Assembly (NCBI GenBank): GCA_036504445.1
Contig: DASXVE010000025.1
Location: forward strand, 248,001 to 312,000
Source of the DNA: Candidatus Aquicultor sp.
GTDB lineage: Bacteria > Actinomycetota > Aquicultoria > Aquicultorales > Aquicultoraceae
Reading direction: 5' to 3'
DNA: 64,000 nt
Part shown: positions 1 to 64,000 of the stretch, in pieces
Layout: the number at the start of each line of letters is the position of its first letter
How positions within the stretch are numbered: position 1 is the first letter of the stretch
Position numbers and translations under genes: made by a program
The notes under the pieces: model-generated
Database searches by the model: none
Told to the model about the DNA's origin: nothing
Seen by the model: the letters and a program-made list of their open reading frames with translations, nothing else

Positions 1-1365
1 ATAGAACACGACTTTAACCTTGTCTTCCTCTGCATTGAGGAGCCCTTTGCGTTTGAACATATTGATTATCTCGTCGCCGTCTTCGTTAAAGAGATCGTGC
101 GTGACGAGCGGCGGTCTGCCCATGCGTTTGAACCTGCGCTGGTTTGCGACCGCTTTATCAATAAAGTCTTTGCTGAGCAGCCACTCGAGATCGAATTCGT
201 GCTCGCCGAGATACGCGCGCACGATACGCTCGAATATATCGTCTTGGTGATGGTGGACGGTCTGCCTGATGCTCTGATGGATCGATTTGCTCTCGATCAA
301 TTGGTCTTTTACACCGGAGCTGCCTGCTGGTATGCAGAAGAGCGCAACGATAGTCTTATCGCTCTTCTTCGCTTTAAGCTTCTGGTTAAGATCTGCCAGC
401 GCATCGATAAAGAGGTCGATTCCTTTACAGCGCATCTCGTAACGACCAAGAATAAAGTAGTAGAGCGTGTTTTCAAGGTCGAAGGTATAGTGCGGGAAGA
501 AATAGTACTGCGTGAACATGCGCAGGAACTTCCTGTAATCGCGATGGTGTACGGTGATATCTTGCGCACCCGGGAATGAAGTCATATTCAAACCGTTCGG
601 CAAGATAACATCCGGTTTTCTGCCATAGAAAGCTTCGGCTTCTTTGCCCGTGATCTCAGACACCGTCGTTAAGACATCTACGTGAATCGCGGTGGCTTTC
701 TCCAGGCTGTGCTTTGCCATAATGCCGATTTCGGCAGCTTTGGCGTCGGCATCGATGCTGTTGATATCGGCATAGAAGTTGATTCCGGACGATGCGAGAC
801 AGCGGCCTAAGAAGGTCGCGTGTGTTGTAAAGATAGTCGAGAAGTCGAGTCCTGTGTGTTTTAAGTATAAAACAACTGCGCCGGTCAGCCATTCGTGCGC
901 ATGCACGATGACCTTATCTTTCTTTAAACCGACACGTTTGATCGACTCGAGCAGTTTGCCGACGGCCCATGAGAACGCAACCGGCTCATCAAAATCATAC
1001 GCTGAGAACAGTGAGTCTACCCAGTAGGTATTCCACAGCTCTGATTTAAACTGGCCGATATTGTTGAGCTCATGCATAAACTCTACAAGAATGACCTGCG
1101 GCTCTGAATCGAGGAGCCATGTGCCGTAGTGGAATTGAATCCCTTCAGGTGCGAGATCTTTTTGAGCATTCGCTAGGAATGTCGGCATCGGTTTCGGAAT
1201 AAACTGGCTATCAGATTTCCCTGGCAAATATGGGCCAACGAAAAAGTAGTGATCGCCGTACTCCTCCTTAACAAGCGCTGACTTGGACTCAAGAACGGTG
1301 TAAATACCGCCCACTTTGTTTGCTACTTCCCAAGATACTTCAAATAGATACGGTTTTTCGCTCAT
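1..1365 (-). CDS. Glycogen synthase, eukaryotic-type (GT3), C-terminus cut by window edge
   Basis: Predicted to elongate alpha-1,4-glucan from a nucleotide-glucose donor in the cytoplasm. The frame is open from ATG 1365, 20 bases after the GH57 stop, to the left edge, giving 455 visible residues; the family is usually 600 or more. The N-terminus has the GT3 hallmark EVSWEVANKVGGIYTVLESK. Further on come HAHEWLTG, then IFTTHATFLGR, TVSEITGKEAEAF, PNGLNM (near residue 256) and LGRYEMRCKGIDLF, all in the order of yeast/animal GYS rather than bacterial GlgA (GT5). A tcctcc element (AGGAGGA on the minus strand) is spaced for this ATG. It is the last gene of an operon with the GH57 and GT4 genes, so the operon holds a synthase, a hydrolase or branching-type enzyme and a second transferase. 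Family call sure; donor (UDP- or ADP-glucose) not determinable here. Confidence 0.9.
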   Translation of the reverse strand, partial: MSEKPYLFEVSWEVANKVGGIYTVLESKSALVKEEYGDHYFFVGPYLPGKSDSQFIPKPMPTFLANAQKDLAPEGIQFHYGTWLLDSEPQVILVEFMHELNNIGQFKSELWNTYWVDSLFSAYDFDEPVAFSWAVGKLLESIKRVGLKKDKVIVHAHEWLTGAVVLYLKHTGLDFSTIFTTHATFLGRCLASSGINFYADINSIDADAKAAEIGIMAKHSLEKATAIHVDVLTTVSEITGKEAEAFYGRKPDVILPNGLNMTSFPGAQDITVHHRDYRKFLRMFTQYYFFPHYTFDLENTLYYFILGRYEMRCKGIDLFIDALADLNQKLKAKKSDKTIVALFCIPAGSSGVKDQLIESKSIHQSIRQTVHHHQDDIFERIVRAYLGEHEFDLEWLLSKDFIDKAVANQRRFKRMGRPPLVTHDLFNEDGDEIINMFKRKGLLNAEEDKVKVVFY

Positions 1366-1384
1366 GTTAGTCCTCCAACTACGA

Positions 1385-2728
1385 TTAAGCTTGGCCCGCT
1401 GGGCCTGGATGCGGTGCTGCTACAATTGGTAATTCCACCCCAGGCGGTATCTCTACACCGGGCACAGGTACCTCGATATCGGGTACGGTTGTTTCAAATA
1501 CTATGCGAGGCGCCTCCCTGCGCGTGCTCGCAAGTTTTGCGACTTCTAGATTATCAAGAACGCGCTCATTAAAATCGGCTAACGCGTTCGTGAAATATAT
1601 GTAGGCGTCATGCGGGCGATCGTATGCATTAAAGTACTTGTGTACATCGCCATCACTAAACCACTTCGTGCACATATAGTAAAAATGATCCGACGTCTGC
1701 ATCTGGCGCCATGTTTTCAAAAGGTCAAGATCGTTTGTTTCTTTTACGCTCTCTTCAAGTGCGTAAAGCGCATCAAGCGCTGTTCTCTGCATTTCATTGC
1801 CGAGCCACGCTGAAAGGTCCCGCTCGGTATCAGCCCATGAAACCGGCTGCGGCATTGATAGTTCGGCAACCGAATTATTCCGGTCCGCTTCCTCGGACAC
1901 AGTAACGAAGTCCATATCCGGGTGGCCTAAAATCGCCGCCGGCATATGCTTCAAGAACTCAAAAATACCGGTATCCGACCACTGGTGCTCGCCAAGCGTC
2001 TCGTAATCCATGAAGAGATTTATGACTTGGCCGTTGCCGTTTACCCTATGCACCCATTGTGCGAACTTGTCTGCTGTAAGCGGCCAATCGCTCCAGGCGC
2101 GATTAGAGAACCTAAAAGCGATATCGTCTGAAAGCCGGTAATTCTTTAACAAAAGCTTGGCATTTGAGCCTTGTGCCTGGTACACGTAATTCGGGCTTCG
2201 CCATCCGAGTACCCCATCCCATCCTTCGGCAAGAATTGCTTTAAAATGGAAACGTTTCACAAGCTCGGGCAAATTATCGAAATATACAAGCTCTGTGTTC
2301 CTGAAAACATTCGGCACCTGGCCAAAGAGCCGTGCGATGAGGAGCATGTGATCCATTACTTGCTCGAACATTTCTTCTTCCGAGTACAACGAGGCAAGCG
2401 AGTGGTAATAGGTCTCACTCAGGAACTCGACACACCCGGTTTTTGATAGCCGGTAAAAACTATCGATAAGCCCCGGCTCAAATTCCATCGCTTGATCGAG
2501 AAAAGCGCCGGAGACCGAATAGCTAACCTTGAATTTACCTTCAAAGCGCTCGATAAGCTCTAAGATGAGACTGTTTGCCGGGTAGTAGCACTTTTCAGCA
2601 ACTTTGTGCATAATGCTTGCATTCTGCTTATCGTCGAAATAGTCACGATCGGCTCCAATATCGAAGATGTTGTAGCGCTTTAATCGTGTCGGCTGGTGTA
2701 CGTGAAAATAGAGACATACACTAGGCAT
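1385..2728 (-). CDS. Glycoside hydrolase family 57 (alpha-amylase or related)
   Basis: Retaining alpha-glucan hydrolase or transferase acting on starch/glycogen; no signal peptide, so cytoplasmic. The GH57 start motif YFHVHQPTRL is at the N-terminus. RNTELVY (about residue 145) carries the probable nucleophile Glu, and FMDYETLGEHQW (about residue 240) the probable acid/base Asp. The 447 residues match the shorter GH57 alpha-amylases and 4-alpha-glucanotransferases more than amylopullulanases. A Pro/Val/Glu-rich tail (residues about 410-447) looks disordered. Its ATG overlaps the 3' end of the GT4 gene by 8 bases behind GGAGGTAGCTC, so translation is probably coupled. Family sure, exact specificity open (amylase, branching enzyme or glucanotransferase). 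Confidence 0.9.
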   Translation of the reverse strand: MPSVCLYFHVHQPTRLKRYNIFDIGADRDYFDDKQNASIMHKVAEKCYYPANSLILELIERFEGKFKVSYSVSGAFLDQAMEFEPGLIDSFYRLSKTGCVEFLSETYYHSLASLYSEEEMFEQVMDHMLLIARLFGQVPNVFRNTELVYFDNLPELVKRFHFKAILAEGWDGVLGWRSPNYVYQAQGSNAKLLLKNYRLSDDIAFRFSNRAWSDWPLTADKFAQWVHRVNGNGQVINLFMDYETLGEHQWSDTGIFEFLKHMPAAILGHPDMDFVTVSEEADRNNSVAELSMPQPVSWADTERDLSAWLGNEMQRTALDALYALEESVKETNDLDLLKTWRQMQTSDHFYYMCTKWFSDGDVHKYFNAYDRPHDAYIYFTNALADFNERVLDNLEVAKLASTRREAPRIVFETTVPDIEVPVPGVEIPPGVELPIVAAPHPGPAGQA

Positions 2729-3986
2729 GAGCTACCTCCTGTGCCGAATCCCGGTAAACATCGACCAGCTTGCTTGCCGCCAGATCCCAGGTAAGACCAC
2801 GCACTTCCTCTTGAGCGCGGGTTACCATCGTGCGCGCAAACCGCTCGTTTTGCAACAGTGCGACAATTGCAGACGACATTTTGTCAATATCCCAGAAATC
2901 GACCGGGATGCAGTTACGCACAACCTCAATAACTCCGGCGTTCTTCGAGACTACAACAGGTGTTCCGTTTTGTATAGCCTCAAGCGGTACTATGCCAAAC
3001 GGTTCGGATACCGATGGCATAACGAACACATCAGCCAGCTGATACGCTGCATCCATTTGGTCGTCTTTGAGCCACGAGCTAAATAAAAGCTTGCCGGTAA
3101 GCCTTTCACGAGCAGCCATTTCAACCATCGCCGCTTGCATATCGCCGGCGCCGATCATCAAGAATTTCACATTTTTGTATTGGTCGGTTACCTTTTTTGC
3201 GACCCGCACATAGTAATCAGGACCTTTTTGGTAGGTAATCCTTCCAATGAAGAGAACGAGTTTGTAGCGACGCTTCAGGACGTGGCGAGGATAGCGCCGG
3301 ATCGTGCGGGGCTCGATGCCGTTATGAACGACGCTGATTTTATCGGCGCTCACGCCGTAGTGTTTGATGACCATCGATTTGGTGTAGTTGCTTACGGCGA
3401 CGACGCGGTCGGCCGCCTGCATCCCCTGTTTCTCGATGTTATAGATTCGTTGCCCGTCATGGCGATCGATTTCGGTGGCGTGAACATGCGCGATAAACGG
3501 CACGCGCTTGCCGCGCGCTGCCGCGACTTTACGCGCGAGCACCGCAGCATGGTATGTCATCCAATCATGCCCGTGCACCGCCTCGAAGTTAAGCCGCTTA
3601 GCCACCTCAAACACGCCTCTTGAATAGAGGCTTATGTGTGAGAGATCATCGCCTTTGTTGATACGGTGAAAACACTCGCTGCAAAACGTCTCTGAGCGGG
3701 AACTCAAATTCGGCAGGTAGCCGCGCACGAGCGCGCACTGATGCCGCGTAAGATATTGCATACATGTTTCATCACTGAAGAGTTCTTCTCCAAGGTTGTC
3801 GAATGCAGACGCGCTAGCATCGTGCACGTTCATCCAGTCGTATTGCGCGCCGGGAAACATCTTTGGTAGCACAAACGACACGTCGACGCCCGAGCGTGCA
3901 AGACCCTTGGTCATGCCTTCGCATGCCCGCCCTAGACCGCCTGAATGGTATGGGGGTAGTTCCCACCCCAGCATTAAGATGTTAAT
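2721..3986 (-). CDS. GT4 glycosyltransferase, glycogen synthase-like; probable AUU start
   Basis: GT-B fold transferase, probably making or priming alpha-glucan. The N-terminus NILMLGWELPPYHSGGLG matches the donor/acceptor loop of GT4/GT5 synthases. RRYKLVLFIGRITYQKGPDY starts the second Rossmann domain, and PSVSEPFGIVPLEAIQNGTP is the nucleotide-sugar motif with E-x7-E. Start choice is unusual. TTG 4007 has no ribosome site and ATG 3974 lies 15 bases after GGAGGAG, whereas ATT 3986-3984 sits at good spacing and would give MNILMLGWE, the usual family N-terminus. I therefore give the ATT start, about 421 residues. First gene of the alpha-glucan operon, overlapping the GH57 gene by 8 bases. Function confident; start moderately so. 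Confidence 0.85.
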   Translation of the reverse strand: MNILMLGWELPPYHSGGLGRACEGMTKGLARSGVDVSFVLPKMFPGAQYDWMNVHDASASAFDNLGEELFSDETCMQYLTRHQCALVRGYLPNLSSRSETFCSECFHRINKGDDLSHISLYSRGVFEVAKRLNFEAVHGHDWMTYHAAVLARKVAAARGKRVPFIAHVHATEIDRHDGQRIYNIEKQGMQAADRVVAVSNYTKSMVIKHYGVSADKISVVHNGIEPRTIRRYPRHVLKRRYKLVLFIGRITYQKGPDYYVRVAKKVTDQYKNVKFLMIGAGDMQAAMVEMAARERLTGKLLFSSWLKDDQMDAAYQLADVFVMPSVSEPFGIVPLEAIQNGTPVVVSKNAGVIEVVRNCIPVDFWDIDKMSSAIVALLQNERFARTMVTRAQEEVRGLTWDLAASKLVDVYRDSAQEVAHA

Positions 3987-4019
3987 GTTCTCCTCCAAAA
4001 GCTTCAATAACTGCTATGA

Positions 4020-4483
4020 ATAATTCTACTCTGTTACACATCAAGAAAATCTGCGATACATCTTATCTGCTACTATCTTACTATTTTACGCCAGGTAATA
4101 TAGCCGTAGTATTAGTGCTTGAGGGCACGTATAATGCCAACCCTTATAGTTTCGACACTTTTTCGCAAAAACCCTACAATAATAAGGCAACTGATTTGAG
4201 TATTTTTGCACGGTATGTTTTCAGTAACATACGAAGAAAGCGCATGGCGTAATAAGAGCCCTTCCGTATACCCACAAATCAAGATAATACCAAACAATCA
4301 ACATTTTCGCATATATCCCGGAGAGTGAAATTCAGGAATGCCACTTATCTAACGATATCATGGTCGGGGGGGGTTCTTACCTTAGCTGCGCTCAACAAGA
4401 GACCGATTCAGATCGAGAGGCGAGTTGAAGCAAAAGCTCTACAACTCGCAGCATAAATGCGTTGTATCTAGTGAAGGCGGTGG
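4020..4483. other. Non-coding interval between glucan operon and regulator genes
   Basis: No convincing protein gene is seen on either strand; open frames here are short and lack family features. The right half contains a G8 run near 4365 and a plus-strand hairpin pairing gcgagttg (about 4423) with caactcgc (about 4451), followed by the terminator at 4484-4511. This suggests a short plus-strand transcript of unknown nature. The left half, AT-rich, should hold the promoter of the minus-strand glucan operon, but no clear -35/-10 pair was found. Confidence 0.4.
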
Positions 4484-4511
4484 AAGGCCGCTTTAGGCAA
4501 GCGGCCTTTTT
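4484..4511 (+). terminator. Intrinsic terminator, plus strand, no assigned gene
   Basis: An 8-bp perfect stem, aaggccgc (4484-4491) with gcggcctt (4501-4508), a 9-base loop and a short T run. The T run lies on the plus-strand side only, yet no plus-strand gene ends here. It therefore points to an unannotated transcript from 4300-4480, or a weak bidirectional end for the minus-strand gene stopping at 4535. Confidence 0.6.
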
Positions 4512-4534
4512 CATCGCGCTGCGCCATGTACTCC

Positions 4535-4828
4535 CTAATCGTGAATATCCCCTAGTATGCTTCGCTTGCGTAGCTCCATCTCGATCTCTACCAGATCATC
4601 GACGATGATGTCTTTACGCATTTGGTCGGTCTCTCGCTCAAACATTCTCTGTAATTTGCAATATTGAGCAAGCAACATACGGTCAGATAAACTGAGCCGT
4701 TTACCTAAAGCGACATTGCCCAGAGCCACAGCTTGGCTGTCGCCGCCGAACAAAACTATGCCTAACCGATCTATCCCTTTTTCTGCCCATTGCTTCAAAC
4801 GTTCCAACTTTATTTCCACCCACCTCAA
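4535..4828 (-). CDS. Small hypothetical protein
   Basis: Not recognised. The frame encodes up to 97 residues, mostly predicted helical and charged. A central RLSLSDRMLLAQYCKLQRMF stretch is followed by a DLVEIEMELRKRS helix. The longest start is TTG 4828; GTG 4819 or TTG 4807 are alternatives, since the GAGGTGG sequence lies inside the first codons. It begins 13 bases after the stop of the XRE regulator at 4842 and is almost certainly co-transcribed with it. The pairing of a small HTH gene with a small helical protein could be a regulator/effector or toxin-antitoxin pair, but nothing in the sequence proves that. Confidence 0.55.
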   Translation of the reverse strand: MRWVEIKLERLKQWAEKGIDRLGIVLFGGDSQAVALGNVALGKRLSLSDRMLLAQYCKLQRMFERETDQMRKDIIVDDLVEIEMELRKRSILGDIHD

Positions 4829-4841
4829 TTCAAGTAGTCCA

Positions 4842-5087
4842 TTATGTAATACGTTTTCCTTCGCTTAATCCTTTAGTTGAGCAAAATGCAGGGTCAAAAA
4901 ATATTTCTTGCTCACTCAGGCGTAATTCACGAGCGATTTTGGTCATGAAATATACCGACGGAACATGCTTGCCCTTCACCCATTTATTCATAAGACTTCG
5001 GTCAACACCGATACGTTTTGCAAGCGCGTTTTGTCTGATATTTCGTTCGCTTAATATCTTTTCGAGCTTTGTTGCATAAACGGCCAC
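4842..5087 (-). CDS. XRE-family (Cro/CI-type HTH) regulator
   Basis: An 81-residue DNA-binding protein. Residues about 8-62 form a complete HTH_3 domain: LEKILSERNIRQNALAKRIG, then VDRSLMNKWVKGKHVP as recognition helix region, and a last helix LRLSEQEIF. The start is GTG 5087 behind GAAGGAG at six bases. Upstream, 5103-5127 is a 10-bp perfect inverted repeat that could be its own operator. It is divergent from another XRE gene at 5192, and the following gene at 4828 is in the same operon. Role as local repressor is inferred. Confidence 0.85.
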   Translation of the reverse strand: MAVYATKLEKILSERNIRQNALAKRIGVDRSLMNKWVKGKHVPSVYFMTKIARELRLSEQEIFFDPAFCSTKGLSEGKRIT

Positions 5088-5102
5088 GAATAGCTCCTTC
5101 GT

Positions 5103-5127
5103 ATTAACCTTTTAGTGAAAGGTTAAT
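5103..5127. promoter_or_regulatory. Inverted repeat, probable operator between divergent regulators
   Basis: attaacctttt-type arms: 5103-5112 and 5118-5127 are perfect reverse complements (10 bp each) around a 5-base spacer, tagtg. The repeat sits 16 bases upstream of the minus-strand XRE start and 65 bases from the plus-strand XRE start, as expected for an HTH-dimer operator. A second candidate signal is the direct repeat of ttgtcaa near 5153-5161. Confidence 0.6.
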
Positions 5128-5154
5128 TATATTCCGGGCCGTTGTCAATATATG

Positions 5155-5185
5155 TTGTCAACAGTTACCACTTAAAGCGTATAAT
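5155..5185 (+). promoter_or_regulatory. Promoter of a probably leaderless gene
   Basis: A consensus -10 hexamer, tataat, is at 5180-5185, with ttgtca at about 5155-5160 as a weak -35 (spacer about 19). The ATG of the downstream XRE gene is at 5192, only six bases after the -10. Transcription would thus start at or next to the A of ATG, and no Shine-Dalgarno sequence exists. Confidence 0.6.
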
Positions 5186-5191
5186 TACCGT

Positions 5192-5590
5192 ATGAATAAA
5201 GAGGCACTGAACAACCGGACTCGCCAAGATTTCGCCGAGGCGTTACGCGAACGTATGCAGGTGCAGGGCATAAGCTTTCCTGGCCTGGCAAAAGAAATCG
5301 ATTTTAAGCTATCGGCGACGTATATTCATAACCTGGCATCCGGTAAAGCAAAACCAACCAAAGATAACATTGAGGTTCTAGCGAAAGGGCTTGATACCGA
5401 CCCTTCTTACTTCAAGGAATACCGGGAATATAAAGCTAAAGATAAAATCAATACCGACCCTGAGATCGCCGATTTCATCCTCGACGAAACGGCTGCGGAA
5501 ATACCATCGGAATTTGCCAAGCTTACCGCTGAACAAAAAAAGGCGGCTGTCGAATTTATTAAGGAATTACAACATACGTACCGCATCTAA
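5192..5590 (+). CDS. XRE-family HTH protein, probably translated leaderless
   Basis: A 132-residue cytoplasmic DNA-binding protein. Residues about 12-78 form the HTH_3 domain: FAEALRERMQVQGISFPGLA, followed by SATYIHNLASGKAKPTKDNI and a helix ending DPSYFKEYREY. The C-terminal 50 residues (about 85-132) are a separate helical segment rich in Glu and Ala, with AKLTAEQKKAAVEFIKEL, similar in style to phage or developmental XRE regulators. It is divergent from the XRE gene at 5087. The start ATG 5192 has no ribosome site and a tataat six bases upstream. Targets unknown; self-regulation through 5103-5127 is plausible. Confidence 0.85.
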   Translation: MNKEALNNRTRQDFAEALRERMQVQGISFPGLAKEIDFKLSATYIHNLASGKAKPTKDNIEVLAKGLDTDPSYFKEYREYKAKDKINTDPEIADFILDETAAEIPSEFAKLTAEQKKAAVEFIKELQHTYRI

Positions 5591-5623
5591 AACGACCGAC
5601 ACGGCCGGTGGTTAGCTGGCTTC

Positions 5624-5785
5624 CTACCGGCTGCTCCTGCCCTCAATGCTATGCTCGATGTTCTTAAGGCTTTTCTTAATCGCCTGGATGCTGATGATAA
5701 GCCAGATGGTAATAGCAAGCGGGATGAGACTGAAAATGACCATGATAAAAAGTACGCCGAGCTCTGTTGGGCCAACTCCGACCAC
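5624..5785 (-). CDS. Small single-span membrane protein
   Basis: A 53-residue protein not previously assigned by me to any family. GTG 5785 follows GGGAGGGG at six bases; a TTG six bases earlier is an alternative. After a short polar N-terminus there is one strong transmembrane segment (about residues 10-33: LGVLFIMVIFSLIPLAITIW and following), then a basic amphipathic tail, AIKKSLKNIEHSIEGRSSR. Such proteins often serve as small membrane subunits or holin-like or stress peptides; no partner is evident. The good ribosome site, hydrophobic profile and clean stop support a real gene. Confidence 0.6.
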   Translation of the reverse strand: MVGVGPTELGVLFIMVIFSLIPLAITIWLIISIQAIKKSLKNIEHSIEGRSSR

Positions 5786-5892
5786 GTGCAACCCCTCCCT
5801 ATGTTATATACCGGTGACCTCTTCCTACAATACTATGGTATGCATTAGTAGTCAAATAGTCGTAGTGTACGGAAATGCTTGGTTAGTAAGGG

Positions 5893-6207
5893 CTAATCGT
5901 TAGTCTCTTTGCCTGCCTCTTCGGCAAGCTTTGCGAGGGTTTCTTCATCTATAGGTTCGGTGGTTTCGAGAAGCGGGCGCAGCGCTTCGCATGCGCGGGA
6001 TTCGTCCTCTTCGAGTACCCGGATCAGGTACGGCCTGATGCCGATATTCATATCGCCGAAAATGCTGTATCCTTCGAGGCTTCTGAAGCCATCCCCGACA
6101 ATCGAATACGGAATGCCCGCAGCGTCGAGCAGCCCCTTTGCAATAAACGCTAAGTCACGGCTGTTCGCTTTGTATGCGGTTACCAGTCCTTGCTCGATCC
6201 TGTCCAC
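5893..6207 (-). CDS. DUF2007-type putative signal-transducing protein
   Basis: The product, about 104 residues, resembles the small cytoplasmic DUF2007 family. It has a ferredoxin-like fold pattern in which LVTAYKANSRDLAFIAKGLL leads to the AAGIPYSIVGD turn, and PYLIRVLEEDESRACEALRPL matches the conserved second half. GTG 6207 is preferred over GTG 6246 because GAAGGG lies six bases before it, while the longer start has none. The last 20 residues are acidic. Function in this family is not established. Nothing in the neighbourhood narrows it; the gene is divergent from the NurA operon. Confidence 0.7.
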   Translation of the reverse strand: MDRIEQGLVTAYKANSRDLAFIAKGLLDAAGIPYSIVGDGFRSLEGYSIFGDMNIGIRPYLIRVLEEDESRACEALRPLLETTEPIDEETLAKLAEEAGKETND

Positions 6208-6350
6208 ACTACACCCTTCTTTTATGAGGTCGTATTCACGTGCCACTTATTATTACAGATTATAGACTTTGTTGCGAGACCATGAGCGCTGCATCTATTC
6301 AATCCCCGATCCTTTTGATACAATAACACCGAACGGCTGTTTGGGGGTAG

Positions 6351-7562
6351 ATGAGCGTGCTAAACTTGAACAAACTTTACGAGCAAATAGCAGCACTCGG
6401 CTCGTACCAGCGCAACCGGGCGCAGAGCTTGGCGTCGGCCCTGCATGCCGCCGAAGATCAGGTTGGCCTTGCCTCTGCGGATGTTGTGGCTTTCAAGAGA
6501 AAGATTGAAAATGCAAAGACCTCGTGGCTGGTCGCCGAATTAACCGATGAAAACCCGTTTGAGGTGCATTCCCCTCTTCCCCGTCCGGAAACATATACCG
6601 TATTGTCGACGGACGGCTCGCAGATAAGCCCCGACCGGCACGGCCCAACGCCTGCCTTCCTTATTAATATTGGGAGCGTCGAGATAGGCTACGGCGGGTT
6701 CCATGGTTACCGGTTAGATAGCGAACCAACGTTATTTTTTGAAGAGAAGGATACGATTCGTCGATTCGGCGGTAAAGAGCGCGATGTGTCCGGCCCTGTG
6801 CTCGCAGCACTCCGACAGAAAATGGAAGTAGAAGTCTTAGGGGATATGATCTCCTCGTGTGAGAACAAGCCGGCGGTCGCTCTGGTCGATGGTACGCTGA
6901 TACTCTGGATGCTTGAGACCGACCCCAAAAGTATCACCAGTTTAGGAACCGCTGATCTCAAACAACAATCGTTCCTCGCTTTTATGCAGCTTATAAATAC
7001 GGCGTGCGACAGTGCGCTTCCTGTCGCCGGATACATCAGTTTGCCGGGAAGCGCCGATGTGATAAATGCACTAAAAGTGCATATTTGTCCGATCGAGCCG
7101 GTTAACTGCGACAGATGCCCCTACAAGGGCTCTGTCCTTGATGAATATCCCCCTTGTGATAAGATAAATGGGATTACCGACGCAGCTTTGTTTCGCCGTT
7201 TACTCAAACCGGGTGAACGGTCCTCGCTTTTCGGCAGCATCTCTGACATACTGCAAGCGTATGGTGACCAGCGCGTATACTTTTTCTACGTTAACGTCGG
7301 AAAAGAAATTGCGCGGGTCGAGGTGCCGGGCTGGGTAGCGCACGATAAAGATGCGCTCATGCTTGTCCATAGCGTATGTCTCGACCAGGCGGAAAAAGGC
7401 ATGGGTTACCCGATAGCGGTTGCCGAGGCGCACGAGCAGGCTGTTGTTAAGACAACCGACAAAGCTTCATTTGAGCGTCTCGTTATGAGAGCATTAATAA
7501 AACAGGGTACTTCTGCGGCGGAGTCACGCAAAGCTATTCGTAAAAAGGGAGGCTTTATATAA
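6351..7562 (+). CDS. nurA: NurA-domain nuclease
   Basis: Predicted 5'-3' DNA nuclease that works with the HerA hexamer in double-strand-break end resection. The NurA core is seen at TVLSTDGSQISPDRHGP (about residues 83-99), whose Asp is the expected Mn-binding residue. A second conserved site is PAVALVDGTLILWMLE (about residues 172-187), and the C-terminal VAEAHEQAVVKT region bears a further acidic/His motif. Residues about 244-270 contain five cysteines (C-x6-C-x2-C pattern then a later C) that could bind a metal. At 403 residues it is within the family range. The next gene starts directly after its stop, and three more repair genes follow in the same operon. Confidence 0.88.
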   Translation: MSVLNLNKLYEQIAALGSYQRNRAQSLASALHAAEDQVGLASADVVAFKRKIENAKTSWLVAELTDENPFEVHSPLPRPETYTVLSTDGSQISPDRHGPTPAFLINIGSVEIGYGGFHGYRLDSEPTLFFEEKDTIRRFGGKERDVSGPVLAALRQKMEVEVLGDMISSCENKPAVALVDGTLILWMLETDPKSITSLGTADLKQQSFLAFMQLINTACDSALPVAGYISLPGSADVINALKVHICPIEPVNCDRCPYKGSVLDEYPPCDKINGITDAALFRRLLKPGERSSLFGSISDILQAYGDQRVYFFYVNVGKEIARVEVPGWVAHDKDALMLVHSVCLDQAEKGMGYPIAVAEAHEQAVVKTTDKASFERLVMRALIKQGTSAAESRKAIRKKGGFI

Positions 7563-8141
7563 ATGGCCGATCGGATCGGGGAAATTATCGAGGTCTATAC
7601 GACCAGATTTAGAGCACAAAGCGACTCCCTTACCAACCCGCCGTATTTCGGCAGCTTCGTAAAGGCGGAAAGCCAGGGCACGGATATTTACGGGCTCGTC
7701 TATAACGTATATGAGACCAGCATTGATCCGGGCAGGCGCCCGATGGCGTACGGTATCCCACGCGATGAGCTGCTGCGGTACCGCCCTGAGATCGCCGAGT
7801 TTTTAACGGTCGAGTTCGAGGCGGCGATCATCGGCTTTAACGATGGTTTTACGAGGGCATATTTGCCGCCGTTCCCGCCGCGAATTCACAGCTTCGTCTA
7901 CCCCTGCGAGAAAAATGAAGTACTCGATCTCACCGAAGACCTGGAGTTTATCCGCAGCATCAATGCCCTGCCGGGCTTGCCGCTCGAAGAACTGGCCGCC
8001 GCATCGATTCGCCTGGCGTATAACGAGCGTGACTGCGACCAGGCATTTTTAGTGCGTGCCGGGCAAGAGATCGCGCAGCTCTTAAAAGACGAATACGAGA
8101 AGGCGCGAAGCATAATCAGGAGAATCAGCGATGTCAGATAA
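7563..8141 (+). CDS. HAS-barrel-like protein, HerA/NurA accessory (unnamed)
   Basis: A 192-residue cytoplasmic protein not known to me by name. The N-terminal part (residues about 3-65) reads IGEIIEVYTTRFRAQ, GSFVKAESQGTDIYGLVYNV and SIDPGRRPMAYG. This is the pattern of the HAS beta-barrel found at the N-terminus of HerA and of ATP-synthase alpha/beta subunits. The rest is a mixed region with a Pro-rich loop, PPFPPRIHSFVYPC, and a helical C-terminus. There is no ATPase domain. ATG 7563 directly follows the nurA stop behind GGGAGG, and herA overlaps its end by 11 bases, so the three are translated together. A structural adaptor or a second barrel ring for HerA is inferred, not shown. Confidence 0.75.
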   Translation: MADRIGEIIEVYTTRFRAQSDSLTNPPYFGSFVKAESQGTDIYGLVYNVYETSIDPGRRPMAYGIPRDELLRYRPEIAEFLTVEFEAAIIGFNDGFTRAYLPPFPPRIHSFVYPCEKNEVLDLTEDLEFIRSINALPGLPLEELAAASIRLAYNERDCDQAFLVRAGQEIAQLLKDEYEKARSIIRRISDVR

Positions 8142-9768
8142 GAGACAAAGAATCGCAAGCATAATCGGCGGCTCGCTTCTTGCCGGGCTCGAGGCGAAGC
8201 TCGCCGAAGACATAAACGTCGAGGGGATATCGGTCGGAAGGCTCGTCGTTATCGACGGCAAACAGAACAAGTTCTTTTGTCTTCTCAAAGACGTATCGCT
8301 TGAGGCGACAAATGAGGATATTCTGCTTAACCCGCCGCATGGCGAGTTTGCGCAGCTCGTGCATGCCGGCATTAATACTTTTTACAAGCTCTCGGTACAG
8401 CCGATGTTGGTGACGGCGCAAGACCCGGCGGAAGATGACCGGCCGCGTCCCTCAACCACGGTGCCGCCGCACTTCTCCCCCGTCTGTGAAGCCGGGGCCG
8501 AAGACGTCGCACTCATTTTCGGCGAACCAAGCCCGACCAACCCGGAGATCGGCTCCCCGATCTTTATGGATGTGCCGGTCTGTCTCAATCTTGATAAATT
8601 CGTAAAACGAACGAGCGCCATATTCGGCAAGAGCGGCTCAGGCAAGAGCGTGCTCGCCCGCATGGTACTCGGGCATTTGATACAAAGCGATATGGCGATC
8701 AATCTGGTCTTCGACATGCACGGTGAGTACGGCTGGAGCGCGACCAGTGAGTCCGGTATCGACGACCCGAGCTTGAAGCAGCTTCTGGGCGGTAAAATCG
8801 CGATTTTTACCGTAGATGCGAACTCACCGCTGTATCGGCGCATCCGCCCGGACTACGATGTGCAAATCCCCTACTCGGTGATTGAGATCGCCGATCTGGA
8901 ACTTGCCGCCAGTGAGCTGGGCATAACGACTGCCGGTATCGAAACGATGTACCGGCTTGCCGACCGGTGGGGCGAAGACAAGTGGCTCGCCCGTTTTATA
9001 AAAATGGATACCGAAGAATTCCCGGACGTCGTGGAGAGTACCGGCGTGCACGAAGGGGCGCTGCAAAAGCTGCACCGGTGCTTAAGCCGTTTGAAGAAAC
9101 TGCCCTTTATTAAAGAGAGCGTGGCCGACGATACGGTCGAGCGCATCATGAACGAGATACAAGCCGGAAGGCACACGGTACTGCAATTCGGCCGCTATAA
9201 CTCGATGCTCGCCTATATCTTAGTCGCAAATATTATAACGCGCCGGCTTCATAAGCTGTATGTCGACACAACCGACCTTGCGCGCGCCGAAGGCGCCGAC
9301 GGGCCGAAACCGCTCATCGTAACAATTGAAGAAGCACACAAGTTCCTCGACCCGTCCGTTGCCCGCCAGACGATTTTCGGAACGGTCGCCCGTGAGATGC
9401 GCAAATACAATATGGTGTTGTTATTGATCGATCAGCGCCCCAGCGGCATCGACGACGAGGTGTTAAGCCAGGTCGGTACACGTATCGTCGGCGATTTAGG
9501 CGACGAGCGCGACATAAACGCCGTGTTAACCGGTCTTCCCAGCCAGAGCACGTTGAAAGTGCTGATAAACAACTTAGAAGCCCGGCAGTTTTTGCTCACC
9601 GGTTATGCCATGCCGATGCCGGTGGTCATCGACGCAAAAGATTACGGAGACTTCTGCCGGGAGCTTTCACTCGGCTCCGGCATAATTTTAGATGAAATCG
9701 AGCGGCGAAAGTCGGTCGACGATCTTAAATCGAAGGTGTTTGGCGATGACGAAATTGTCTTCGACTAA
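8131..9768 (+). CDS. herA: HerA bipolar DNA translocase (FtsK/HerA ATPase)
   Basis: Hexameric ATP-driven DNA pump that, with NurA, resects DNA ends for recombination. An N-terminal HAS barrel (residues about 5-100) is followed by a linker. Walker A GKSGSGKS is at residues 166-173, with DMHGEYGW soon after. Walker B is in LIVTIEEAHKFLDPS (about residue 395), and the sensor/arginine-finger region is DQRPSGIDDEVLSQVGTRIV. At 545 residues it is typical. The start is ATG 8131 after AGGAG, inside the end of the HAS-barrel gene; its own end overlaps the Mre11 gene. DUF87/HerA of phage-defence systems is an alternative family role, but the linkage to NurA, Mre11 and Rad50 supports repair. Confidence 0.92.
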   Translation: MSDKRQRIASIIGGSLLAGLEAKLAEDINVEGISVGRLVVIDGKQNKFFCLLKDVSLEATNEDILLNPPHGEFAQLVHAGINTFYKLSVQPMLVTAQDPAEDDRPRPSTTVPPHFSPVCEAGAEDVALIFGEPSPTNPEIGSPIFMDVPVCLNLDKFVKRTSAIFGKSGSGKSVLARMVLGHLIQSDMAINLVFDMHGEYGWSATSESGIDDPSLKQLLGGKIAIFTVDANSPLYRRIRPDYDVQIPYSVIEIADLELAASELGITTAGIETMYRLADRWGEDKWLARFIKMDTEEFPDVVESTGVHEGALQKLHRCLSRLKKLPFIKESVADDTVERIMNEIQAGRHTVLQFGRYNSMLAYILVANIITRRLHKLYVDTTDLARAEGADGPKPLIVTIEEAHKFLDPSVARQTIFGTVAREMRKYNMVLLLIDQRPSGIDDEVLSQVGTRIVGDLGDERDINAVLTGLPSQSTLKVLINNLEARQFLLTGYAMPMPVVIDAKDYGDFCRELSLGSGIILDEIERRKSVDDLKSKVFGDDEIVFD

Positions 9769-11029
9769 AGTATCTTCGATTAGAGTCATTCATTTTGCCG
9801 ACCTTCACTTGGGGATGGAAAACTACGGCCGCGTTGATGCAAAAACCGGCCTCAATCAGCGCGTCATCGATTTCTTACGCTCGCTTAATTTCCTCATCGA
9901 TAGCGCGATCGAGCGCGATGTGGCACTCGTCGTGTTTTCCGGCGACGCGTTTCGCAACCAAAAGCCGAACCCTACATTACAGCGTGAATTTGCGCGGGCA
10001 ATACGCCGTTTAACCAGGCACGATATAAAAGTATTTTTACTTGTTGGCAACCATGACCTGCCCAATCTCGATAAGCAAGCGCACTCGATGGCGATTTACG
10101 ACGTGCTCGATATCGACGGCGTATACGTCGCCCGCTCACCCGAAGTGTTCTTGATTGAAACAAAGCAGGGGCCCGTTCAGGTTGCGGCGCTCCCCCACTT
10201 TTCGCGAAGCAAACTTATCGCAAGCATTAAAGATACGCATCCTGAGTATAAAAACAAAACACTCACCGAGTTAAACGACCTCATGGTGCTGATGATCGAA
10301 AACTTTGTAGCCGATCTCGCCGCACAGGTTGCGGAAAAGCCGGATGTACCTGCCATTCTGGCAACGCATGCCAGCATATCAACCGCAAAAATCGGCAATG
10401 AGGGGCGCAGTATTCTCATGGGAAGCGAGATGACGGTGCTCCCGAGCACGCTGCAGCGGCCCGAATTCGATTACGTGGCGATGGGCCATATCCATAAATT
10501 TCAGGATTTGAGCAACGGCGCATACCCGCACCTGGTGTATTCGGGAAGCATCGATAGGGTGGATTTTGGCGAGGAGCGCGAAGACAAGGGCTTTTGCCTG
10601 GTGCGCCTGGTACGAAGAGCGACCACATATGAATTCATGCCTACACCTGCACGGCGCTTTGTTACGATTGATGTCGAGTGTGCGACCGACGACCCGACCG
10701 CAGAGGTGTGCAAGCGTCTTGAAGGCGAAACGCTTGCCGAAAGCGTAGTGCGCGTGCGTGTGAAGGTGCCCGCGCAGCTTAAGGATCAGATCCGCAAGGA
10801 TGAGATCATCGGCGCACTCGCAGACGCCCACTATGTCGCCCACGTAACGGTTGAAGCGATCGGTGAAGCGGCGCGCGTGAGAAACCCGCACCTGACCGAG
10901 TCGCAAACCCCGGGGCGGGCGCTTGCCGAATTTTTAAAGACACGCGATGATTTGCGCGAACGCCAAGATGAACTCTTGCAATACGGGCAAAGGCTCATCG
11001 AAGAGCTGCAAGCGCGAGGTTTGAATTGA
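9746..11029 (+). CDS. sbcD: Mre11/SbcD-type exonuclease
   Basis: Mn-dependent 3'-5' exonuclease and endonuclease subunit of the Mre11-Rad50 complex, opening blocked or hairpin DNA ends. Phosphoesterase motifs are in order: VIHFADLHLG (motif I, about residue 15), FSGDAF (II), VGNHDLP (III, about residue 101), ATHASI (IV) and MGHIHKFQ (V). A capping domain fills the C-terminal 150 residues. ATG 9746 is chosen: it follows AAGGTG, whereas the longer frame reaches back into herA. The gene overlaps herA by 23 bases and its TGA overlaps the TTG start of rad50 (TTGA), so coupling with Rad50 is tight. Confidence 0.92.
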   Translation: MTKLSSTKVSSIRVIHFADLHLGMENYGRVDAKTGLNQRVIDFLRSLNFLIDSAIERDVALVVFSGDAFRNQKPNPTLQREFARAIRRLTRHDIKVFLLVGNHDLPNLDKQAHSMAIYDVLDIDGVYVARSPEVFLIETKQGPVQVAALPHFSRSKLIASIKDTHPEYKNKTLTELNDLMVLMIENFVADLAAQVAEKPDVPAILATHASISTAKIGNEGRSILMGSEMTVLPSTLQRPEFDYVAMGHIHKFQDLSNGAYPHLVYSGSIDRVDFGEEREDKGFCLVRLVRRATTYEFMPTPARRFVTIDVECATDDPTAEVCKRLEGETLAESVVRVRVKVPAQLKDQIRKDEIIGALADAHYVAHVTVEAIGEAARVRNPHLTESQTPGRALAEFLKTRDDLRERQDELLQYGQRLIEELQARGLN

Positions 11030-13599
11030 TTCCAGTCGAGTTGAATCTTACTAATTTTATGAGCTATAAACGTATGGATGAGCCGCTGAGCTTCTCATCC
11101 ATACATACTGCGGTGCTCTGCGGGCCTAACGGCCACGGCAAGAGTTCATTGCTCGATGCCATCACCTGGGCGACCTGGGGCCGGGCCCGCGGCGTCGATA
11201 AACGCGGTACCGGTACCGATGACCTCATCCACCACAAAGAGGCGCACATGCAGGTCGAGTTTACCTTTGATCTTGAGGGCCAGCGCTACCGGGTTATCCG
11301 TTCGCGCTCACGCAAAGGCAAAACCGGCCAGTCGCGCCTCGAGTTTCAAGTATTCGATAACGGCGTACCGCGCTCATTGACAGGCGAAACAATCAACGCG
11401 ACGCAAGATGCAATAAACCGCGCGCTCAGAATGGATTACGAAACCTTCGTCAACTCGGCGTTCGTCGTGCAAGGGCGGGCGGATACTTTTATGACGAAAA
11501 GCGCAAACGAGCGCAAAGAAATCCTCTCTGAAATTCTCGGCCTCTCTATCTACGATGAGCTTGAAGAGCTGGCGCGGGAAAAACGTAAGGGACAAAATGA
11601 CAGCGTTAAGGATATCGATAATCGAATCGCTTTCATTGACCAGGAATTGGATCAGCTCCCGGCATACAAGCAAGAACTCGAGGTGGTTTCCGCCGAACTT
11701 TCCGGTATACAAAGCGATATTGCGTCGTGCGAAACAGCCCTGACGCAGCTTCACGGTAAAAAAGCCGTCTTTGGCCTAAAGTCATCGCAGCTAAGCGGGC
11801 TTAAAGAGGAAAATGCACGGATCGAGTTAGACGTCAAAACGCTCGACATGCAGCTTATTGCTCTTAATGAGAGCGTACGGAAAGCGCAGTCGCTTATCGA
11901 GCGTGAGGGTGAAATCAGCGCGGGTTACGATGAGCTTGTGGGGCTGCGCGCCCGCGAGGAGAAGCTGGCTTCCGCCGGCCAGCAGTACGGCGCGCTTGAG
12001 GCCAAGGCAAACTTGGTAAAAACAGCGCTCGCCACGATAAAGAGTACGCTCGACGCAGAGCTCAAACACTTAACGTCGCGCAAAACGGCGCTTGAAAAAG
12101 AGTGTGCGCAAAAAGCCATGCTTGAGGCCGAGCTCGCCGCAAACAAAGCGGGATTAGCGCAGTTTGCTCAGATAGAACGCGAGCTTGAAGAAAAACGCGC
12201 GGCGTACACCGAACTGCAGCAAAAAAAGGCGGCGGCCGAGGCAACGGCTCAAGCCCTCGCGGCACATTACGCTGAAGAGGCGCAGCGCCGCAGCCTCTTC
12301 AGCGATGGCGATTCGTGTCCGCTATGCAAGAAGCCGCTTGATCAAAAAGAGCGAACGGCGCTTGCCGCCGATATGTCCCAAGCCGCCGCAAAGATTGCGA
12401 ACGAGCGTGAGGCCGCACAGCGCGAGATCGAACGAATAACCAGGGATCTTGAAGCCCTAAAAGCAGCCGGCACCGCGCTGAGCGAAAAGGCTCGGGGAAA
12501 GAGCGGCCTGCAAGTAAAAGAAGGCCGTCTCGTGGAGAAATTGCAGGCGCTTGAGAAAGCAGCGCAGGAAATCAGCGCAATTAATAATAAGCTAACCGAG
12601 CTTAACTTGCAAATCACGCAGCAGGCATATGCGCAAGCCGAGCACTCGGAATTACAGCGGTTGGGTTTAGAGATGCGAGCTACCGGTTATTCAGTTGATG
12701 CGCACAATAAGGTGAAAGTGCGGCTCAAGGAGCTGCTTATCTACGAATCGCTGCGGGCAAACCTCGAAAACGCAAAAACCGCCATGCAGATGACGCAGGT
12801 CACCATCGGCACGCTCTCATCACAAAAAGAGTCAAAACTCACGACAATCGCCGTCTCGGCCCAAAAGATTGTATCTCTTGAGCAGGATATCGCCGCATTG
12901 GCGGGTATCGTCCGCGAGATCGAGCAGCGCGAAGCCGAGCTTGCGGACACAAAGAAACTCGAAGCAGCCGTATTGCAAAAATGTTCCGCAATCCAGGCAA
13001 AGATAGACACATGCACCGCGCTTACCAAACGAAAGAAGGATCTGGTTAAGACGCGCAAAGCTGCCGCAAAAGAGGCCGAAATATACGACCGGCTTGCGTT
13101 CGCCTTCAGCAAGAAAGGCATTCAGGCTCTTATCATCGAAAACACGATCCCCGAAATTGAAGAAGAGGCTAACGAGCTTCTGCACCGGCTTACCGACGGG
13201 CAGATGAGCCTGCGGTTCGTAACACAAAAAGACCAGCGAACCGGTGGGGTTATCGAGACTCTCGACCTCATTATCACCGACGGCGAACTGGGCGAACGTA
13301 AATACGAGCTCTTCTCCGGCGGCGAAGCGTTCAGGATTAACTTTGCTGTTCGCATCGCCCTGTCGAAACTCTTGTCGCGCCGCTCCGGCGCCCGCCTTGA
13401 AACCCTGGTTGTCGATGAAGGCTTCGGCACACAGGATGAAGAGGGAAAGGAGCGCCTCATTGAGGCGATAAGCGCTATTCAAGACGACTTCAAGAAGATA
13501 ATTATCGTGACGCACCTTGACGACCTTAAAGAACTCTTCCCTACCCGTATCGAGGTCGTGAAGAAACGCGGGCTCGGCTCGGTTGCCACAATAGCTTGA
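11026..13599 (+). CDS. sbcC: Rad50/SbcC-type SMC-like ATPase
   Basis: ATP-gated partner of Mre11 that bridges and positions DNA ends. The 857-residue protein has Walker A GPNGHGKSSLLD (about residue 33) and then long coiled coils. The zinc hook C431-P-L-C434 (within CPLCKKPL) sits at the midpoint. After the returning coiled coil come the signature ELFSGGEAFRINFAVRIAL and Walker B LETLVVDEGFGTQDEEG. The length is close to archaeal and Thermotoga Rad50 and shorter than E. coli SbcC. The start TTG 11026 is six bases after GAGG and overlaps the sbcD stop. Last gene of the five-gene resection operon. Confidence 0.93.
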   Translation: MIPVELNLTNFMSYKRMDEPLSFSSIHTAVLCGPNGHGKSSLLDAITWATWGRARGVDKRGTGTDDLIHHKEAHMQVEFTFDLEGQRYRVIRSRSRKGKTGQSRLEFQVFDNGVPRSLTGETINATQDAINRALRMDYETFVNSAFVVQGRADTFMTKSANERKEILSEILGLSIYDELEELAREKRKGQNDSVKDIDNRIAFIDQELDQLPAYKQELEVVSAELSGIQSDIASCETALTQLHGKKAVFGLKSSQLSGLKEENARIELDVKTLDMQLIALNESVRKAQSLIEREGEISAGYDELVGLRAREEKLASAGQQYGALEAKANLVKTALATIKSTLDAELKHLTSRKTALEKECAQKAMLEAELAANKAGLAQFAQIERELEEKRAAYTELQQKKAAAEATAQALAAHYAEEAQRRSLFSDGDSCPLCKKPLDQKERTALAADMSQAAAKIANEREAAQREIERITRDLEALKAAGTALSEKARGKSGLQVKEGRLVEKLQALEKAAQEISAINNKLTELNLQITQQAYAQAEHSELQRLGLEMRATGYSVDAHNKVKVRLKELLIYESLRANLENAKTAMQMTQVTIGTLSSQKESKLTTIAVSAQKIVSLEQDIAALAGIVREIEQREAELADTKKLEAAVLQKCSAIQAKIDTCTALTKRKKDLVKTRKAAAKEAEIYDRLAFAFSKKGIQALIIENTIPEIEEEANELLHRLTDGQMSLRFVTQKDQRTGGVIETLDLIITDGELGERKYELFSGGEAFRINFAVRIALSKLLSRRSGARLETLVVDEGFGTQDEEGKERLIEAISAIQDDFKKIIIVTHLDDLKELFPTRIEVVKKRGLGSVATIA

Positions 13600-13604
13600 G
13601 CGAG

Positions 13605-13632
13605 TGGGGCCCCGAAGAGCCCCCCTGTTTCT
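13605..13632 (+). terminator. Possible terminator of the resection operon
   Basis: GC-rich hairpin with ggggc paired to gcccc and a small loop, followed by a weak tgttt tail. It lies between the stop of rad50 at 13599 and the convergent hsp20 stop at 13652, so it may serve either strand. The T run is poor, so confidence is low. Confidence 0.4.
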
Positions 13633-13651
13633 ATACGAAGTTCAAATTAGT

Positions 13652-14083
13652 TTACGCGGTCTTAATCTTTACCTCCTGCGCTTTCTTCTCCTCAGCCTTC
13701 GGCAAAACGATCTCCAGCATACCGTTTTTATAGGTCGCCTCGATATCTTCCGATTTCACCGGTTCCGGTAACTCGATTATCCTCTCGAACGTGCCGTAGA
13801 AACGCTCGCTTCTTCGGTAATTTTCTTCCTTTACTTCCTGTACGTGCTTACGCTCTCCCCGAACCCTCAGCGTACTATCGGTGACGGAGATCTCGATATC
13901 ATCCGGGTTCACATCCGGCAAATCCATCGTCACGTAGTACTTGTCGTCTTTTTCATAAACATCGGTTGCCGGCATCCAGACGTCCATCACCGCTGCCGGG
14001 CCAAATGTGCGTGAGAGCATTCTGCTAAATTCATCCTGCAGTCTCGTAAGGTCCTGCCAGGGACTACTTCTGCGCATTGCCAT
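13652..14083 (-). CDS. Hsp20 small heat-shock protein
   Basis: ATP-independent chaperone that holds unfolding proteins in large oligomers. The alpha-crystallin domain covers residues about 40-135: PATDVYEKDDKYYVTMDLPD, DIEISVTDSTLRVRGERK and the terminal YKNGMLEIVLPKAEE with the expected I/L-x-I/V contacts. An Arg/Ser/Phe-rich N-terminal arm holds DLTRLQDEFSRML. ATG 14083 follows GGAGGTGAAAACT and is preferred to the longer frame from 14110, giving 143 residues. Monocistronic, convergent with the rad50 gene; no CIRCE or clear heat-shock operator was seen in the 150 bases upstream. Confidence 0.93.
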   Translation of the reverse strand: MAMRRSSPWQDLTRLQDEFSRMLSRTFGPAAVMDVWMPATDVYEKDDKYYVTMDLPDVNPDDIEISVTDSTLRVRGERKHVQEVKEENYRRSERFYGTFERIIELPEPVKSEDIEATYKNGMLEIVLPKAEEKKAQEVKIKTA

Positions 14084-14235
14084 AGTTTTCACCTCCCTCA
14101 AAAAGATCACATTTAGTATTTACCCACGACGCCGAAACATGTCTGCTTACGCGTAAAGAGCGCCCGTGTCTGGAATATAGAGTCGCATACGGCTACAATT
14201 GAGAGACAAGTATTTTACCAGGCAAGGAGTCGCAA

Positions 14236-15387
14236 ATGATATCTCGAAAAGCTCTCGACATGCCTCCGTTTATTGTTATGGAAGTGCTTGAGAAAGCCCA
14301 AGAAATGGAACGCCGGGGAGCGCATATCATTCACATGGAAGTCGGAGAGCCGGATTTTGCGACACCGCAAGCCATTAAAGATGCCGGCTGCAAAGCGATC
14401 CTCGAAGACAAAACGCAATATACTCACAGCCTGGGTCTTCTTGAGCTTCGCGAAGCAATCGTAGAGCACTACCATGTCAAATACGGCGTTGAGCTTTCTC
14501 CTGACCAGGTAATTGTAACGTCGGGGACCTCACCTGCAATGCTTCTCGTTTTTGCCGCACTTCTCAACGCCGGCGACAACGTCATTCTCTCCAACCCGGG
14601 CTACGCCTGCTACCCCAATTTTGTCCGCTTTGCCGAAGGGCAACCGGCGTTTGTTAACGTCTATGAGGAAGATGGTTTCCAGTATCGCCCCGATGATATC
14701 AAGAAAGCGCTGACCGAAGATACGAAGGCGATTATGATTAACTCGCCTTCTAATCCGACCGGCAATATATTCTCACAAAACATTATGCGCGAGATCGCCG
14801 ATTTAGCGGACACGGCAAAGAGCGGATTGTATATTATTTCGGACGAGATATACCACGGCCTTACCTACGAGGGTGCCGAACACTCGATTCTCGAGTTCAC
14901 CGATAATGCGTTTGTGCTAAACGGATTCTCCAAACTCTATGCAATGACCGGCTGGCGCCTGGGCTATGCTATTGCCCCAAAAGCGTTCGTGCGCCCGATG
15001 CAAAAGATCCAGCAAAACCTGTTTATCTCGGCTAACAGCTTTGTGCAATGGGCGGGTATCGCAGCCCTTACTGAAACCGCCGATGACATTGCCCGCATGG
15101 TGGCCACGTATGATGAGCGCCGCCGCTACCTTATCCCCCGCCTGCGCGAACTGGGCTTCGGCATTACCGTTGAACCGACCGGCGCATTCTATATGCTGGC
15201 TAACGCAAAACGCTTTGGCGCCGATTCATATAAGCTCGCGTTCGATATCCTCGAGCACGCACACGTTGCCCTTACCCCCGGTATTGATTTTGGCAGTAAC
15301 GCCGAAGGATACCTGCGTTTCTCCTACGCCAACTCGCTTGATAACATTACAGAAGCCTGCCGCCGGCTTGAAGCCTATCTAAGCTGA
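14236..15387 (+). CDS. Class I/II PLP-dependent aminotransferase (aspartate-type)
   Basis: Fold-type I PLP enzyme moving amino groups between amino and keto acids. HMEVGEPDFATPQ is the substrate-binding N-terminal motif. INSPSNPTGN and SDEIYHGLTY hold the Asn and Asp/Tyr that contact the cofactor. LNGFSKLYAMTGWRLGYAI carries the Schiff-base Lys (about residue 235), and LRFSYANS holds the alpha-carboxylate Arg. The 383 residues and the motifs match the I-gamma aspartate/aromatic group; exact substrates are unknown. ATG 14236 follows AAGGAG. The gene just downstream, an HTH-less LysR effector domain, is in the same direction 85 bases on and may be co-regulated. Confidence 0.9.
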   Translation: MISRKALDMPPFIVMEVLEKAQEMERRGAHIIHMEVGEPDFATPQAIKDAGCKAILEDKTQYTHSLGLLELREAIVEHYHVKYGVELSPDQVIVTSGTSPAMLLVFAALLNAGDNVILSNPGYACYPNFVRFAEGQPAFVNVYEEDGFQYRPDDIKKALTEDTKAIMINSPSNPTGNIFSQNIMREIADLADTAKSGLYIISDEIYHGLTYEGAEHSILEFTDNAFVLNGFSKLYAMTGWRLGYAIAPKAFVRPMQKIQQNLFISANSFVQWAGIAALTETADDIARMVATYDERRRYLIPRLRELGFGITVEPTGAFYMLANAKRFGADSYKLAFDILEHAHVALTPGIDFGSNAEGYLRFSYANSLDNITEACRRLEAYLS

Positions 15388-15472
15388 TAAGGCTATACCA
15401 CGCGTGTTTGTCCTTCGCGCGTGCGGGAACAAACTTGGTGCTACTGCATGCAGCAAGAAAAGGAGGACACGT

Positions 15473-16126
15473 ATGAAAAACATCGTCAACGTCGGTGCGA
15501 GCAGCTATACCGGTGAATTTTTGTTACCCCAACTAATCGCTGATTGGGAACGGCAAAACCCGGATATTGAGCTTAAGGTCGGTATCTCCGATAGCTCACA
15601 AGTATTCGAGCAGGTGTTAAACGGCGACCTACATGCAGGCGTTATCGGCATGTCGTTTGAGAACGATAGCGTGACGGCCGAGACATTCTTAAACAAATTC
15701 GATGAGCTCATCCTGATTTGTCCACCGCAGCACCCCTTGGCAAATAAAGGGCAAGTTGCCCTTGAAGATCTTAGGGGCCAGGACTTTATCATCCGCGAGG
15801 CCGGCTCGGCTACCCGGATGTGGTACCGTGAGTTCTTAGCCACACACGGCATAACCTTTGAGAACCTTAATATCGTTGCCGAGCTGGATACCAACCCTGC
15901 GATAATCAAAGCCGTAGAAAGCGGCTCGGGTTTGAGCTTCGTATTAAGAAAATCAGCGAGCGATGCACTCGAGCTCGGCAGGATTAAAGAGCTAAAGATT
16001 AAGGATATCTCCCCGCTCATGGGCAACCTCTACGTGATTTATAATTCGGTGCGGGCGCCATCTGATGAAACCAGGCGTTTCTTAAGTTTTCTAGAAGCAG
16101 AAACACCGAAGCTGCAAGCGGCCTAA
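15473..16126 (+). CDS. LysR-type effector-binding domain protein lacking the HTH
   Basis: A 217-residue product corresponding only to the LysR substrate-binding domain (periplasmic-binding-protein type II fold). GASSYTGEFLLPQLIADW begins the first lobe, GVIGMSFENDSV and DELILICPPQHPLA cover the core, and GSGLSFVLRKSASDALELG the second lobe. The usual 60-65-residue winged HTH and linker helix are absent. ATG 15473 follows AAGGAGGACACGT, and the frame upstream (15404-15472) does not encode an HTH. No signal peptide is seen, so it is not an ordinary secreted binding protein. It could be a ligand-binding decoy or partner subunit, or a natural truncation. A strong terminator follows. Confidence 0.85.
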   Translation: MKNIVNVGASSYTGEFLLPQLIADWERQNPDIELKVGISDSSQVFEQVLNGDLHAGVIGMSFENDSVTAETFLNKFDELILICPPQHPLANKGQVALEDLRGQDFIIREAGSATRMWYREFLATHGITFENLNIVAELDTNPAIIKAVESGSGLSFVLRKSASDALELGRIKELKIKDISPLMGNLYVIYNSVRAPSDETRRFLSFLEAETPKLQAA

Positions 16127-16133
16127 AACAAAA

Positions 16134-16172
16134 ACACATAAGGACGGAGTCCCCGTCCTTATGTGTTGCTTT
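16134..16172 (+). terminator. Strong intrinsic terminator
   Basis: A 14-bp perfect stem: 16134-16147 pairs with 16153-16166 around a 5-base loop, followed by ttgcttt. It closes the aminotransferase and LysR-domain transcript. The flanking aaaac on the left could also allow weak minus-strand termination for the pfk gene ending at 16261. Confidence 0.9.
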
Positions 16173-16260
16173 AATGATTAACGAGTTCGCCACTCGTTAG
16201 CTTGTGCTATATCCTACTATTCGGCCGCGTCACGGTTAGACTTTAACGAAACGTTAACAT

Positions 16261-17283
16261 TTAGTAGAAAAGTTTCGACATCTCGTACACGCGCTCGTCT
16301 ATCTGCCGAACTTTCAACGCATCCTCAAGAGCTATTGACGTCACTTCGCCGCATGAATACGCGGTCATACGATCGAACTCACCCTTCTCTATCAGCTCAA
16401 CCGCCGCTACACCGAATTCGGTGGAGATCAAGCGGTCAAACGGGGTTGCGTCTCCGCCTCTCTGCAAGTGTCCGAGGTTCATGAACCTGGTCTCGAGACC
16501 GGTCTTCTCTTCGATAACGCTTGCGAGATACTCGCCGATGCCGCCGAGGCGAACATGTCCGAAGGCATCGGTCTTTTCACTCACAACCACCTGGCGGCCT
16601 GCAGGCTTAGCGCCTTCTGCAACCACGATGATACTAAAGGTTTTTCCCCTTTGGCGGCGCTTTTTAATCCTATCTATAACATCGTCAACATTAAAATCAT
16701 GTTCCGGAACGAGAATCATGTCGGCGCCGCCCGCGATACCCGCAAGCAGTGCAACGTGACCCGCGTCACGGCCCATGACCTCGACTACCATAATCCTATG
16801 GTGCGACTCGGCGGTTGTGTGCAACTTATCAAGCGCCTCGGTCGCGACCCATAATGCGGTATGAAAACCAATTGCATAATCGGTACCGGCAATATCGTTA
16901 TCGATAGTCTGCGGGATACCGACTGCCGGGATCGGCGGTTCTAGCTGGTTGATCTTATGCGCAACACCAAGCGTATCGTCGCCGCCGATGCAGATCATCG
17001 CATCGACACCCGCCTTAAGCAGGTTATCGCGCATCTTTTCCGGCGCACCGTCGAGCTTAAATGGGTTCGTTCTTGAGGTACCGAGGATGGTACCGCCTCG
17101 CGGCAAAATACCCGATACCGAATCAATCGTCATAATCTGGTACTCACCGTTGATCGGGCCCGCCCAACCATTCTTAAAGCCAAGGATCGTGTGCCCGCCT
17201 TCAATACCCCTGCGGACAACCGCCCTGATCGCAGCATTGATGGCGCTTGAATCACCGCCACCGGTTAACAGTCCTATTTTCAC
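16261..17283 (-). CDS. pfkA: 6-phosphofructokinase (PfkA family), phosphoryl donor uncertain
   Basis: Phosphorylates fructose 6-phosphate at C1; cytoplasmic glycolysis. It carries TGGGDSSAINAAIRAVV, LGTSRTNPF, IGGDDTLG, VGIPQTIDND (catalytic Asp) and MGRDAGHVAL. At the position equivalent to E. coli Gly104 there is Asp (residue 103), as in PPi-dependent enzymes. The position equivalent to residue 124, Gly in ATP enzymes and Lys in PPi enzymes, is Gln (residue 125). The donor therefore cannot be read from the usual rule. The first nucleotide loop is also altered (SSAIN for the usual APGMN). GTG 17283 overlaps the fba stop by one base (TAGTG), giving coupled expression of two adjacent glycolytic steps. 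Confidence 0.92.
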   Translation of the reverse strand: MKIGLLTGGGDSSAINAAIRAVVRRGIEGGHTILGFKNGWAGPINGEYQIMTIDSVSGILPRGGTILGTSRTNPFKLDGAPEKMRDNLLKAGVDAMICIGGDDTLGVAHKINQLEPPIPAVGIPQTIDNDIAGTDYAIGFHTALWVATEALDKLHTTAESHHRIMVVEVMGRDAGHVALLAGIAGGADMILVPEHDFNVDDVIDRIKKRRQRGKTFSIIVVAEGAKPAGRQVVVSEKTDAFGHVRLGGIGEYLASVIEEKTGLETRFMNLGHLQRGGDATPFDRLISTEFGVAAVELIEKGEFDRMTAYSCGEVTSIALEDALKVRQIDERVYEMSKLFY

Positions 17284-18176
17284 TATGCAACCCTCCCGGC
17301 CATGTATGCTATTTCTTGAGTCGCTTTGTGCGACGAACCAAACAGTTTGATCTTACCGCTGACGATCTTATACATCTCTTCCATCGCCGGCTTCAGGAGC
17401 TTGCGCGGATCGATAACATCCGGGTTCTCCTGAATAAACTGAGCGATGCCGCGTTTGAACGCGTCGCGAATCTCGGTATCGATATTTATCTTTGTAATAC
17501 CGAGCGATACGGCGGTGCGGATATCCTCATCCGGAATACCCGATGCGCCGTGCAGAACGAGAAGCGCTTTGTTGCCGACCTTGTTATGGATCTCTTCAAG
17601 TCGCTTGAAGTCGAGCTGAGGTTTTCCCTTATACCAGCCGTGCGCATTGCCGATCGAAACCGCAAGCGCATCCACGCCGGTGCGCTCGATAAACTCAAGC
17701 GCCTCGTTAGGATTGGTCATCGATGCTTCACGCTCCGAGACCGAAATATGGTCTTCCGTGCCGACCAACCGGCCGAGTTCGCCTTCTACTGAAACGCCGA
17801 CCGCATGACCGAGCTCTACCGCCTTTTTAGTAAGCGCGATGTTCTCCTCGAAAGGGTACTTCGAGCCGTCAAACATAATCGACGAAAACCCTGCTTGGAT
17901 TGAATGCACGACGTGCTCCCACTCAGTACCGTGATCGAGGTGAACCGACACCGGCACCCCCGTCTCCTCTTCTGCAACCCGTGCGAGAGCTAAAAGATTT
18001 TCCATACCCGCATACTTTGCCGCGGATGGCGAGATAGCAAGGATAATTGGCGATTGTTCTTCCTTTGCAGCCTTAAAGATCGCTTTCGTGATTTCAAGAT
18101 TGTTGGTGTTAAATGCGCCGACAGCATATCCTCCCTCACGCGCTTTCATCATTAGCTCGGTGTTGGTCTTAAACAC
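17283..18176 (-). CDS. fba: Class II fructose-bisphosphate aldolase
   Basis: Zinc-dependent cleavage of fructose 1,6-bisphosphate to the two triose phosphates, or the reverse in gluconeogenesis. VSVHLDHGTEWEHV carries the first His and catalytic Asp. VEGELGRLVGTED is the usual glycine-rich loop, SIGNAHGWYKG holds another Zn His, and LVLHGASGIPDEDI the last His. KINIDTEIRDAF is the phosphate-binding segment. The 297 residues fit the short class II type (also used for tagatose-bisphosphate aldolases, the main alternative). GTG 18176 follows AGGAGGAG. It is the promoter-proximal gene of the fba-pfk pair. Confidence 0.92.
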   Translation of the reverse strand: MFKTNTELMMKAREGGYAVGAFNTNNLEITKAIFKAAKEEQSPIILAISPSAAKYAGMENLLALARVAEEETGVPVSVHLDHGTEWEHVVHSIQAGFSSIMFDGSKYPFEENIALTKKAVELGHAVGVSVEGELGRLVGTEDHISVSEREASMTNPNEALEFIERTGVDALAVSIGNAHGWYKGKPQLDFKRLEEIHNKVGNKALLVLHGASGIPDEDIRTAVSLGITKINIDTEIRDAFKRGIAQFIQENPDVIDPRKLLKPAMEEMYKIVSGKIKLFGSSHKATQEIAYMAGRVA

Positions 18177-18391
18177 GTTAACTCCTCCTATTGCCCGATA
18201 ATCTTATTTATTGTCTACCCATTCGATAAAAAAATAAGCACTGCCTGAATGCCTATCAATGGATTGACTGCTTTAGAATGCAACCATCCGTTGTCATTAT
18301 CGGTTAACAAAACGGAGGGCTAAAGGGTGATAAGGGAATTTTACAATGGTAATATCTACCATATTACCTGGCAGCGAGCTTGGGGTCCTGT

Positions 18392-18706
18392 TTAGCGACC
18401 GGCTTGATACACGGCAATCATACCGACAACAACCAAAACGACGCCTATGAGAAGATATGAGATCGGATATCCGACAAAATGCACGAGCGAGAGGAACAGG
18501 CCGACCGTGATAAAGATGGCCGCGAGCGAGAAAATACTAAACGCGAAGAGAAGTAAGGCGACTTTTCGTCCGGCTGACTTCAGGGGTTTAGCGATACTCT
18601 CATCAATTACGTTCTTCAGCTGCTTGCGGGCATATTCTGCGATAAGATCGATGAGTTCTACGATCGTGTCTACAAATGATGCCACGCCTTTGAGTTTACC
18701 TCTCAT
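18392..18706 (-). CDS. Holin-superfamily-like two-TM membrane protein
   Basis: A 104-residue inner-membrane protein with an amphipathic N-terminal half (residues about 1-48, FVDTIVELIDLIAEYARKQL). Two close transmembrane spans follow (about 50-72 and 78-100), separated by the short turn FVGYPISY. The profile resembles the Phage_holin_3_6/DUF1469-like (YqjE) group found in non-phage bacteria, where the function is unknown. ATG 18706 follows GGAG. It follows two small genes, a Cys-motif protein and a phasin-like protein, in the same direction with short gaps, suggesting one operon. Confidence 0.7.
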   Translation of the reverse strand: MRGKLKGVASFVDTIVELIDLIAEYARKQLKNVIDESIAKPLKSAGRKVALLLFAFSIFSLAAIFITVGLFLSLVHFVGYPISYLLIGVVLVVVGMIAVYQAGR

Positions 18707-18747
18707 CTTAACTCCAAGCTTGTATTATCATGCCTGGATGCGAGAGG

Positions 18748-19194
18748 TTACGCCGCGTCGAGTCGACTCTCTTTTGAGCTACACGTCTTAACGGATACGT
18801 GGTCGCCTGCGATACTGGATGGCGATAGCCCCAGCTCACACCGCTCAGTAAAGTGACTACACTCAAGGCACCCTGGCCATGTAATTTGCCACGAGAGTGA
18901 TTCCAAGCCCCGCAAGTACTCCGCAAAGTGCTCGGGGAACAACGACTGAAACTTCTCTCGTGCATCTATCATTTTATCAAAATCGAGAAGCGAGTAAATC
19001 TCAGACTGGAGAGAAAGAGCTGCTAACATCTCTTCTCGTGCTTCCTGTCCCATCTCGTTCCCGGCCAAGCGCTCGTCAATATAAATATGGAGCCACTGCG
19101 CTTGTTCCTCTAGCGTTCTAGCCTTTGAGGTTGCGAGCCGTTGGAGCTTCGGTATATGCTTCCAGCTCTCAACCAATTCATGCTCTGCACTCAC
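18748..19194 (-). CDS. Hypothetical protein with C-terminal Cys motif
   Basis: Not recognised. The product is about 148 residues, mostly helical, with a C-terminal C-x2-C-x5-6-C arrangement (CLECSHFTERC, then a last CSS), plus His, which suggests a Zn or Fe-S site. GTG 19194 follows GGAGGTGTTCTGCC and is preferred to the longer start at 19224, whose first ten codons contain that ribosome site. It lies between the phasin-like gene (75 bases upstream) and the holin-like gene (41 bases downstream). Possibly a stress or membrane-associated protein; no function is claimed. Confidence 0.6.
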   Translation of the reverse strand: MSAEHELVESWKHIPKLQRLATSKARTLEEQAQWLHIYIDERLAGNEMGQEAREEMLAALSLQSEIYSLLDFDKMIDAREKFQSLFPEHFAEYLRGLESLSWQITWPGCLECSHFTERCELGLSPSSIAGDHVSVKTCSSKESRLDAA

Positions 19195-19269
19195 GGCAGA
19201 ACACCTCCCTATATTAGTCGGCAAACGTTGCCGCCCTCTTAATTAAATTTAGGAACAAAACTGCGGTTT

Positions 19270-19635
19270 CTAGCGGACTTCCGGAGACGCTTCACCCGGC
19301 CCGACGTTTGTCGCAGTAGCCGCGACATTCTCCTGGCGCTCAATGAGAATGAGCCGGTCAAGCTTATCGTCTAGACGCTGGATATCGTGTCTGGTCGGCA
19401 GTTCCAACTCATCTATGGCCTTCTTGACCTCATCCTTGATCATATTACGCATGTCCATGCGCGCTTCCTGGCCGCGTTTTGTGAGTTCGCTAACCATAGC
19501 TGATGCCTGGTCACGCGACATCTCACCGCGCTCGACGAGCTCGTTAGCCCATTCCTGCAATTTATCGGCCGTAAGCGCAACCGCCCCGATGCCGAGGTAG
19601 AAACTTTGTCGAATAAGATCACCTATGTTCGCCAT
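19270..19635 (-). CDS. Phasin-like coiled-coil protein
   Basis: A 121-residue helical protein resembling the PhaF/phasin-type family often annotated as poly(hydroxyalkanoate) granule-associated. IRQSFYLGIGAVALTADKLQ is the hydrophobic N-terminal helix, ELVERGEMSRDQASAMVSEL the middle, and LPTRHDIQRLDDKLDRLI the heptad C-terminus. No PHA synthase gene is in the window, and such proteins also occur in bacteria without PHA, so granule binding is only a possibility. ATG 19635 (MANIGDL) is six bases after AAGGAGG and is preferred to the upstream in-frame starts. Confidence 0.72.
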   Translation of the reverse strand: MANIGDLIRQSFYLGIGAVALTADKLQEWANELVERGEMSRDQASAMVSELTKRGQEARMDMRNMIKDEVKKAIDELELPTRHDIQRLDDKLDRLILIERQENVAATATNVGPGEASPEVR

Positions 19636-19738
19636 ACCCATCCTCCTTGTATACCTTCTGCTACCCGGTTTCATCTACAGATAAACGTAATCCACGTAAA
19701 AGACCCAAGAACCGCTTACGCTGCATAGGGCATGCGTG

Positions 19739-20437
19739 TTAGTCGAGAAAGTTAAGGAGGTGCCGCAGATCACCGATCGTTATACAATCGGTTTTTATGG
19801 GGTTATTAGCCCGGTCGATAAGTACGGGGGTGATCCCCGCGCCGCGAGCGCCGAGAACGTCGGCAAAGTAGTGATCGCCGACGTGGAGTGCTTCGTGCGG
19901 TAAGACATCAACCCGCTTGAGTGCCATTGTAAAGATGCCCGGTTGCGGCTTGATCATGCCCACAACCGCCGAGCACATGATAAAATCCAGATATTTATCT
20001 GCGCCGATGCCGGACAGAAGATCGGTTAAGCGGCTATCCCAGTTCGAGATCACCCCAACTTTTAAACCGTGATCTTTGAGGGCTTGCAAGGTTTCTTCGA
20101 CGTCCGCAAAAAACTGCCACCTGTGAGGATGGCCGAACTCGTCATAGATTTCTCGGGCGAGACGGTCCGTGTCGCCGTTAATGCCGAGCTGGTGAGCTAC
20201 AACCGTATACAGGTCGACCCAGAGCGCAGCCGCCTCTCGCTCCGATTTCCAAAACGTATCATCCTGCCAATATCGCTCTTCGTAGTACCTATCGCCCGCA
20301 CCAATCGCCGTTTTAAGCTCGTCAAAGGGGACTGCGTAGCCGCTCCGGGCAAAAACTTCGGCGCAGACGTCCTCAACCGATGGATAGGGCGTCAGCAGCG
20401 TATTGCCGGCGTCAAAAAAGACCGCTTTATATTTCAC
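19739..20437 (-). CDS. HAD-superfamily hydrolase (IA, REG-2/YjjG-like)
   Basis: A 232-residue phosphatase of the haloacid dehalogenase fold. Motif I is FFDAGNTLLTPYPS with the nucleophile Asp (residue 9), motif II VISNWDSR, motif III Lys in GMIKPQPGIF, and motif IV HVGDHYFADVLGARGAGI. The helical cap (residues about 18-85) is the C1 type. Likely substrates are small phosphate esters such as nucleotides or sugar phosphates; none is indicated by context. The start is GTG 20437. The translin-family gene ends 15 bases upstream, so the two are likely co-transcribed. Confidence 0.88.
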   Translation of the reverse strand: MKYKAVFFDAGNTLLTPYPSVEDVCAEVFARSGYAVPFDELKTAIGAGDRYYEERYWQDDTFWKSEREAAALWVDLYTVVAHQLGINGDTDRLAREIYDEFGHPHRWQFFADVEETLQALKDHGLKVGVISNWDSRLTDLLSGIGADKYLDFIMCSAVVGMIKPQPGIFTMALKRVDVLPHEALHVGDHYFADVLGARGAGITPVLIDRANNPIKTDCITIGDLRHLLNFLD

Positions 20438-20452
20438 GATTGCATAATCCTT

Positions 20453-21085
20453 TTATTTCGATTTAAGCTCGCTCTCAAGGCGATCCATCGCTACACGAAG
20501 CTCATGCTGGCGAACGGTCGTGGTGAGATCGCCGCGCGTCTTCTCCAAAACCGAGCGAGCAAGATCAGTATTGCGGCGAAGCCCCGGCGTAAGCGCATCC
20601 GGATAGTCGAAAGAGTTTAAGAAGTAATATACGTCATCCATGATTGTTAGAAAGTGCTCGCCTTCGGTCAGTTTCCCTTGCCGTATAATATCGAGAATAT
20701 GCCGGCGCAGCTCGCCCATCGCTTCGCCAAGCCCGGCGAGATAGGGCGGATAACCTACGCCGATTTCATCCGGATCGGGTAGCGGCCTACCGGCAACCAG
20801 GGCGTATGTCGCCATGCCCTCGCTATACTCCTTTTCCGCATCCTGCAGATACCCGGCAAAATAGATCTCGGGGTAGCTCTTAAGCGCTTCTTGTGCCTGT
20901 ACGAGCGATTGTTTGGCCTCCGCTAAATGCTGCTGCGCCTCATCGAATTTTTCGCGGTGAATCGACCGGATTGCGACGCTGCACGACCGGATAACTTGCC
21001 TGGCCTTAGGAAGCGCAATTTCGCGCGCTTTATGTTTTGCGTCAAGGCTCTGCCGTATCTTTCCGCCTATACCCTCGAGTTCCAT
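20453..21085 (-). CDS. Translin-family protein (bacterial/archaeal type)
   Basis: A 210-residue all-helical protein. LDAKHKAREIALPKARQVIR starts the fold, and the C-terminal GLRRNTDLARSVLEKTRGDL is the conserved translin/TRAX segment, preceded by DDVYYFLNSFDYPDALTPG. Eukaryotic translin binds single-stranded RNA/DNA and, with TRAX, cleaves RNA; archaeal and bacterial homologues are little studied. A Glu/Asp triad for nuclease activity cannot be confirmed by eye. ATG 21085 follows AAAGGGACTGAT. It is between Hsp33 and the HAD hydrolase genes, both in the same direction. Confidence 0.85.
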   Translation of the reverse strand: MELEGIGGKIRQSLDAKHKAREIALPKARQVIRSCSVAIRSIHREKFDEAQQHLAEAKQSLVQAQEALKSYPEIYFAGYLQDAEKEYSEGMATYALVAGRPLPDPDEIGVGYPPYLAGLGEAMGELRRHILDIIRQGKLTEGEHFLTIMDDVYYFLNSFDYPDALTPGLRRNTDLARSVLEKTRGDLTTTVRQHELRVAMDRLESELKSK

Positions 21086-21114
21086 ATCAGTCCCTTTCCT
21101 TTCGCCGAAGCCTA

Positions 21115-22017
21115 CTACTGCACCTGTCGCAGACCGCTCTTCTCTTTAATCTTATCCACAAGTTCTTCTAGTTCATCAATGGAGAACATATAGGCCTCAT
21201 TACAGAAGTTGCAGCGAAGCTCGATCGGCTCACCATCATCTATCATTTCTCTGAGCTCTTTTACGCCAAGAGCAATGAGCGTACGTTCGGCGCGCTCATG
21301 CGAACACCCGCATGAAAATAAGATATCACGGCGCTCTTTAACCTGCATATCGAGGCCATCAAGAATACGTGCGAGAATATCCTCGGCGCTATACCCCATA
21401 TTAACCATATCGCTTACCGGCAGGGCGTGCGAGATGTTTTCCTCGATTTTTGCGACAACCCAATCGGGGGCTCCCACCAACGGCTGCACGAAATATCCGC
21501 CCGCGGCTGCAACCGAGTTATCCGGCACAACCAGCACACCTAAGCCTACAGCGGACGGCTGCTGCTCACTTGAGGCAAAGTAATGGGTAAACTCATCGCC
21601 GATTTCACCGGTTACCAGCTCGATGATGCCCCGGTACGGCTCCCGTAAACCCATGTCTTTTATAACGGAAAACGTCCCGTGGGTACCGACAGCACCGCCC
21701 ACATCGAGTTTGCCGCGCTTTGACGGCAAGTGGACGTGCGGCCTGAGAACATAACCGCGAACGCCACCCTGGGCATCCGCATCGCCGGTTACCTCACGAA
21801 GCGGACCGTCGCCTTTTACCTGGACCGTAACTTTCTGGCGGTCTTTTAACATATTAGCAATAAGCGCTGCTCCCGTCATCACTCGTCCAAGAGCGGCTGT
21901 GGCCGTCGGGTAGGTATCCTGGCGGCGGCGCGCCTCATCAACCGTATTTGTTGTAACAGCTGCGATCGCCCGCACCATCGCATCGGCGGCAACCACACGT
22001 ACTAAATGATCCTGCAT
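21115..22017 (-). CDS. hslO: Hsp33 redox-regulated chaperone
   Basis: Cytosolic holdase activated when oxidants release zinc from a C-terminal cysteine switch. The N-terminal domain (LVRVVAADAMVRAIAAVTTN and RVMTGAALIANMLK) and the central QVKGDGPL and FTHYFASSEQ segments are typical. The switch is present as FSCGCSHER (C-x-C) and RCNFCNEAY (C-x2-C). With 300 residues it is full-length. It is 29 bases upstream of the translin gene on the same strand. No heat-shock operator was identified. Confidence 0.95.
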   Translation of the reverse strand: MQDHLVRVVAADAMVRAIAAVTTNTVDEARRRQDTYPTATAALGRVMTGAALIANMLKDRQKVTVQVKGDGPLREVTGDADAQGGVRGYVLRPHVHLPSKRGKLDVGGAVGTHGTFSVIKDMGLREPYRGIIELVTGEIGDEFTHYFASSEQQPSAVGLGVLVVPDNSVAAAGGYFVQPLVGAPDWVVAKIEENISHALPVSDMVNMGYSAEDILARILDGLDMQVKERRDILFSCGCSHERAERTLIALGVKELREMIDDGEPIELRCNFCNEAYMFSIDELEELVDKIKEKSGLRQVQ

Positions 22018-22069
22018 ATGTAAACCAATCCTATCTATATAAAAATCCTATCCGCAAAAATCTTACTTT

Positions 22070-22100
22070 GCAAAACGGCTAATAGCGCACGCTATTAGCC
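22070..22100 (-). terminator. Terminator downstream of acylphosphatase gene
   Basis: Perfect 10-bp stem: ggctaatagc (22077-22086) with gctattagcc (22091-22100) and a 4-base loop. On the minus strand the stem is followed by GTTTTGC. It separates the acylphosphatase gene from hslO. Confidence 0.75.
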
Positions 22101-22189
22101 TCAACGTCAAATATTTTTGTGCCCGCACCCGTCCAGAACTATACTGGTCGCAGTAGGCTTGTTAACTCCCAAACCGGGTTATGCCGCAG

Positions 22190-22477
22190 TTAATGCCGTA
22201 CTGAAAACCCGGTAAACCGGTTGCACGGCTCGCGCCACTCAACGATAACGTTATCAACCGCTGCGTGTGCCGGCCCCTGCCGACTCCAGTCGATGAGGTT
22301 CGAAACCGCCGGCTCATCGCCTTCGGCAATCGCTTCGACATTGCCTGAATCGAGGTTGCGCACCCATCCCTTTACGCCGAAAACATCCGCCATTTCCTTC
22401 ATGCTCTGGCGAAAGTAGACGCCCTGGACACGGCCCTCGATCGTTAAGTGCGCACAACGCTCAGTCAAAACAACCAC
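22190..22477 (-). CDS. acyP: Acylphosphatase
   Basis: Small cytoplasmic enzyme that hydrolyses carboxyl-phosphate bonds, e.g. acetyl phosphate or carbamoyl phosphate. [12 protein letters not shown] gives the phosphate-binding loop and catalytic Arg (residue 23), GWVRNLDSG gives the catalytic Asn (about residue 41), and the chain ends in the usual hydrophobic FTGFSVRH. The 95-residue length is standard. GTG 22477 is given, but TTG 22468 (three codons later) has better spacing to GGAG. It is flanked by terminators, so it is probably a single-gene unit. Confidence 0.92.
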
Positions 22478-22485
22478 TCCTGCTA

Positions 22486-22522
22486 TATAAAAAATGAGGC
22501 TGGAAGATACAACCCCCAGCCT
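22486..22522 (-). terminator. Terminator of the HNH gene
   Basis: Stem aggctgg (22497-22503) with ccagcct (22516-22522); on the minus strand it is followed by CATTTTTTAT, a good T run. It lies just after the HNH nuclease stop at 22545 and before the acylphosphatase start. Confidence 0.85.
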
Positions 22523-22544
22523 GCAATAATTATCGCCACCGTCT

Positions 22545-23102
22545 TCAGTCGGTCCGAAGCGCCGCGTCCAAGAACGGTTCGATATAGGGGCGCTGCTGCT
22601 CGTGCATAGACTCGCTTAGCAAAACCAGAGCGATATAGCGCGGCTCGAATGGTGTCGTTTTCGGATACATCCGAACCTCGTACGGCAGTTTGTCGCCCTT
22701 TTTGTGGTTGCAAGTCGAGCACGCGGTCGTAACGTTATCCCACGTGTCGGCACCACCTTTCGACACAGGCTTAACATGCTCTCTCGTCAGACGCTCTTTC
22801 TTCTTCAAGTCACGCTTGTGCCTGCCGCAATACTGGCAGGCATAGTTATCGCGCGCGAATAGAACAGCGTTGCTGACGACAGAGCGAAACCGTCGCGGGA
22901 TTTCCACATAATGCACCAGACGGATGACAAGAGGATACGGATACTCCTGTTTCTCGGTTCGTATACGCTTGCTTACATGCGTCTCGACAATCTCCGCCTT
23001 CTCCTTGAGCACAAGGATGAGCGCCCGCGTTACCGGTACAAATGTGAGAGGCTCGGTGCTTGCGTTTAAAATTAACGTCTGAGTCATACTTACCACGGCC
23101 AT
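22545..23102 (-). CDS. HNH endonuclease domain protein
   Basis: A 185-residue protein with a C-terminal half HNH fold: C-x2-C in [13 protein letters not shown], then [20 protein letters not shown] with the HNH His/Asn, and [13 protein letters not shown] completing the four-Cys zinc site. The N-terminal 80 residues ([21 protein letters not shown] and [11 protein letters not shown]) are those of a family widespread in Actinobacteria and Firmicutes with no fixed phage link. A housekeeping nuclease role is unknown. No mobile-element signs surround it. ATG 23102 is used; ATG 23087 is an alternative. Confidence 0.88.
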
Positions 23103-23212
23103 CCGGCCACCAGGGTTTAATGCTATATATATTATACCAGAATATGCAATATTAGCACTTCGGTAAACGCACTAAATCTTCGCAATATCCTTAGCTTGCT
23201 TACGTACATTCC

Positions 23213-24820
23213 CTAGTCAAGAGAGCCGATTGCCTGCACTTCATAAATCTTACATCTGTAAGTGCCGCCTGTTTTTGCGAGCTGATTAATCCAAATGAGG
23301 TAGTACCGGTAATTCTTAGCTTTGATTGTTAGCTTCATGTTGCTTTCCGCATTATCGAACTGTTTGATCGTATCCCAGGCTAGGATATCGTTTGATCCTT
23401 TAATCTCGCCGGCCCAATGGCCTGATGAGCGTATATCCAACTCTTTTAGGCTAACGATAGCGCCGTAATCAATATATACCCCAGTGCCGCCTTTTTGATT
23501 GTTAAACGATGCCGATTTATAGCTTTCAGTCGACCATGCGGTTGTGGGATTGCCATCGAAGATATTCGCCAGCTGCGACGGGTTTTCGTCGCCGTTGCCG
23601 TTGGGATCGTAATCGGTTACCTCAACGGGGTTGAGTACGCCGAGCTTTTCACCCTGAACGGCCGTTGTCGGCACTACGGCTACAGCGCTTACATCCTGCT
23701 TGATCATATCCTCCGGTTCAATTGCCACATTTTCCAGAGCGCGCAGCCCAAAACCGATACAGCCGATAACGCTCACCGCGATGAGCGTTTTCGCAAAAGG
23801 CGTAAGCTTTTTCTTGCGCGCGCCTCGCCGCTTTGATTGCTCACTGCGCCGATTCGAGCGCTCCAGGTCGTGCCGCTCGCGCCGGGTTAACGGAATCGGC
23901 TCTTCGCCCCACTCCGGTGTGATTTCAATGACCCGTCGTTTGCGCTCTCTAATTTTTTCACTGCGCGACTGGGGCGGCATTGTCGCCATAAGATCGAGCT
24001 TCTCAGGCGAATCCCAGTACGAGAGATCGTCAAGCAGCTTGTTAATATCCTGGTACCGTTCATCCGGGTCTTTTCGAAGCAGGCGCTCGATAATAACTTC
24101 AAGCGTAAATGGAATATGCGGATTGATGCTGCATGGGTGCGGTGGTGTTTCCGAAATATGCTTGCCCGCAACCTCAACCGATGATGAGCCTTCAAACAGG
24201 GCTTGCCCGGTTACCATCTCAAAGAGGATGACCCCGAGCGAGTACATGTCTGAGCGGTGGTCGGCTTGCAGGCCTCTCGCCTGCTCGGGAGAAAGATACC
24301 GCGCCGTCCCCAATACTTTGCCGGTCTGCGTTAAGCCCGGCATCATCAGCGCCCGGGCAATACCAAAGTCGGTGACTTTAACCATGCCATCTTCCGAAAT
24401 CAGGATGTTTTGCGGCTTGATGTCGCGGTGGATAATTCGCCTGCTATGCGCTATCGCCAGCGCTTCCGTTACCTGCTTGACGATATGCACGGCCTCGTGA
24501 ACCGTCAGGGGCGCCCGCTCGTCGATGATTTGCTTGAGTGTCTTACCCTTCACGAATTCCATCACGATATAATATGATGTTTCAGTATTACCGGTATCAT
24601 AGATTGTCGTGATGTTGGGATGGATGAGGCTTGCGGCGCTATAGGCTTCCCGCCTGAAACGCTCGATGAAGTGAGCGTTCGTCGTAAACTGATTATGCAA
24701 TATTTTCACGGCCACAGGGCGTTGCAGAACCGCATCGAACGCTTTATACACGTACGCCATTCCACCACGACCGATCACCGTATCGATCTTATAGCGGCCT
24801 TTTATTATTTGTCCTTGCAT
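23213..24820 (-). CDS. Membrane Ser/Thr protein kinase with discoidin-like ectodomain
   Basis: A 535-residue Hanks-type kinase. The N-terminal kinase domain (residues about 8-270) has the GRGGMAYVYKA loop, VAVKIL Lys, HRDIKPQNIL catalytic loop, TDFGIARA and a PEQARG segment. A basic linker (about 275-343) with RRGARKKK precedes one transmembrane helix (about 345-365). The extracellular part ends in a domain (about 400-535) with IFDGNPTTAWSTESY and VYIDYGAIVSLKELDIRSS. This is the pattern of F5/8 type C or CBM32-like domains, often carbohydrate- or surface-binding. The usual PASTA repeats of PknB are absent. ATG 24820 follows AAAGGACGAC. Single gene, apparently. Confidence 0.9.
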   Translation of the reverse strand: MQGQIIKGRYKIDTVIGRGGMAYVYKAFDAVLQRPVAVKILHNQFTTNAHFIERFRREAYSAASLIHPNITTIYDTGNTETSYYIVMEFVKGKTLKQIIDERAPLTVHEAVHIVKQVTEALAIAHSRRIIHRDIKPQNILISEDGMVKVTDFGIARALMMPGLTQTGKVLGTARYLSPEQARGLQADHRSDMYSLGVILFEMVTGQALFEGSSSVEVAGKHISETPPHPCSINPHIPFTLEVIIERLLRKDPDERYQDINKLLDDLSYWDSPEKLDLMATMPPQSRSEKIRERKRRVIEITPEWGEEPIPLTRRERHDLERSNRRSEQSKRRGARKKKLTPFAKTLIAVSVIGCIGFGLRALENVAIEPEDMIKQDVSAVAVVPTTAVQGEKLGVLNPVEVTDYDPNGNGDENPSQLANIFDGNPTTAWSTESYKSASFNNQKGGTGVYIDYGAIVSLKELDIRSSGHWAGEIKGSNDILAWDTIKQFDNAESNMKLTIKAKNYRYYLIWINQLAKTGGTYRCKIYEVQAIGSLD

Positions 24821-25021
24821 GTCGTCCTTTATCGCTTCGTCTTCTGCTGCGGTGCTATGCCACCAAGAACAATGATGGGGGCGGCTGAACCGCCTCCTTG
24901 AACACTTAAACCATTTTACACTTACCTACCCCCGAGTGGAACGCGTTGATGTAACATTCTTGATACAACGCCGCCCGTTCGGGAATAAACCCATGTGATA
25001 AGCCCGAGTTGGAGGTGGAGA

Positions 25022-25906
25022 ATGCAAGAAAGATCCTTTTTGCAGGAAGAGATTGAAGAGAGGCTTGCGCTCGATCCGCGCGTTAATAACCCTATTAAGG
25101 TTGAGGTGAATGAGCGGCATGTGCGTTTAAGCGGTGTCGTCGATACGTTAGAAGAGCGGGAGGCCGCAGAAGAGATTTCACGCTCATTCGGCCCGGTACA
25201 GCTGGACAGCGATATCGCCATTGAGGCAAATCAGGTGATCGAAGACCCAGACGTGCTCGCCGCCGCCCGGCAAGCCCTGGCGGAAAATCCGGATCTCGCC
25301 CACGATGTAGGTGTAGAACGGGTTGTCAACGGGGTGGCGTACTTGCGCGGCCAAAGCGAGAGCGTGGCTGAAATCTCGAAAGCGGCCGACATTGTCGCCC
25401 ATGCGGCCGGCGTAAAAGACGTGGTATCCGAAGTACGCATTAAGACGAGCGTCCCTATTACGGATGTCGACCTACACAATGAGGTTGTACAGGGCTTACA
25501 CCACGAGATGCCGCTTCAGGCCGAGTTTATCGATGTTAAGGTAAAAGACGGCACGGTGGTGCTTGACGGTAATGTGAGCACGATGGAACAGAAAGCGCGC
25601 GCCGGTGCGATAGCAAAAAGCATGCCGGGCGCTGTAAAAGTTATTAATGACATAACTGCCGGCACAGCAACAAACGATATCGACCAGGCGATCGAAAACG
25701 AAGTGCTAAAAGCGCTCGAAATTAGCCACATCAACATGCGGGACGCGCGCGTATCCGTTCTGGATGGTGTGGTTCACCTGGACGGCACCGTCGATACAAT
25801 CAAGCAGCGCGGCCGGGCTCGAGAGATCGCCGAGGCGGTACCGGGCGTACGCACCGTACAAAACGATCTGGCCATCGGGTTTCATATCGAGCCGAAAGCC
25901 GGATAG
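25022..25906 (+). CDS. Protein with four BON domains
   Basis: A 294-residue protein built almost entirely of four BON repeats. These are residues about 4-70, 72-150, 155-222 and 226-292, each with the helix, beta turn and G-x-V pattern (RLSGVVDTLEEREAAEEISR; AYLRGQSESVAEIS; VVLDGNVSTMEQKARAGAIA; VHLDGTVDTIKQRGRAREIA). No signal peptide or membrane span is visible, so unlike OsmY it appears cytoplasmic. BON domains bind phospholipid or cell-surface polymers in studied cases. ATG 25022 follows TTGGAGGTGGAGA and is preferred to 24995. Convergent with the glutamine amidotransferase gene, stop 4 bases apart. Confidence 0.88.
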   Translation: MQERSFLQEEIEERLALDPRVNNPIKVEVNERHVRLSGVVDTLEEREAAEEISRSFGPVQLDSDIAIEANQVIEDPDVLAAARQALAENPDLAHDVGVERVVNGVAYLRGQSESVAEISKAADIVAHAAGVKDVVSEVRIKTSVPITDVDLHNEVVQGLHHEMPLQAEFIDVKVKDGTVVLDGNVSTMEQKARAGAIAKSMPGAVKVINDITAGTATNDIDQAIENEVLKALEISHINMRDARVSVLDGVVHLDGTVDTIKQRGRAREIAEAVPGVRTVQNDLAIGFHIEPKAG

Positions 25907-25910
25907 CGCT

Positions 25911-26576
25911 CTATTCCCGATGCTTCGTACACACATCGATGAAGTTCTCGATGAGGGCGATATTAGGCGCGTTTTCAAATGCGTCTTTGTCGTCCCAGGC
26001 GGCAACGGGGTCGGCGAAATACGCGTTGATGCCAAACCGAATCTCGGGGTGAAACTGCACCGACCATATCGGCAGTTCATCGTGCACCATGGCCTGAACC
26101 GCACAGTAATCCGATGTCGCGATGAGCGAAAAGCCATGCGGAACAGCCATAACACAGTCCTGATGGTAAGCGGGCGACCGCCAGCATTCGGGAAGCCCAC
26201 GGAATAAAGGATTGCTTCTCACCTGCTCGATTTTAGCAAAACCGATGTGCTTCTCGCCGCGCGCAACCTCAGCTCCAAATGCCTTACCTATAAGCTGATG
26301 ACCGAAACAAATCCCAAGAACGGGTAGAGCGGCGGTTGCGGCACTCCTAACAAAGGCGGTTTCCTCGGCGATCCAAGGCCTTGCATCATTTACCGATGGC
26401 AGCCCGCCCCCTACAATCACGCCGCATACTTCACCCGGTATCGGCCGGGCGAACCCTGTGCCGGGCTCAAATACAATGCTGTCTATTCTTTCCTCGATAA
26501 GCCGCTGCATTACCGCAGATAGGTTTTGTTCCTCGGGTACATCGTCATTCTCAAGTATTAAGATACGTCTGTTCAT
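25911..26576 (-). CDS. Class I glutamine amidotransferase-like protein
   Basis: A 221-residue stand-alone GATase1 domain. The nucleophile elbow is LGICFGHQLIGKAFG (Cys about residue 92), the oxyanion strand VGGGLPS, and the His/Glu pair FHPEIRFG. It resembles the GMP-synthase-like or YfeJ/GAT1 stand-alone proteins rather than a subunit of a named pathway; the substrate is unknown. It could release ammonia for a partner synthetase or hydrolyse gamma-glutamyl peptides. ATG 26576 follows CTGGAGGGACG. No pathway genes are adjacent. Confidence 0.85.
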   Translation of the reverse strand: MNRRILILENDDVPEEQNLSAVMQRLIEERIDSIVFEPGTGFARPIPGEVCGVIVGGGLPSVNDARPWIAEETAFVRSAATAALPVLGICFGHQLIGKAFGAEVARGEKHIGFAKIEQVRSNPLFRGLPECWRSPAYHQDCVMAVPHGFSLIATSDYCAVQAMVHDELPIWSVQFHPEIRFGINAYFADPVAAWDDKDAFENAPNIALIENFIDVCTKHRE

Positions 26577-26735
26577 CGTCCCTCCAGTTTGGAGAATTAT
26601 ACTTCTTCACCCCATCTGTGACAAGCCGACTTGCGGCCTTTCAGGTACACCCAACCCATACACGCCGGTTTTTTGTCCCGGGAAAGTGGGTATAAAAAGC
26701 TGGGCTACTTGCCTACCTAGAGAGAGAAGGTTTGC

Positions 26736-27719
26736 TTGCATGATTTGAAGTTTAACATGGAATCCATCACAACGATGAATACCGCAGCGGAGGAATTCCG
26801 GGACAATATTTGGATGATAGTCGAGAGCTGGATGGAACAGCTTGCCGGTCGTGACGGTGATTATAGCTGGAAGCGGCTTCCGGAGACGCAATTGATTGAT
26901 AACTTGCCGACGCTTCTTAGAGGTATATCAAAAGTTATCGAAAACCCCGGGCGCATCACCGATTTTGAACCGGACGGCATCATCAATAATGTCGCGACCG
27001 AGCTGGGAAAAAACCGTCGCCAGTACAACTACAAAGCATCTGAGGTGCTTTACGAGCAAGAGCTTTTGAGAGATATCATCTGGCAGTTCTGCCAGAAGAA
27101 CGTCACTGCCCCTGATTTTTACGAACTTGAGCAGAGAATAAACCGGCCGCTCAGCAAACTTACGTCGACAATTACCGACAGCTATATCGCTATGTACAAA
27201 GCCGAGCTTAAGTACCTGGCACGTTACGATAAGCTAACCGGATTCTTAAATTATGAATCCTTTAAACAAGCGATTGGTGGGGAATTGAAGCGGTCGAGAC
27301 GATACAGGCATCAATGTACGCTCATTCTGGTGGATATCGATGGTTTTTCCGACTATGCCGAGATCTACGGACATGACGAGAGCAATAGTCTCATTCAATC
27401 GATGGCGGAGGTTATATCGCACGTGATACGAAATGTCGATATACCAGTACGCTATAGCACGGATGAATTCGCTATTTTACTCCCCGAGACACCGAAAAAG
27501 CAGGCACGAAAGGTCGCAGAACGCCTGCGAAAAGTGGTTAAAACCGAGACCAGGCACTTGGCTGAAGTGCGCGGGATTCTTAAGACCGCGGTAACCGTGA
27601 GCGCGGGGCTTGCGACATATCCGAAAGACGCCGAAACCGCCGACGGGATAATCAGTCTTGCCGATGAAGCGCTCGATGAAGCCAAGAAGTCCGGCAGCGA
27701 TATTGTTATGTGGAAGTAG
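26736..27719 (+). CDS. GGDEF-fold protein with degenerate STDEF active site
   Basis: A 327-residue cytoplasmic signalling protein. The N-terminal 150 residues (FRDNIWMIVESWMEQLAG to VLYEQELLRDIIWQFCQKN) resemble the RsbRD_N/helical sensor domain. The GGDEF domain spans about 160-327: YDKLTGFLNYESF, LILVDIDGFSDYAEIYGHD and the signature loop STDEF at residues 241-245 in place of GGDEF. The first two glycines needed for GTP placement are lost, so cyclase activity is doubtful and a GTP- or c-di-GMP-sensing role is possible. The TTG 26736 start follows GAGAAGG; ATG 26757 is an alternative. Confidence 0.88.
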   Translation: MHDLKFNMESITTMNTAAEEFRDNIWMIVESWMEQLAGRDGDYSWKRLPETQLIDNLPTLLRGISKVIENPGRITDFEPDGIINNVATELGKNRRQYNYKASEVLYEQELLRDIIWQFCQKNVTAPDFYELEQRINRPLSKLTSTITDSYIAMYKAELKYLARYDKLTGFLNYESFKQAIGGELKRSRRYRHQCTLILVDIDGFSDYAEIYGHDESNSLIQSMAEVISHVIRNVDIPVRYSTDEFAILLPETPKKQARKVAERLRKVVKTETRHLAEVRGILKTAVTVSAGLATYPKDAETADGIISLADEALDEAKKSGSDIVMWK

Positions 27720-27760
27720 ACGAGCAATTAACGGCTTTACTGGAACCGCGAGCGGGCTTA

Positions 27761-28852
27761 TTAATTTTGGGCAAGCTTATCTTTTGCTTTGCGTGCAATA
27801 TCGTTTTCAAGCGAAAGCATCTTTTGCACGAGGCCTGCTCGCGCGCCCGGACGTCCTACGATCAGCCTGGTATTGTGGGTTTCCCCGGCGAGCCATTTTT
27901 TCTTATATGGCTCATGCCCGCGTAAGAAATCAAACCGCTTGCAACCGGCGGCAATTGCGTCTTCCATCGCCTTTGCAATGAGAACCGTGGATACGCTCAT
28001 CGCCCCCAACTCGGGCTCGAAGCCGCCGAGGTAATAATAAAAAGTGTCATTGAACGAAAATCCATAAAGAGTTGCGATCGCGATGCCGTTGAGTTCCATT
28101 ACATAGAGGCGCAGACAGTTGCTCTCGCAGAGCGCCGTCGCAACTTCGGTATGAAATTTTCTAAATTTGGGGCTCATATATGCACCGGGTTTTTTCTTGC
28201 TAACAAAGCGCTTCCGGTGAAGCTTAAGAAATGTGCTCATATCATCTACGACCGCTTCGGGCTCGCTCAGGCGAAATGTGACTTCGTAATCACGCGCAAG
28301 GCGGCGACCGTAGTACTGCACATTCGAGCGGAACTTCTTGCTCAAACATGCCAAGTAATCGTCCCAACTCTCGGGAAGCTCAAGGCTGTATGTGGGGTCG
28401 TGCTCCATCCGCTGGCAGGAATACCCGGCAGCACGCACTCGAGATTCCATAGTACTGGCAAGATCATCGGAGGGCATCTGATGCAAATCGATTGCATCCC
28501 AGCCTGCAGCGTCGAGTAGAAATTCGTTGAGTGCTGCTATAACGTCGGGGCGGCGGTTCTCAATAATAAAATCGAGGTAATCTGCGCCGTTGGTGCCTAT
28601 CAAGGCAAGGGTTTTAATCGGTATTCCCAGATAGGAGGATGATAGATAAAGCGGCGCTATGCCTATGAGCGCACCGTCATCGCGAGCAGTAAGAAGCCAT
28701 AGTTTCTTGCCGCGCCGGTTTGCATTCCACCAATGCCACGACCACTCCCATGTCTGAAAGATGGAATGTCCGGGGCTTCGGGCTATGTGGTTCCACTCGT
28801 TTCTAAGAGCCTTAAACTTATCCAGACCTGTTACTACATCTACTGCTAGCAA
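27761..28852 (-). CDS. CelD/BcsL-type GNAT acyltransferase
   Basis: A 363-residue protein of the acetyltransferase family linked to exopolysaccharide/cellulose operons (PF13480). FQTWEWSWHWWNANRRG at the N-terminus, DAIDLHQMPSDD in the first half, and the LRLYVMELNGIAIATLYGF and FYYYLGGFEPELGAMSVSTV segments of the second half are typical. GPxxD-like ending FDFLRGHEPYKKKW is present. It probably modifies a surface polysaccharide or lipid; no glycan genes are adjacent. TTG 28852 is six bases after GGAGG. A lone gene on the minus strand, convergent with the GGDEF-fold gene. Confidence 0.87.
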   Translation of the reverse strand: MLAVDVVTGLDKFKALRNEWNHIARSPGHSIFQTWEWSWHWWNANRRGKKLWLLTARDDGALIGIAPLYLSSSYLGIPIKTLALIGTNGADYLDFIIENRRPDVIAALNEFLLDAAGWDAIDLHQMPSDDLASTMESRVRAAGYSCQRMEHDPTYSLELPESWDDYLACLSKKFRSNVQYYGRRLARDYEVTFRLSEPEAVVDDMSTFLKLHRKRFVSKKKPGAYMSPKFRKFHTEVATALCESNCLRLYVMELNGIAIATLYGFSFNDTFYYYLGGFEPELGAMSVSTVLIAKAMEDAIAAGCKRFDFLRGHEPYKKKWLAGETHNTRLIVGRPGARAGLVQKMLSLENDIARKAKDKLAQN

Positions 28853-28877
28853 GCATTACCTCCATGAAGTGCGGCGA

Positions 28878-29117
28878 TTATTTGGCGCTGGCGATTATCT
28901 GTGCTTTAATAATTCTCTCTTTTAACTCGTCCTCGTCTTTTACGCCATGCACGTCGACATCGAGGTCCATCATAGCCATAACACATGCCCGCACAATCGC
29001 GGTATTAGCGAGTTTTCTACCGCCTGATACCTTGGATTTTATACTCACCGATTCGAGGTACGCGAACATCTCTTCCGGCATAGTAATTGGAACGCGAAGA
29101 TAGTTTTCTTTTCCCAT
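28878..29117 (-). CDS. Small ribbon-helix-helix-like protein
   Basis: A 79-residue protein. LRVPITMPEEMFAYLESVS begins with a beta strand followed by two helices, and the strand-helix-helix order suggests an RHH/CopG-type DNA-binding fold. The next segment GGRKLANTAIVRACVMAMMD would be the second helix and turn. No toxin gene is adjacent; the acyltransferase at 28852 starts only 25 bases after its stop, so they may share a transcript. Start ATG 29117 follows AGGAGGCGCTAT. Confidence in the gene is good, in the fold moderate. Confidence 0.65.
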   Translation of the reverse strand: MGKENYLRVPITMPEEMFAYLESVSIKSKVSGGRKLANTAIVRACVMAMMDLDVDVHGVKDEDELKERIIKAQIIASAK

Positions 29118-29248
29118 ATAGCGCCTCCTGTGATTGCCATAGTAGCGACAGCTGCTATTATATGCTTATCTGTCCTTATCATTATAAGCGCATTGGCACA
29201 GATATGGCAATTGTTGGAATACTAATACTATATGAGAAGGCTAACCCT

Positions 29249-29608
29249 TTATGGCTGAAGAACCGCGGCTTCAGCTTCTGCGCGGCTGGCATACATCGCA
29301 ATACCGGACTCACCGAATATGCCCAGGTGACGGAATTTCTGCATGAGGTAATTATTGTCGCTTAGTAAGACCGCCATGCGGATATCCGCATCCTTAAACT
29401 GCGCATAACATGACAGGAAAAGGCCGATACCTGAGCTATCCATGAATGTTATCTCGGTAACATCGACGATAAGACCTTTGGGATTATCGGCAAGTACTCC
29501 TTGTAAATAATCCCTCACCCTCTCCTTCTCTGAGAGGTCAAGCTCACCGGCAAAAGCTAAAACCTGCATATCTAAGCGGTCATTCTTGCGTAAGTTGATT
29601 TCGAGCAT
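29249..29608 (-). CDS. STAS-domain anti-sigma factor antagonist-like protein
   Basis: A 119-residue SpoIIAA/RsbV-type protein. LDMQVLAFAGELDLSEKERV starts the domain, LIVDVTEITFMDSSGIGLF holds the conserved Ser of the DSSG motif (about residue 58) that would be phosphorylated by an anti-sigma kinase. The C-terminal part fits the alpha/beta STAS fold. No RsbW/SpoIIAB kinase or sigma factor is in the window, so the partner lies elsewhere. A pair of direct repeats lies 120-210 bases upstream on the same strand's 5' side. Single-gene unit. Confidence 0.9.
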   Translation of the reverse strand: MLEINLRKNDRLDMQVLAFAGELDLSEKERVRDYLQGVLADNPKGLIVDVTEITFMDSSGIGLFLSCYAQFKDADIRMAVLLSDNNYLMQKFRHLGIFGESGIAMYASRAEAEAAVLQP

Positions 29609-29730
29609 TCACACCACCATCAAAAGCGACTGCGAAAAGTGCTACGGTCCTTGTTTATACCCCGGTTTACACACTTTGAAACGCGCTTTGTTAATATTTT
29701 TAGGACTGATTGTAGTACGGCCGAGCAGAA

Positions 29731-29816
29731 CCAAAAACAAGGCCTGGTAAACGCCACACTAAAGGTGAAAAGTTAATCCAAAAATAGTGCTGGTAAACAT
29801 CACTCCTTAAGGGTGA
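29731..29816. repeat. Two imperfect direct repeats, ~38 bp, 47 bp apart
   Basis: Copies at 29731-29768 and 29778-29816 share ccaaaaa, then four to five variable bases, ctggtaaac, two bases, cac, a short variable stretch and ggtga. The cac...ggtg parts can each form a small hairpin. They lie between the STAS gene (minus, start 29608) and the EAL remnant. They could be tandem regulator sites for the STAS gene or a tandem RNA element; no match to a named family was recognised. Confidence 0.6.
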
Positions 29817-29845
29817 TAATAGCGCAATTGCAAGCATTTTTAAAG

Positions 29846-30211
29846 CTATGCGCAGAATCGCATGCCTTGGGCCAGTAGCTTAGTGAGTTTGTCTGCCGGA
29901 AGGGGTCGGCTGAAGATATAGCCCTGTATCTCGTCACATTTAAGAGAACGCAAGAACTCGAGTTGTTCCGCAGTTTCTACCCCTTCAGATGTTACCTTTA
30001 ACGAGAGGTTTTGCACCATCGCAATAATCGCCGTAACAATGGCGGCATCGTTTGGGTCTTCCAACAATGTGCGCTCAACCATATCGGTCAGATACTGCTG
30101 GCTAAATTGACGTGCTGACAGATTGACCGATACTCTAAATGGTTCGAAACCGGCGTCTTGCCATTCCTTATTCTGACGGCACGCCATAAGATAGGCTAAA
30201 TATCGAAACAA
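29846..30211 (-). pseudogene. EAL-domain remnant with internal deletion
   Basis: A 121-codon open frame whose two halves belong to an EAL phosphodiesterase but do not join naturally. Residues 1-45 match the region ACRQNKEWQDAGFEPFRVSV, NLSARQFSQQ. The chain then jumps at LLEDPNDAAIV to the last 70 residues of the domain, VTSEGVETAEQLEFLRSLKC and IQGYIFSRPLPADKL. The middle section with the catalytic E-T-E and DDFG motifs is missing, as is the N-terminal EAL motif. No upstream domain is readable before 30211. It is best called a deleted fragment, not an active enzyme. Confidence 0.8.
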
Positions 30212-30385
30212 ATACGGGGCAAAAAGAAAATATCGCAGTATGTGGCATTATTCTGTTTTTATATCTAATTCCTAGGTATCGGTATGCGGTTTTTGTAGCG
30301 CCTTTCTGCAAATCGTAAGAGATTATGCTTGATTGTTGGTCGAAATAAGCCGAAATAAAAGAAAGATATAAGAGGAGAGGCGATT

Positions 30386-30877
30386 ATGGTTAATATTGAG
30401 TTAGCAAAGCCATTTGTCCGGGCAGCATACGATTTTCTTAATATGGAGCTGGGCATACCGGTTAAACAAGGCCCGCCATCAACTACGGCTACACAAGGTA
30501 CTACTCAAGAGATTAATATCTTAGTCGGGGTTACCGGTGCGGTAAGAGGTCAGATTATTTACGGTATGTCGGCCGCGACCGCTAAAAGCATTGCTTCGAT
30601 GATGCTCGCCCATCCTATTCAAGGGCTCGATCGTAATGCGCAAAGCGCCCTCTGCGAGCTTGGAAATATGGTATCCGGCATGGGTATCTCGCAGTTCGAC
30701 CAGCAACACGCCGATGTCGCCTTAACACCGCCGAGCCTCATAGCAGGCAAGAACATCTTTATCTCCGTCCTTAAGCTCGGTTGCTTCCACATCTCCTTCG
30801 TTACCGAAACCGGCAACATCGATGTGACGATTGCACTCGAAGAGCATGCAATGCCGCCTCAAACGGTGGCTGTGTAA
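30386..30877 (+). CDS. CheX-family chemotaxis phosphatase-like protein
   Basis: A 163-residue cytoplasmic protein of the CheC/CheX/FliY fold. The conserved E-x2-N site is in ALCELGNMVSGMG (about residues 91-103), which in CheX dephosphorylates CheY-P. NILVGVTGAVRGQIIYGMS and LGCFHISFVTETGNIDVTIAL supply the strands around it. Only one such motif is present, as in CheX rather than CheC. No cheA/cheY genes are in the window, but an MCP and pilus motors (PilB, PilT) are, so it may act on a CheY linked to twitching. ATG 30386 follows AAGAGGAGAGGCGATT. Confidence 0.85.
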   Translation: MVNIELAKPFVRAAYDFLNMELGIPVKQGPPSTTATQGTTQEINILVGVTGAVRGQIIYGMSAATAKSIASMMLAHPIQGLDRNAQSALCELGNMVSGMGISQFDQQHADVALTPPSLIAGKNIFISVLKLGCFHISFVTETGNIDVTIALEEHAMPPQTVAV

Positions 30878-30950
30878 TACATCACGTCGGCATAATAATC
30901 GTGTAATTGGTGTAAGCAAATTTAATTAGCAGTTAACAAGTATTAAGAAG

Positions 30951-32636
30951 TTAGGAAGCACTGCTGTCTTGCGTGACCTTCATAACCGCTTCGAGCGAGG
31001 TTTTCCCCTGGATAACTTTTGCAATTCCAGCGTCGCGAAGTGTCCTGAAACCTTGTTTGACAGCGATCTCACGGATTTTAGCGGTGGCTGCCCGCTGCAT
31101 GATAAGCTCTTTTATCTCATCGTTGACTTCAAGGATTTCGAAAATCGCTTCTCGACCCTTATAGCCTACGCCACGGCATTCGCTACAACCCCGCGGTTTG
31201 TAAAAATTAATATTGCTATCGGTAGGCAACCCTAAATCCGCTAAGAGTTCGGGCACCGGAGCGTACGGCTCTTTACATGCCGGACATAGCAGACGGACTA
31301 AGCGCTGTGAAATGATTCCAAGAATCGCGGTTGCAGCAAGAAACGGCTGAATGCCCATTTCGATAAAGCGCGCCGGGGTTGAGGGCGCATCGTTTGTGTG
31401 AATCGTTGACAAAACCAGGTGACCTGAGAGCGCGGAATGGATAGCGATCTCGGCTGTTTCCTCATCTCGAATCTCGCCAACCATGATAACGTCGGGGTCC
31501 TGGCGAAGCACCGAGCGCAAGCCGGTTGCAAACGTAACACCGGCTTTCGGATTAACCTGAATCTGGTTGATCATATCAAACGTATACTCGACTGGGTCCT
31601 CAATCGTAATAATATTTTTCTCAACCGTCGACAGGGTGTTTAATGCCGTATACAGCGTCGTCGTCTTACCGCTACCCGTCGGGCCGGCAACGAGAATCAT
31701 GCCGTACGAGGCGTTGATCATCCGGCGGTACTTATGCAGGTCTTGCTTATCAAAACCGAGCCGTTCCTCGTCGACACAGACCGCCTTTTTCTCGAGCAAA
31801 CGTAGAACAACCTTCTCGCCGAAGACCGTAGGGACCGTCGAGACTCGAAGGTCGATTCTATGGCCGCCGGCCTTGAAGCCGAACCGGCCGTCTTGCGGTG
31901 CACGCTTCTCTGATATATCGAGATCGGAAAGCACCTTAAGCCTGGATACGACTGCCGGATGAAGCGACTTAGGCGCGGTTGCTATCTGGTGCAGGATGCC
32001 GTCAACCCTGATACGAACCCGCAGTTCCTTCTCCCCCATCTCTACATGGATATCGCTGGCATGGTCCGTTAACGCTTGCTTGAGTATCATATCGATAAAC
32101 CGCACGGCGTCACTTTCGGGGCCTCCCGGTACACCTTGCTCGTTGAGTTCAGTAGTATTGGCGGCCGCTTCGTTCTTTTCGCCTTGCATCCAGTAGTATT
32201 TATCGAGCGCCTTTTGGATGCTCTTCTCTGTAGCTACAACAGGGATAAGCTGGCAGCGAGTGATGCTAGCCGCATCATCCATCGCAAACACATCAAGCGG
32301 ATCGGCCGTAGCCAGTGTAACGAAGTTATCGACTTTAGCAATCGCGAGAATCTTGTACTTGCGTGCGATCGCTTCGGGGATGAGCTGGACAACCTTTTCA
32401 TCCGCTTTCGTTTGGTCGAGATCGACAAATGGGATGCCAAGTTGCTTTCCAATAAACTCGATAAGGGTTTCTTCGCTTACAAAGCCAAGCTGACGCAACA
32501 CGTCCCCGAGGCGTCCACCGATTTTTTTCTGCTTAAACAGAGCCTCTTCGAGCTGCGCTTGTGTTATTACACCAGCATGTACTAACAGCTCTCCGAGCCT
32601 TATTCTTTTCGATGGGTCTTTTAAGGGCTGCGTCAC
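30951..32636 (-). CDS. pilB: Type IV pilus assembly/type II secretion ATPase PilB/GspE
   Basis: Hexameric ATPase driving pilin polymerisation. The N-terminal MshEN-like region (IRLGELLVHAGVITQAQLEE) precedes the linker. Walker A is GPTGSGKTTTLYTAL (about residue 320), the Asp box ITIEDPVEYT, Walker B DVIMVGEIRDEET, and the His box ALSGHLVLSTIHTNDA. The zinc tetra-Cys motif is CPACKEPY with CSECRGVGYKG. At 561 residues it is full-length. GTG 32636 follows GAGGTAGCAAT. PilT is 9 kb away and no pilC/pilin genes are near, so the pilus set is scattered. Confidence 0.95.
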   Translation of the reverse strand: MTQPLKDPSKRIRLGELLVHAGVITQAQLEEALFKQKKIGGRLGDVLRQLGFVSEETLIEFIGKQLGIPFVDLDQTKADEKVVQLIPEAIARKYKILAIAKVDNFVTLATADPLDVFAMDDAASITRCQLIPVVATEKSIQKALDKYYWMQGEKNEAAANTTELNEQGVPGGPESDAVRFIDMILKQALTDHASDIHVEMGEKELRVRIRVDGILHQIATAPKSLHPAVVSRLKVLSDLDISEKRAPQDGRFGFKAGGHRIDLRVSTVPTVFGEKVVLRLLEKKAVCVDEERLGFDKQDLHKYRRMINASYGMILVAGPTGSGKTTTLYTALNTLSTVEKNIITIEDPVEYTFDMINQIQVNPKAGVTFATGLRSVLRQDPDVIMVGEIRDEETAEIAIHSALSGHLVLSTIHTNDAPSTPARFIEMGIQPFLAATAILGIISQRLVRLLCPACKEPYAPVPELLADLGLPTDSNINFYKPRGCSECRGVGYKGREAIFEILEVNDEIKELIMQRAATAKIREIAVKQGFRTLRDAGIAKVIQGKTSLEAVMKVTQDSSAS

Positions 32637-32911
32637 ATTGCTACCTCTTTGTCCGGAACAAATTCGTTACTACACTATATCGACGAGTTCCGGCTTATTT
32701 TAATAGTAATTTGCAAAGTTGCAACCGGTCCACGTTTATAGCAGACGCTCCAATTGGGTATAACTAGCTATCGAGGATATCTCTTGCTGAACATTCAAAG
32801 TGCAATGGCTTGCAGAGCAATTACTGACTAAAATTACTAAACTTTATGATAAGTAATAACTATGCCTCCTGTTCACAGGTTACAGAACCCAATATAGACC
32901 GATTTGGTGAG
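32637..32911. other. Intergenic region, no gene seen
   Basis: AT-rich spacer between the divergent pilB and lytic transglycosylase genes. Apart from the plus-strand promoter at its right end, I see no open frame, repeat or riboswitch core that can be supported. Confidence 0.5.
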
Positions 32912-32940
32912 TTGACCTAGGGCAACATTACTGGTAAACT
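32912..32940 (+). promoter_or_regulatory. Sigma-70-type promoter of the transglycosylase gene
   Basis: ttgacc at 32912-32917 and taaact at 32935-32940 with an exact 17-base spacer. Transcription should begin near 32947, so the ATG at 32951 would have a leader of only about four bases. No ribosome site is present beyond aaagaga. Confidence 0.75.
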
Positions 32941-32950
32941 AAAGAGATAT

Positions 32951-34201
32951 ATGGTAGCTTTTCGCACGCTTTATAAAACAAGGGTTTTAATAGTTTCCAC
33001 ACTTACGCTTCTACTTCTCGCGCCTACAGCGTTCGCCTCACAACTGGATAACCAGCGGGCGAAGCTAGAGAGCTTAAACGCTCAAATAAAAGCGACCGAA
33101 GCGAAGCAAAATAATGCCGCAAAACGGCAAGCGCACGTTCTCCGGCAAATCCAAACAAGCAACCAGAAAATGGTCAACGTACAAAGACAGCTCAACACCC
33201 TGCAGACGCAGCTCAACACGATGATCGCGAAAAAACATGACATTGACGCAGAACTAAAAGCTACGCAAGAGAAGCTGGACCAAACAGAAGCAGAACTCGC
33301 CGATGCGCAGGCGCGGCTTGTATTAAAACGGCAGGTATACAATAAGCGGCTGATCAATGCCTATAAAACCAAGAACCTTAGTATTGTTTCGGTAATTCTA
33401 GGGTCACAGAACTTCAGCGACCTTATGGATCGCATGACGTTTGTCGGCTTGATCGCCCAGTCGGATAGCAGGAACGTCTTTACTATAAAGCAGCTCACCG
33501 CAAAAATCTCTGGCGAGATCGCCCAGGTGACCGCTACAAAGAATGCGGTGAACAAGCAGCGCGGATTACTCCTTGCCGAGGAACAACGCATCAGCGGTAA
33601 AAAATCCCGCATAATTGTGGCACAGAAACAGCTCGTCGTCGAGACACGTAATCAGCAAAAACTGTACGCTCAGATTCAAAAAGAGAAAAAACTGCTAGCG
33701 CAGGCCGCTAGCAGCCTTAAAGCCAGCTCAAGCGTAGTCGCCGGTCAAATCGGCACTCTTGAGAACCAGTTGGCTACCGGTAGCATAAGCAGAGGCGGTA
33801 TGGCTAAGGCCGCCAATCTGGCTGACTTAACGGCGATAGCTACGCAAGCCGCGAACAAATACGGCATCCCAACCAAATTGTTCTTTGCGCTCATCAGGCA
33901 AGAATCAGGTTGGAACTACAGGGCGGCATCGTCAGCGAGTGCGGTAGGTCTTACCCAGATAATGCCGTTCAACGTCACAGCAATGGGCTATAATCTGGAG
34001 AGCTTTAAGAATTCACCCAGCGACCAACTCGAGGCGGGCGCATACTACTTAAGCATGCAGTATAAAACGTTCAATAGGTGGGATTATGCTCTCGCGGCTT
34101 ATAACGCAGGCGCCGGCGCGGTTATGATGTACGGAGGAATACCGCCGTACTCCGAGACGAGAAACTACGTGCGAAATATTATGAGCATGGCCGGGATGTA
34201 A
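32951..34201 (+). CDS. Secreted lytic transglycosylase with coiled-coil domain
   Basis: A 416-residue exported peptidoglycan hydrolase. A signal peptide (LIVSTLTLLLLAPTAFA, cleavage near residue 29) is followed by a long coiled coil (about 30-265), as in PcsB/EnvC-like cell-division hydrolase regulators. The C-terminal SLT domain (about 290-416) has FFALIRQESGWN with catalytic Glu, ASAVGLTQIMPF, and AAYNAGAGAVM. The fusion of a division-type coiled coil with an SLT domain suggests controlled cleavage at the septum. The promoter is directly upstream and the mRNA nearly leaderless. Confidence 0.9.
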   Translation: MVAFRTLYKTRVLIVSTLTLLLLAPTAFASQLDNQRAKLESLNAQIKATEAKQNNAAKRQAHVLRQIQTSNQKMVNVQRQLNTLQTQLNTMIAKKHDIDAELKATQEKLDQTEAELADAQARLVLKRQVYNKRLINAYKTKNLSIVSVILGSQNFSDLMDRMTFVGLIAQSDSRNVFTIKQLTAKISGEIAQVTATKNAVNKQRGLLLAEEQRISGKKSRIIVAQKQLVVETRNQQKLYAQIQKEKKLLAQAASSLKASSSVVAGQIGTLENQLATGSISRGGMAKAANLADLTAIATQAANKYGIPTKLFFALIRQESGWNYRAASSASAVGLTQIMPFNVTAMGYNLESFKNSPSDQLEAGAYYLSMQYKTFNRWDYALAAYNAGAGAVMMYGGIPPYSETRNYVRNIMSMAGM

Positions 34202-34217
34202 AGGTAAACAGTCGGCC

Positions 34218-35552
34218 TTACACCTTCAGGCTCTCCGCAAGCTTATCTAATTCATTAGACATGCTTGCCAGGGACTGTACCTGAGCCGCAATTTCTTGGA
34301 TCGACGCGGATTGCTCTTGCGTCGAGCTTGAGACCTCTTGAGCTGAAGCTGCGGACCCTTCCGAAGATGATGCGATTACATCTATTGCACTTACAACATG
34401 GTTTGTAGCAGCAGCCACTTCTTCTGTCGTAGCCGAGTTCTCCTCGCTAATCGCGGTGATCTGGTCAATGGCTTTGGCTACTTTGCCTGATGCTGCCGCC
34501 ATCTGGTCGCAATTGGTTGATACGGTACTGATTTGGGTAACGATTTGTTTGATTGAGCTCGATATCTCTTCAATAGCAGAACCAGCATGCGCCGCGAGCT
34601 GGCTTCCTTCCTCAACTTCTTGCGTACCGTGCTCCATCGCTTTAACAGCATCCATCGTTTCATCTTGTATGCTTTTGATAAGCCCTGCGATTTCACCGGT
34701 TGCTTTGATGCTTCTCTCAGCAAGTTTGCGTACCTCATCGGCAACAACTGAGAACCCTTTGCCATGCTCGCCGGCTCGTGCCGCTTCTATTGCCGCGTTT
34801 AGTGCTAAAAGATTTGTTTGTTCGGCAATGTCATCAATAACTTCTATGATGTCGCCGATTTGCTTGCTCTTCTGCCCCAGTAACTGTATCTTGTTTGCGC
34901 TGTTCAATACGGTTTCCTTTATCCGATGCATACCCGATACAGTCTCCCCGACAGTACTCGTGCCTTTATCCGCAACAGACGATGCTGAGTCAACAACATC
35001 CGCAACAACACGTGCGCTGTCAGACACCTTATTTATTGAGTCCGCCAGCTGTTCCATCCCAGCCGCCATTTCATTTACTTCCGTGACCTGTGCTTGAGCG
35101 CCTTGGGCGATTTGCGAAACTGCACTTGCAACTTGCTCGACAAGACCAACGGCTTCTCCGGCATTCCTGCTCTGCTCCATGGCCCCCGTTGCGACTTGAC
35201 CTATTGCAGACATGATCTGTTCGGTGTGCTGGTTCATAGTTTTGGTATTATTTGATAACCCTTGGCTTGAGTCCAAGAGACTCCGAGACGAATCCACCAA
35301 TCTCAGGCATATATCATGAATCGGCTTAATGATAATGCGCCTGGTAAATATGTTAACCATCAAAGCGTAAACGAGCGAACATAATAATAATTCAATAATG
35401 TAATTAATGCCATTGTCTAGTGTTCGGATGTTTTGGATCACAGCGATGCTAATTATGGCAGGCGGAACGAGCATAAGGACTATTGCAACGGTAATCAGAT
35501 CCGCGAGTTTCCTATCGTGTAACCAGTTAATGTAAGCTTTAATCAACTTCAT
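34218..35552 (-). CDS. Methyl-accepting chemotaxis protein without ectodomain
   Basis: A 444-residue inner-membrane chemoreceptor. Two transmembrane helices (about 17-40 and 50-70) are separated by only about 11 residues, so there is no periplasmic sensor. Residues 75-130 form a HAMP-like linker. The MCP signalling domain has the highly conserved hairpin tip [20 protein letters not shown] and [19 protein letters not shown]-terminal CheR/CheB pentapeptide is not present. Ligand sensing must be via the membrane or other proteins. It could serve the pilus or flagellar system; no che operon is local. ATG 35552 follows GGGATGAG. Confidence 0.9.
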
Positions 35553-35710
35553 CTCATCCCCTATACAAATTCAGTTAATATATGTATATGTAACCATCGA
35601 CAAATTATTCTAATACTTAATATTTAATACTTAACTTATGTAGTAATTGGCAGCATTTGCTCGGCCGTGTCCTTAAGTTCACCCGCCAGAAAGGCTATCC
35701 AAACCTGTCC

Positions 35711-35978
35711 CTAGGCAATTTGCGCTTGTCTAATAAGAAATGCTGAAGCAAAACCATACTCTTTAAGTAGCTGCACGTATCGCTCTGAAGCATACTGCAC
35801 GCCTCTGTCCGAGTGATGCACAAGACCAGCTGCGGGTCTTCTCGCTGTTATGGCCATGATAAGCGCCGCCACACAGAGTTCTGTGTCGATTCTTTGACTT
35901 ATGCCAGCCGACGACTTTTCGTGAGAAGGCATCTAGGATGACAGATATATATACGGATTCTTTGAGTAGGCATATATA
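35711..35978 (-). mobile_element. IS3-family transposase remnant (rve domain piece, frameshifted)
   Basis: Broken transposase. One minus-strand frame from 35978 reads YICLLKESVYISVILDAFS and RKVVGW; after a frameshift, the frame beginning at 35932 continues IDTELCVAALIMAITARRPA, then GLVHHSDRGVQYASERYVQL. These are the DDE/rve domain of IS3 transposases, with two Asp regions. The Glu part and both ends of the element are missing, and I see no terminal inverted repeats or target duplication. It is a fossil, not a mobile unit. Confidence 0.8.
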
Positions 35979-36203
35979 AGTGATTTCTCAACTACCTTCA
36001 ACCAATCCCTTAACCTGATCTTATTATGTTACTGTGCTACGGCTATACCATAAATGCCTCCTTTTGTAAGTGATCGCACACACTATCACTTTTACATACT
36101 TGTTATAAATACCGTTTATTAAATTTACTAATATGTTATATTTAATACAAGCGCTTATTGCTAATATTATTATAGCTGTATCCATAACAAGCTCTATAAA
36201 TAA

Positions 36204-36230
36204 AAATAATGGCTCGTAGAGCCCTTATTT
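36204..36230. terminator. Bidirectional terminator-like hairpin
   Basis: Near-perfect hairpin: ggctc-gta-gagcc (36211-36223) flanked by aaataat and cttattt, giving A/T-rich outer pairing and T runs on both strands. It sits at the left border of the CaCA remnant. Confidence 0.65.
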
Positions 36231-36240
36231 GCCATATTGC

Positions 36241-36543
36241 TCCTCGGATTGGGCAATTTTCGAATTTTTGGAAATGCTAAGCCTAATCATCGGTCTTACC
36301 GTTGTAGCTATCGGCACATCGTAGTTTGAATTTATTATTAATATTTTCTCTGTCGTTCGCGGCTCTACTGAAATCGCTTTTGGCAACGTAGTAGGTAACT
36401 ATTGCAAATACATTGTTCATCTTAGGTATGGTCACACTCGTCCGGCCACCTAAAATAGTGCAAGCAAATGTTTGCAGAGGGATTCCTTTAGCTTGCTTAC
36501 AACTATAGTTTTGGCGACGTTGGTTAATATGCCACCGGATTAG
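36241..36543 (+). pseudogene. Broken CaCA-type Na+/Ca2+ antiporter gene
   Basis: Residual pieces of a calcium/cation antiporter on the plus strand. Frame one reads AIFEFLEMLSLIIGLTVVAI and GTS, then a TAG; it continues FSVVRGSTEIAFGNVVG, the conserved GNVVGSN-type site of the family. A +1 shift gives ANTLFILGMVTLVRPPKIVQ, and a further shift gives TIVLATLVNMPPD before TAG 36541. At least one nonsense codon and two frameshifts occur within 300 bp, and the rest of the roughly 320-residue protein is absent. Unmistakable remnant, overlapping the stop of the ABC permease. Confidence 0.82.
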
Positions 36544-37340
36544 GTGCTTAGATCTCTTCTGTTGTACGAGAGATACACAGCCAGCAGCATTACGGCAACA
36601 ATACCTACTGATAGCGCGATATAAATCGGGTCTAACGAGGTGTCTCGTATTATATTCCTGGCGACAAAGTATTGGAATGGCGTCAAATACTTGAGGCCTG
36701 GCAGTTTACTGTAGATATCCAGCCATACCGAGAGAAAGAACGTAACCAGCAAGAAGCCGGTTGCTATCGGGGCTGCGCGCTTAGGTTTCTTAGATATTGC
36801 GGCGGCAGCCATTCCTATAGATGCAAATATTAGTTGCACGAAGAGCAGTCCGACCATAAGAAGAACGATATCGGTATTGGCAGATGCCCCCTTATTGAAT
36901 GCAGCCACAATGGCTATCGACGAGACGAGCGCTACCAGATTAAGTACGACAATATTGAAGACCGACGCAAGGAGCTTTTGTGTTATGACCTGCGTTCGCG
37001 AAACCGGTTTCGCGAACAAAAACTCGGCGGTTTTATCCTGCTCTTCTTTTGAGATGATTTCCGCTCCCAGCAAAGACGCATGAATCGATGCCATTACTAT
37101 GATGTATAGGAACAAAACCGAGTAGAAGCCGATAGCTGTCGACAAGTCGACGCCTCCACCCACACCCAGCAACGCCTGGAGTGCTTTCGGCAGATGCTTG
37201 AACAACTCATTGGCGGACGTGCCGGACGCGGAATAAGCCGAGTATTTGCTCATGCCCGAAAGGACTAAGAAGAACATTCCGACCGACCACGCGATCAATG
37301 ACTTTCTGTGTGCCCTTAGTTCTCTAAAAAAGATATTCAT
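36540..37340 (-). CDS. ABC-2 type exporter permease (second)
   Basis: A 266-residue inner-membrane permease with six predicted spans. The N-terminus FFRELRAHRKSLIAWSVGMF is the usual amphipathic lead of ABC-2 proteins; EIISKEEQDKTAEFLFAKPV and SRTQVITQKLLASV form the conserved cytoplasmic loop. It is a paralogue of the next gene upstream, with the same KxxE/EKTAEFLxAKPV loop. Twenty bases separate the two. With the ATPase at 38169 they form a heterodimeric or two-permease exporter, likely for antibiotic, lipid or small peptide efflux; substrate unknown. Confidence 0.87.
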   Translation of the reverse strand: MNIFFRELRAHRKSLIAWSVGMFFLVLSGMSKYSAYSASGTSANELFKHLPKALQALLGVGGGVDLSTAIGFYSVLFLYIIVMASIHASLLGAEIISKEEQDKTAEFLFAKPVSRTQVITQKLLASVFNIVVLNLVALVSSIAIVAAFNKGASANTDIVLLMVGLLFVQLIFASIGMAAAAISKKPKRAAPIATGFLLVTFFLSVWLDIYSKLPGLKYLTPFQYFVARNIIRDTSLDPIYIALSVGIVAVMLLAVYLSYNRRDLST

Positions 37341-37360
37341 AAACGTCTCCCGTGATCCCG

Positions 37361-38158
37361 CTATGTCGAGCGGATATCTCGATTCTGATAAACATAATAG
37401 CTGGTTACGACTGCCGCTATAACAAGAACCGCTTCCAGTAAAACGAACCCAATTTCGTAAGAACCGTGCTTTGCTATGTAAAGAAGGTCATAATACTTAA
37501 AGGGCGTAAAATATCGTATCGTGGTGCTGCCGATTATCGAATCGAGCGTACCGAGAATATAGAACGCGAAAACCGTCGACAAAGACACCGATAACACCGA
37601 CCTTATCTTTGGAGCAGCCACCGACACTAGAAATCCTAATCCTAAAAAGAATATTTGAACAAACAGGAGCGTTAATGACAATAGTAGAAATGTGTTAAAA
37701 GCGATTGTCTGGCCGACGAGCGCGTTCAAAAGTATCGGAATCGAACCCATGAACACGGCGTTTGTGATGAGCAGAATCGTTAGCCCTGCCAAAAGCTTTG
37801 CGGTTAAGACTTGCGACCTTCGAACAGGTTTCGCTAAAAGAAACTCGGCTGTCTTCTCGCGCTCTTCTTTAGATACGATGGATGTTCCGATAATCATCGC
37901 TTGTATCGAACCCGCCAGTATCACATAGCTCAATATCATCGAGTAGAACCCGGTTATCGATAAGTCGGCCAGCGTTATCCCGAAGGCTTTTTTAACAACA
38001 TCCGGAAGACTCGCAAGGAGTTTTTGTAGAGCCGCGATATCTTTTGTGAATGACGTATATATCGATAAAAATAACACAGCAACCGCTATTAGCGAGATAG
38101 TCCAGATTATTGTCGATTTTCGGTATTGCTTTAATTCATGCAAGAACATGTTTCTCAT
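37361..38158 (-). CDS. ABC-2 type exporter permease (first)
   Basis: A 265-residue permease. ATG 38158 (MRNMFLHELKQYRKSTIIW) follows AAGGACTGCGAC ten bases after the ATPase stop, and is preferred to the frame reaching back to 38245 inside the ATPase gene. Six spans are predicted, with the conserved loop SIVSKEEREKTAEFLLAKPV and RRSQVLTAKLL between the second and third. It is a paralogue of the second permease, so the exporter likely has two different membrane subunits. Substrate is not evident. Confidence 0.88.
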   Translation of the reverse strand: MRNMFLHELKQYRKSTIIWTISLIAVAVLFLSIYTSFTKDIAALQKLLASLPDVVKKAFGITLADLSITGFYSMILSYVILAGSIQAMIIGTSIVSKEEREKTAEFLLAKPVRRSQVLTAKLLAGLTILLITNAVFMGSIPILLNALVGQTIAFNTFLLLSLTLLFVQIFFLGLGFLVSVAAPKIRSVLSVSLSTVFAFYILGTLDSIIGSTTIRYFTPFKYYDLLYIAKHGSYEIGFVLLEAVLVIAAVVTSYYVYQNRDIRST

Positions 38159-38168
38159 GTCGCAGTCC

Positions 38169-39044
38169 TTATTCGTAATAGTGCATAAAGATCTCTTCAA
38201 GATCCGGCTCTTCGACCCACAGCGTCTGAAGATCCAATGCAGCAATCAGCTTTGTCATGGAGTTGATGTCGCCTTTGAACACGAAGCTTGCTGAATTGTT
38301 CTCTACTTTTAATCCGGTTACCCCGGCAACATCAAAGTAACTCTTCTCGATCGGGGCTTTCGCCTCAATCTTGAATCTGCTGTAACTGCTCTTGGCCAAA
38401 TCGCTCATTTTCTCTACGTTGACGATTCTGCCTTCTTTGATGATAGCCACTTTGTCGCACAATCTCTGGACTTCGCTTAGCACGTGAGACGAGAGCAGTA
38501 TCGTGGCCCCTCTTTCATTCTCCGCTTTTAGTAGATTGAAGAACTTCTGCTGCATCAAAGGGTCGAGACCGCCGGTCGGCTCATCCAGGATTATCAGTTT
38601 CGGCTCATGAAGCAATCCCTGAACAATCCCCACCTTTTTCTTGTTGCCGTAGGAAAGGTCATCGATTCTCTTACTTGTGTCCAGGTCCATGATCTCGGCC
38701 AATTCCTGTATCCTCTTTTTAGAGTCTTTCTTATAGAAGCTTGCGCTATAATTCAGCAAGTCTTTTACCTTCATGTTGTCGTAGTAAAAAACCTCGGATG
38801 GCAGATATCCGATATCTTCCTTGATTTCAGCGCCATATTCGATTACGTCTTTTCCAAATATCGTGGCGCTTCCACTGGTCGGGTAAATCAACGAAAGGAG
38901 ACAGCGAATCGTGGTCGATTTCCCCGCGCCATTCGGCCCGATAAAACCATAGAGCTCCCCTTCTTCGACAACGAGGTCCACATCGATGATGCCTCTCGAC
39001 TCACCATAGTATTTAGTTAATTTTTTTGTCTCGATTACTTTCAT
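38169..39044 (-). CDS. ABC exporter ATPase
   Basis: A 291-residue ATP-binding subunit energising the two permeases. Walker A GPNGAGKSTTIRCLLSL, Q-loop-like region IGYLPSEV, signature DDLSYGNKKKVGIVQ (LSYGN replacing the usual LSGGQ), Walker B LIILDEPTGGLDP, and the H-loop LLSSHVLSEV are all present. The C-terminal 75 residues carry a regulatory extension typical of BcrA/CcmA-type efflux ATPases. ATG 39044 follows AGGAGG. Bacitracin- or lantibiotic-resistance-type efflux is a common role but unproven here. Confidence 0.9.
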   Translation of the reverse strand: MKVIETKKLTKYYGESRGIIDVDLVVEEGELYGFIGPNGAGKSTTIRCLLSLIYPTSGSATIFGKDVIEYGAEIKEDIGYLPSEVFYYDNMKVKDLLNYSASFYKKDSKKRIQELAEIMDLDTSKRIDDLSYGNKKKVGIVQGLLHEPKLIILDEPTGGLDPLMQQKFFNLLKAENERGATILLSSHVLSEVQRLCDKVAIIKEGRIVNVEKMSDLAKSSYSRFKIEAKAPIEKSYFDVAGVTGLKVENNSASFVFKGDINSMTKLIAALDLQTLWVEEPDLEEIFMHYYE

Positions 39045-39197
39045 CGAACCTCCTATTCGCAGCTTCCAGCCTACTCATAATGTTGGTCTAAAGCGTTTTC
39101 CAACCCACGAGTCTTGAAGCTCATTTCATTATTGATACTGATTTGTGTTTTTTGCAAGAGTCATGTTGTTTGAACGGGTAGCGGTTATAGCAAATCA

Positions 39198-39227
39198 ATA
39201 TACCCCTTCTTGCTGGAAGGGGTATAT
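39198..39227. repeat. Inverted repeat, 12-bp arms
   Basis: atatacccctt-type arms: 39198-39209 pairs perfectly with 39216-39227 across a 6-base loop. No clear T run follows on either strand, so it may be a terminator without a tail, or an operator. It lies downstream of the tRNA terminator on the minus strand and upstream of the ABC operon. Confidence 0.5.
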
Positions 39228-39259
39228 AAAAAGCGTTTAATGATAGTATCGGTGGTTCT

Positions 39260-39294
39260 ATAAAACAAGAAAATGGCTCTACGGAGCCATTTTC
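39260..39294 (-). terminator. Terminator of the tRNA-Pro gene
   Basis: An 11-bp perfect stem, gaaaatggctc (39269-39279) with gagccattttc (39284-39294), loop of 4. On the minus strand it is followed by TTGTTTTAT. It lies 17 bases past the tRNA 3' end. Confidence 0.88.
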
Positions 39295-39311
39295 CAAGTT
39301 TGAGGTCTTTG

Positions 39312-39386
39312 TCGGGATGAGAGGATTCGAACCTCCGACCTCGTCGTCCCGAACGACGCGCGCTAACCAAGCTGCGCTACATCCCG
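39312..39386 (-). tRNA. tRNA-Pro (anticodon CGG)
   Basis: 75-base cloverleaf on the minus strand. The acceptor stem CGGGATG pairs with CATCCCG, with discriminator A at 39312. The anticodon arm CGTCG-TTCGGGA-CGACG gives anticodon CGG, and the T arm has GGTTCGAATCC. CCA is not encoded. A D arm with GCGCAGCTTGGTTAGCGC is present. Reads CCG proline codons. Confidence 0.95.
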
Positions 39387-39493
39387 AGTGCGAATTATAT
39401 TATAGCACTTTTTATGAGAAATGCTAGTTTATTGACCTGCATAAAAGTCCAATATTGAAAAACTATGTGGTAATAAAAATGCAACGAAATGAT

Positions 39494-39530
39494 GTAACAG
39501 CAACCGCCCTACCTAGGCGGTTGCTGTTAC
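39494..39530 (-). terminator. Terminator of the M50 protease gene
   Basis: A 15-bp perfect stem, 39494-39508 with 39516-39530, loop of 7 (ctaccta). It directly follows the stop of the M50 gene at 39558. The tail on the minus strand (ATCATTTCG) is weak in T, but the stem is very stable. Confidence 0.75.
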
Positions 39531-39557
39531 ATATCGTGAACCATGCGAATGATAATC

Positions 39558-40718
39558 CTATGCTGCTGTCTTTTGATCGTTTCTACTCTCGTCTTCTTCA
39601 GCTTGCTTGCGAAGCTTGTTTACGATCGTCCGGCGCACGTCAAGGCGGCTTAAGATGCCGAGTAAGTGGCCGCCCTGCATAACGAGCAGGCGCCGGTCAT
39701 CCTTGGCGTCGAGCTTTGATAATGCTTCGGACAGCTCCATATCCGGCGTGGCGACGATATCGGTCGAAATTGGAATCATAACGTCGCGCACCAGTTTTCT
39801 GCCCCAACTTCTGGGCGGCAAACCCTTGATATTGCTTATTGTAATAATGCCCTTGACCGAATTATTCTCGACAACCGGGTATGCAACCCAGTTGTGCTGC
39901 ATAAAGTGCTCTTTGACCATCGACTCGATGTTGATATCGGGGGCGACCGTTTCCGGGTTTTGCGTCATTGCGTGGGCGACTTTGAGCCCCTCCATCGCTT
40001 CTTCGATAATAACCTGTTGGTAGCCGGTTTCGGCAGCGCGCAGCAAGTACCATCCGATCAGTAGGAACCACGTCAAGTTGTAGTTAAGCGTCGCAATACC
40101 GAACACACCAACCAAGATCATCAAGTACGATAATCCCTTACCGAAGTTCGAGGCAATGCTGGTTGCCCGCTTCAGGTTCCCTGTAAAGTGCCAGATAGCC
40201 GAGCGCAGCACACGCCCGCCATCGAGCGGGAAGCCCGGCAGCAGATTGAATACGCCGAGCAGTAAGTTGATGTAACCGAGCCAAAACGTCGGCACCAAAA
40301 ACATGACTGCAAGGTGCATCTGCCTGCCAATAAAGAACAATCCCATAAATATGCCACCTAAGATTATGCTGGTCAATGGGCCTGCGAGTGCCATCTTAAA
40401 TTCTACGCCCGCCGAATGCGGCTCGTCGCTGAGCTGCGAGACGCCGCCAAAGATCATGAGCCGAATTCCTTCGATCTTCATCCCATAGCGCTTTGCCACC
40501 AGAGAGTGCATGATCTCGTGCAGCAGCACCGATGCAAAAAACAGCACCGAGGTGATAAGCCCCAGTATAACGTAGGTCGTCGAATTCAAATCCGGTGCAA
40601 GCTGTGGGAACAACGCGAATGCGAGCCCGAATGTAATGAGCGCAAATATTACGAACCAGCTATAATCCAAGCTGATATCTATACCAAGAATCTTTCCTAT
40701 CCGTATCCCGCTTTCCAT
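39558..40718 (-). CDS. Site-2-type intramembrane metalloprotease (M50) with CBS pair
   Basis: A 386-residue membrane zinc protease that cuts substrates within the bilayer. The zinc motif HEIMH is in SVLLHEIMHSLVAKRYG (about residue 67), and the third ligand Asp is in LLPGFPLDGGRVLRSA. Six or so membrane spans are followed by two CBS domains (about 245-365; VAHAMTQNPETVAPDINIES and VRDVMIPISTDIVATPDMEL), which may bind adenosine nucleotides and regulate activity. This architecture is the SpoIVFB/M50B class 3 type. Substrates could be anti-sigma factors or other membrane proteins. ATG 40718 follows GGAGGGTTCAAA. Confidence 0.93.
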   Translation of the reverse strand: MESGIRIGKILGIDISLDYSWFVIFALITFGLAFALFPQLAPDLNSTTYVILGLITSVLFFASVLLHEIMHSLVAKRYGMKIEGIRLMIFGGVSQLSDEPHSAGVEFKMALAGPLTSIILGGIFMGLFFIGRQMHLAVMFLVPTFWLGYINLLLGVFNLLPGFPLDGGRVLRSAIWHFTGNLKRATSIASNFGKGLSYLMILVGVFGIATLNYNLTWFLLIGWYLLRAAETGYQQVIIEEAMEGLKVAHAMTQNPETVAPDINIESMVKEHFMQHNWVAYPVVENNSVKGIITISNIKGLPPRSWGRKLVRDVMIPISTDIVATPDMELSEALSKLDAKDDRRLLVMQGGHLLGILSRLDVRRTIVNKLRKQAEEDESRNDQKTAA

Positions 40719-40842
40719 TTTGAACCCTCCAATCTGTAGGAATTCAAATCTAGTTTACCCACGGTCCTGGATGTGAAACGCAAAGAACGGCTTATGGTAC
40801 ATTTGAGAAACCGGTATACAGTTGTGCGTGCAGCTTAATCAG

Positions 40843-40871
40843 TTGACATGGCGCCTTACGCAGCATAAACT
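40843..40871 (+). promoter_or_regulatory. Sigma-70-type promoter of the ferredoxin gene
   Basis: ttgaca at 40843-40848 and taaact at 40866-40871 with an exact 17-base spacer. The transcript would begin near 40878, leaving a leader of about 128 bases before the ferredoxin ATG. The leader region was not seen to contain a known riboswitch. Confidence 0.8.
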
Positions 40872-41005
40872 GTTTTAGTCTGGTACTACATGAAGCGCAA
40901 TATGAGCAAAGGTCACGGTTTATTAGGCATATCAAGCGGCTTGAGCTTCATGTAAAGTTTCAAAATATTTGAAGGAAATTCGACCTTGATTGCGGAGGAA
41001 ATTGA

Positions 41006-41200
41006 ATGAGACACCCTGTTGTAGACCGTGAAGAGTGCATCGGCTGCGGCCAATGCGAACAGATTTGCCCGGAAGCATTTGAACTCGGCGAGGATGGGCT
41101 CGCACAAGTCATTAATAAAGAGCCGGGCGCGGAACTTGAAGCGCGTATCGACGAAGCAATTGAAGATTGCCCGACCGCGGCGATTAGCTGGGAAGACTAA
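41006..41200 (+). CDS. Single-cluster [4Fe-4S] ferredoxin
   Basis: A 64-residue electron carrier. C-x2-C-x2-C followed by CP is in CIGCGQCEQICPEAFEL (Cys 11, 14, 17 and 21), and a further Cys-Pro is in EDCPTAAISWED near the C-terminus. The one-cluster type (3Fe-4S or 4Fe-4S) like Desulfovibrio FdI or Thermotoga ferredoxin fits. It has an acidic middle, as expected for partner docking. Start ATG 41006 follows GGAGGAAATTGA. Its stop codon overlaps that of the convergent pilT by three bases. The electron partner is not visible. Confidence 0.92.
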   Translation: MRHPVVDREECIGCGQCEQICPEAFELGEDGLAQVINKEPGAELEARIDEAIEDCPTAAISWED

Positions 41201-42273
41201 CTGGCGATTTGTAGGCCAGCTTGCTTTGCTTTTAGCATGAAATCGTGGGCGTTGTTTGACATGGCAACCGCATCTTCAAGCGCTACCAACCCTTGCATAA
41301 CAAGCGTGAGCAAACTCTGATCAAAACTTTGCATCCCGTAATATTCACCTTGCTCGATTGCATCTTTAATCTTCGATGTCTGATCGTCGTTAACGATATA
41401 ATCTTTAATGGTGCCGGTCGAAATCATTACCTCGACCGCCGGTATGCGCCCTCCCCCAACTTTCGGCAGCAAGCGCAGCGATACAATTCCCTTAAGCGTC
41501 GAGGTGAGCATTAAACGGATTTGGCGTTGCTGGTACGGTGGAAAGAAATCTATAATGCGGTTGATCGTTTCAGCCGCATCGATTGTATGCAGCGAACTTA
41601 ATACCAGGTTGCCCATTTCCGCTGCGCTGATGGCTGCCTTCGCGGTTTCCATGTCGCGCATCTCACCAATCATAATAACGTCGGGATCTTGGCGGACAAC
41701 GTGTTTGAGCGCGTCTGCGTACGTCTCGGTATCGATACCGATCTCGCGTTGATTTATAATGCTTTGCTTGTCCTCGTGGAGCATCTCGATTGGGTCTTCG
41801 ATGGTTACGATATTGCAGCGTCGCATGCGGTTGATGTGATCGACGAGCGCGCCCAGTGTAGTCGACTTTCCGCTTCCCGCAGTACCGGTTACAAGTACGA
41901 GCCCGCGTCTTTCCTCGGCAAGTTTTTCTAAAACCGGCGGAAGGTTAAGGCTTGCGATGCTTAAATCACCGCTGCGAATGCGGCGAAGAACCGCGCCGAC
42001 ATGGCCCCGCTCCCAAAAAACGTTGACGCGAAACCGCCCCACACCGGGCATGCTGTAGGCGAAATCGACTTCCTTTTTGGCGGCCAGCAGTGCTTTCTGG
42101 CGTTCGGTCATGATGGCTGAGACAAATCGCTCTGCGGCATCGGGATCGAGCGGCGGCATATCGATCGGCAATAGCGTCCCGTCGATACGGATGTATGGAG
42201 CGTTGTTTGCTTTTATGTGGGCGTCCGAGCCGTCTTTGTCGGCCAAAAGCCGTAATATATCGTGCATTTCCAT
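41197..42273 (-). CDS. pilT: Type IV pilus retraction ATPase PilT
   Basis: A 358-residue hexameric motor that disassembles the pilus for twitching. Walker A GTAGSGKSTTLGALV, the Asp box ITIEDPIEMLHEDKQS, Walker B DVIMIGEMRDMETAKAAIS, and the His box MGNLVLSSLHTIDA are present. ADSDGSDAHIKANNA-type N-terminal PAS-like domain precedes them. The usual C-terminal AIRNLIRE is not clear. ATG 42273 has an alternative M3. It ends overlapping the ferredoxin gene. PilB lies at 30951-32636. Confidence 0.95.
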   Translation of the reverse strand: MEMHDILRLLADKDGSDAHIKANNAPYIRIDGTLLPIDMPPLDPDAAERFVSAIMTERQKALLAAKKEVDFAYSMPGVGRFRVNVFWERGHVGAVLRRIRSGDLSIASLNLPPVLEKLAEERRGLVLVTGTAGSGKSTTLGALVDHINRMRRCNIVTIEDPIEMLHEDKQSIINQREIGIDTETYADALKHVVRQDPDVIMIGEMRDMETAKAAISAAEMGNLVLSSLHTIDAAETINRIIDFFPPYQQRQIRLMLTSTLKGIVSLRLLPKVGGGRIPAVEVMISTGTIKDYIVNDDQTSKIKDAIEQGEYYGMQSFDQSLLTLVMQGLVALEDAVAMSNNAHDFMLKAKQAGLQIAS

Positions 42274-42311
42274 AATAGATACTTCGGATGCAGCGGGGCA
42301 AAACTTTACAG

Positions 42312-42710
42312 CTAGCGTCCGATAACCTTGACGATAACCGTGCGATGGCTCCTGGGCCCATCGAGCTCAACGAGAAAAATGTTTTGCCAGGTTCCGCGCT
42401 CAAGCTGCCCGCTGGTGACGGGCATGGTCAGGCTGCACCCGAGAAGCGCGCTCGCGAGGTGCGCTGCGGCGTTGTTGTCGATGCGGTCATGCCGGTATGA
42501 GCCGGTGCGTGGGACAAGGGTTTTCACCATCTCGGTCATATCGGTGATAAGGCCGGCTTCATGCTCGTTAATTAAGATGGCCGCTGTGGCGTGCGGCACG
42601 TAGATGAGCGCAAGCCCATCGGTAACACCACTAGATTGCACTTGCCGACTAACCTGCTTCGTAATATCTATCAGCTCTACCTCAGCCGATGTTGAAATTG
42701 AAAAGCTCAT
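42312..42710 (-). CDS. yjbQ: YjbQ-type secondary thiamine-phosphate synthase-like protein
   Basis: A 132-residue cytoplasmic protein of UPF0047. VPHATAAILINEHEAGLITD and SYRHDRIDNNAAAHLAS hold conserved His and Glu/Asp residues, and LERGTWQNIFLVELDGPRSH is the family signature with R/H. It was reported in E. coli to have weak thiamine-phosphate synthase activity; the main role is uncertain. It is 38 bases upstream of pilT on the same strand, but no functional link is obvious. Confidence 0.92.
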   Translation of the reverse strand: MSFSISTSAEVELIDITKQVSRQVQSSGVTDGLALIYVPHATAAILINEHEAGLITDMTEMVKTLVPRTGSYRHDRIDNNAAAHLASALLGCSLTMPVTSGQLERGTWQNIFLVELDGPRSHRTVIVKVIGR

Positions 42711-42893
42711 ACGCGCCCCCTATGAAACCGTGCCGGCTGTAAACACCCGGCGACTTGCCGTTGTTTGATATCGTATATTCCCTTTTTCATCATACAACAG
42801 GGTTGAAGCGCATGTGTAGGCATGAACAAGCCACGAGAGATTTCTCAAGGTATGGTGACTATCGCGGGCAACAATGTATTTGAGATGAACGGA

Positions 42894-43109
42894 TTAATTG
42901 ACGAGATCGTGGCCCCGGTAGCCCTTTTTTGAGTCAAGACGGAACGTGTAAGGCTGAAACGGGGTATCGGATGCTCGTACGGAATTCGATTGCTCAAAGA
43001 AGCTGATGAGCTCGAAAAGCTCCCCGGCCCCTTCGAAATCGCTTTCGTTGAGCTTGGCGTTAAAAGACCTAACGAGGTTTTTATAATGTTTGTTCCATGA
43101 TGCTGCCAT
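42894..43109 (-). CDS. Small hypothetical protein
   Basis: Not recognised. About 71 residues from ATG 43109, behind AAGGATGATAATC; a longer in-frame start at 43190 lacks a ribosome site. The sequence NKHYKNLVRSFNAKLNESDF is charged and helical, followed by GAGELFELISFFEQS. Lys/Arg-rich, no membrane span. It lies alone between the YjbQ and NlpC/P60 genes. Low to moderate confidence that it is expressed. Confidence 0.45.
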   Translation of the reverse strand: MAASWNKHYKNLVRSFNAKLNESDFEGAGELFELISFFEQSNSVRASDTPFQPYTFRLDSKKGYRGHDLVN

Positions 43110-43300
43110 GATTATCATCCTTGCTACAACTTGAGTGCGTTTAGTGCTTCTAATGTCTCTTTCGGTTAATTCCGTGCACGCCTCAAGCAAATTATCTGAA
43201 AAGCCTCAAGTATTGTATAACATGCCCTAATACCACACAATGGGTTTCAAGCATTACGCAAAATTATTATATGAAAAATCGCCTCAAGAGCGGTTTTCAT

Positions 43301-43332
43301 GCAAAATTAAGGCGGACGAAGCTGTCCGCCTT
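43301..43332 (-). terminator. Terminator of the NlpC/P60 gene
   Basis: Perfect 9-bp stem, aaggcggac (43309-43317) with gtccgcctt (43324-43332), loop of 6. On the minus strand it is followed by AATTTTGC. A second small hairpin (GAAAACCGC...GCGATTTTTC, 43275-43300) lies just beyond. Confidence 0.85.
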
Positions 43333-43366
43333 GTTGAGACTCTTCAGTAAGGTTATAGTTTGCTGC

Positions 43367-44455
43367 TTACGGGCGCACCGCGCCAACATAACCGCCGTGA
43401 TTGGCAATATTGCTGACCTTCACGACGTCACCGGTTTGCGGCGCGTGAATGAAATTGCCGCCGCCAACGTAAATACCAACGTGTGAAATAGAGCCGCCGT
43501 GTGAGAAGAACACTAGATCACCCGCTTGTAGCTGGTCCATACTGACGTGCTGACCGCACCCGTACTGGGCCCTGCTTGAGTGCGGCAAAGAAACGCCAAG
43601 CTGTCCATAGACATACCGCGTGAGGCCCGAACAATCATACGAACTTGGACCTTCGGCCCCCCAGACATATGGTTTGCCTAGCTCATTCATAGCAACGCTC
43701 ACAACACCGCGGTTTGCGCCTCGCGAAACAGTTGAGTGGCGGGGATCGCTCCCCACTTTAATCACGCGGGCGACCATATTACCATAACGTTGTTTCAGGC
43801 TTCGCTGCAGACACGCCTGCCGCAAAGCTTCCGCCTTAGCATACTGCGCAAGCTCGCCTTTCACTTTCGAAAGCAGTGTATTTCGCTGCTTAAGCTGGGA
43901 AGCAATCGTGCCTTTCTTGGTCGCGACCTGAGCGAGAAGCGCTTCTTGCTTTTGCTCTTTTGCAACCAACAGGGCGCTATCTTTCTCTATTTCTATTTTA
44001 CTTGCTTTATATTGTGCGATTATTCGTGCATCTTGTTCGGATTGCCGTTGAATGAGTTCCAAATAATAGAGGAACTGGTCGAGGCTCTTGGTATTGAGCA
44101 GTATCTCAAGATATGAGTAACTGCCCTGGCGATATACAAAACGGAAGCGTTTGTTAATCGCCGTCTGCCGGACCTCCATATTATATTGTGCTTCTTGGAG
44201 CTGCTCGGTTGTTTCCTGAAGTTCTCTGCGGGTTTTTTGCAGATTCAGCGCTGATTCATTGTATTGCTCGACTACCACATCGAGCTCATTGTCGATACGG
44301 CTAACTTGCTGCTGTATCCGGTTAAACTCGGCTTGCTTGCTAGCTTTTGATGGGTTTGCCAATGCGGTTGGCGCTATAACGCCCGTGAGTAGGGCTGCTA
44401 AGGATACTACTGAAATTGATCTAATTATGCTGCTTAGAATGTTGCTACGTAAAAT
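43367..44455 (-). CDS. Secreted NlpC/P60 endopeptidase with coiled coil; probable AUU start
   Basis: A 362-residue exported cell-wall peptidase. A signal peptide (IISVVSLAALLTG-type core then PTALA) precedes cleavage before NPSKAS. A coiled coil (residues about 35-235) is followed by an NlpC/P60 domain (about 245-362): YDCSGLTRYVYGQLG has the catalytic Cys, FFSHGGSISHVGIYVGGGNF the His. The frame's ATG/GTG/TTG candidates start only at TTG 44362, inside the mature protein and without the signal peptide. AGGAGGAG (44463-44470) is instead 7 bases before ATT 44455-44453, which gives an intact signal peptide. No other start codon is available in frame. Division-associated hydrolase inferred. Confidence 0.9.
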   Translation of the reverse strand: MLRSNILSSIIRSISVVSLAALLTGVIAPTALANPSKASKQAEFNRIQQQVSRIDNELDVVVEQYNESALNLQKTRRELQETTEQLQEAQYNMEVRQTAINKRFRFVYRQGSYSYLEILLNTKSLDQFLYYLELIQRQSEQDARIIAQYKASKIEIEKDSALLVAKEQKQEALLAQVATKKGTIASQLKQRNTLLSKVKGELAQYAKAEALRQACLQRSLKQRYGNMVARVIKVGSDPRHSTVSRGANRGVVSVAMNELGKPYVWGAEGPSSYDCSGLTRYVYGQLGVSLPHSSRAQYGCGQHVSMDQLQAGDLVFFSHGGSISHVGIYVGGGNFIHAPQTGDVVKVSNIANHGGYVGAVRP

Positions 44456-44607
44456 ACTGAATCTCCTCCTATTTTCAGCGCTAACCTAGGTTTCGGCAGA
44501 TACTTTTAAAAACTTTAACTATAGAAGTGATCAGCCAAAAATAATGAGGCTTCGTTAGTTTAGCATAACCTAACATTTAAGGGCAAACGGAGCGAGCAAT
44601 AGAAAAT

Positions 44608-45651
44608 TTAGGAAAACTGCAGGTAGTTCTTTATGCCGTCGAATACCGCAACAGCGATTTTTTGCCGGTTTACTTCTTCGTTGAGCAGGTTTTTCTCGGC
44701 GGGATTGGTAATAAAAAAAGGTTTTACGAAAATTGCGGGCACCAATATTCCGTCTATCGTGACATCGGTAGGTTGTATCCCTAGGTTCCGCGAGCCGAAC
44801 GAGCGCACGATCTCCTCTTGAACGGCGAGCGCTAAACGCCGGCACTCCGGCTCTTCACCATCAGTGCCGATGCAGTAGAGCACAATACTGCCTCTTTCCT
44901 CGATATCTTCCGAGGCGTTCAGGCGGAAGCCTATATAGAGTTCTACATCGCTAAGATCGTCACTTCTATTTTCGCCGGTATAGATAACATTAGCCCCGAG
45001 AAGCTCAAGGAGATTGCCGAGGCGCATACCGAGATCTTGGGCTACATCTATTTCACTGTCGAGTTCGCTCTCGTACGTGTATAAGCCGACTTCATCGTAG
45101 AGCGTTCCGAGATCAATCACGATTCTGCGGTTGCTGAACACTGAGATCGCCGAATGCTGGTTGCGATACGGGTCGGGAAAAATCTGGCTTGCTTTGCTGG
45201 AGAGCAAGTGTTTTAGATTGCGGATTGCCGTAAGTGAAGACGGGCCGAAGATCCCGTCGCTGGGGAGGCCGAAATTGAGTTGAAAATCACGCACCGCGCG
45301 CTCGGTCGTTTCACCGAAGATCCCGTCTACTATGCCGGTATTAAACCCAAGCGTATTTAACGATAATTGCAACTCGCGTACGTCATCACCCCGAAAGAAC
45401 GGGGAGCGCAGGTACAAAAGCCTGCCGCCGAACTTATATGTCGCTTCAACCAGCGCGCGCCAGGTCGCTTCATCGACTATGCCGGTCGACTTCAAGTGCC
45501 GGCTGCGTTGAAACTCGACAACCGCTTCTTCAGTTGTATCACCAAAGCTACCATCCGCCCCATCGGAGCCCAGCGTGTACCCAAGAGCCGATAGCTTTAC
45601 TTGTATATCAACGACCTCGTCGCCGTGATTGCCCTTCGCAAAAGATTGCAT
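44608..45651 (-). CDS. CwlM-like protein: two peptidoglycan-binding domains plus degenerate amidase
   Basis: A 347-residue protein. Two PG_binding_1 repeats (residues about 8-70 and 85-145; ALGYTLGSDGADGSFGDTTE and TLGFNTGIVDGIFGETTERA) precede an Amidase_3-like domain (about 175-345). The zinc-binding HGG motif is replaced (VIDLGTLYDEVG), and the FISIHAN segment reads LYIGFRLNAS, so zinc ligands look lost. This is the CwlM pattern: in mycobacteria CwlM is an inactive amidase homologue that regulates MurA. trxB/trxA occur 5 kb away, resembling the mycobacterial trx-cwlM neighbourhood, though lon intervenes. No signal peptide is seen, so cytoplasmic. Confidence 0.85.
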   Translation of the reverse strand: MQSFAKGNHGDEVVDIQVKLSALGYTLGSDGADGSFGDTTEEAVVEFQRSRHLKSTGIVDEATWRALVEATYKFGGRLLYLRSPFFRGDDVRELQLSLNTLGFNTGIVDGIFGETTERAVRDFQLNFGLPSDGIFGPSSLTAIRNLKHLLSSKASQIFPDPYRNQHSAISVFSNRRIVIDLGTLYDEVGLYTYESELDSEIDVAQDLGMRLGNLLELLGANVIYTGENRSDDLSDVELYIGFRLNASEDIEERGSIVLYCIGTDGEEPECRRLALAVQEEIVRSFGSRNLGIQPTDVTIDGILVPAIFVKPFFITNPAEKNLLNEEVNRQKIAVAVFDGIKNYLQFS

Positions 45652-45808
45652 GCATCCCTCATTCGTGTATGAAACCTTACACCACCAAAGGTTTTGCTAA
45701 ATATATACTATAAACGGTTGAGGTTAATTTTCAAACGTAAGTTTGCTCAAATACGGCGGCTCTTAAAGCTGTAGTTATGACGATTGGGGCGGGGTCTAAA
45801 GCATAGAC

Positions 45809-46099
45809 CTACGATAATGCCGCTACGCCGATTAGTTGATATACAACTAAGAGTGCCAAAAAAATATTAGTTCCTAAAACAAGCGAACGCATACTTGCAA
45901 CCTGATCTTTAAGGCGCATAACGATCGTAATAAAAACGACTGAGACCAGAACCTTAAACAAAAGAGCCCACACAAAGTTAACCGTTAAGAGATAATTGAT
46001 TATAGGGTTTAGCTCTACCGCTCCCCTGCTTGTTAGATGCCTGGTCAGCACGATGTCGGTCATATTCAGCGCGAATAGAAGCTTAAGGGAATTATCCAT
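45809..46099 (-). CDS. DUF5658-type membrane protein
   Basis: A 96-residue protein with three predicted membrane spans. LLFALNMTDIVLTRHLTSRG, then AVELNPIINYLL match the DUF5658 signature (N-x2-D-x3-T...E-x-NP). Function unknown in this family. ATG 46099 has only a weak GGTG upstream. The candidate structured RNA at 46203-46320 ends about 100 bases before it on the same strand, so control of this gene by that RNA is possible. Confidence 0.78.
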   Translation of the reverse strand: MDNSLKLLFALNMTDIVLTRHLTSRGAVELNPIINYLLTVNFVWALLFKVLVSVVFITIVMRLKDQVASMRSLVLGTNIFLALLVVYQLIGVAALS

Positions 46100-46202
46100 A
46101 CATTACACCAGTTGTATGGTTCCCGTAACACACTGTGCTTTAAACGCCCTGGCAGAGGCGTTGCTTGGAGAGAGAGCTTGCAATAACTGATTTCTGACAA
46201 CG

Positions 46203-46320
46203 AAAAAGGCTCAGGAGGTTTATGTCCAACCCCTTTAGGGGGCCTCTATGGAGTCAATCTACATAAAGTAGTAACTCCTCAATGTTGACAAAACCCGACG
46301 TCGTGGCATGACCCTGAGCC
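46203..46320 (-). ncRNA. Candidate structured RNA (unassigned)
   Basis: About 118 bases on the minus strand with nested helices. P1 (46208-46215 with 46313-46320) is a perfect 8-bp closing stem ggctcagg/cctgagcc, followed on the minus strand by five T (46203-46207). P2 (46217-46226 with 46287-46295) is a 9-bp stem with one bulge. Inside it are P3 (cccc/gggg, 46230-46233 with 46238-46241) and P4 (ggagt/actcc 46250-46254 with 46274-46278, extended by ctac/gtag). A further palindrome, cgacgtcg, lies near 46296-46303. The lon terminator separates it from lon. No match to a known family was recognised; it could be a regulatory leader of the DUF5658 gene or an independent small RNA. Confidence 0.6.
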
Positions 46321-46353
46321 CTAAACTAATCAAAGTTCCTAAGTTCATAATAC

Positions 46354-46384
46354 AACAACGGCTGGCAAATTACCAACCGTTGTT
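46354..46384 (-). terminator. Terminator of lon
   Basis: Stem aacaacggctgg (46354-46365) with ccaaccgttgtt (46373-46384); pairs fully on the minus strand with one G-U, followed by GTATT. It lies about 65 bases past the lon stop. Confidence 0.7.
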
Positions 46385-46448
46385 TCGTCTAATTATTAAA
46401 TTTTTCCAGAGGCGCCACGCCTTTGTATGGCTTTTGACTGTTCGTTTT

Positions 46449-48824
46449 CTACCCTTTTATGGGAAGCGCCGTAACTTTTTCATGTGTTTCCGCCGGGCGA
46501 AGCGCCAGGTCGAGTACCTCGTCCATATGGCTGACGAAGAAGAACTTCAGCTCTTCTTTTACCTCTTTGGCAACGAGTTCGAGATCTTTCTCGTTTTCTT
46601 CCGGCAGGATTATCTCTTTAACGCCGGCCCGGTGAGCGGCCAGTACCTTCTCTTTTACTCCGCCGATCGGAAGCACACGGCCCCGCAGCGTTATCTCACC
46701 GGTCATCGCGAGCTCGCGCTTTACCGGGCGCTTCGTCAGCTCCGATGCGAGCGCGGTTGCCATCGTGATACCGGCAGACGGCCCATCTTTCGGAATGCCG
46801 CCCGACGGCACGTGGATGTGAATATCGAACTTGCTGTAGAAATCAACATCGATATCGAGCGCTGCGGCACGCGAGCGGATATAGCTGACCGCCGCCTGCG
46901 CGCTCTCCTGCATAACGTCTCCCAGGCTCCCGGTTAAGATAAGATTGCCTTTGCCGGGTAACGTTGTCGCCTCTACCGAGAGGACGTCGCCGCCGACTTC
47001 CGTCCAGGCAAGCCCGGTCGAGACACCGATCTCATCGGCCTCTTCGGCAAGCCCATAGTGGAATTGGCTCGGCCCTAGGTAATCGTGCAGGTTTTTCTCG
47101 CCGACCTTAAGCTGCTTCTTTTCGCCTTCGACAACTTTTCGCGCAACCTGGCGGCACACACCCGCGATCTTGCGCTCGAGATTTCGCACACCGGCTTCCC
47201 GGGTATATTCGCGAATGATCATACGAAGCGCTGTTTCTTCGAGTTTGATCTGCTTTGATGTTAAGCCGTTTGCTTCGATCTGCTTCGGGATGAGGTATTT
47301 GGTTGCAATCTGCACCTTCTCATCCTCGGTATAACCGGCGTAAGGGATGACCTCCATGCGGTCGCGCAGCGCCGGCGGAATGGTCTCTAACATGTTCGCT
47401 GTGGCAATAAAGACCACATCGGATAGATTAAACGGAACCTCCAGGTAGTGGTCGGAAAATGCAAAGTTCTGCTCCGGATCGAGTACCTCGAGCAGCGCTG
47501 CCGTCGGGTCGCCGCGGAAGTCTGCGCCGACTTTATCGATTTCATCGAGCATAAAGACCGGGTTTCTCGTACCCGCCTGGTTGATCGCCTGCATAATACG
47601 GCCCGGAAGCGCGCCGACGTAGGTGCGGCGGTGCCCGCGGATTTCCGCCTCATCGTGAACGCCGCCTAAGGATATGCGCACGAATTTTCTTCCCAGTGCT
47701 CGCGCGATTGACTTTCCTATCGAGGTCTTACCGGTTCCCGGAGGGCCGGCGAAGCATAGGATCGGGCCTTTTACTTGTTCGGTTAACTGGTGCACCGCCA
47801 AATACTCGAGCACGCGCTTTTTCACGTGTTCAAGACCGTAATGGTCGTCATCGAGTATCTGCTCGGCATCTTTTATATCAAGCGATTGCTTGCTCTTCTT
47901 CTGCCATGGAAGGCCGATAAGCCAATCGAGATAGGTGCGAATAACACTCGCTTCAGCGGCCGACGACGGCATCTTCGAGAGCCTGTCGAGCTCTTTTGAT
48001 GCCTTCTCGTTGACTTCCTTCGGCATCTTCGCCGCTCTGATTTTACCTTTGAGCTCCTCGATTTCAGCCGTTTGTTCGTCGACTTGCCCGAGCTCCTGCT
48101 GGATGGCTTTTAACTGCTCGCGCAGAAAGTATTCCTTCTGCGTCTTGGTGAGCTGGTCTTTGACCCGCGACTGTATTTTGCTGCCGATCTCAAGAATCTC
48201 AAGCTCGCGATTTAAAAAGATGCTGACCTTTTCAAGCCTATCGCGTGCGGCGGTCGCCTCGATGATCTGCTGTTTTTCGTCAATCTTGAGATTCAAGTGG
48301 AATGCGATAAAATCGGCCAGACGGCCGGGCTCATCGATATTCGCCGTGGCAAGCAGTACCTCTTGCGGGATCGGCTTGCCTAAGCCGGCCGAGCGCTCAA
48401 ATTGCGAGACGAGATTGCGCATGAGCGCCTCGATCTCGATGTTTTTATCTTCCTCTTCCGGGAGAACTCTGACGCGCGCCTTAAAGTAGGGCTCGGTCTG
48501 AGTAAACTCGATGATCTCGATACGCGAGAGCCCTTCAACCAGAGCTTTTGCCGTACCATCCGGAATCTTAAGCTCTTGCATAATCACTGCGGCAGAACCG
48601 ATTTGATAGAGGTCTCCGGGCTCGGGATCTTGCAGCTCGGCCACCTTCTGAGTTACGAGAGCAACGATATGGCTCTCCTTCATAGCGGCCTCAAGCGCCG
48701 AAATAGAGCGCTCTCTGCCGACAAATAGCGGCACTACCAAGTTCGGAAAAATAATTATATCTCTAAGCGGAATCAGCGGTATTTCATCCGGTATTATGAT
48801 TTCTTCTCTATCTAATTCGTGCAT
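46449..48824 (-). CDS. lon: Lon (LonA) ATP-dependent protease
   Basis: 791-residue soluble hexameric protease that unfolds and degrades damaged and regulatory proteins. The N-domain begins [20 protein letters not shown]. The AAA+ module has Walker [10 protein letters not shown] (about residue 356) and Walker [11 protein letters not shown]. The C-terminal Ser-Lys peptidase has catalytic Ser in [15 protein letters not shown] (about residue 681) and Lys in [14 protein letters not shown] (about residue 724). Full-length. ATG 48824 follows AAGGAGAAGTAT. Apparently monocistronic, with a terminator at 46354-46384. No HAIR or CIRCE operator was identified upstream. Confidence 0.97.
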
Positions 48825-49146
48825 ATACTTCTCCTTCTAAGCTCGTTCGCTGCTTCAGTCATTGTCACTTCTTGGTTACTATATCTTAGCCGGGAATGCG
48901 TGAGAAACACAATTTAAAAGACGTAAGAATTATCGGATAACAATGCCGCCCCCTTAACACTCACGCGACAATTCGTAGGATCTTCAAGACATAATTTGAC
49001 CGAGCGCGGTATTGTTGTTATAGTTAACCCCCGGCTGACCCGGTACCGGGTCATTAATGCAGTATATATGGTACTATCTGCGATATATGTGGGTTTTGTG
49101 AATTTGCTACCAGTTGCACCGCAGAGCGTTTATAATAAGGGATATA
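48825..49146. other. Intergenic region with 18-nt palindrome and plus-strand promoter
   Basis: Between lon (minus) and the PIN-TPR gene (plus). A perfect 18-base palindrome lies at 49036-49053. A -10-like tataat at 49131-49136 is followed within 10 bases by the AAGGG ribosome site and ATG 49147, so the leader would be very short. No open frame or known RNA was recognised in the remainder. Confidence 0.5.
49036..49053. promoter_or_regulatory. 18-base perfect palindrome, possible operator
   Basis: tgacccggtaccgggtca, 9-bp arms without spacer, 94 bases upstream of the -10 of the PIN-TPR/thioredoxin operon and about 210 bases from the lon start. Could bind a dimeric regulator. The regulator is unknown. 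Confidence 0.5.
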
Positions 49147-50304
49147 ATGTCATCTAAAATAAATAAGAAACGGCCCATCTACATATTGGATACGAATGTG
49201 CTCTTGTATAACCCGAGGGCCGTGTACGCGTTTCCGAACGCGGACGTCGTTATCCCTGATATCGTACTTGGTGAGCTTGATAAAATCAAGACATCACGGG
49301 CCGATCGCGAACTGCGCTACCGAAGCCGCGAGATATCGAGAATCCTCTTTGGGCTATCTGAGAACGGCAAACTTATCGATGGTGTTCCCTTTGGCAAAAA
49401 CTCGGTCATGCGCGTAATGAGCTTCGACCCGTCCAAAGGCAAACCGGCCGATCTCTTTGGCACCAAGAATTCCGACGACCGTATCCTTTCCGTTGTATAC
49501 CAGATAAACCAAGAGAGTAACGGCCGCCCGGTCACAATCGTAACAAACGACCTTAACATGCTTCTGAAGGCACAGACGCTCGGCATCAAGGTCGAGCATC
49601 CCGGCGAGGAGTTTGCCTACAGCGGCGTTAAACGCGCGCTCTTTAAAGTAAAAGCGCAGCGAAAGACCATCTGGACCACGCTCGGCATTGCCGCCGTTAT
49701 TGCACTCGTTATCTTCCAATCCAACATAAAATCATATTTTGGCATCAATGCAACTCAGGAAATACAGGGGCCGCCGACGCTCGTCAACGAGCTTAAACAG
49801 AGCCAGGCCAAGATGAACGCCATTAAGGCACAACAAGACACCTACCAGGGAATTATCAAGAATAACCCGAAGGATGTCCAGGCGCTGGTCGGTATGGGAA
49901 ACAGTTATTTTGATATGGCGTCGATAACCGAAAATCCGGACGACTACCGCAAAGCTGTTGATTTCTACAGGAAAGCGTTAGACATCGACCCGAATAAGCC
50001 GAGCGTGCGCACCGATATGGCTGCAGCGTATGATTTCTTAGGTGCAACCGATATGGCTAAGCAAGAACTCAATAAGGTTATCAAGGATAACCCGGAGTTC
50101 TACCAGGCTTACTTTAATATGGGCGTCATTATATTTAAGACCGAAGGTAATTTACCAAGCGCTAAAACGTATTTCGAGAAGACCGTCGAATTGGCGCCAC
50201 CATCAAGCGGTTTTGCGACAACGGCGAAGACCTATCTCGACCAGATAAACAATGCGCAGCTGAAAACGCCGGCGCAAGATCCAGCACAAGTGAAAGGTGG
50301 ATAA
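49147..50304 (+). CDS. PIN ribonuclease-like domain fused to TM helix and TPR repeats
   Basis: A 385-residue protein in three parts. Residues about 8-155 form a PIN domain of the PhoH/PINc type: PIYILDTNVLLYNPRAVYAF has the first Asp, IPDIVLGELDKIK, KNSDDRILSVVYQ and VTIVTNDLNMLLKAQ the further acidic residues, so the metal site looks intact. One transmembrane helix follows (about 170-190, TLGIAAVIALVIF). The last 170 residues have TPR-like repeats (ALVGMGNSYFDMASI; AVDFYRKALDIDPNKPSVRT; DMAAAYDFLG), placed on the outer face. ATG 49147 follows AAGGG. It heads an operon of trxB, trxA, DUF3842 and CooT genes. Usual PIN-PhoH proteins have an ATPase here instead; this fusion is not one I recognise. 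Confidence 0.85.
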   Translation: MSSKINKKRPIYILDTNVLLYNPRAVYAFPNADVVIPDIVLGELDKIKTSRADRELRYRSREISRILFGLSENGKLIDGVPFGKNSVMRVMSFDPSKGKPADLFGTKNSDDRILSVVYQINQESNGRPVTIVTNDLNMLLKAQTLGIKVEHPGEEFAYSGVKRALFKVKAQRKTIWTTLGIAAVIALVIFQSNIKSYFGINATQEIQGPPTLVNELKQSQAKMNAIKAQQDTYQGIIKNNPKDVQALVGMGNSYFDMASITENPDDYRKAVDFYRKALDIDPNKPSVRTDMAAAYDFLGATDMAKQELNKVIKDNPEFYQAYFNMGVIIFKTEGNLPSAKTYFEKTVELAPPSSGFATTAKTYLDQINNAQLKTPAQDPAQVKGG

Positions 50305-50310
50305 GTATAC

Positions 50311-51234
50311 GTGGCGAACGAGTACGATGTAGTAATTATCGGCGGTGGTCCGGCGGGGCTTTCAGCCGGTATCTATGCAGCCCGCTCGATGCTTCGAGTG
50401 AAGCTGTTTGAAAAGGAAGTCGTTGGCGGACAAGCATCCATAACAGACATTATTGAGAATTACCCTGGTTTTACCGAGGGTATTTCGGGGTTAGAGCTCA
50501 CCGATATGATGCGCGAACAAGCGCAAAAATTCGGTCTTGAAATCGGCTTAGCCGATGTGACATCGGTCGATTTCAGTAATCCGGAGAAAAAAATAACAAC
50601 AACCGATGGCGAGCACAGCGCCAAGGCGATCATCGTTGCGAGCGGGCTTCGCCCCAGCAAGCTTGATGTGCCCGGTGCAGCCGAGTTGACCGGCCGCGGC
50701 ATCTCATACTGCGCAACATGTGACGGCCCGTTTTTCCGGAACAAGCGTGTTATCGTAATCGGCGGCGGAAATTCCGCCGTTGAGGAAGCGCTCTATCTTA
50801 CAAAGTTTACAAGTAAGGTGACCATAGTTCACCGGCGCGACCAGCTTCGGGCTGACAAAATCGTGCAAGACCGCGCGTTTAAGAACGAAAAGGTAGATTT
50901 CCTATGGGATTCGATAATCAGCGCAGTCCACGGGGATAACGTTGTAACCGGAGTAACGGTGAAAAACGTAAAAACAGGTCAAGAATCCGAGGTCGAGACC
51001 GATGGTATATTTGTATTCGTCGGTAACCTCCCCAATACGGAAATCGTCGACGGCCACATTGATCTTGACGAAAAAGGATACATACTTACTGATGATTTAC
51101 TGACGACATCGAACCCGGGCGTTTTTGCTGCGGGCGACGTCAGACATAACCAACTTAAGCAAGTTGTATGGGCAGCAGCGGAAGGCGCCCTGGCCGCCGT
51201 ATCCGCGGAAAAATACCTAGAAGGCCAGCAATAG
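50311..51234 (+). CDS. trxB: Thioredoxin reductase
   Basis: FAD enzyme passing electrons from NADPH (or other donor) to thioredoxin. VVIIGGGPAGLSAGIYAARS is the FAD fingerprint, the redox C-x2-C is in YCATCDGPFFRNK (about residue 134), and VIVIGGGNSAVEEALYL is the NAD(P) fingerprint. The HRR-type NADPH motif is HRRDQLRADK (His-Arg-Arg), which suggests NADPH. GVFAAGDVRHNQLKQVVWAA is the FAD ribityl site. 307 residues. GTG 50311 lies 6 bases after the PIN-TPR stop. Forms a unit with trxA, 16 bases downstream. Confidence 0.95.
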   Translation: MANEYDVVIIGGGPAGLSAGIYAARSMLRVKLFEKEVVGGQASITDIIENYPGFTEGISGLELTDMMREQAQKFGLEIGLADVTSVDFSNPEKKITTTDGEHSAKAIIVASGLRPSKLDVPGAAELTGRGISYCATCDGPFFRNKRVIVIGGGNSAVEEALYLTKFTSKVTIVHRRDQLRADKIVQDRAFKNEKVDFLWDSIISAVHGDNVVTGVTVKNVKTGQESEVETDGIFVFVGNLPNTEIVDGHIDLDEKGYILTDDLLTTSNPGVFAAGDVRHNQLKQVVWAAAEGALAAVSAEKYLEGQQ

Positions 51235-51250
51235 AAAGGAGTGCTGTCAT

Positions 51251-51577
51251 ATGGCAGGTAACGTACTAGAAGTAAGTGAACAGTCGTGGGGCACAGAGGT
51301 TATCAACGCAGGCAAACCCGTTCTGGTAGATTTTTGGGCAGCCTGGTGTGGACCGTGCCGCATGGTAGCGCCTGTTATCGAAGAGCTGGCGAGCGAATAC
51401 GCTGACAAGATCAAAGTCGTTAAGCTTAATGTCGATGACAATCAAGCTATTTCAACCCAGTATCAAGTAATGAGCATACCAACGTTTGCCGTGTTTCAAA
51501 ACGGTGCGCTTAAGAAGCGCTTTGTGGGCGCGATGCCGAAGGAAGGCTTCGTCAAAGAACTCGCAGAGTGGCTCTAG
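51251..51577 (+). CDS. trxA: Thioredoxin
   Basis: A 108-residue disulfide reductase. VLVDFWAAWCGPCRMVAPVI carries the WCGPC active site and SIPTFAVFQNG the cis-Pro. Typical length and fold. It receives electrons from the adjacent TrxB. ATG 51251 follows AAAGGAG. DUF3842 follows 9 bases after the stop. Confidence 0.96.
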   Translation: MAGNVLEVSEQSWGTEVINAGKPVLVDFWAAWCGPCRMVAPVIEELASEYADKIKVVKLNVDDNQAISTQYQVMSIPTFAVFQNGALKKRFVGAMPKEGFVKELAEWL

Positions 51578-51586
51578 CTTAAGCAT

Positions 51587-52012
51587 ATGAAAGTACTTGT
51601 TGTTGACGGCGCCGGCGGGAGTATCGGTCAGCAAATCATCGCTCGCCTGCGAGAAAGTCTTCCTGACAGCATAGAGATATTGGCGCTCGGAACGAACGCG
51701 ATTGCGGCAAGTAACATGATGCGCGCCGGGGCGAACCGCGGTGCGAGCGGCGAGAACGCCTTCCGTGTTACCGCGCCGGAAGCCGATGTCATTGTCGGTC
51801 CCATCTCAATCCTTATTCCTAATGCGTTTATGGGTGAGCTGACACCGGCCATGGCGGAATACCTCTCGTTATCGAAAGCGAGAAAAGTGCTGCTACCCCT
51901 GGCGCAAAACATCGATCTCGTGGGCACAAGCAACCTGCCGCTCCCCCATCTCATGGACGAAACAATACGCCTGGTAAGGGCGGCGCTTGGGAGCACGAAA
52001 AGCGCAGGGTAG
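51587..52012 (+). CDS. DUF3842 family protein
   Basis: A 141-residue protein that begins with a Rossmann-like nucleotide-binding turn (VLVVDGAGGSIGQQIIARL) and continues with ILALGTNAIAASNMMRAGAN and VIVGPISILIPNAFMGELTP. This family is widespread in Clostridia and Actinobacteria and is often beside CooT-like genes; function is unknown. Start ATG 51587 has a poor ribosome site, so it may be coupled to trxA. No cysteine-rich or His-rich segments are present. Confidence 0.85.
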   Translation: MKVLVVDGAGGSIGQQIIARLRESLPDSIEILALGTNAIAASNMMRAGANRGASGENAFRVTAPEADVIVGPISILIPNAFMGELTPAMAEYLSLSKARKVLLPLAQNIDLVGTSNLPLPHLMDETIRLVRAALGSTKSAG

Positions 52013-52066
52013 CGCAAAAAGCGCTTGGGAGCGCAAAATCAAACCACAAAGCGGAGGTGCAAGATA

Positions 52067-52258
52067 ATGTGTGAGACTAACGTTTTCGTTGAAAAAGACG
52101 GCAAGCAAGAAGTGCTTATGAAAGATGTCGTTTCGATCACACCGGTCGGCGATAAACTAGTGCTTGTCGATCTCTTTGGCGAGCAAAAGCAAATAAAAGC
52201 CGCGTTCAAAGAGCTTAAGCTGCTCGATCACATGGTCGTTCTGACGCCGCTGGAGTAA
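52067..52258 (+). CDS. CooT-like nickel-binding protein
   Basis: A 63-residue protein matching the CooT family, which includes the nickel-binding CooT of CO dehydrogenase maturation (Cys2 is the ligand). MCETNVF has Cys at position 2, and VVSITPVGDKLVLVDLFGEQ and KELKLLDHMVVL follow the family pattern. ATG 52067 follows GGAGGTGCAAGATA and is preferred to the frame from 52025 because Cys must be residue 2. It lies 54 bases after DUF3842, and a nickel/cobalt transporter starts 575 bases downstream. No CODH genes are in the window. Confidence 0.85.
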   Translation: MCETNVFVEKDGKQEVLMKDVVSITPVGDKLVLVDLFGEQKQIKAAFKELKLLDHMVVLTPLE

Positions 52259-52288
52259 ATTTTTTAGGCTCAATCTGATAAAATCTGA

Positions 52289-52374
52289 TATAATATTGTA
52301 GTAACTGAATATATACTAACCAGGCCACGAAGGTCATGCGGAGCGAACTCCGCCCTGTTCGTGGTTTTCTTTTT
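52289..52374 (+). promoter_or_regulatory. Promoter plus terminator-type hairpin in the leader of the His-tailed protein gene
   Basis: A consensus tataat lies at 52289-52294. Then comes a double hairpin: ccacgaa (52325-52331) with ttcgtgg (52358-52364), enclosing gcggag-cgaa-ctccgc (52338-52353), followed by TTTTCTTTTT (52365-52374) and then the ribosome site and ATG 52393. This is an intrinsic terminator located between a promoter and its gene, which could act as an attenuator, or simply end the upstream operon. No NiCo riboswitch core was recognised. Confidence 0.6.
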
Positions 52375-52392
52375 CACTGGAGGTGGAGTTGT

Positions 52393-52635
52393 ATGTGTCA
52401 AAACGGCTTTAACAGCGCCGATTATAAACTGGCGATCCATCAACTAACGGAACAAACAAAGGTCATAAAGACGAGTAGCGAGCAGTGGGCTCGTCTCTCC
52501 GGAAGCGTGCATCAAGACGAGCTGTCGGCAAAGCTCGGCGAGGCCGGCGCAAAGCTGGCGGAAGCAATCGCTATGCTCGATGCGGCTATGGATGCGGCGC
52601 ACGACCACGGCCACGATCACGTTCATATTTCGTAA
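52393..52635 (+). CDS. Small protein with His-rich tail
   Basis: An 80-residue helical protein, SADYKLAIHQLTEQTKVIKT through EAGAKLAEAIAMLDAAMDAA, ending AHDHGHDHVHIS with five His, which would bind Ni, Co or Zn. ATG 52393 follows GGAGGTGGAGTTGT. No family recognised. Placed between CooT and CbiM genes, it is likely a metal carrier or storage protein for the same system. Confidence 0.75.
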   Translation: MCQNGFNSADYKLAIHQLTEQTKVIKTSSEQWARLSGSVHQDELSAKLGEAGAKLAEAIAMLDAAMDAAHDHGHDHVHIS

Positions 52636-52639
52636 AATC

Positions 52640-52830
52640 GTCGCTCCGTGGGCGCTTTGTTTGGCGCCCCATCTTAGCCTCTGGCGCGTGAGCGAAAACA
52701 CGCTTCGAGGTTCCGTTAGTTTGTTGGTTCGAACCCTCAAACTAACGTTAGCCGGAATGCCTAGGATATATCTTCTAGCCGGACACCGAAGTGTCTAAGA
52801 AGTGTAAATGCTTTTTAGCGAAAGGAATTG
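52640..52830 (+). promoter_or_regulatory. Structured leader upstream of cbiM
   Basis: Three hairpins precede the cbiM ribosome site. One is gggcgc...gcgccc (about 52657-52677). A second pairs cgttagtttg (52714-52723) with caaactaacg (52738-52747). A third is gacac-cgaa-gtgtc (about 52780-52795), with cttct/agaag closing it. The cobalamin-riboswitch GCCACTG box is not present. Might be a metal-responsive element; function is unproven. Confidence 0.45.
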
Positions 52831-52832
52831 TA

Positions 52833-53744
52833 ATGCATATTCCAGACGGTTTCTTAGACACAAAAACGTTGGTAACCGCTGCTGCCGCCTCGGGTGCGAC
52901 GATTGCCTACGCGGTGCGCAAGGCAAACAAAGAATTTGAAGAAAAAGACGCGCCTCTGATGGGCGTACTTGCGGCGTTTATCTTTGCCGCCCAGATGCTC
53001 AACTTCCCCGTCGCAGGCGGGACAAGCGGCCATTTTGTCGGCGGCGCACTCGCGGCAATTCTTCTTGGCCCCTGGAAAGCGATTCTTGTCATGCTGTCGG
53101 TTATAAGCGTACAGGCGCTTCTCTTCGGAGACGGCGGTATCAGCGCGCTCGGGGCTAATATTTTAAATATGGCGATCCTCTCCCCGCTTGCGGGTTATTG
53201 GGTCTACCGGTTAATCTCGCGCAAGAGTGTGACGGGCGGCGCATTTACCGCGGGCCTCGTTTCAACAATAGTTGCTGCCCTGGCATGCGCCCTTGAGCTC
53301 ACGGCATCGGGTACCGCGCCGTTTGCAATCGTTGTGCCGCTGATGACGGGCTGGCACGTCTTGATCGGGCTCGGCGAAGGAGCCATAACCATGGCTACGA
53401 TTACCTACCTGTTGAAAGTACGCCCTGACCTGGTTAATCGTACCGCGACACCTGATAAAGCGAGCCTGGTTGCATTCGGGGGTGTGGCTGCATTTCTCGC
53501 GCTCGTGATCTCGCCGTTCGCATCTTCATTCCCAGACGGGCTCGAGCACATAGCCGAAACGACCGGTTTTATCAACAAAGGCACCAGTCTTTTTTCAGCC
53601 TTCATCCCGGGCTACACGATGCCGGGCCTCGGTGAAGGCGGTCTTGCAACCGGTGTCGCCGGGCTTGTCGGTGTTCTTATTACCATCGGAATCGGCTATG
53701 TAATAGCGAAAGCTGTGCGCCGCCGTTCGTCGGTGAGGAGTTAA
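52833..53744 (+). CDS. cbiM: Nickel/cobalt ECF transporter S component CbiM/NikM with PDGLE domain
   Basis: Substrate-binding membrane subunit of an energy-coupling-factor transporter. MHIPDGFLDTKT has the N-terminal Met-His-Ile-Pro required for metal binding (His2 with the terminal amine), so ATG 52833 must be the start; the frame from 52791 would destroy the site. Six to seven membrane spans follow. From about residue 225, SPFASSFPDGLEHIAE and the final spans form the PDGLE (NikN/CbiN-like) domain, fused here. Nickel or cobalt cannot be told apart by sequence alone. GAAAGGAATTGTA precedes the start. Confidence 0.93.
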   Translation: MHIPDGFLDTKTLVTAAAASGATIAYAVRKANKEFEEKDAPLMGVLAAFIFAAQMLNFPVAGGTSGHFVGGALAAILLGPWKAILVMLSVISVQALLFGDGGISALGANILNMAILSPLAGYWVYRLISRKSVTGGAFTAGLVSTIVAALACALELTASGTAPFAIVVPLMTGWHVLIGLGEGAITMATITYLLKVRPDLVNRTATPDKASLVAFGGVAAFLALVISPFASSFPDGLEHIAETTGFINKGTSLFSAFIPGYTMPGLGEGGLATGVAGLVGVLITIGIGYVIAKAVRRRSSVRS

Positions 53745-53747
53745 TTC

Positions 53748-54722
53748 TTGCGCGAAGAGCATGATGCCTTAGACAACAACGATCAACATATGGAGCATGA
53801 GACAAACGCTGCAGAGCATGCCGCTCATGAGAACCATGATGCCGGTATTCACCTGCACGAGCACCAACACGATGGCATCACGCATAAACACGTGCATTAC
53901 CACCCGGCGCCGCACGAGCCGCAGGAGCCGGAAACGGTTCACGGGCACACGCATACCTATGCGTTCGAGCTCTATGCGTATGCGGATTCGATATTGCACC
54001 GCCTGGACGCACGCACAAAAATGATCGCTTTCATCGTGTTTATCTTGGCAATCGTCATGACACCGATGGCTTCTACGTGGCGGTTCGGGCTGTTCTTGAC
54101 CTTTATTATCGTCTTATACCGGCTTTCCCGGGTGCCGTTTATCAAATTTGGTTTGAAACGCTCGCTTGTGGTCGAGCCGGTCGTAATCATAGCCACGCTG
54201 TTTCTGGCGTTTATGCCGAATAAACCGCACCCGGCTGCATACGACTTAGGTTTTACAACGCTGGCGATCTCAAACGGCGGCTTCTATATCTTTGTAAATG
54301 CCATCATAAAATCATGGCTATCAGTGCTGGTTGCGATACTCCTGTACTCGACAACGCCTTTCCCGAAGTTCATCAAAGGGCTTGAGCTGATGCGCATGCC
54401 TCAGATCCTTACCATGCTCTTTTCGTTTCTCTACCGTTTCATGTGGGTGTTAACCGATGAGATCAAACGGATGATGCGTGCCCGCGATGCGCGCGCTTTT
54501 GGCGGCGGGCGGCTCTGGCATGTGCACATTATCGGGCAGATGGTCGGCAGCCTCTTTATCCGAAGTTACGAGCGGGCCGAGCGCATTTATGCAGCGATGG
54601 CCGCCCGCGGCTACGATGGGACGATTAAGAGCTTTGATACCCCGGCTCTCACCGTTCGCGACGCTGCGTTTTCGCTCTTCTTTTTTACGGCGCTCTTCGC
54701 TATTCTTATCTGGAGGTTTTGA
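53748..54722 (+). CDS. cbiQ: ECF transporter T component CbiQ with His-rich N-terminal extension
   Basis: Transmembrane coupling subunit. The C-terminal part (about 75-324) has the CbiQ pattern, with LDARTKMIAFIVFILAIVM at its start and MMRARDARAFGG followed by ERAERIYAAMAARGY, the coupling helices. The first 70 residues are unusual, with 18 His (LHEHQHDGITHKHVHYH, then HGHTHT) and acidic residues, absent from ordinary CbiQ. TTG 53748 follows GAGGAG across the cbiM stop; the His-rich segment has no alternative start in it. It should bind Ni, Co or Zn on the cytoplasmic side and may act as metal buffer. Confidence 0.92.
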   Translation: MREEHDALDNNDQHMEHETNAAEHAAHENHDAGIHLHEHQHDGITHKHVHYHPAPHEPQEPETVHGHTHTYAFELYAYADSILHRLDARTKMIAFIVFILAIVMTPMASTWRFGLFLTFIIVLYRLSRVPFIKFGLKRSLVVEPVVIIATLFLAFMPNKPHPAAYDLGFTTLAISNGGFYIFVNAIIKSWLSVLVAILLYSTTPFPKFIKGLELMRMPQILTMLFSFLYRFMWVLTDEIKRMMRARDARAFGGGRLWHVHIIGQMVGSLFIRSYERAERIYAAMAARGYDGTIKSFDTPALTVRDAAFSLFFFTALFAILIWRF

Positions 54723-55469
54723 GTGACAGCAGTAATTGATGCGAAACAAATTGCATACACCTACCCCGACGGCACGACCGCGCTCAAGGGCATCGATATC
54801 ACCATTGGATCGGGTGCGCGCGTCGCCTTGCTGGGGCCAAACGGTGCCGGTAAATCAACGTTTCTCATGCACTTAAACGGGACCCTTCGCGGCGAAGGCA
54901 CGCTTCTAATCGACGGCCTCGAGTCGACCAAGGCAAACTTGAAGAAAATTCGCTCGGCACTGGGTTTGGTTTTTCAAGATCCGGACGACCAGCTATTTCT
55001 CACAACTGTTTTTGATGACGTCGCTTTCGGGCCGATCAATCAGGGATTATCACAGAACGAAGTGCTCAAACATGTCGAGGATGCTCTGACATCGGTAGAC
55101 ATGCTGTGGGCGATCAATAAGAGCGCGCACCACTTAAGCTTTGGGCAGAAAAAACGCGTGGCACTCGCCACGGTGCTCGCAATGCATCCGAAGGTATTAG
55201 TGCTCGATGAGCCGACCAGCAACCTCGACCCGAGAACACGAAAACGCCTGGAAGAGCTGCTCCTAAATCTACAGCACACCATGCTGGTTGCAACGCATAA
55301 CCTCGATTTCGCCTGGCGGGTATGTGAGCGGGCGCTTATTCTCTCGGGCGGCAGAATTGTGGCCGACGGGCCGACCCGCGAGCTTCTAACCGACGGGCCG
55401 CTTTTAGAAGAGCACGGGCTCGAGCTGCCGATGAGCGCAATGCTGTATGGTAGCAGGGTTGATATGTAG
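54723..55469 (+). CDS. cbiO: ECF transporter ATPase CbiO
   Basis: ATP-binding subunit of the Ni/Co importer. Walker A GPNGAGKSTFLMHLNG, Q-loop VFQDPDDQLFLTTVFDDVAF, signature HHLSFGQKKRVALATVLAM, Walker B VLVLDEPTSNLDP, and H-loop VATHNLDF. 248 residues. Its GTG 54723 immediately follows the cbiQ stop. The QDPDDQ Q-loop is the ECF-specific signature. Ends the transporter operon. Confidence 0.95.
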   Translation: MTAVIDAKQIAYTYPDGTTALKGIDITIGSGARVALLGPNGAGKSTFLMHLNGTLRGEGTLLIDGLESTKANLKKIRSALGLVFQDPDDQLFLTTVFDDVAFGPINQGLSQNEVLKHVEDALTSVDMLWAINKSAHHLSFGQKKRVALATVLAMHPKVLVLDEPTSNLDPRTRKRLEELLLNLQHTMLVATHNLDFAWRVCERALILSGGRIVADGPTRELLTDGPLLEEHGLELPMSAMLYGSRVDM

Positions 55470-55553
55470 CCAGCGAATAGCCATGCACGTTCAAATCCAG
55501 TACAATAACGCGTATTATATTGATTAACCTTATGTTTATTCAGGTGTTTTATA

Positions 55554-56450
55554 ATGCAACCTAAATATACAATCATAATTGTCGGCGCAGGCAAAGTCGG
55601 TACCGCTATCGGCACTTTGCTCCACCAAAAAGACCACCGGATCGTGGCTGCTGCAGCCGCGCATCAAGCATCGCTTGAAACGACCGGGCGCTACCTGCCG
55701 GCAGCATATTTATCGGTTGATCTTCGCGAGATCGCCCGTTACGGTGCGAAAGCGGATATCATCCTGCTCACGACGCAAGACGACCAGATCCAGCCGACCT
55801 GCGAAACGCTTGCCGCCTACGGTACGTTTACGCCGCGGCACACCGTCATGCACATGAGCGGTGCGAGCACGCTCGACGTGCTTGCTTCGGCATGTGTTGC
55901 GGGGGCCGGTGTTGCGAGTATTCATCCAATTCAATCCTTTGCTTCAGCCGAACTGGCGATTGAGAAGATACCCGGCTCATATTTCGGGGTAACCGCCGAT
56001 GACGGGGCGCGCGACGTTGCGCTGGCCGTTGTACGCGATCTGGGTGGTGTTCCCATCGACATACAAGACGAAGACAAGGCAATGTACCACGCGGCGGCCT
56101 GCATTACATCGAATTATCTCGTGACGCTACTTCACATGGCGGAAAAGGTATATAATGCCGCAGGACTACGGGCGGATATCGCGCTTGACGCAATGATGAC
56201 GCTAATTTCCGGTACGCTCTCAAATATTGAAAAAGTCGGTACAATCGAGGCGCTTACTGGCCCGATTGCCCGGGGCGATGTTACAATCATTAAACAGCAT
56301 TTGCAGAGCTTGCGACGCCTCGATGCCAATATCGAGCGTGCTTACCGGGTGCTTGGCTTACAAACAGTAGATGTTGCGGTTAAGAAAGGTACGCTAAGTG
56401 CAGAGAACGCGGCGGAGCTGATCGCTGTTTTAGAGGATAGGAGCTGTTGA
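55554..56450 (+). CDS. Rossmann-fold/DUF2520 oxidoreductase, possible ketopantoate reductase
   Basis: A 298-residue NAD(P)-dependent protein. IIVGAGKVGTAIGTLLHQKD is the dinucleotide fold. The DUF2520 half (residues about 130-290) holds YHAAACITSNYLVTLLHMAE and the helical dimer domain. It heads a pantothenate operon (panB overlaps its stop) that otherwise lacks panE. The same family has been reported to supply ketopantoate reductase (PanG) in Francisella, so reduction of ketopantoate to pantoate is inferred. It could also act on related 2-keto acids. Confidence 0.85.
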   Translation: MQPKYTIIIVGAGKVGTAIGTLLHQKDHRIVAAAAAHQASLETTGRYLPAAYLSVDLREIARYGAKADIILLTTQDDQIQPTCETLAAYGTFTPRHTVMHMSGASTLDVLASACVAGAGVASIHPIQSFASAELAIEKIPGSYFGVTADDGARDVALAVVRDLGGVPIDIQDEDKAMYHAAACITSNYLVTLLHMAEKVYNAAGLRADIALDAMMTLISGTLSNIEKVGTIEALTGPIARGDVTIIKQHLQSLRRLDANIERAYRVLGLQTVDVAVKKGTLSAENAAELIAVLEDRSC

Positions 56451-56452
56451 TA

Positions 56453-57313
56453 ATGGATAGAGTCACTGTTCAATCACTGAGAGACATGAAGAAAACCGGC
56501 ACAAGAATTGCCATGCTTACCTGCTATGATTATTCGTTCGCGCGGATTCTCGATGATGCGGGTGTCGACGTTCTCCTCGTCGGTGACTCACTCGGGATGG
56601 TAACGCTTGGCCTCGACGATACGTTGCCGGTCACCGTTGAAGACATGGCGCACCACACCAAGGCGGTCGTTCGCGGGACAAGACGTGCAATGGTAGTTAC
56701 CGATATGCCGTTTATGTCATACCAGATATCCGACGAGAAAGCGCTGGAAAATGCGGCCTACATTATGAAGACAACCGGCACGCACGCGCTTAAGCTCGAA
56801 GGCGGAAAACGTATCGCCTCACTGGTTAAAAAGATGACCGACGCCGGGATTCCGGTAATGGGCCACTTAGGCCTGACACCCCAGTCGGTCCTGCAATTCA
56901 GCGGCTACGGATTACAAGCGAGCGGTGTTGACGACGCTAAAGAACTCCTCGAAGATTCAATTGCGCTGCAGGAGGCGGGCGCGTTTGCCATCGTCCTCGA
57001 GAAAATCCCTGCCGAGCTTGCCGAGCTCGTCACCGCCGGGCTCTCGATACCCACAATCGGTATCGGCGCCGGGCCGGCGTGCGACGGTCAAGTGCTGGTC
57101 ACTAATGACATGCTGGGTATGTATGACAAATTCCTGCCAAAGTTTGTTAAGAAGTTTGCCAACCTTAAGGCGACTATCGATGAGGCGGTTAAGGACTATA
57201 TTACTGAGGTTCGCGCTGATGCCTTCCCGGCAAGCGAGCATTCATATCATATGGATCAGAACACTCTCAACCGGTTTATGGATGAGATCGACCGGAATTT
57301 AAAAGAAGTATAA
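56453..57313 (+). CDS. panB: 3-methyl-2-oxobutanoate hydroxymethyltransferase
   Basis: Adds a hydroxymethyl group from methylene-tetrahydrofolate to ketoisovalerate, giving ketopantoate. IAMLTCYDYSFARILDDAGV, LLVGDSLGMVTLGLDDTLPV (metal Asp), GTHALKLEGG, GHLGLTPQSVLQFSGYGLQ and IGIGAGPACDGQVLVTNDML are family blocks. 286 residues. ATG 56453 follows AGGAG at 9 bases; TTG 56447 is an alternative. The second gene of the pantothenate operon. Confidence 0.96.
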   Translation: MDRVTVQSLRDMKKTGTRIAMLTCYDYSFARILDDAGVDVLLVGDSLGMVTLGLDDTLPVTVEDMAHHTKAVVRGTRRAMVVTDMPFMSYQISDEKALENAAYIMKTTGTHALKLEGGKRIASLVKKMTDAGIPVMGHLGLTPQSVLQFSGYGLQASGVDDAKELLEDSIALQEAGAFAIVLEKIPAELAELVTAGLSIPTIGIGAGPACDGQVLVTNDMLGMYDKFLPKFVKKFANLKATIDEAVKDYITEVRADAFPASEHSYHMDQNTLNRFMDEIDRNLKEV

Positions 57314-57373
57314 GACAATAAGGCACTTAATATGAGTACTGAAGTTTAGCTTTAGGTGGTAGATACAAATAAT

Positions 57374-58246
57374 ATGCTTACGATAACGACGGTGCGAGAA
57401 GTGTGCGAGGCAATCAACGCTGAACGGGCACGCGGGAAAACAATCGGGTTGGTGCCGACAATGGGATACTTGCATGAAGGGCACCTGACCTTGATGCGTG
57501 AGGCAAAACGGCAGGCTGATATTGTGGTGGCCAGTATTTTTGTAAACCCAACGCAATTCGGCCCGACTGAGGACCTTGATGCCTACCCACGAGACCTTGC
57601 CCGAGACGGTACGCTTGCTCAAGACGCCGGTGTCGATGTGCTGTTTGTGCCGGCGGTGCGAGAGATGTATCCGACGGGCTACTCGACCTATGTCGATGTT
57701 GAGGACATAACCGTTGTCTTATGCGGACAGAGCCGGCCCGGGCACTTTCGCGGCGTTGCAACCGTTGTCACCAAGCTCTTAAATATTGTAGCGCCGGATA
57801 TCGCCTTTTTCGGCGAGAAAGACTGGCAGCAGCTCGCCGTCATCAAACGGATGGTGGCTGATCTTAACATGAGCACTGAGATTGTCGGTGTGCCGATAGT
57901 GCGCGAACCCGATGGGCTTGCGATGTCGTCCCGCAATACTTATCTCTCGCCCGGCGAGAGACGTGCCGCCCTTGCGCTCTCCAAATCGCTTGAGCTTGCG
58001 CGGGTTTTGGTTGCGGATGGTGTGCGCGATACGGAAATAATCGTAGATAAGATGCGTGCGATGCTTGCTAATGAATCGCTCACCAACATCGAGTATGTGG
58101 AAATTGTAGATCCGGACCGGCTCTCCTCGATCGAGATACTCAGCGGACCGGCTCTCGTTGCGCTGGCCGTGCGTGTGGGCACAACCAGGTTGATCGATAA
58201 TGCTCTCATCGGTCAGGACCTTGAAAAAACAGGCGATTTCGTTTAA
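57374..58246 (+). CDS. panC: Pantothenate synthetase
   Basis: ATP-dependent ligase of pantoate and beta-alanine. LVPTMGYLHEGHLTLMREAK has the HxGH-type nucleotide site. NPTQFGPTEDLDAYPRDL, GQSRPGHFRGVATVVTKLLN and FGEKDWQQLAVIKRMV follow, then VREPDGLAMSSRNTYLS with the KMSKS-like site. 290 residues. ATG 57374 given; GTG 57356 is possible. It lies 60 bases after panB. Confidence 0.96.
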   Translation: MLTITTVREVCEAINAERARGKTIGLVPTMGYLHEGHLTLMREAKRQADIVVASIFVNPTQFGPTEDLDAYPRDLARDGTLAQDAGVDVLFVPAVREMYPTGYSTYVDVEDITVVLCGQSRPGHFRGVATVVTKLLNIVAPDIAFFGEKDWQQLAVIKRMVADLNMSTEIVGVPIVREPDGLAMSSRNTYLSPGERRAALALSKSLELARVLVADGVRDTEIIVDKMRAMLANESLTNIEYVEIVDPDRLSSIEILSGPALVALAVRVGTTRLIDNALIGQDLEKTGDFV

Positions 58247-58266
58247 ATTGTGAATAGGTGAAATCT

Positions 58267-58656
58267 ATGCAACGCTTTATGCTAAAAAGCAAAATACACA
58301 GAGCAACCATAACCGAGGCCAATGTCGATTACATCGGCTCTGTTACTATCGATGCCGAACTTATGGCGCTCGCAAATATGCTGGAGTATGAGAAAGTTCA
58401 CGTGGTCAACGTGGATAATGGCGTGCGCCTGGAGACCTACGTAATTGAGGGCGAGCCCGGCTCGGGGGTTATCTGTTTGAACGGCGCGGCGGCGCGGCTC
58501 ATGAACCCGGGTGAGCTTATCATCATTCTCTCCTACGCAAATGTCGATGAAGGCGAGCTTAGCGGCTGGGAGCCGAAGGTGGTCTTCGTCGATGAGAACA
58601 ACCACCCCTTCCCGTCAGCGGAAGCACTCAAGATTGAATCACCAGACCACGCCTAA
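58267..58656 (+). CDS. panD: Aspartate 1-decarboxylase
   Basis: Makes beta-alanine for PanC. A pyruvoyl enzyme that self-cleaves at Gly-Ser: [14 protein letters not shown] (Ser about residue 25). [40 protein letters not shown] and YANVDEGE follow the family. 129 residues. ATG 58267 follows AGGTGAAATCT. Last gene of the pantothenate operon, so the window has the pathway from ketoisovalerate to pantothenate if the DUF2520 gene is the reductase. Confidence 0.95.
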
Positions 58657-58715
58657 TCTGGGCTTTCCTGCTAGGCGATGTTATGCGACACTGCTTTTAA
58701 CTGTAAGATCAACGA

Positions 58716-59261
58716 TTAACGTGCGAGGTGCTTTGGCTCGTAGCGAACACGTGAGACCTGTGGTCGAACAGCTCGCGCAAGCACGATATCACGCGAAACT
58801 ATCAATATACCTATCGCTACAAGAATATCGCCGAGGCTAATACCGGTTGCCCCCGGGTAAGCTTGAGGGAGCGAGAACACATCCCCGAGGAACCATAGCG
58901 GTGCCAGGGTTTGAGAACTTGTCGGAGTCCCCGCAAATGCAACCGCCGCCGGCGTAGACCCGTCTGTGATAAGCGCGATCAGATTGAGCAATAAGCCCGT
59001 AGCTATAAGCCCCATAAAACGAATCTGACGGTTTAGCAGCATAAAACCGATAACCATAAGATACGAAACAGCCTGCGCGACATTGTTTACTGTTGCCGGC
59101 AAGTTGAAAGTAAACCCGATTGCACACAAAACAATCTGAATACAACACGCTATAACGACCAGGAATCCAAATTTGATATAGAGAAGGGAGAATGAATTGC
59201 TATTGCCCCCTTGAATGTAGCCGATGATAACGCCGAGCACTGCGCATACTAATACCAACAT
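58716..59261 (-). CDS. DUF5317 membrane protein
   Basis: A 181-residue protein with four or five predicted membrane spans. GLIATGLLLNLIALITDGST is followed by a central soluble-like loop, then PLWFLGDVFSLPQAYPGATG and ISLGDILVAIGILIV, matching the DUF5317 pattern (found in Clostridia and Actinobacteria). Function unknown. The end VRYEPKHLAR is basic. ATG 59261 follows AAGGAGGGAAGC. Convergent with panD. Confidence 0.82.
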   Translation of the reverse strand: MLVLVCAVLGVIIGYIQGGNSNSFSLLYIKFGFLVVIACCIQIVLCAIGFTFNLPATVNNVAQAVSYLMVIGFMLLNRQIRFMGLIATGLLLNLIALITDGSTPAAVAFAGTPTSSQTLAPLWFLGDVFSLPQAYPGATGISLGDILVAIGILIVSRDIVLARAVRPQVSRVRYEPKHLAR

Positions 59262-59545
59262 GCTGCTTCCCTCCTTGGTAATTCTCGATTTGTCCCCTTA
59301 ATTTTTATTTCGACATAATACGTACCAGGTTTAGTAAAAGACAGTGTTAATTTCAAATATTTGTTCTTTTTAATGCCGATGCCGGTGTGGCCCCAATATC
59401 CACAGCGCTCACCAAGACTTTTTAAGTCGTGCGCTCATGCAAATATGCGGTAGAATTATAACCGTTACCCCCGACGCCGTAGCACATATGCTAGGCGTGT
59501 CAGGAATCCGGGAATATACCGGTACTTCGAAATTTTAGGAGCAGG

Positions 59546-60424
59546 ATGAGCGGCTATGTCAGAATCGCGATTGCGGCCGTAATTTGGGGATCGATTGGGG
59601 TTATCGCCCGCACGATTAACTTACCGGTCCCGATTCTCACCCTGTACAGGGTGTTTTTTGCGGCGGTTGCAATCTTTATTTATATAATAGCAAAGCGCAA
59701 GCTCGGTACTCTAGCGGTCGGTAAAAATATCTACCGTATTGTTTTCATGGGGGCCCTACTTGCTGTTAACTGGCTGGCGTTTTTCTACAGCATCAAACTT
59801 ACATCAGTCGCAAATACGGTTCTCTTAACGTATACGGCACCGATTTATGTCGCGATTTTGGCACCGCTCTTCCTGAAAGAGCGGTTGGAAAGGATCACGA
59901 TTATTACGCTTATCATCTCGCTGATCGGCGCGGTCTGTATCGCATCGCCATCGTTGTTTCATTTCGGCGTCAGCGATATCCCCGGTATCATGTGGGCATT
60001 CATCTCTTCAATTACCTATGCGGTCCTCGTTATCTTAGCAAAACCGCTTACAGAGCGTCTCAGCGTTCTCCCGATACTGTTTTACGAAGAATTAACATGC
60101 ACTGTTGTGCTGACACCATCGCTTTTTCTCTATCACGACTACACGATAAGCGGGGCCACCTTGGCGCTGCTTGCTCTCCTCGGCGTCGTTCATACAGCGC
60201 TTGCGGCAGCCTTCTATTTGACCGGATTGCGCGACGTAAAAGCGCAGCACGTAGGCATCTTTACGTATCTTGATCCGGTAAGCGCCGTTATTTTCGCTGC
60301 GGCTTTTCTCGGTGAGATTCCGCCAATAACAACATTAATCGGTGGGGCTCTCATTATTATCTCGGGTGTACTGCTGATATGGGTGACCAGCCAGCGCATT
60401 AATGCTGAGATTGTTGCAGAATAA
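59546..60424 (+). CDS. EamA/DMT-family transporter
   Basis: A 292-residue permease with ten predicted membrane helices in two EamA repeats. Repeat one includes RIAIAAVIWGSIGVIARTIN and FFAAVAIFIYIIAKRKLG, the junction LTSVANTVLLTYTAPIYVAI, and repeat two GIMWAFISSITYAVLVILAK and the end GGALIIISGVLLIWV. Drug/metabolite efflux or amino-acid export are family roles; substrate unknown. ATG 59546 follows AGGAGCAGG. It is a single gene with a strong terminator 82 bases downstream. Confidence 0.92.
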   Translation: MSGYVRIAIAAVIWGSIGVIARTINLPVPILTLYRVFFAAVAIFIYIIAKRKLGTLAVGKNIYRIVFMGALLAVNWLAFFYSIKLTSVANTVLLTYTAPIYVAILAPLFLKERLERITIITLIISLIGAVCIASPSLFHFGVSDIPGIMWAFISSITYAVLVILAKPLTERLSVLPILFYEELTCTVVLTPSLFLYHDYTISGATLALLALLGVVHTALAAAFYLTGLRDVKAQHVGIFTYLDPVSAVIFAAAFLGEIPPITTLIGGALIIISGVLLIWVTSQRINAEIVAE

Positions 60425-60505
60425 GCAAAAAGGCTGATCCGCATCCGGCAATCTGTGATATTTTACGGCCGCTGTAAGCCTGACCGTTGTCGCCTGCGGC
60501 AATAA

Positions 60506-60540
60506 AAATGAGGGCTCATGATAGAGCCCTCATTTATTTA
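60506..60540. terminator. Bidirectional intrinsic terminator
   Basis: 12-bp perfect stem, aaatgagggctc (60506-60517) with gagccctcattt (60524-60535) and 6-base loop, with aataa/ttatt flanks giving T runs on both strands. Ends both the EamA gene (plus) and the small protein gene stopping at 60591 (minus). Confidence 0.9.
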
Positions 60541-60590
60541 AACACCGCATAGCTATTGCTATGGCTGGTGTGGCGCTTGCGCCATATTAT

Positions 60591-60818
60591 CTAAAGTGAC
60601 TTAATCTTGTTTGCAAGCTCGGCGGCTTTCGCCTTATCCATCACAAGACCGGCCGATATCTCAACCCACTTCGCAAGCTCGGGGAGATGAGCTGGCGTAA
60701 TATTATCGATAGCTAAACCATTCATGTGTGAACTTGTCTGGCGCTCGATAAAACGGCGTGCTGCCGGGCCCATGTATCTGCTTGCAACAGCGACTACTTT
60801 TTCTCCAATGTCTGACAT
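60591..60818 (-). CDS. Small helical protein, partner of Cache-HAMP receptor (unknown)
   Basis: A 75-residue protein. MSDIGEKVVAVASRYMGPAA, then RRFIERQTSSHMNGL and ITPAHLPELAKWVEISAGLV, giving four or so helices; no membrane span. ATG 60818 lies 11 bases after GGAGG; TTG 60836 would add six residues. It begins directly after the receptor stop (60844), so co-expression is clear. Could be a signalling adaptor for the output-less receptor. No family recognised. Confidence 0.75.
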   Translation of the reverse strand: MSDIGEKVVAVASRYMGPAARRFIERQTSSHMNGLAIDNITPAHLPELAKWVEISAGLVMDKAKAAELANKIKSL

Positions 60819-60843
60819 TGTGTGACCATCCTCCAAGCTTTGC

Positions 60844-62091
60844 TTAAGCTGATTTATCGACGTCTTCTGAAGACATCAGGAACTTGATACTAATGACCAT
60901 GCGATCGAACGCTTTTGCGAGAACGCCGATCTCGTCGTTCGAATCGACATCAACTGTGACGTTTGTATCGCCCATGCTGATTTTTTCAGCAACTTCGGTT
61001 AAGTGCTTTACCGGTTTTGTGATCTGTGAGCTTATCCACAGCGCGGCGACCGTTACGATAACGATACTGATGAGAACGAGCATCCAGAAGTTATTGTACA
61101 GGCTGGCAACCGATGAACTTATACCGGTGCTTACCGTGTTAGCCGATTGCATAATCTCGGCCGTCGGCAAAGCGGAAACGACATACCACTCTTGACCCGG
61201 AACCGGCACCTTTGTGTACGCCGCAGTCCACTCCTGGCCGCGATCGTTAAAGGTGACAAAACCGTGATCACCGGTAAGCTGATTATCAGGGATAACCGTA
61301 CCCGGATGTTTCTCGTCGCACACCATGTATTTTGGATGGTAGAGATAGACGCCTTTAGGAAGAACCGTTCCGTCTGTCTCCTGGTATTTTTTATCAATCA
61401 TAAAGGCATAGCCCGACTTACCGAACTTGGTATCGGCAACAACTTTGGTGATTGCGTTGCCCATGAAATTGATCTGTGTCAATCCAACACGCTGGCCGTT
61501 AATTGTTACCGGCATGCTATAACGAATCTCAGCCTCACCGGTCGAGCCGCTGATATTAAGCGCTGAGATGTAGATCGAGTTGTCCGGGACTAATTTTGCG
61601 TTCATTGGGGTCATAAACCAAACGGTGTCACCCTTAAACGTGTTGCCTTCTTGGCTGGCTTTGCCGCCCTCAATCTTTGTGATGTTAAAGCCGTCTTTGT
61701 AGAAGAACCTTACCATGCTCATGTCGGGGCGCCAGAACTTCTCGAAGTATTTCTCGGCGGTTGTCTTTGCAGGCGATGTCTTCCAGTTGCCGCCTGCCAT
61801 CCTTGCTGCAAATACGGCTTCTTTGCCCGGGAAGTTGTTCAGAGTACTGATGTCGTTCTTGTACTGCTCGTGAAGCAACTTTACCTGGTCGGTTGTGTTT
61901 TTCGATTCGCTAAGCAGCTGAGATTTTGCCTGTGTGGCAACCTCATTGGAAACCTGTTTCGAGACCTGGTTTCCCATGCCCTTAACGTTCGCTGTGCCGG
62001 TAAGACCAAGGATTGCGAGTGGTACGAGCGATAGAACAATAGATGCGATCAAGAGCTTAGTTCTGATACTGTAAGTGCGTTTTTCTTTCAT
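60844..62091 (-). CDS. Cache-HAMP receptor without output domain
   Basis: A 415-residue membrane sensor. TM1 is about residues 12-34 (LLIASIVLSLVPLAILGLTG). The extracellular dCache-like domain (about 40-330) holds WRPDMSMVRFFYKDGFNITK and VGLTQINFMGNAITKVV, YHPKYMVCDEKHPGTVIPDN and FNDRGQEWTAAYTKVPVPGQ. TM2 is about 336-356, followed by HAMP (about 357-408, ITKPVKHLTEVAEKISMGDT). The chain stops eight or so residues later: no MCP, kinase or cyclase domain. The 75-residue gene downstream likely completes the pathway. ATG 62091 follows CGGAGGAGAAGAA. ATACAC-CGG-GTGTAT at 62111-62125 may be an operator. Confidence 0.88.
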   Translation of the reverse strand: MKEKRTYSIRTKLLIASIVLSLVPLAILGLTGTANVKGMGNQVSKQVSNEVATQAKSQLLSESKNTTDQVKLLHEQYKNDISTLNNFPGKEAVFAARMAGGNWKTSPAKTTAEKYFEKFWRPDMSMVRFFYKDGFNITKIEGGKASQEGNTFKGDTVWFMTPMNAKLVPDNSIYISALNISGSTGEAEIRYSMPVTINGQRVGLTQINFMGNAITKVVADTKFGKSGYAFMIDKKYQETDGTVLPKGVYLYHPKYMVCDEKHPGTVIPDNQLTGDHGFVTFNDRGQEWTAAYTKVPVPGQEWYVVSALPTAEIMQSANTVSTGISSSVASLYNNFWMLVLISIVIVTVAALWISSQITKPVKHLTEVAEKISMGDTNVTVDVDSNDEIGVLAKAFDRMVISIKFLMSSEDVDKSA

Positions 62092-62110
62092 TTCTTCTCC
62101 TCCGTTTTGT

Positions 62111-62125
62111 ATACACCGGGTGTAT
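62111..62125. promoter_or_regulatory. Short inverted repeat upstream of Cache-HAMP gene
   Basis: atacac-cgg-gtgtat (6-bp arms, 3-base centre), 20 bases upstream of the start codon and close to the ribosome site. Could be a repressor operator or a hairpin that masks the SD. Weak evidence. Confidence 0.4.
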
Positions 62126-62290
62126 TGTCGAGGGCACTTCTCTGATTAGTGGCTAACCGCAGCATCATAATTTCCTCGCAAGTCCTAAAAGCTACTAATC
62201 CTTTGTTGTCATTTCTATCGTCATTTGCAAATAAGACTTAATATCCCTCGGGGGCATTTATAAAAGAATTTTAAACGAGGAGGTCGTACC

Positions 62291-62335
62291 GGCCGTAAAA
62301 GCGCCGGTGAGTTATTCGAAAGCGCTTTTACGGCC
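62291..62335. terminator. Long-stem terminator-like hairpin downstream of formate dehydrogenase gene
   Basis: 14-bp perfect stem ggccgtaaaagcgc (62291-62304) with gcgcttttacggcc (62322-62335), loop of 17. T-rich tail only weakly on the plus strand (tgttgttaat). It lies about 90 bases past the fdhA stop and likely separates it from the Cache-HAMP gene. The rest of 62126-62426 shows no gene. Confidence 0.65.
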
Positions 62336-62426
62336 TGTTGTTAATAGGATTATTCTATGTTATAGACAATATATTTGCTTGCTATATGTCTACAATATTT
62401 ATCGCTAGACATCTTAGTATTGTGGC

Positions 62427-64000
62427 CTACGCCCGTTCAAGCAGCACCGCCGCTACCTTTAGTTCAGGAATCTTAGCGATTGGATCGAGCGCGGTATTGG
62501 TAAGCTCGTTCGCCGCCGATTCCGCGTAGTGAAATGGCATAAAGACAACACCGCGTTTAATGCCTTCGGTAACGACCGCGGTTGTTTCAACCCGTCCCCG
62601 ACGGCTTGCTACCGTTACCTTATCACCGCTGGTTACGCCAAGCTCATTGGCATCAGCCGGGTTGATCTCAACCCAACTCTGTGGCGCGAGCGTCTCCAGT
62701 GCACTTGAGCGCCGCGTCATTGTGCCGGTATGGTACTGCCACAAGCTGCGGCCTGTAGTAAGAATAAGCGGGTACTCGCCGTCCGTCTCTTCGGCGGCGG
62801 CTTTAAACTCGACCGGACTAAAGAGCCCTTTGCCGCTGGCAAAGCCCTGGGTATGAAGAATCGGCGTACCCGGGTGATCTTCCTTCGGGCACGGCCATTG
62901 CAGGCCCCGTTCTTCGAGGCGCGCGTAGGTGATACCGGCATAACTTGGGGTTAAGCGCCGGATCTCCGCCCAAACATCCTCAACTTTACCGTACTTCATC
63001 GGGTAACGAAGCGTTTGCGCGATGTCTGCGATAATCTGCCAATCCGCTTTAGCCTTACCCGGAGCTTGGCTGGCTTGTCGAACGCGCTGTACCCGCCGCT
63101 CGGTGTTGGTAAACGTGCCGTCTTTTTCCGCAAAAGCGGCGCCGGGAAGCACAACATCGGCAAGCCGTGCGGTCTCGGTTAGGAAGATATCCTGTACCAC
63201 AAGAAAGTCGAGCTTGCCCAGTGCATCTTTGACGTGGCCGGTATTGGGGTCGGAGACGATCGGGTTCTCACCCATAATATACAGCGCGTGGATGGTACCG
63301 TCCCCGGCACCGTCCATTATCTCCGAGAGCGTCAGGCCGACTTTACTTGAGAGATCGACCCCCCACTCGGTCTCGAACTTAGCGCGAGTCGATGCGTCGT
63401 CAACCCGTTGATAGCCGGTATAGACGTTCGGCAGGCCGCCCATATCGCAAGCGCCCTGCACATTATTCTGCCCTCTCAGCGGATTCACGCCGGCACCGCG
63501 CTTGCCGATATTGCCGGTCATCATTGCCAGGTTGGCGATTGCAAGCACGTTATCGGTGCCTGTCGTGTGCTGCGTGATACCCATTGTATAGCAAATTGCC
63601 GCGCGCTCCGCTTTCGCGTAGAGGCACGCCGCTTCTGTTAGCTCGGCTGCCGGCACGCCGGTAATCTTCTCGACCACTTCGGGCGTGTACTTCTGCACGA
63701 TTTTCTCGAGCGCGTTAAACCCTTCGGTGCGCTCGGCGATAAAGGCACGATCGACCAACCCCTCAGAGATGATCACATTCATAAGCCCGTTTAAGAGCGC
63801 TACGTTCGTGCCCGGCGTCAAGTTCAGCCAGACGTCGGCGTAATCGACCAAGCGAATCCGGCGCGGGTCGGCGACGATAAGTTTGGCACCGTTTTCACGT
63901 ACCGCCTTTTTCATCTGGTAGCCGATGATCGGATGCGCTTCGGTCGTATTCGAGCCGAGAACGAGAATTACCTCGGCTTCAGCAAGATCGTCGATAGAAT
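62427..64000 (-). CDS. fdhA: Molybdopterin oxidoreductase, formate dehydrogenase alpha-type (5' end beyond window)
   Basis: C-terminal two thirds, about 525 visible residues, of a bis-MGD enzyme, probably formate dehydrogenase (FdhF/FdhA). The open frame runs off the right edge, so the N-terminal Fe-S motif and the active-site Sec/Cys are not visible. GNIGKRGAGVNPLRGQNNVQ and GACDMGGLPN are the FdhF-type MGD-binding sequence. VVQDIFLTETARLADVVLPG, FAEKDGTFTNTERRVQRVRQ and LILTTGRSLWQYHTGTMTRR follow, with the C-terminal cap VEINPADANELGVTSGDKV. Partners (FeS/NADH-binding subunits) would be upstream, outside. Alternative: NADH-dependent or hydrogenase-linked FDH. Confidence 0.93.
   Translation of the reverse strand, partial: SIDDLAEAEVILVLGSNTTEAHPIIGYQMKKAVRENGAKLIVADPRRIRLVDYADVWLNLTPGTNVALLNGLMNVIISEGLVDRAFIAERTEGFNALEKIVQKYTPEVVEKITGVPAAELTEAACLYAKAERAAICYTMGITQHTTGTDNVLAIANLAMMTGNIGKRGAGVNPLRGQNNVQGACDMGGLPNVYTGYQRVDDASTRAKFETEWGVDLSSKVGLTLSEIMDGAGDGTIHALYIMGENPIVSDPNTGHVKDALGKLDFLVVQDIFLTETARLADVVLPGAAFAEKDGTFTNTERRVQRVRQASQAPGKAKADWQIIADIAQTLRYPMKYGKVEDVWAEIRRLTPSYAGITYARLEERGLQWPCPKEDHPGTPILHTQGFASGKGLFSPVEFKAAAEETDGEYPLILTTGRSLWQYHTGTMTRRSSALETLAPQSWVEINPADANELGVTSGDKVTVASRRGRVETTAVVTEGIKRGVVFMPFHYAESAANELTNTALDPIAKIPELKVAAVLLERA

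Follow-up and report, generated by a model that had tools for sequence, protein, structure and literature searches.

Nucleotides 6351–13599 (plus strand) of the window—by which we mean the whole stretch of 64,000 nucleotides analyzed here—hold five ORFs arranged head to tail, encoding NurA, a HAS-barrel protein, HerA, Mre11/SbcD, and Rad50/SbcC, and we consider it probable that they constitute a DNA-end-processing operon of bacterial lineage that resides on the chromosome and is inherited vertically. So far, bacterial HerA-NurA has been described as restricted to few groups, for example Deinococcus-Thermus, which get by without RecBCD and, in the case of D. radiodurans, without Mre11-Rad50 (PMC9960219, PMC12977600). 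Against this backdrop of few described groups, we find HerA-NurA in many bacterial phyla, with a dedicated Mre11 accompanying HerA. This provides bacterial test systems for the question of whether HerA-NurA resects DNA ends together with Mre11-Rad50, and directs attention to two elements, namely an uncharacterized putative third subunit (the HAS-barrel protein) and a putative metal site in NurA.

Gene layout and protein identities

All five genes lie on the plus strand and every junction is either gapless or overlapping, which bears out the single translational unit claimed in a first-pass annotation of this DNA. The TAA of nurA (6351–7562; 403 aa), the first gene, abuts the ATG of the HAS-barrel gene (7563–8141; 192 aa) at 7562/7563. 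The latter overlaps herA (8131–9768; 545 aa) by 11 nt (8131–8141), and herA, which ends at 9768, in turn overlaps the mre11/sbcD ORF (9692–11029; 445 aa). Judging from relatives and from the sequence itself, translation of Mre11 likelier begins at TTG 9740 or ATG 9746 than at the opening of the ORF (9692). Finally, rad50/sbcC (11026–13599; 857 aa, with a TTG start) overlaps mre11 by 4 nt (11026–11029). A GGGGG stretch is found directly upstream of the nurA ATG, and in promoter and terminator scans the real sequence did no better than shuffles. The surrounding genes are of the housekeeping type and encode GH57, a glycosyltransferase, Hsp20, an aminotransferase, a LysR-type substrate-binding protein, phosphofructokinase (PFK), aldolase, and Hsp33. 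Because four families of the phylum share this gene order (see below), we do not regard the operon as a chance arrangement.

The identities proposed earlier for all five products were likewise upheld, by Pfam and NCBIfam models, folds, and motifs. Profiles of NurA and of the HAS-barrel protein had no match among PDB sequences, and we therefore relied on folds for these two. NurA scores over the gathering threshold of the Pfam NurA family (5.6e-28), and the eight best PDB matches of its structural model (pLDDT 90.2) are solved NurA chains, the fold matches including Sulfolobus (Sso), Pyrococcus (Pfu), and Deinococcus (Dra) NurA. Its active-site residues D88, E159, D180, Y353, and H361 are all kept, so that the protein has the conserved metal-site residues of an RNase H-like nuclease. 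In addition, NurA carries four cysteines (C246, C253, C256, and C269; Cys4), the codons for residues 246–269 spanning 7086–7157, and all four are present in 57 of 65 distinct NurA relatives; on the strength of this pattern, Cys4 is likely a metal site that would hold zinc or iron-sulfur.

HerA, a hexameric-type DNA translocase, matches Pfam DUF87/HerA (3.4e-27, over the gathering score) and Sso HerA (4d2i; 1.5e-18). Its Walker A (GKSGSGKS) and Walker B (VTIEEAH) motifs are intact and its N-terminal part aligns to the barrel region of DUF4297-HerA, features of a RecA-type hexameric ATPase with a HAS barrel. Mre11 exceeds the gathering score of Pfam Metallophos (7.7e-14) and the cut-off of TIGR00619 (sbcd; 3.2e-35), with intact phosphoesterase motifs; its nearest solved relative is Thermotoga SbcD, at 60.7 bits versus 48 for Methanocaldococcus Mre11. 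For Rad50, the match to Pfam AAA_23 (4.5e-23) is over the gathering score and that to TIGR00618 (sbcc) reaches 1e-75, yet is below the cut-off. Its Walker A, zinc-hook CPLC, signature, and Walker B motifs are intact as well, and the two proteins together thus display the motif set of Mre11-Rad50/SbcCD.

The host has a 2.57-Mb genome rated 100% complete and is a member of the Candidatus Aquicultor family (Actinomycetota): another genome of its family (G072) includes a contig that matches one of Ca. Aquicultor secundus exactly in reverse complement (L033 and L042). It encodes AddB (986 aa) and AddA (1179 aa). In both, a PDDEXK domain scores over cut-off; the equivalog models gave 9e-110 for AddA and 5e-56 for AddB, neither reaching its curated cut-off. 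RecD2 and PcrA models score over cut-off, and ORFs reading as RecN and RecF are present. The window Rad50 is the best AAA_23 match of the genome—the remainder being SMC-, RecN-, RecF-, OLD-like, or ABC-type—and outside the operon neither an SbcD nor a Rad50-like protein was found. With AddA and AddB at hand, we rejected the operon as an AddAB replacement, and the stand-in for RecBCD/AddAB that had been implied earlier does not hold in a host that also has RecF, RecN, and RecD2. The related expectation that SbcCD is separate from HerA-NurA proved wrong here. Rather, since AddAB is present and the sole SbcD and Rad50-like protein are inside the operon, the operon is an addition to AddAB and the source of the host's SbcCD.

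A stand-alone HAS-barrel protein

The second gene encodes a stand-alone relative of the N-terminal barrel of HerA, an assignment based on Pfam and Foldseek. Its match to Pfam HAS-barrel (4.8e-4) is below the gathering score, and 19 of 40 of its relatives match the same family at E ≤ 0.01. The AlphaFold model is confident (pLDDT 94.3), and all 50 listed PDB matches are HerA chains—among them the HerA-family ATPase TdpA—with Sso HerA as the best (1.4e-7). When the HAS profile was aligned with HerA's own barrel by hhalign, no profile link emerged. The protein has a C-terminal helical part and is devoid of an ATPase. A chance ORF was rejected, as the protein is conserved across phyla and has a confident fold. 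Given that the window HerA possesses its own N-terminal barrel region, the operon encodes two HAS barrels.

The HAS gene adjoins nurA in every NurA-HAS-HerA locus seen, and where NurA lies away from HerA, it is found beside NurA in 10 of 20 genomes; this pairing was not seen in the cyanobacterial and melainabacterial loci examined. Based on the gene pairing across loci, the HAS protein appears to belong with NurA, and pairing and fold together suggest that it is most likely part of the NurA-HerA assembly. A stand-alone HAS subunit is no part of the HerA-NurA systems described in the literature consulted. Since Deinococcus NurA docks on the ring of HAS barrels of HerA (PMC9960219), an adaptor between NurA and HerA is the simplest guess as to its role.

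Distribution and likely function

Scanning one genome per species with the patterns FDMH[NG]EY and DQRPSGID yielded at least 572 HerA relatives; archaeal HerA would mostly escape these patterns, and hence the scan is by itself no proof of absence in archaea. The 80 relatives that were kept derive from Chloroflexota, Cyanobacteriota with Melainabacteria, Gemmatimonadota, Latescibacterota, Armatimonadota, Dadabacteria/Thermodesulfobacteriota, Zixiibacteriota, and others. HerA of the window type thus occurs in about eight bacterial phyla, and many of the HerA loci found contain the NurA-HAS-HerA trio; Chloroflexota and Gemmatimonadota are among the phyla with the trio, and several cyanobacteria carry this HerA along with NurA. 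Members of the host family keep the five genes side by side wherever the contig permits, except for genus g3, where Rad50 does not adjoin Mre11. The five-gene arrangement is also present in another family of that taxonomic order (L043/L164) and in f15, and f11 keeps it save for an insert that separates HerA from Mre11, such that it is common to four families of the host phylum, the Aquicultor family included. HerA-Mre11 linkage additionally occurs in L044 and L049, both titled as Chloroflexi, and in the unclassified L099. Two families of the host class (f3 and f58) have this type of Mre11-Rad50 without HerA, HAS, and NurA alongside. These two families, the separation of Rad50 from Mre11 in g3, and the AddAB of the host are observations that go against our preferred reading of the operon.

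Across 198 genomes of the phylum—with type calls at ≥285 bits for HerA (next score, 114) and ≥432 bits for Mre11 (next score, 116)—15 encode both HerA and Mre11, none HerA only, one Mre11 only, and 182 neither. The corresponding Fisher p of 1e-21 ignores relatedness and is overstated: with close relatives making up the bulk of these genomes, its true weight is much smaller, and the spread over phyla is the stronger argument. That spread is seen in 50 genomes from several phyla, all chosen for having window-type HerA, 49 of which encode window-type Mre11 (mostly unlinked) and 48 of which encode NurA; ORFs of at least 850 aa with a PDDEXK domain (AddA/AddB/RecB-like) were counted by eye in 26 of them. 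We tentatively suggest, at somewhat short of even confidence, that these genes may represent an ancient class of bacterial end-processing systems—comprising a NurA with a Cys4 metal site, a separate HAS adaptor as obligatory third subunit of the NurA-HerA complex, HerA, and a dedicated Mre11-Rad50 lineage—which spans many phyla, is distinct from the archaeal and Deinococcus versions, and often exists beside AddAB.

The break processing put forward in the first-pass annotation is supported as the likely role of the operon. We favor repair because of vertical inheritance, the housekeeping context, the link between Mre11 and HerA, and the precedent in archaea, where Mre11 binds HerA (PMC2288612). 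Our confidence is moderate because the literature disagrees on whether HerA-NurA performs resection (PMC12977600). The Thermococcus complex cuts both strands for the most part and may have a different role, perhaps an antiviral one (PMC12977600), and deletions in Deinococcus and Thermus had mild or even improving effects (PMC9960219).

What the data show directly are the genes and their order, their motifs and folds, the co-occurrence pattern, and the trees; the complex, its biochemical steps, and the part played by the HAS protein, as set out next, are inferred. Mre11-Rad50 would recognize and open blocked or broken ends by virtue of endonuclease and 3′-5′ exonuclease activities. The HerA ring would then translocate on the duplex and feed a NurA dimer, which in turn may degrade the 5′ strand—or both strands—to leave a substrate for recombination. 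The HAS protein could sit between NurA and the barrel ring of HerA, serving there as a second barrel or adaptor, or alternatively as a clamp that regulates their docking. Such a machine would work beside AddAB, perhaps on ends that are closed to AddAB.

HerA-type ATPases also serve in immunity, as an antiviral role has been shown for the SIR2-HerA and DUF4297-HerA families, in which HerA is paired with an effector. The window operon shares the ATPase, but its effector is NurA plus Mre11-Rad50 rather than SIR2 or DUF4297, and both anti-phage types fall outside the window clade in the HerA tree. In an antiviral reading, HerA-NurA with the help of Mre11-Rad50 would degrade linear duplex DNA that enters the cell, a function that has been proposed for the Thermococcus pair (PMC12977600), and degrading unprotected duplex ends would suit repair and defense alike. 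We judge this unlikely. While PADLOC returned weak HerA matches to the window HerA (best, 1e-29), there was no PADLOC match for NurA, HAS, or Mre11. The window HerA type did not turn up in phage records, and its plasmid matches were weak, with none above 28% identity; within the host family, the operon persists among housekeeping genes; and the HerA and Mre11 trees both largely follow host phyla, unlike those of typical defense genes. Neither a defense effector partner nor a defense-island or mobile context—the hallmarks of anti-phage HerA—was found at the window locus. Phage defense, the alternative named in the first-pass annotation, is therefore the less likely role. The combination once set against repair, namely RecBCD together with a HerA of the defense type, is found in half: AddAB is present, whereas the HerA stands apart from defense-type HerA.

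Still more doubtful is the notion that the operon houses two independent units, with NurA-HAS-HerA performing one job (such as chromosome handling or fork processing), Mre11-Rad50 another, and their neighborhood in Actinomycetota reflecting co-regulation only. Such independence would fit the fact that HerA and Mre11 are unlinked in most genomes, as well as the two families of the class that keep Mre11-Rad50 with no trio beside it. However, this HerA and this Mre11 co-occur even when unlinked, the window genes overlap translationally, linkage is repeated in separate lineages (L099, L044, and L049), and a second type of operon has the same order.

Ancestry and related operons

In the Mre11 tree, the window type lies on one side of a 90/90 branch, with Pyrococcus, Methanocaldococcus, Thermotoga, and the second operon type on the other; the five-gene Actinomycetota constitute a supported group (97/89) that includes the two unlinked families. 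The HerA tree shows a split supported at 98, and its five-gene rows from Actinomycetota form one clade (99). Archaeal rows in both trees are few, taken from the PDB, partial, and long-branched; with this sampling, neither the trees nor—for Mre11—the PDB scores grouped HerA and Mre11 with archaeal homologs. Judged by sequence, the trees thus speak against a recent transfer from archaea, which is not supported, and so few archaeal rows do not settle the deep ancestry. The first-pass annotation had suggested transfer from, or shared ancestry with, archaeal systems, and had counted against it a gene order common in the host phylum with trees that place the genes within that phylum; this is largely what we found, four families sharing the order and the HerA and Mre11 trees grouping them, with Mre11 nearest Thermotoga SbcD among solved structures. 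That archaea passed on the entire operon horizontally, as held likely for the herA-nurA of Deinococcus-Thermus (PMC9960219, PMC12977600), is accordingly very improbable: the same gene set in partly the same order does exist in thermophilic archaea (PMC12977600, PMC2288612) and an archaeal-like second operon in other families of the host class, but the window HerA and Mre11 sit inside bacterial clades, and the few archaeal rows and the second-type sequences fall beyond the supported branches.

The nurA-herA-mre11-rad50 cluster of Sulfolobus, Pyrococcus, and Thermococcus unites the same four functions and resembles the window operon in its NurA fold, a HerA with a HAS barrel, Mre11, and a Rad50 with a zinc hook. 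It differs in that the window has HerA and Mre11 of bacterial lineage, an extra stand-alone HAS protein, the Cys4 of NurA, and AddAB in the host. Deinococcus-Thermus NurA-HerA is likewise a bacterial pair whose HerA bears a HAS barrel; as Deinococcus HerA (7wrw and 7wrx) was absent from the sequence matches of the window HerA at E 0.001, it can be placed in a distant lineage. As for bacterial SbcCD, the window Mre11 passes the SbcD model and is nearest SbcD in the PDB, but the window Mre11-Rad50 is a distinct clade that accompanies this HerA. In one genome of the host class (G060), this Mre11 exists alongside a further, separate gene of the SbcD-like kind.

The second operon, NurA-HerA-Mre11-Rad50, is found in L167 and L168, which belong to other families of the host class. 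It matches the window operon in order and functions, yet has no HAS gene in between, and its HerA and Mre11 are of another lineage. Cys4 is absent from both NurA proteins of this archaeal-like type (L167 and L168), and a sequence search of the PDB with the NurA of L167 found nothing. The nearest relative of its Mre11 is Methanocaldococcus Mre11 (92 bits). The same gene order hence exists in two divergent lineages within one class, and distant HerA and Mre11 of this second kind are adjacent in further families.

A second operon type and features of NurA

Other families of the host class carry a second type of operon, an archaeal-like NurA-HerA-Mre11-Rad50 set (loci L167, 3150-9597, and L168, 2234-8491), which shares the gene order of the window operon but lacks its intervening HAS-barrel protein. 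A distant HerA likewise adjoins a distant Mre11 in further families (L217-L226). The two operon types also differ in NurA itself: a Cys4 motif, encoded at 7086-7157 in the window and conserved among bacterial NurA proteins of the window type, is absent from the archaeal-like NurA of L167 and L168. Within the immediate NurA neighbourhood, we found no HAS protein beside NurA at cyanobacterial and melainabacterial loci (L232, L236, L240-L242, and L247-L249).

Mre11-Rad50 pairs standing alone

Two families of the host class encode the window-type Mre11-Rad50 pair by itself (L161, 9685-13630; L162; L163; L165, 9712-13604), with neither NurA, HAS, nor HerA adjoining it at these loci. One genome of the class, G060, harbors a separate SbcD-like gene (L166, 4205-5359) in addition to its window-type Mre11.

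Position of Rad50 relative to Mre11

The host family includes a genus, g3, in which Rad50 does not directly follow Mre11 at the loci examined (L169, L170, and L028). Rad50 went undetected in the short downstream flank of stand-alone window-type Mre11 at L178, L180, L181, L186-L190, L192, L193, L195, and L199; such carriers are apparently mostly Chloroflexota. In other phyla, by contrast, Rad50 does adjoin window-type Mre11.
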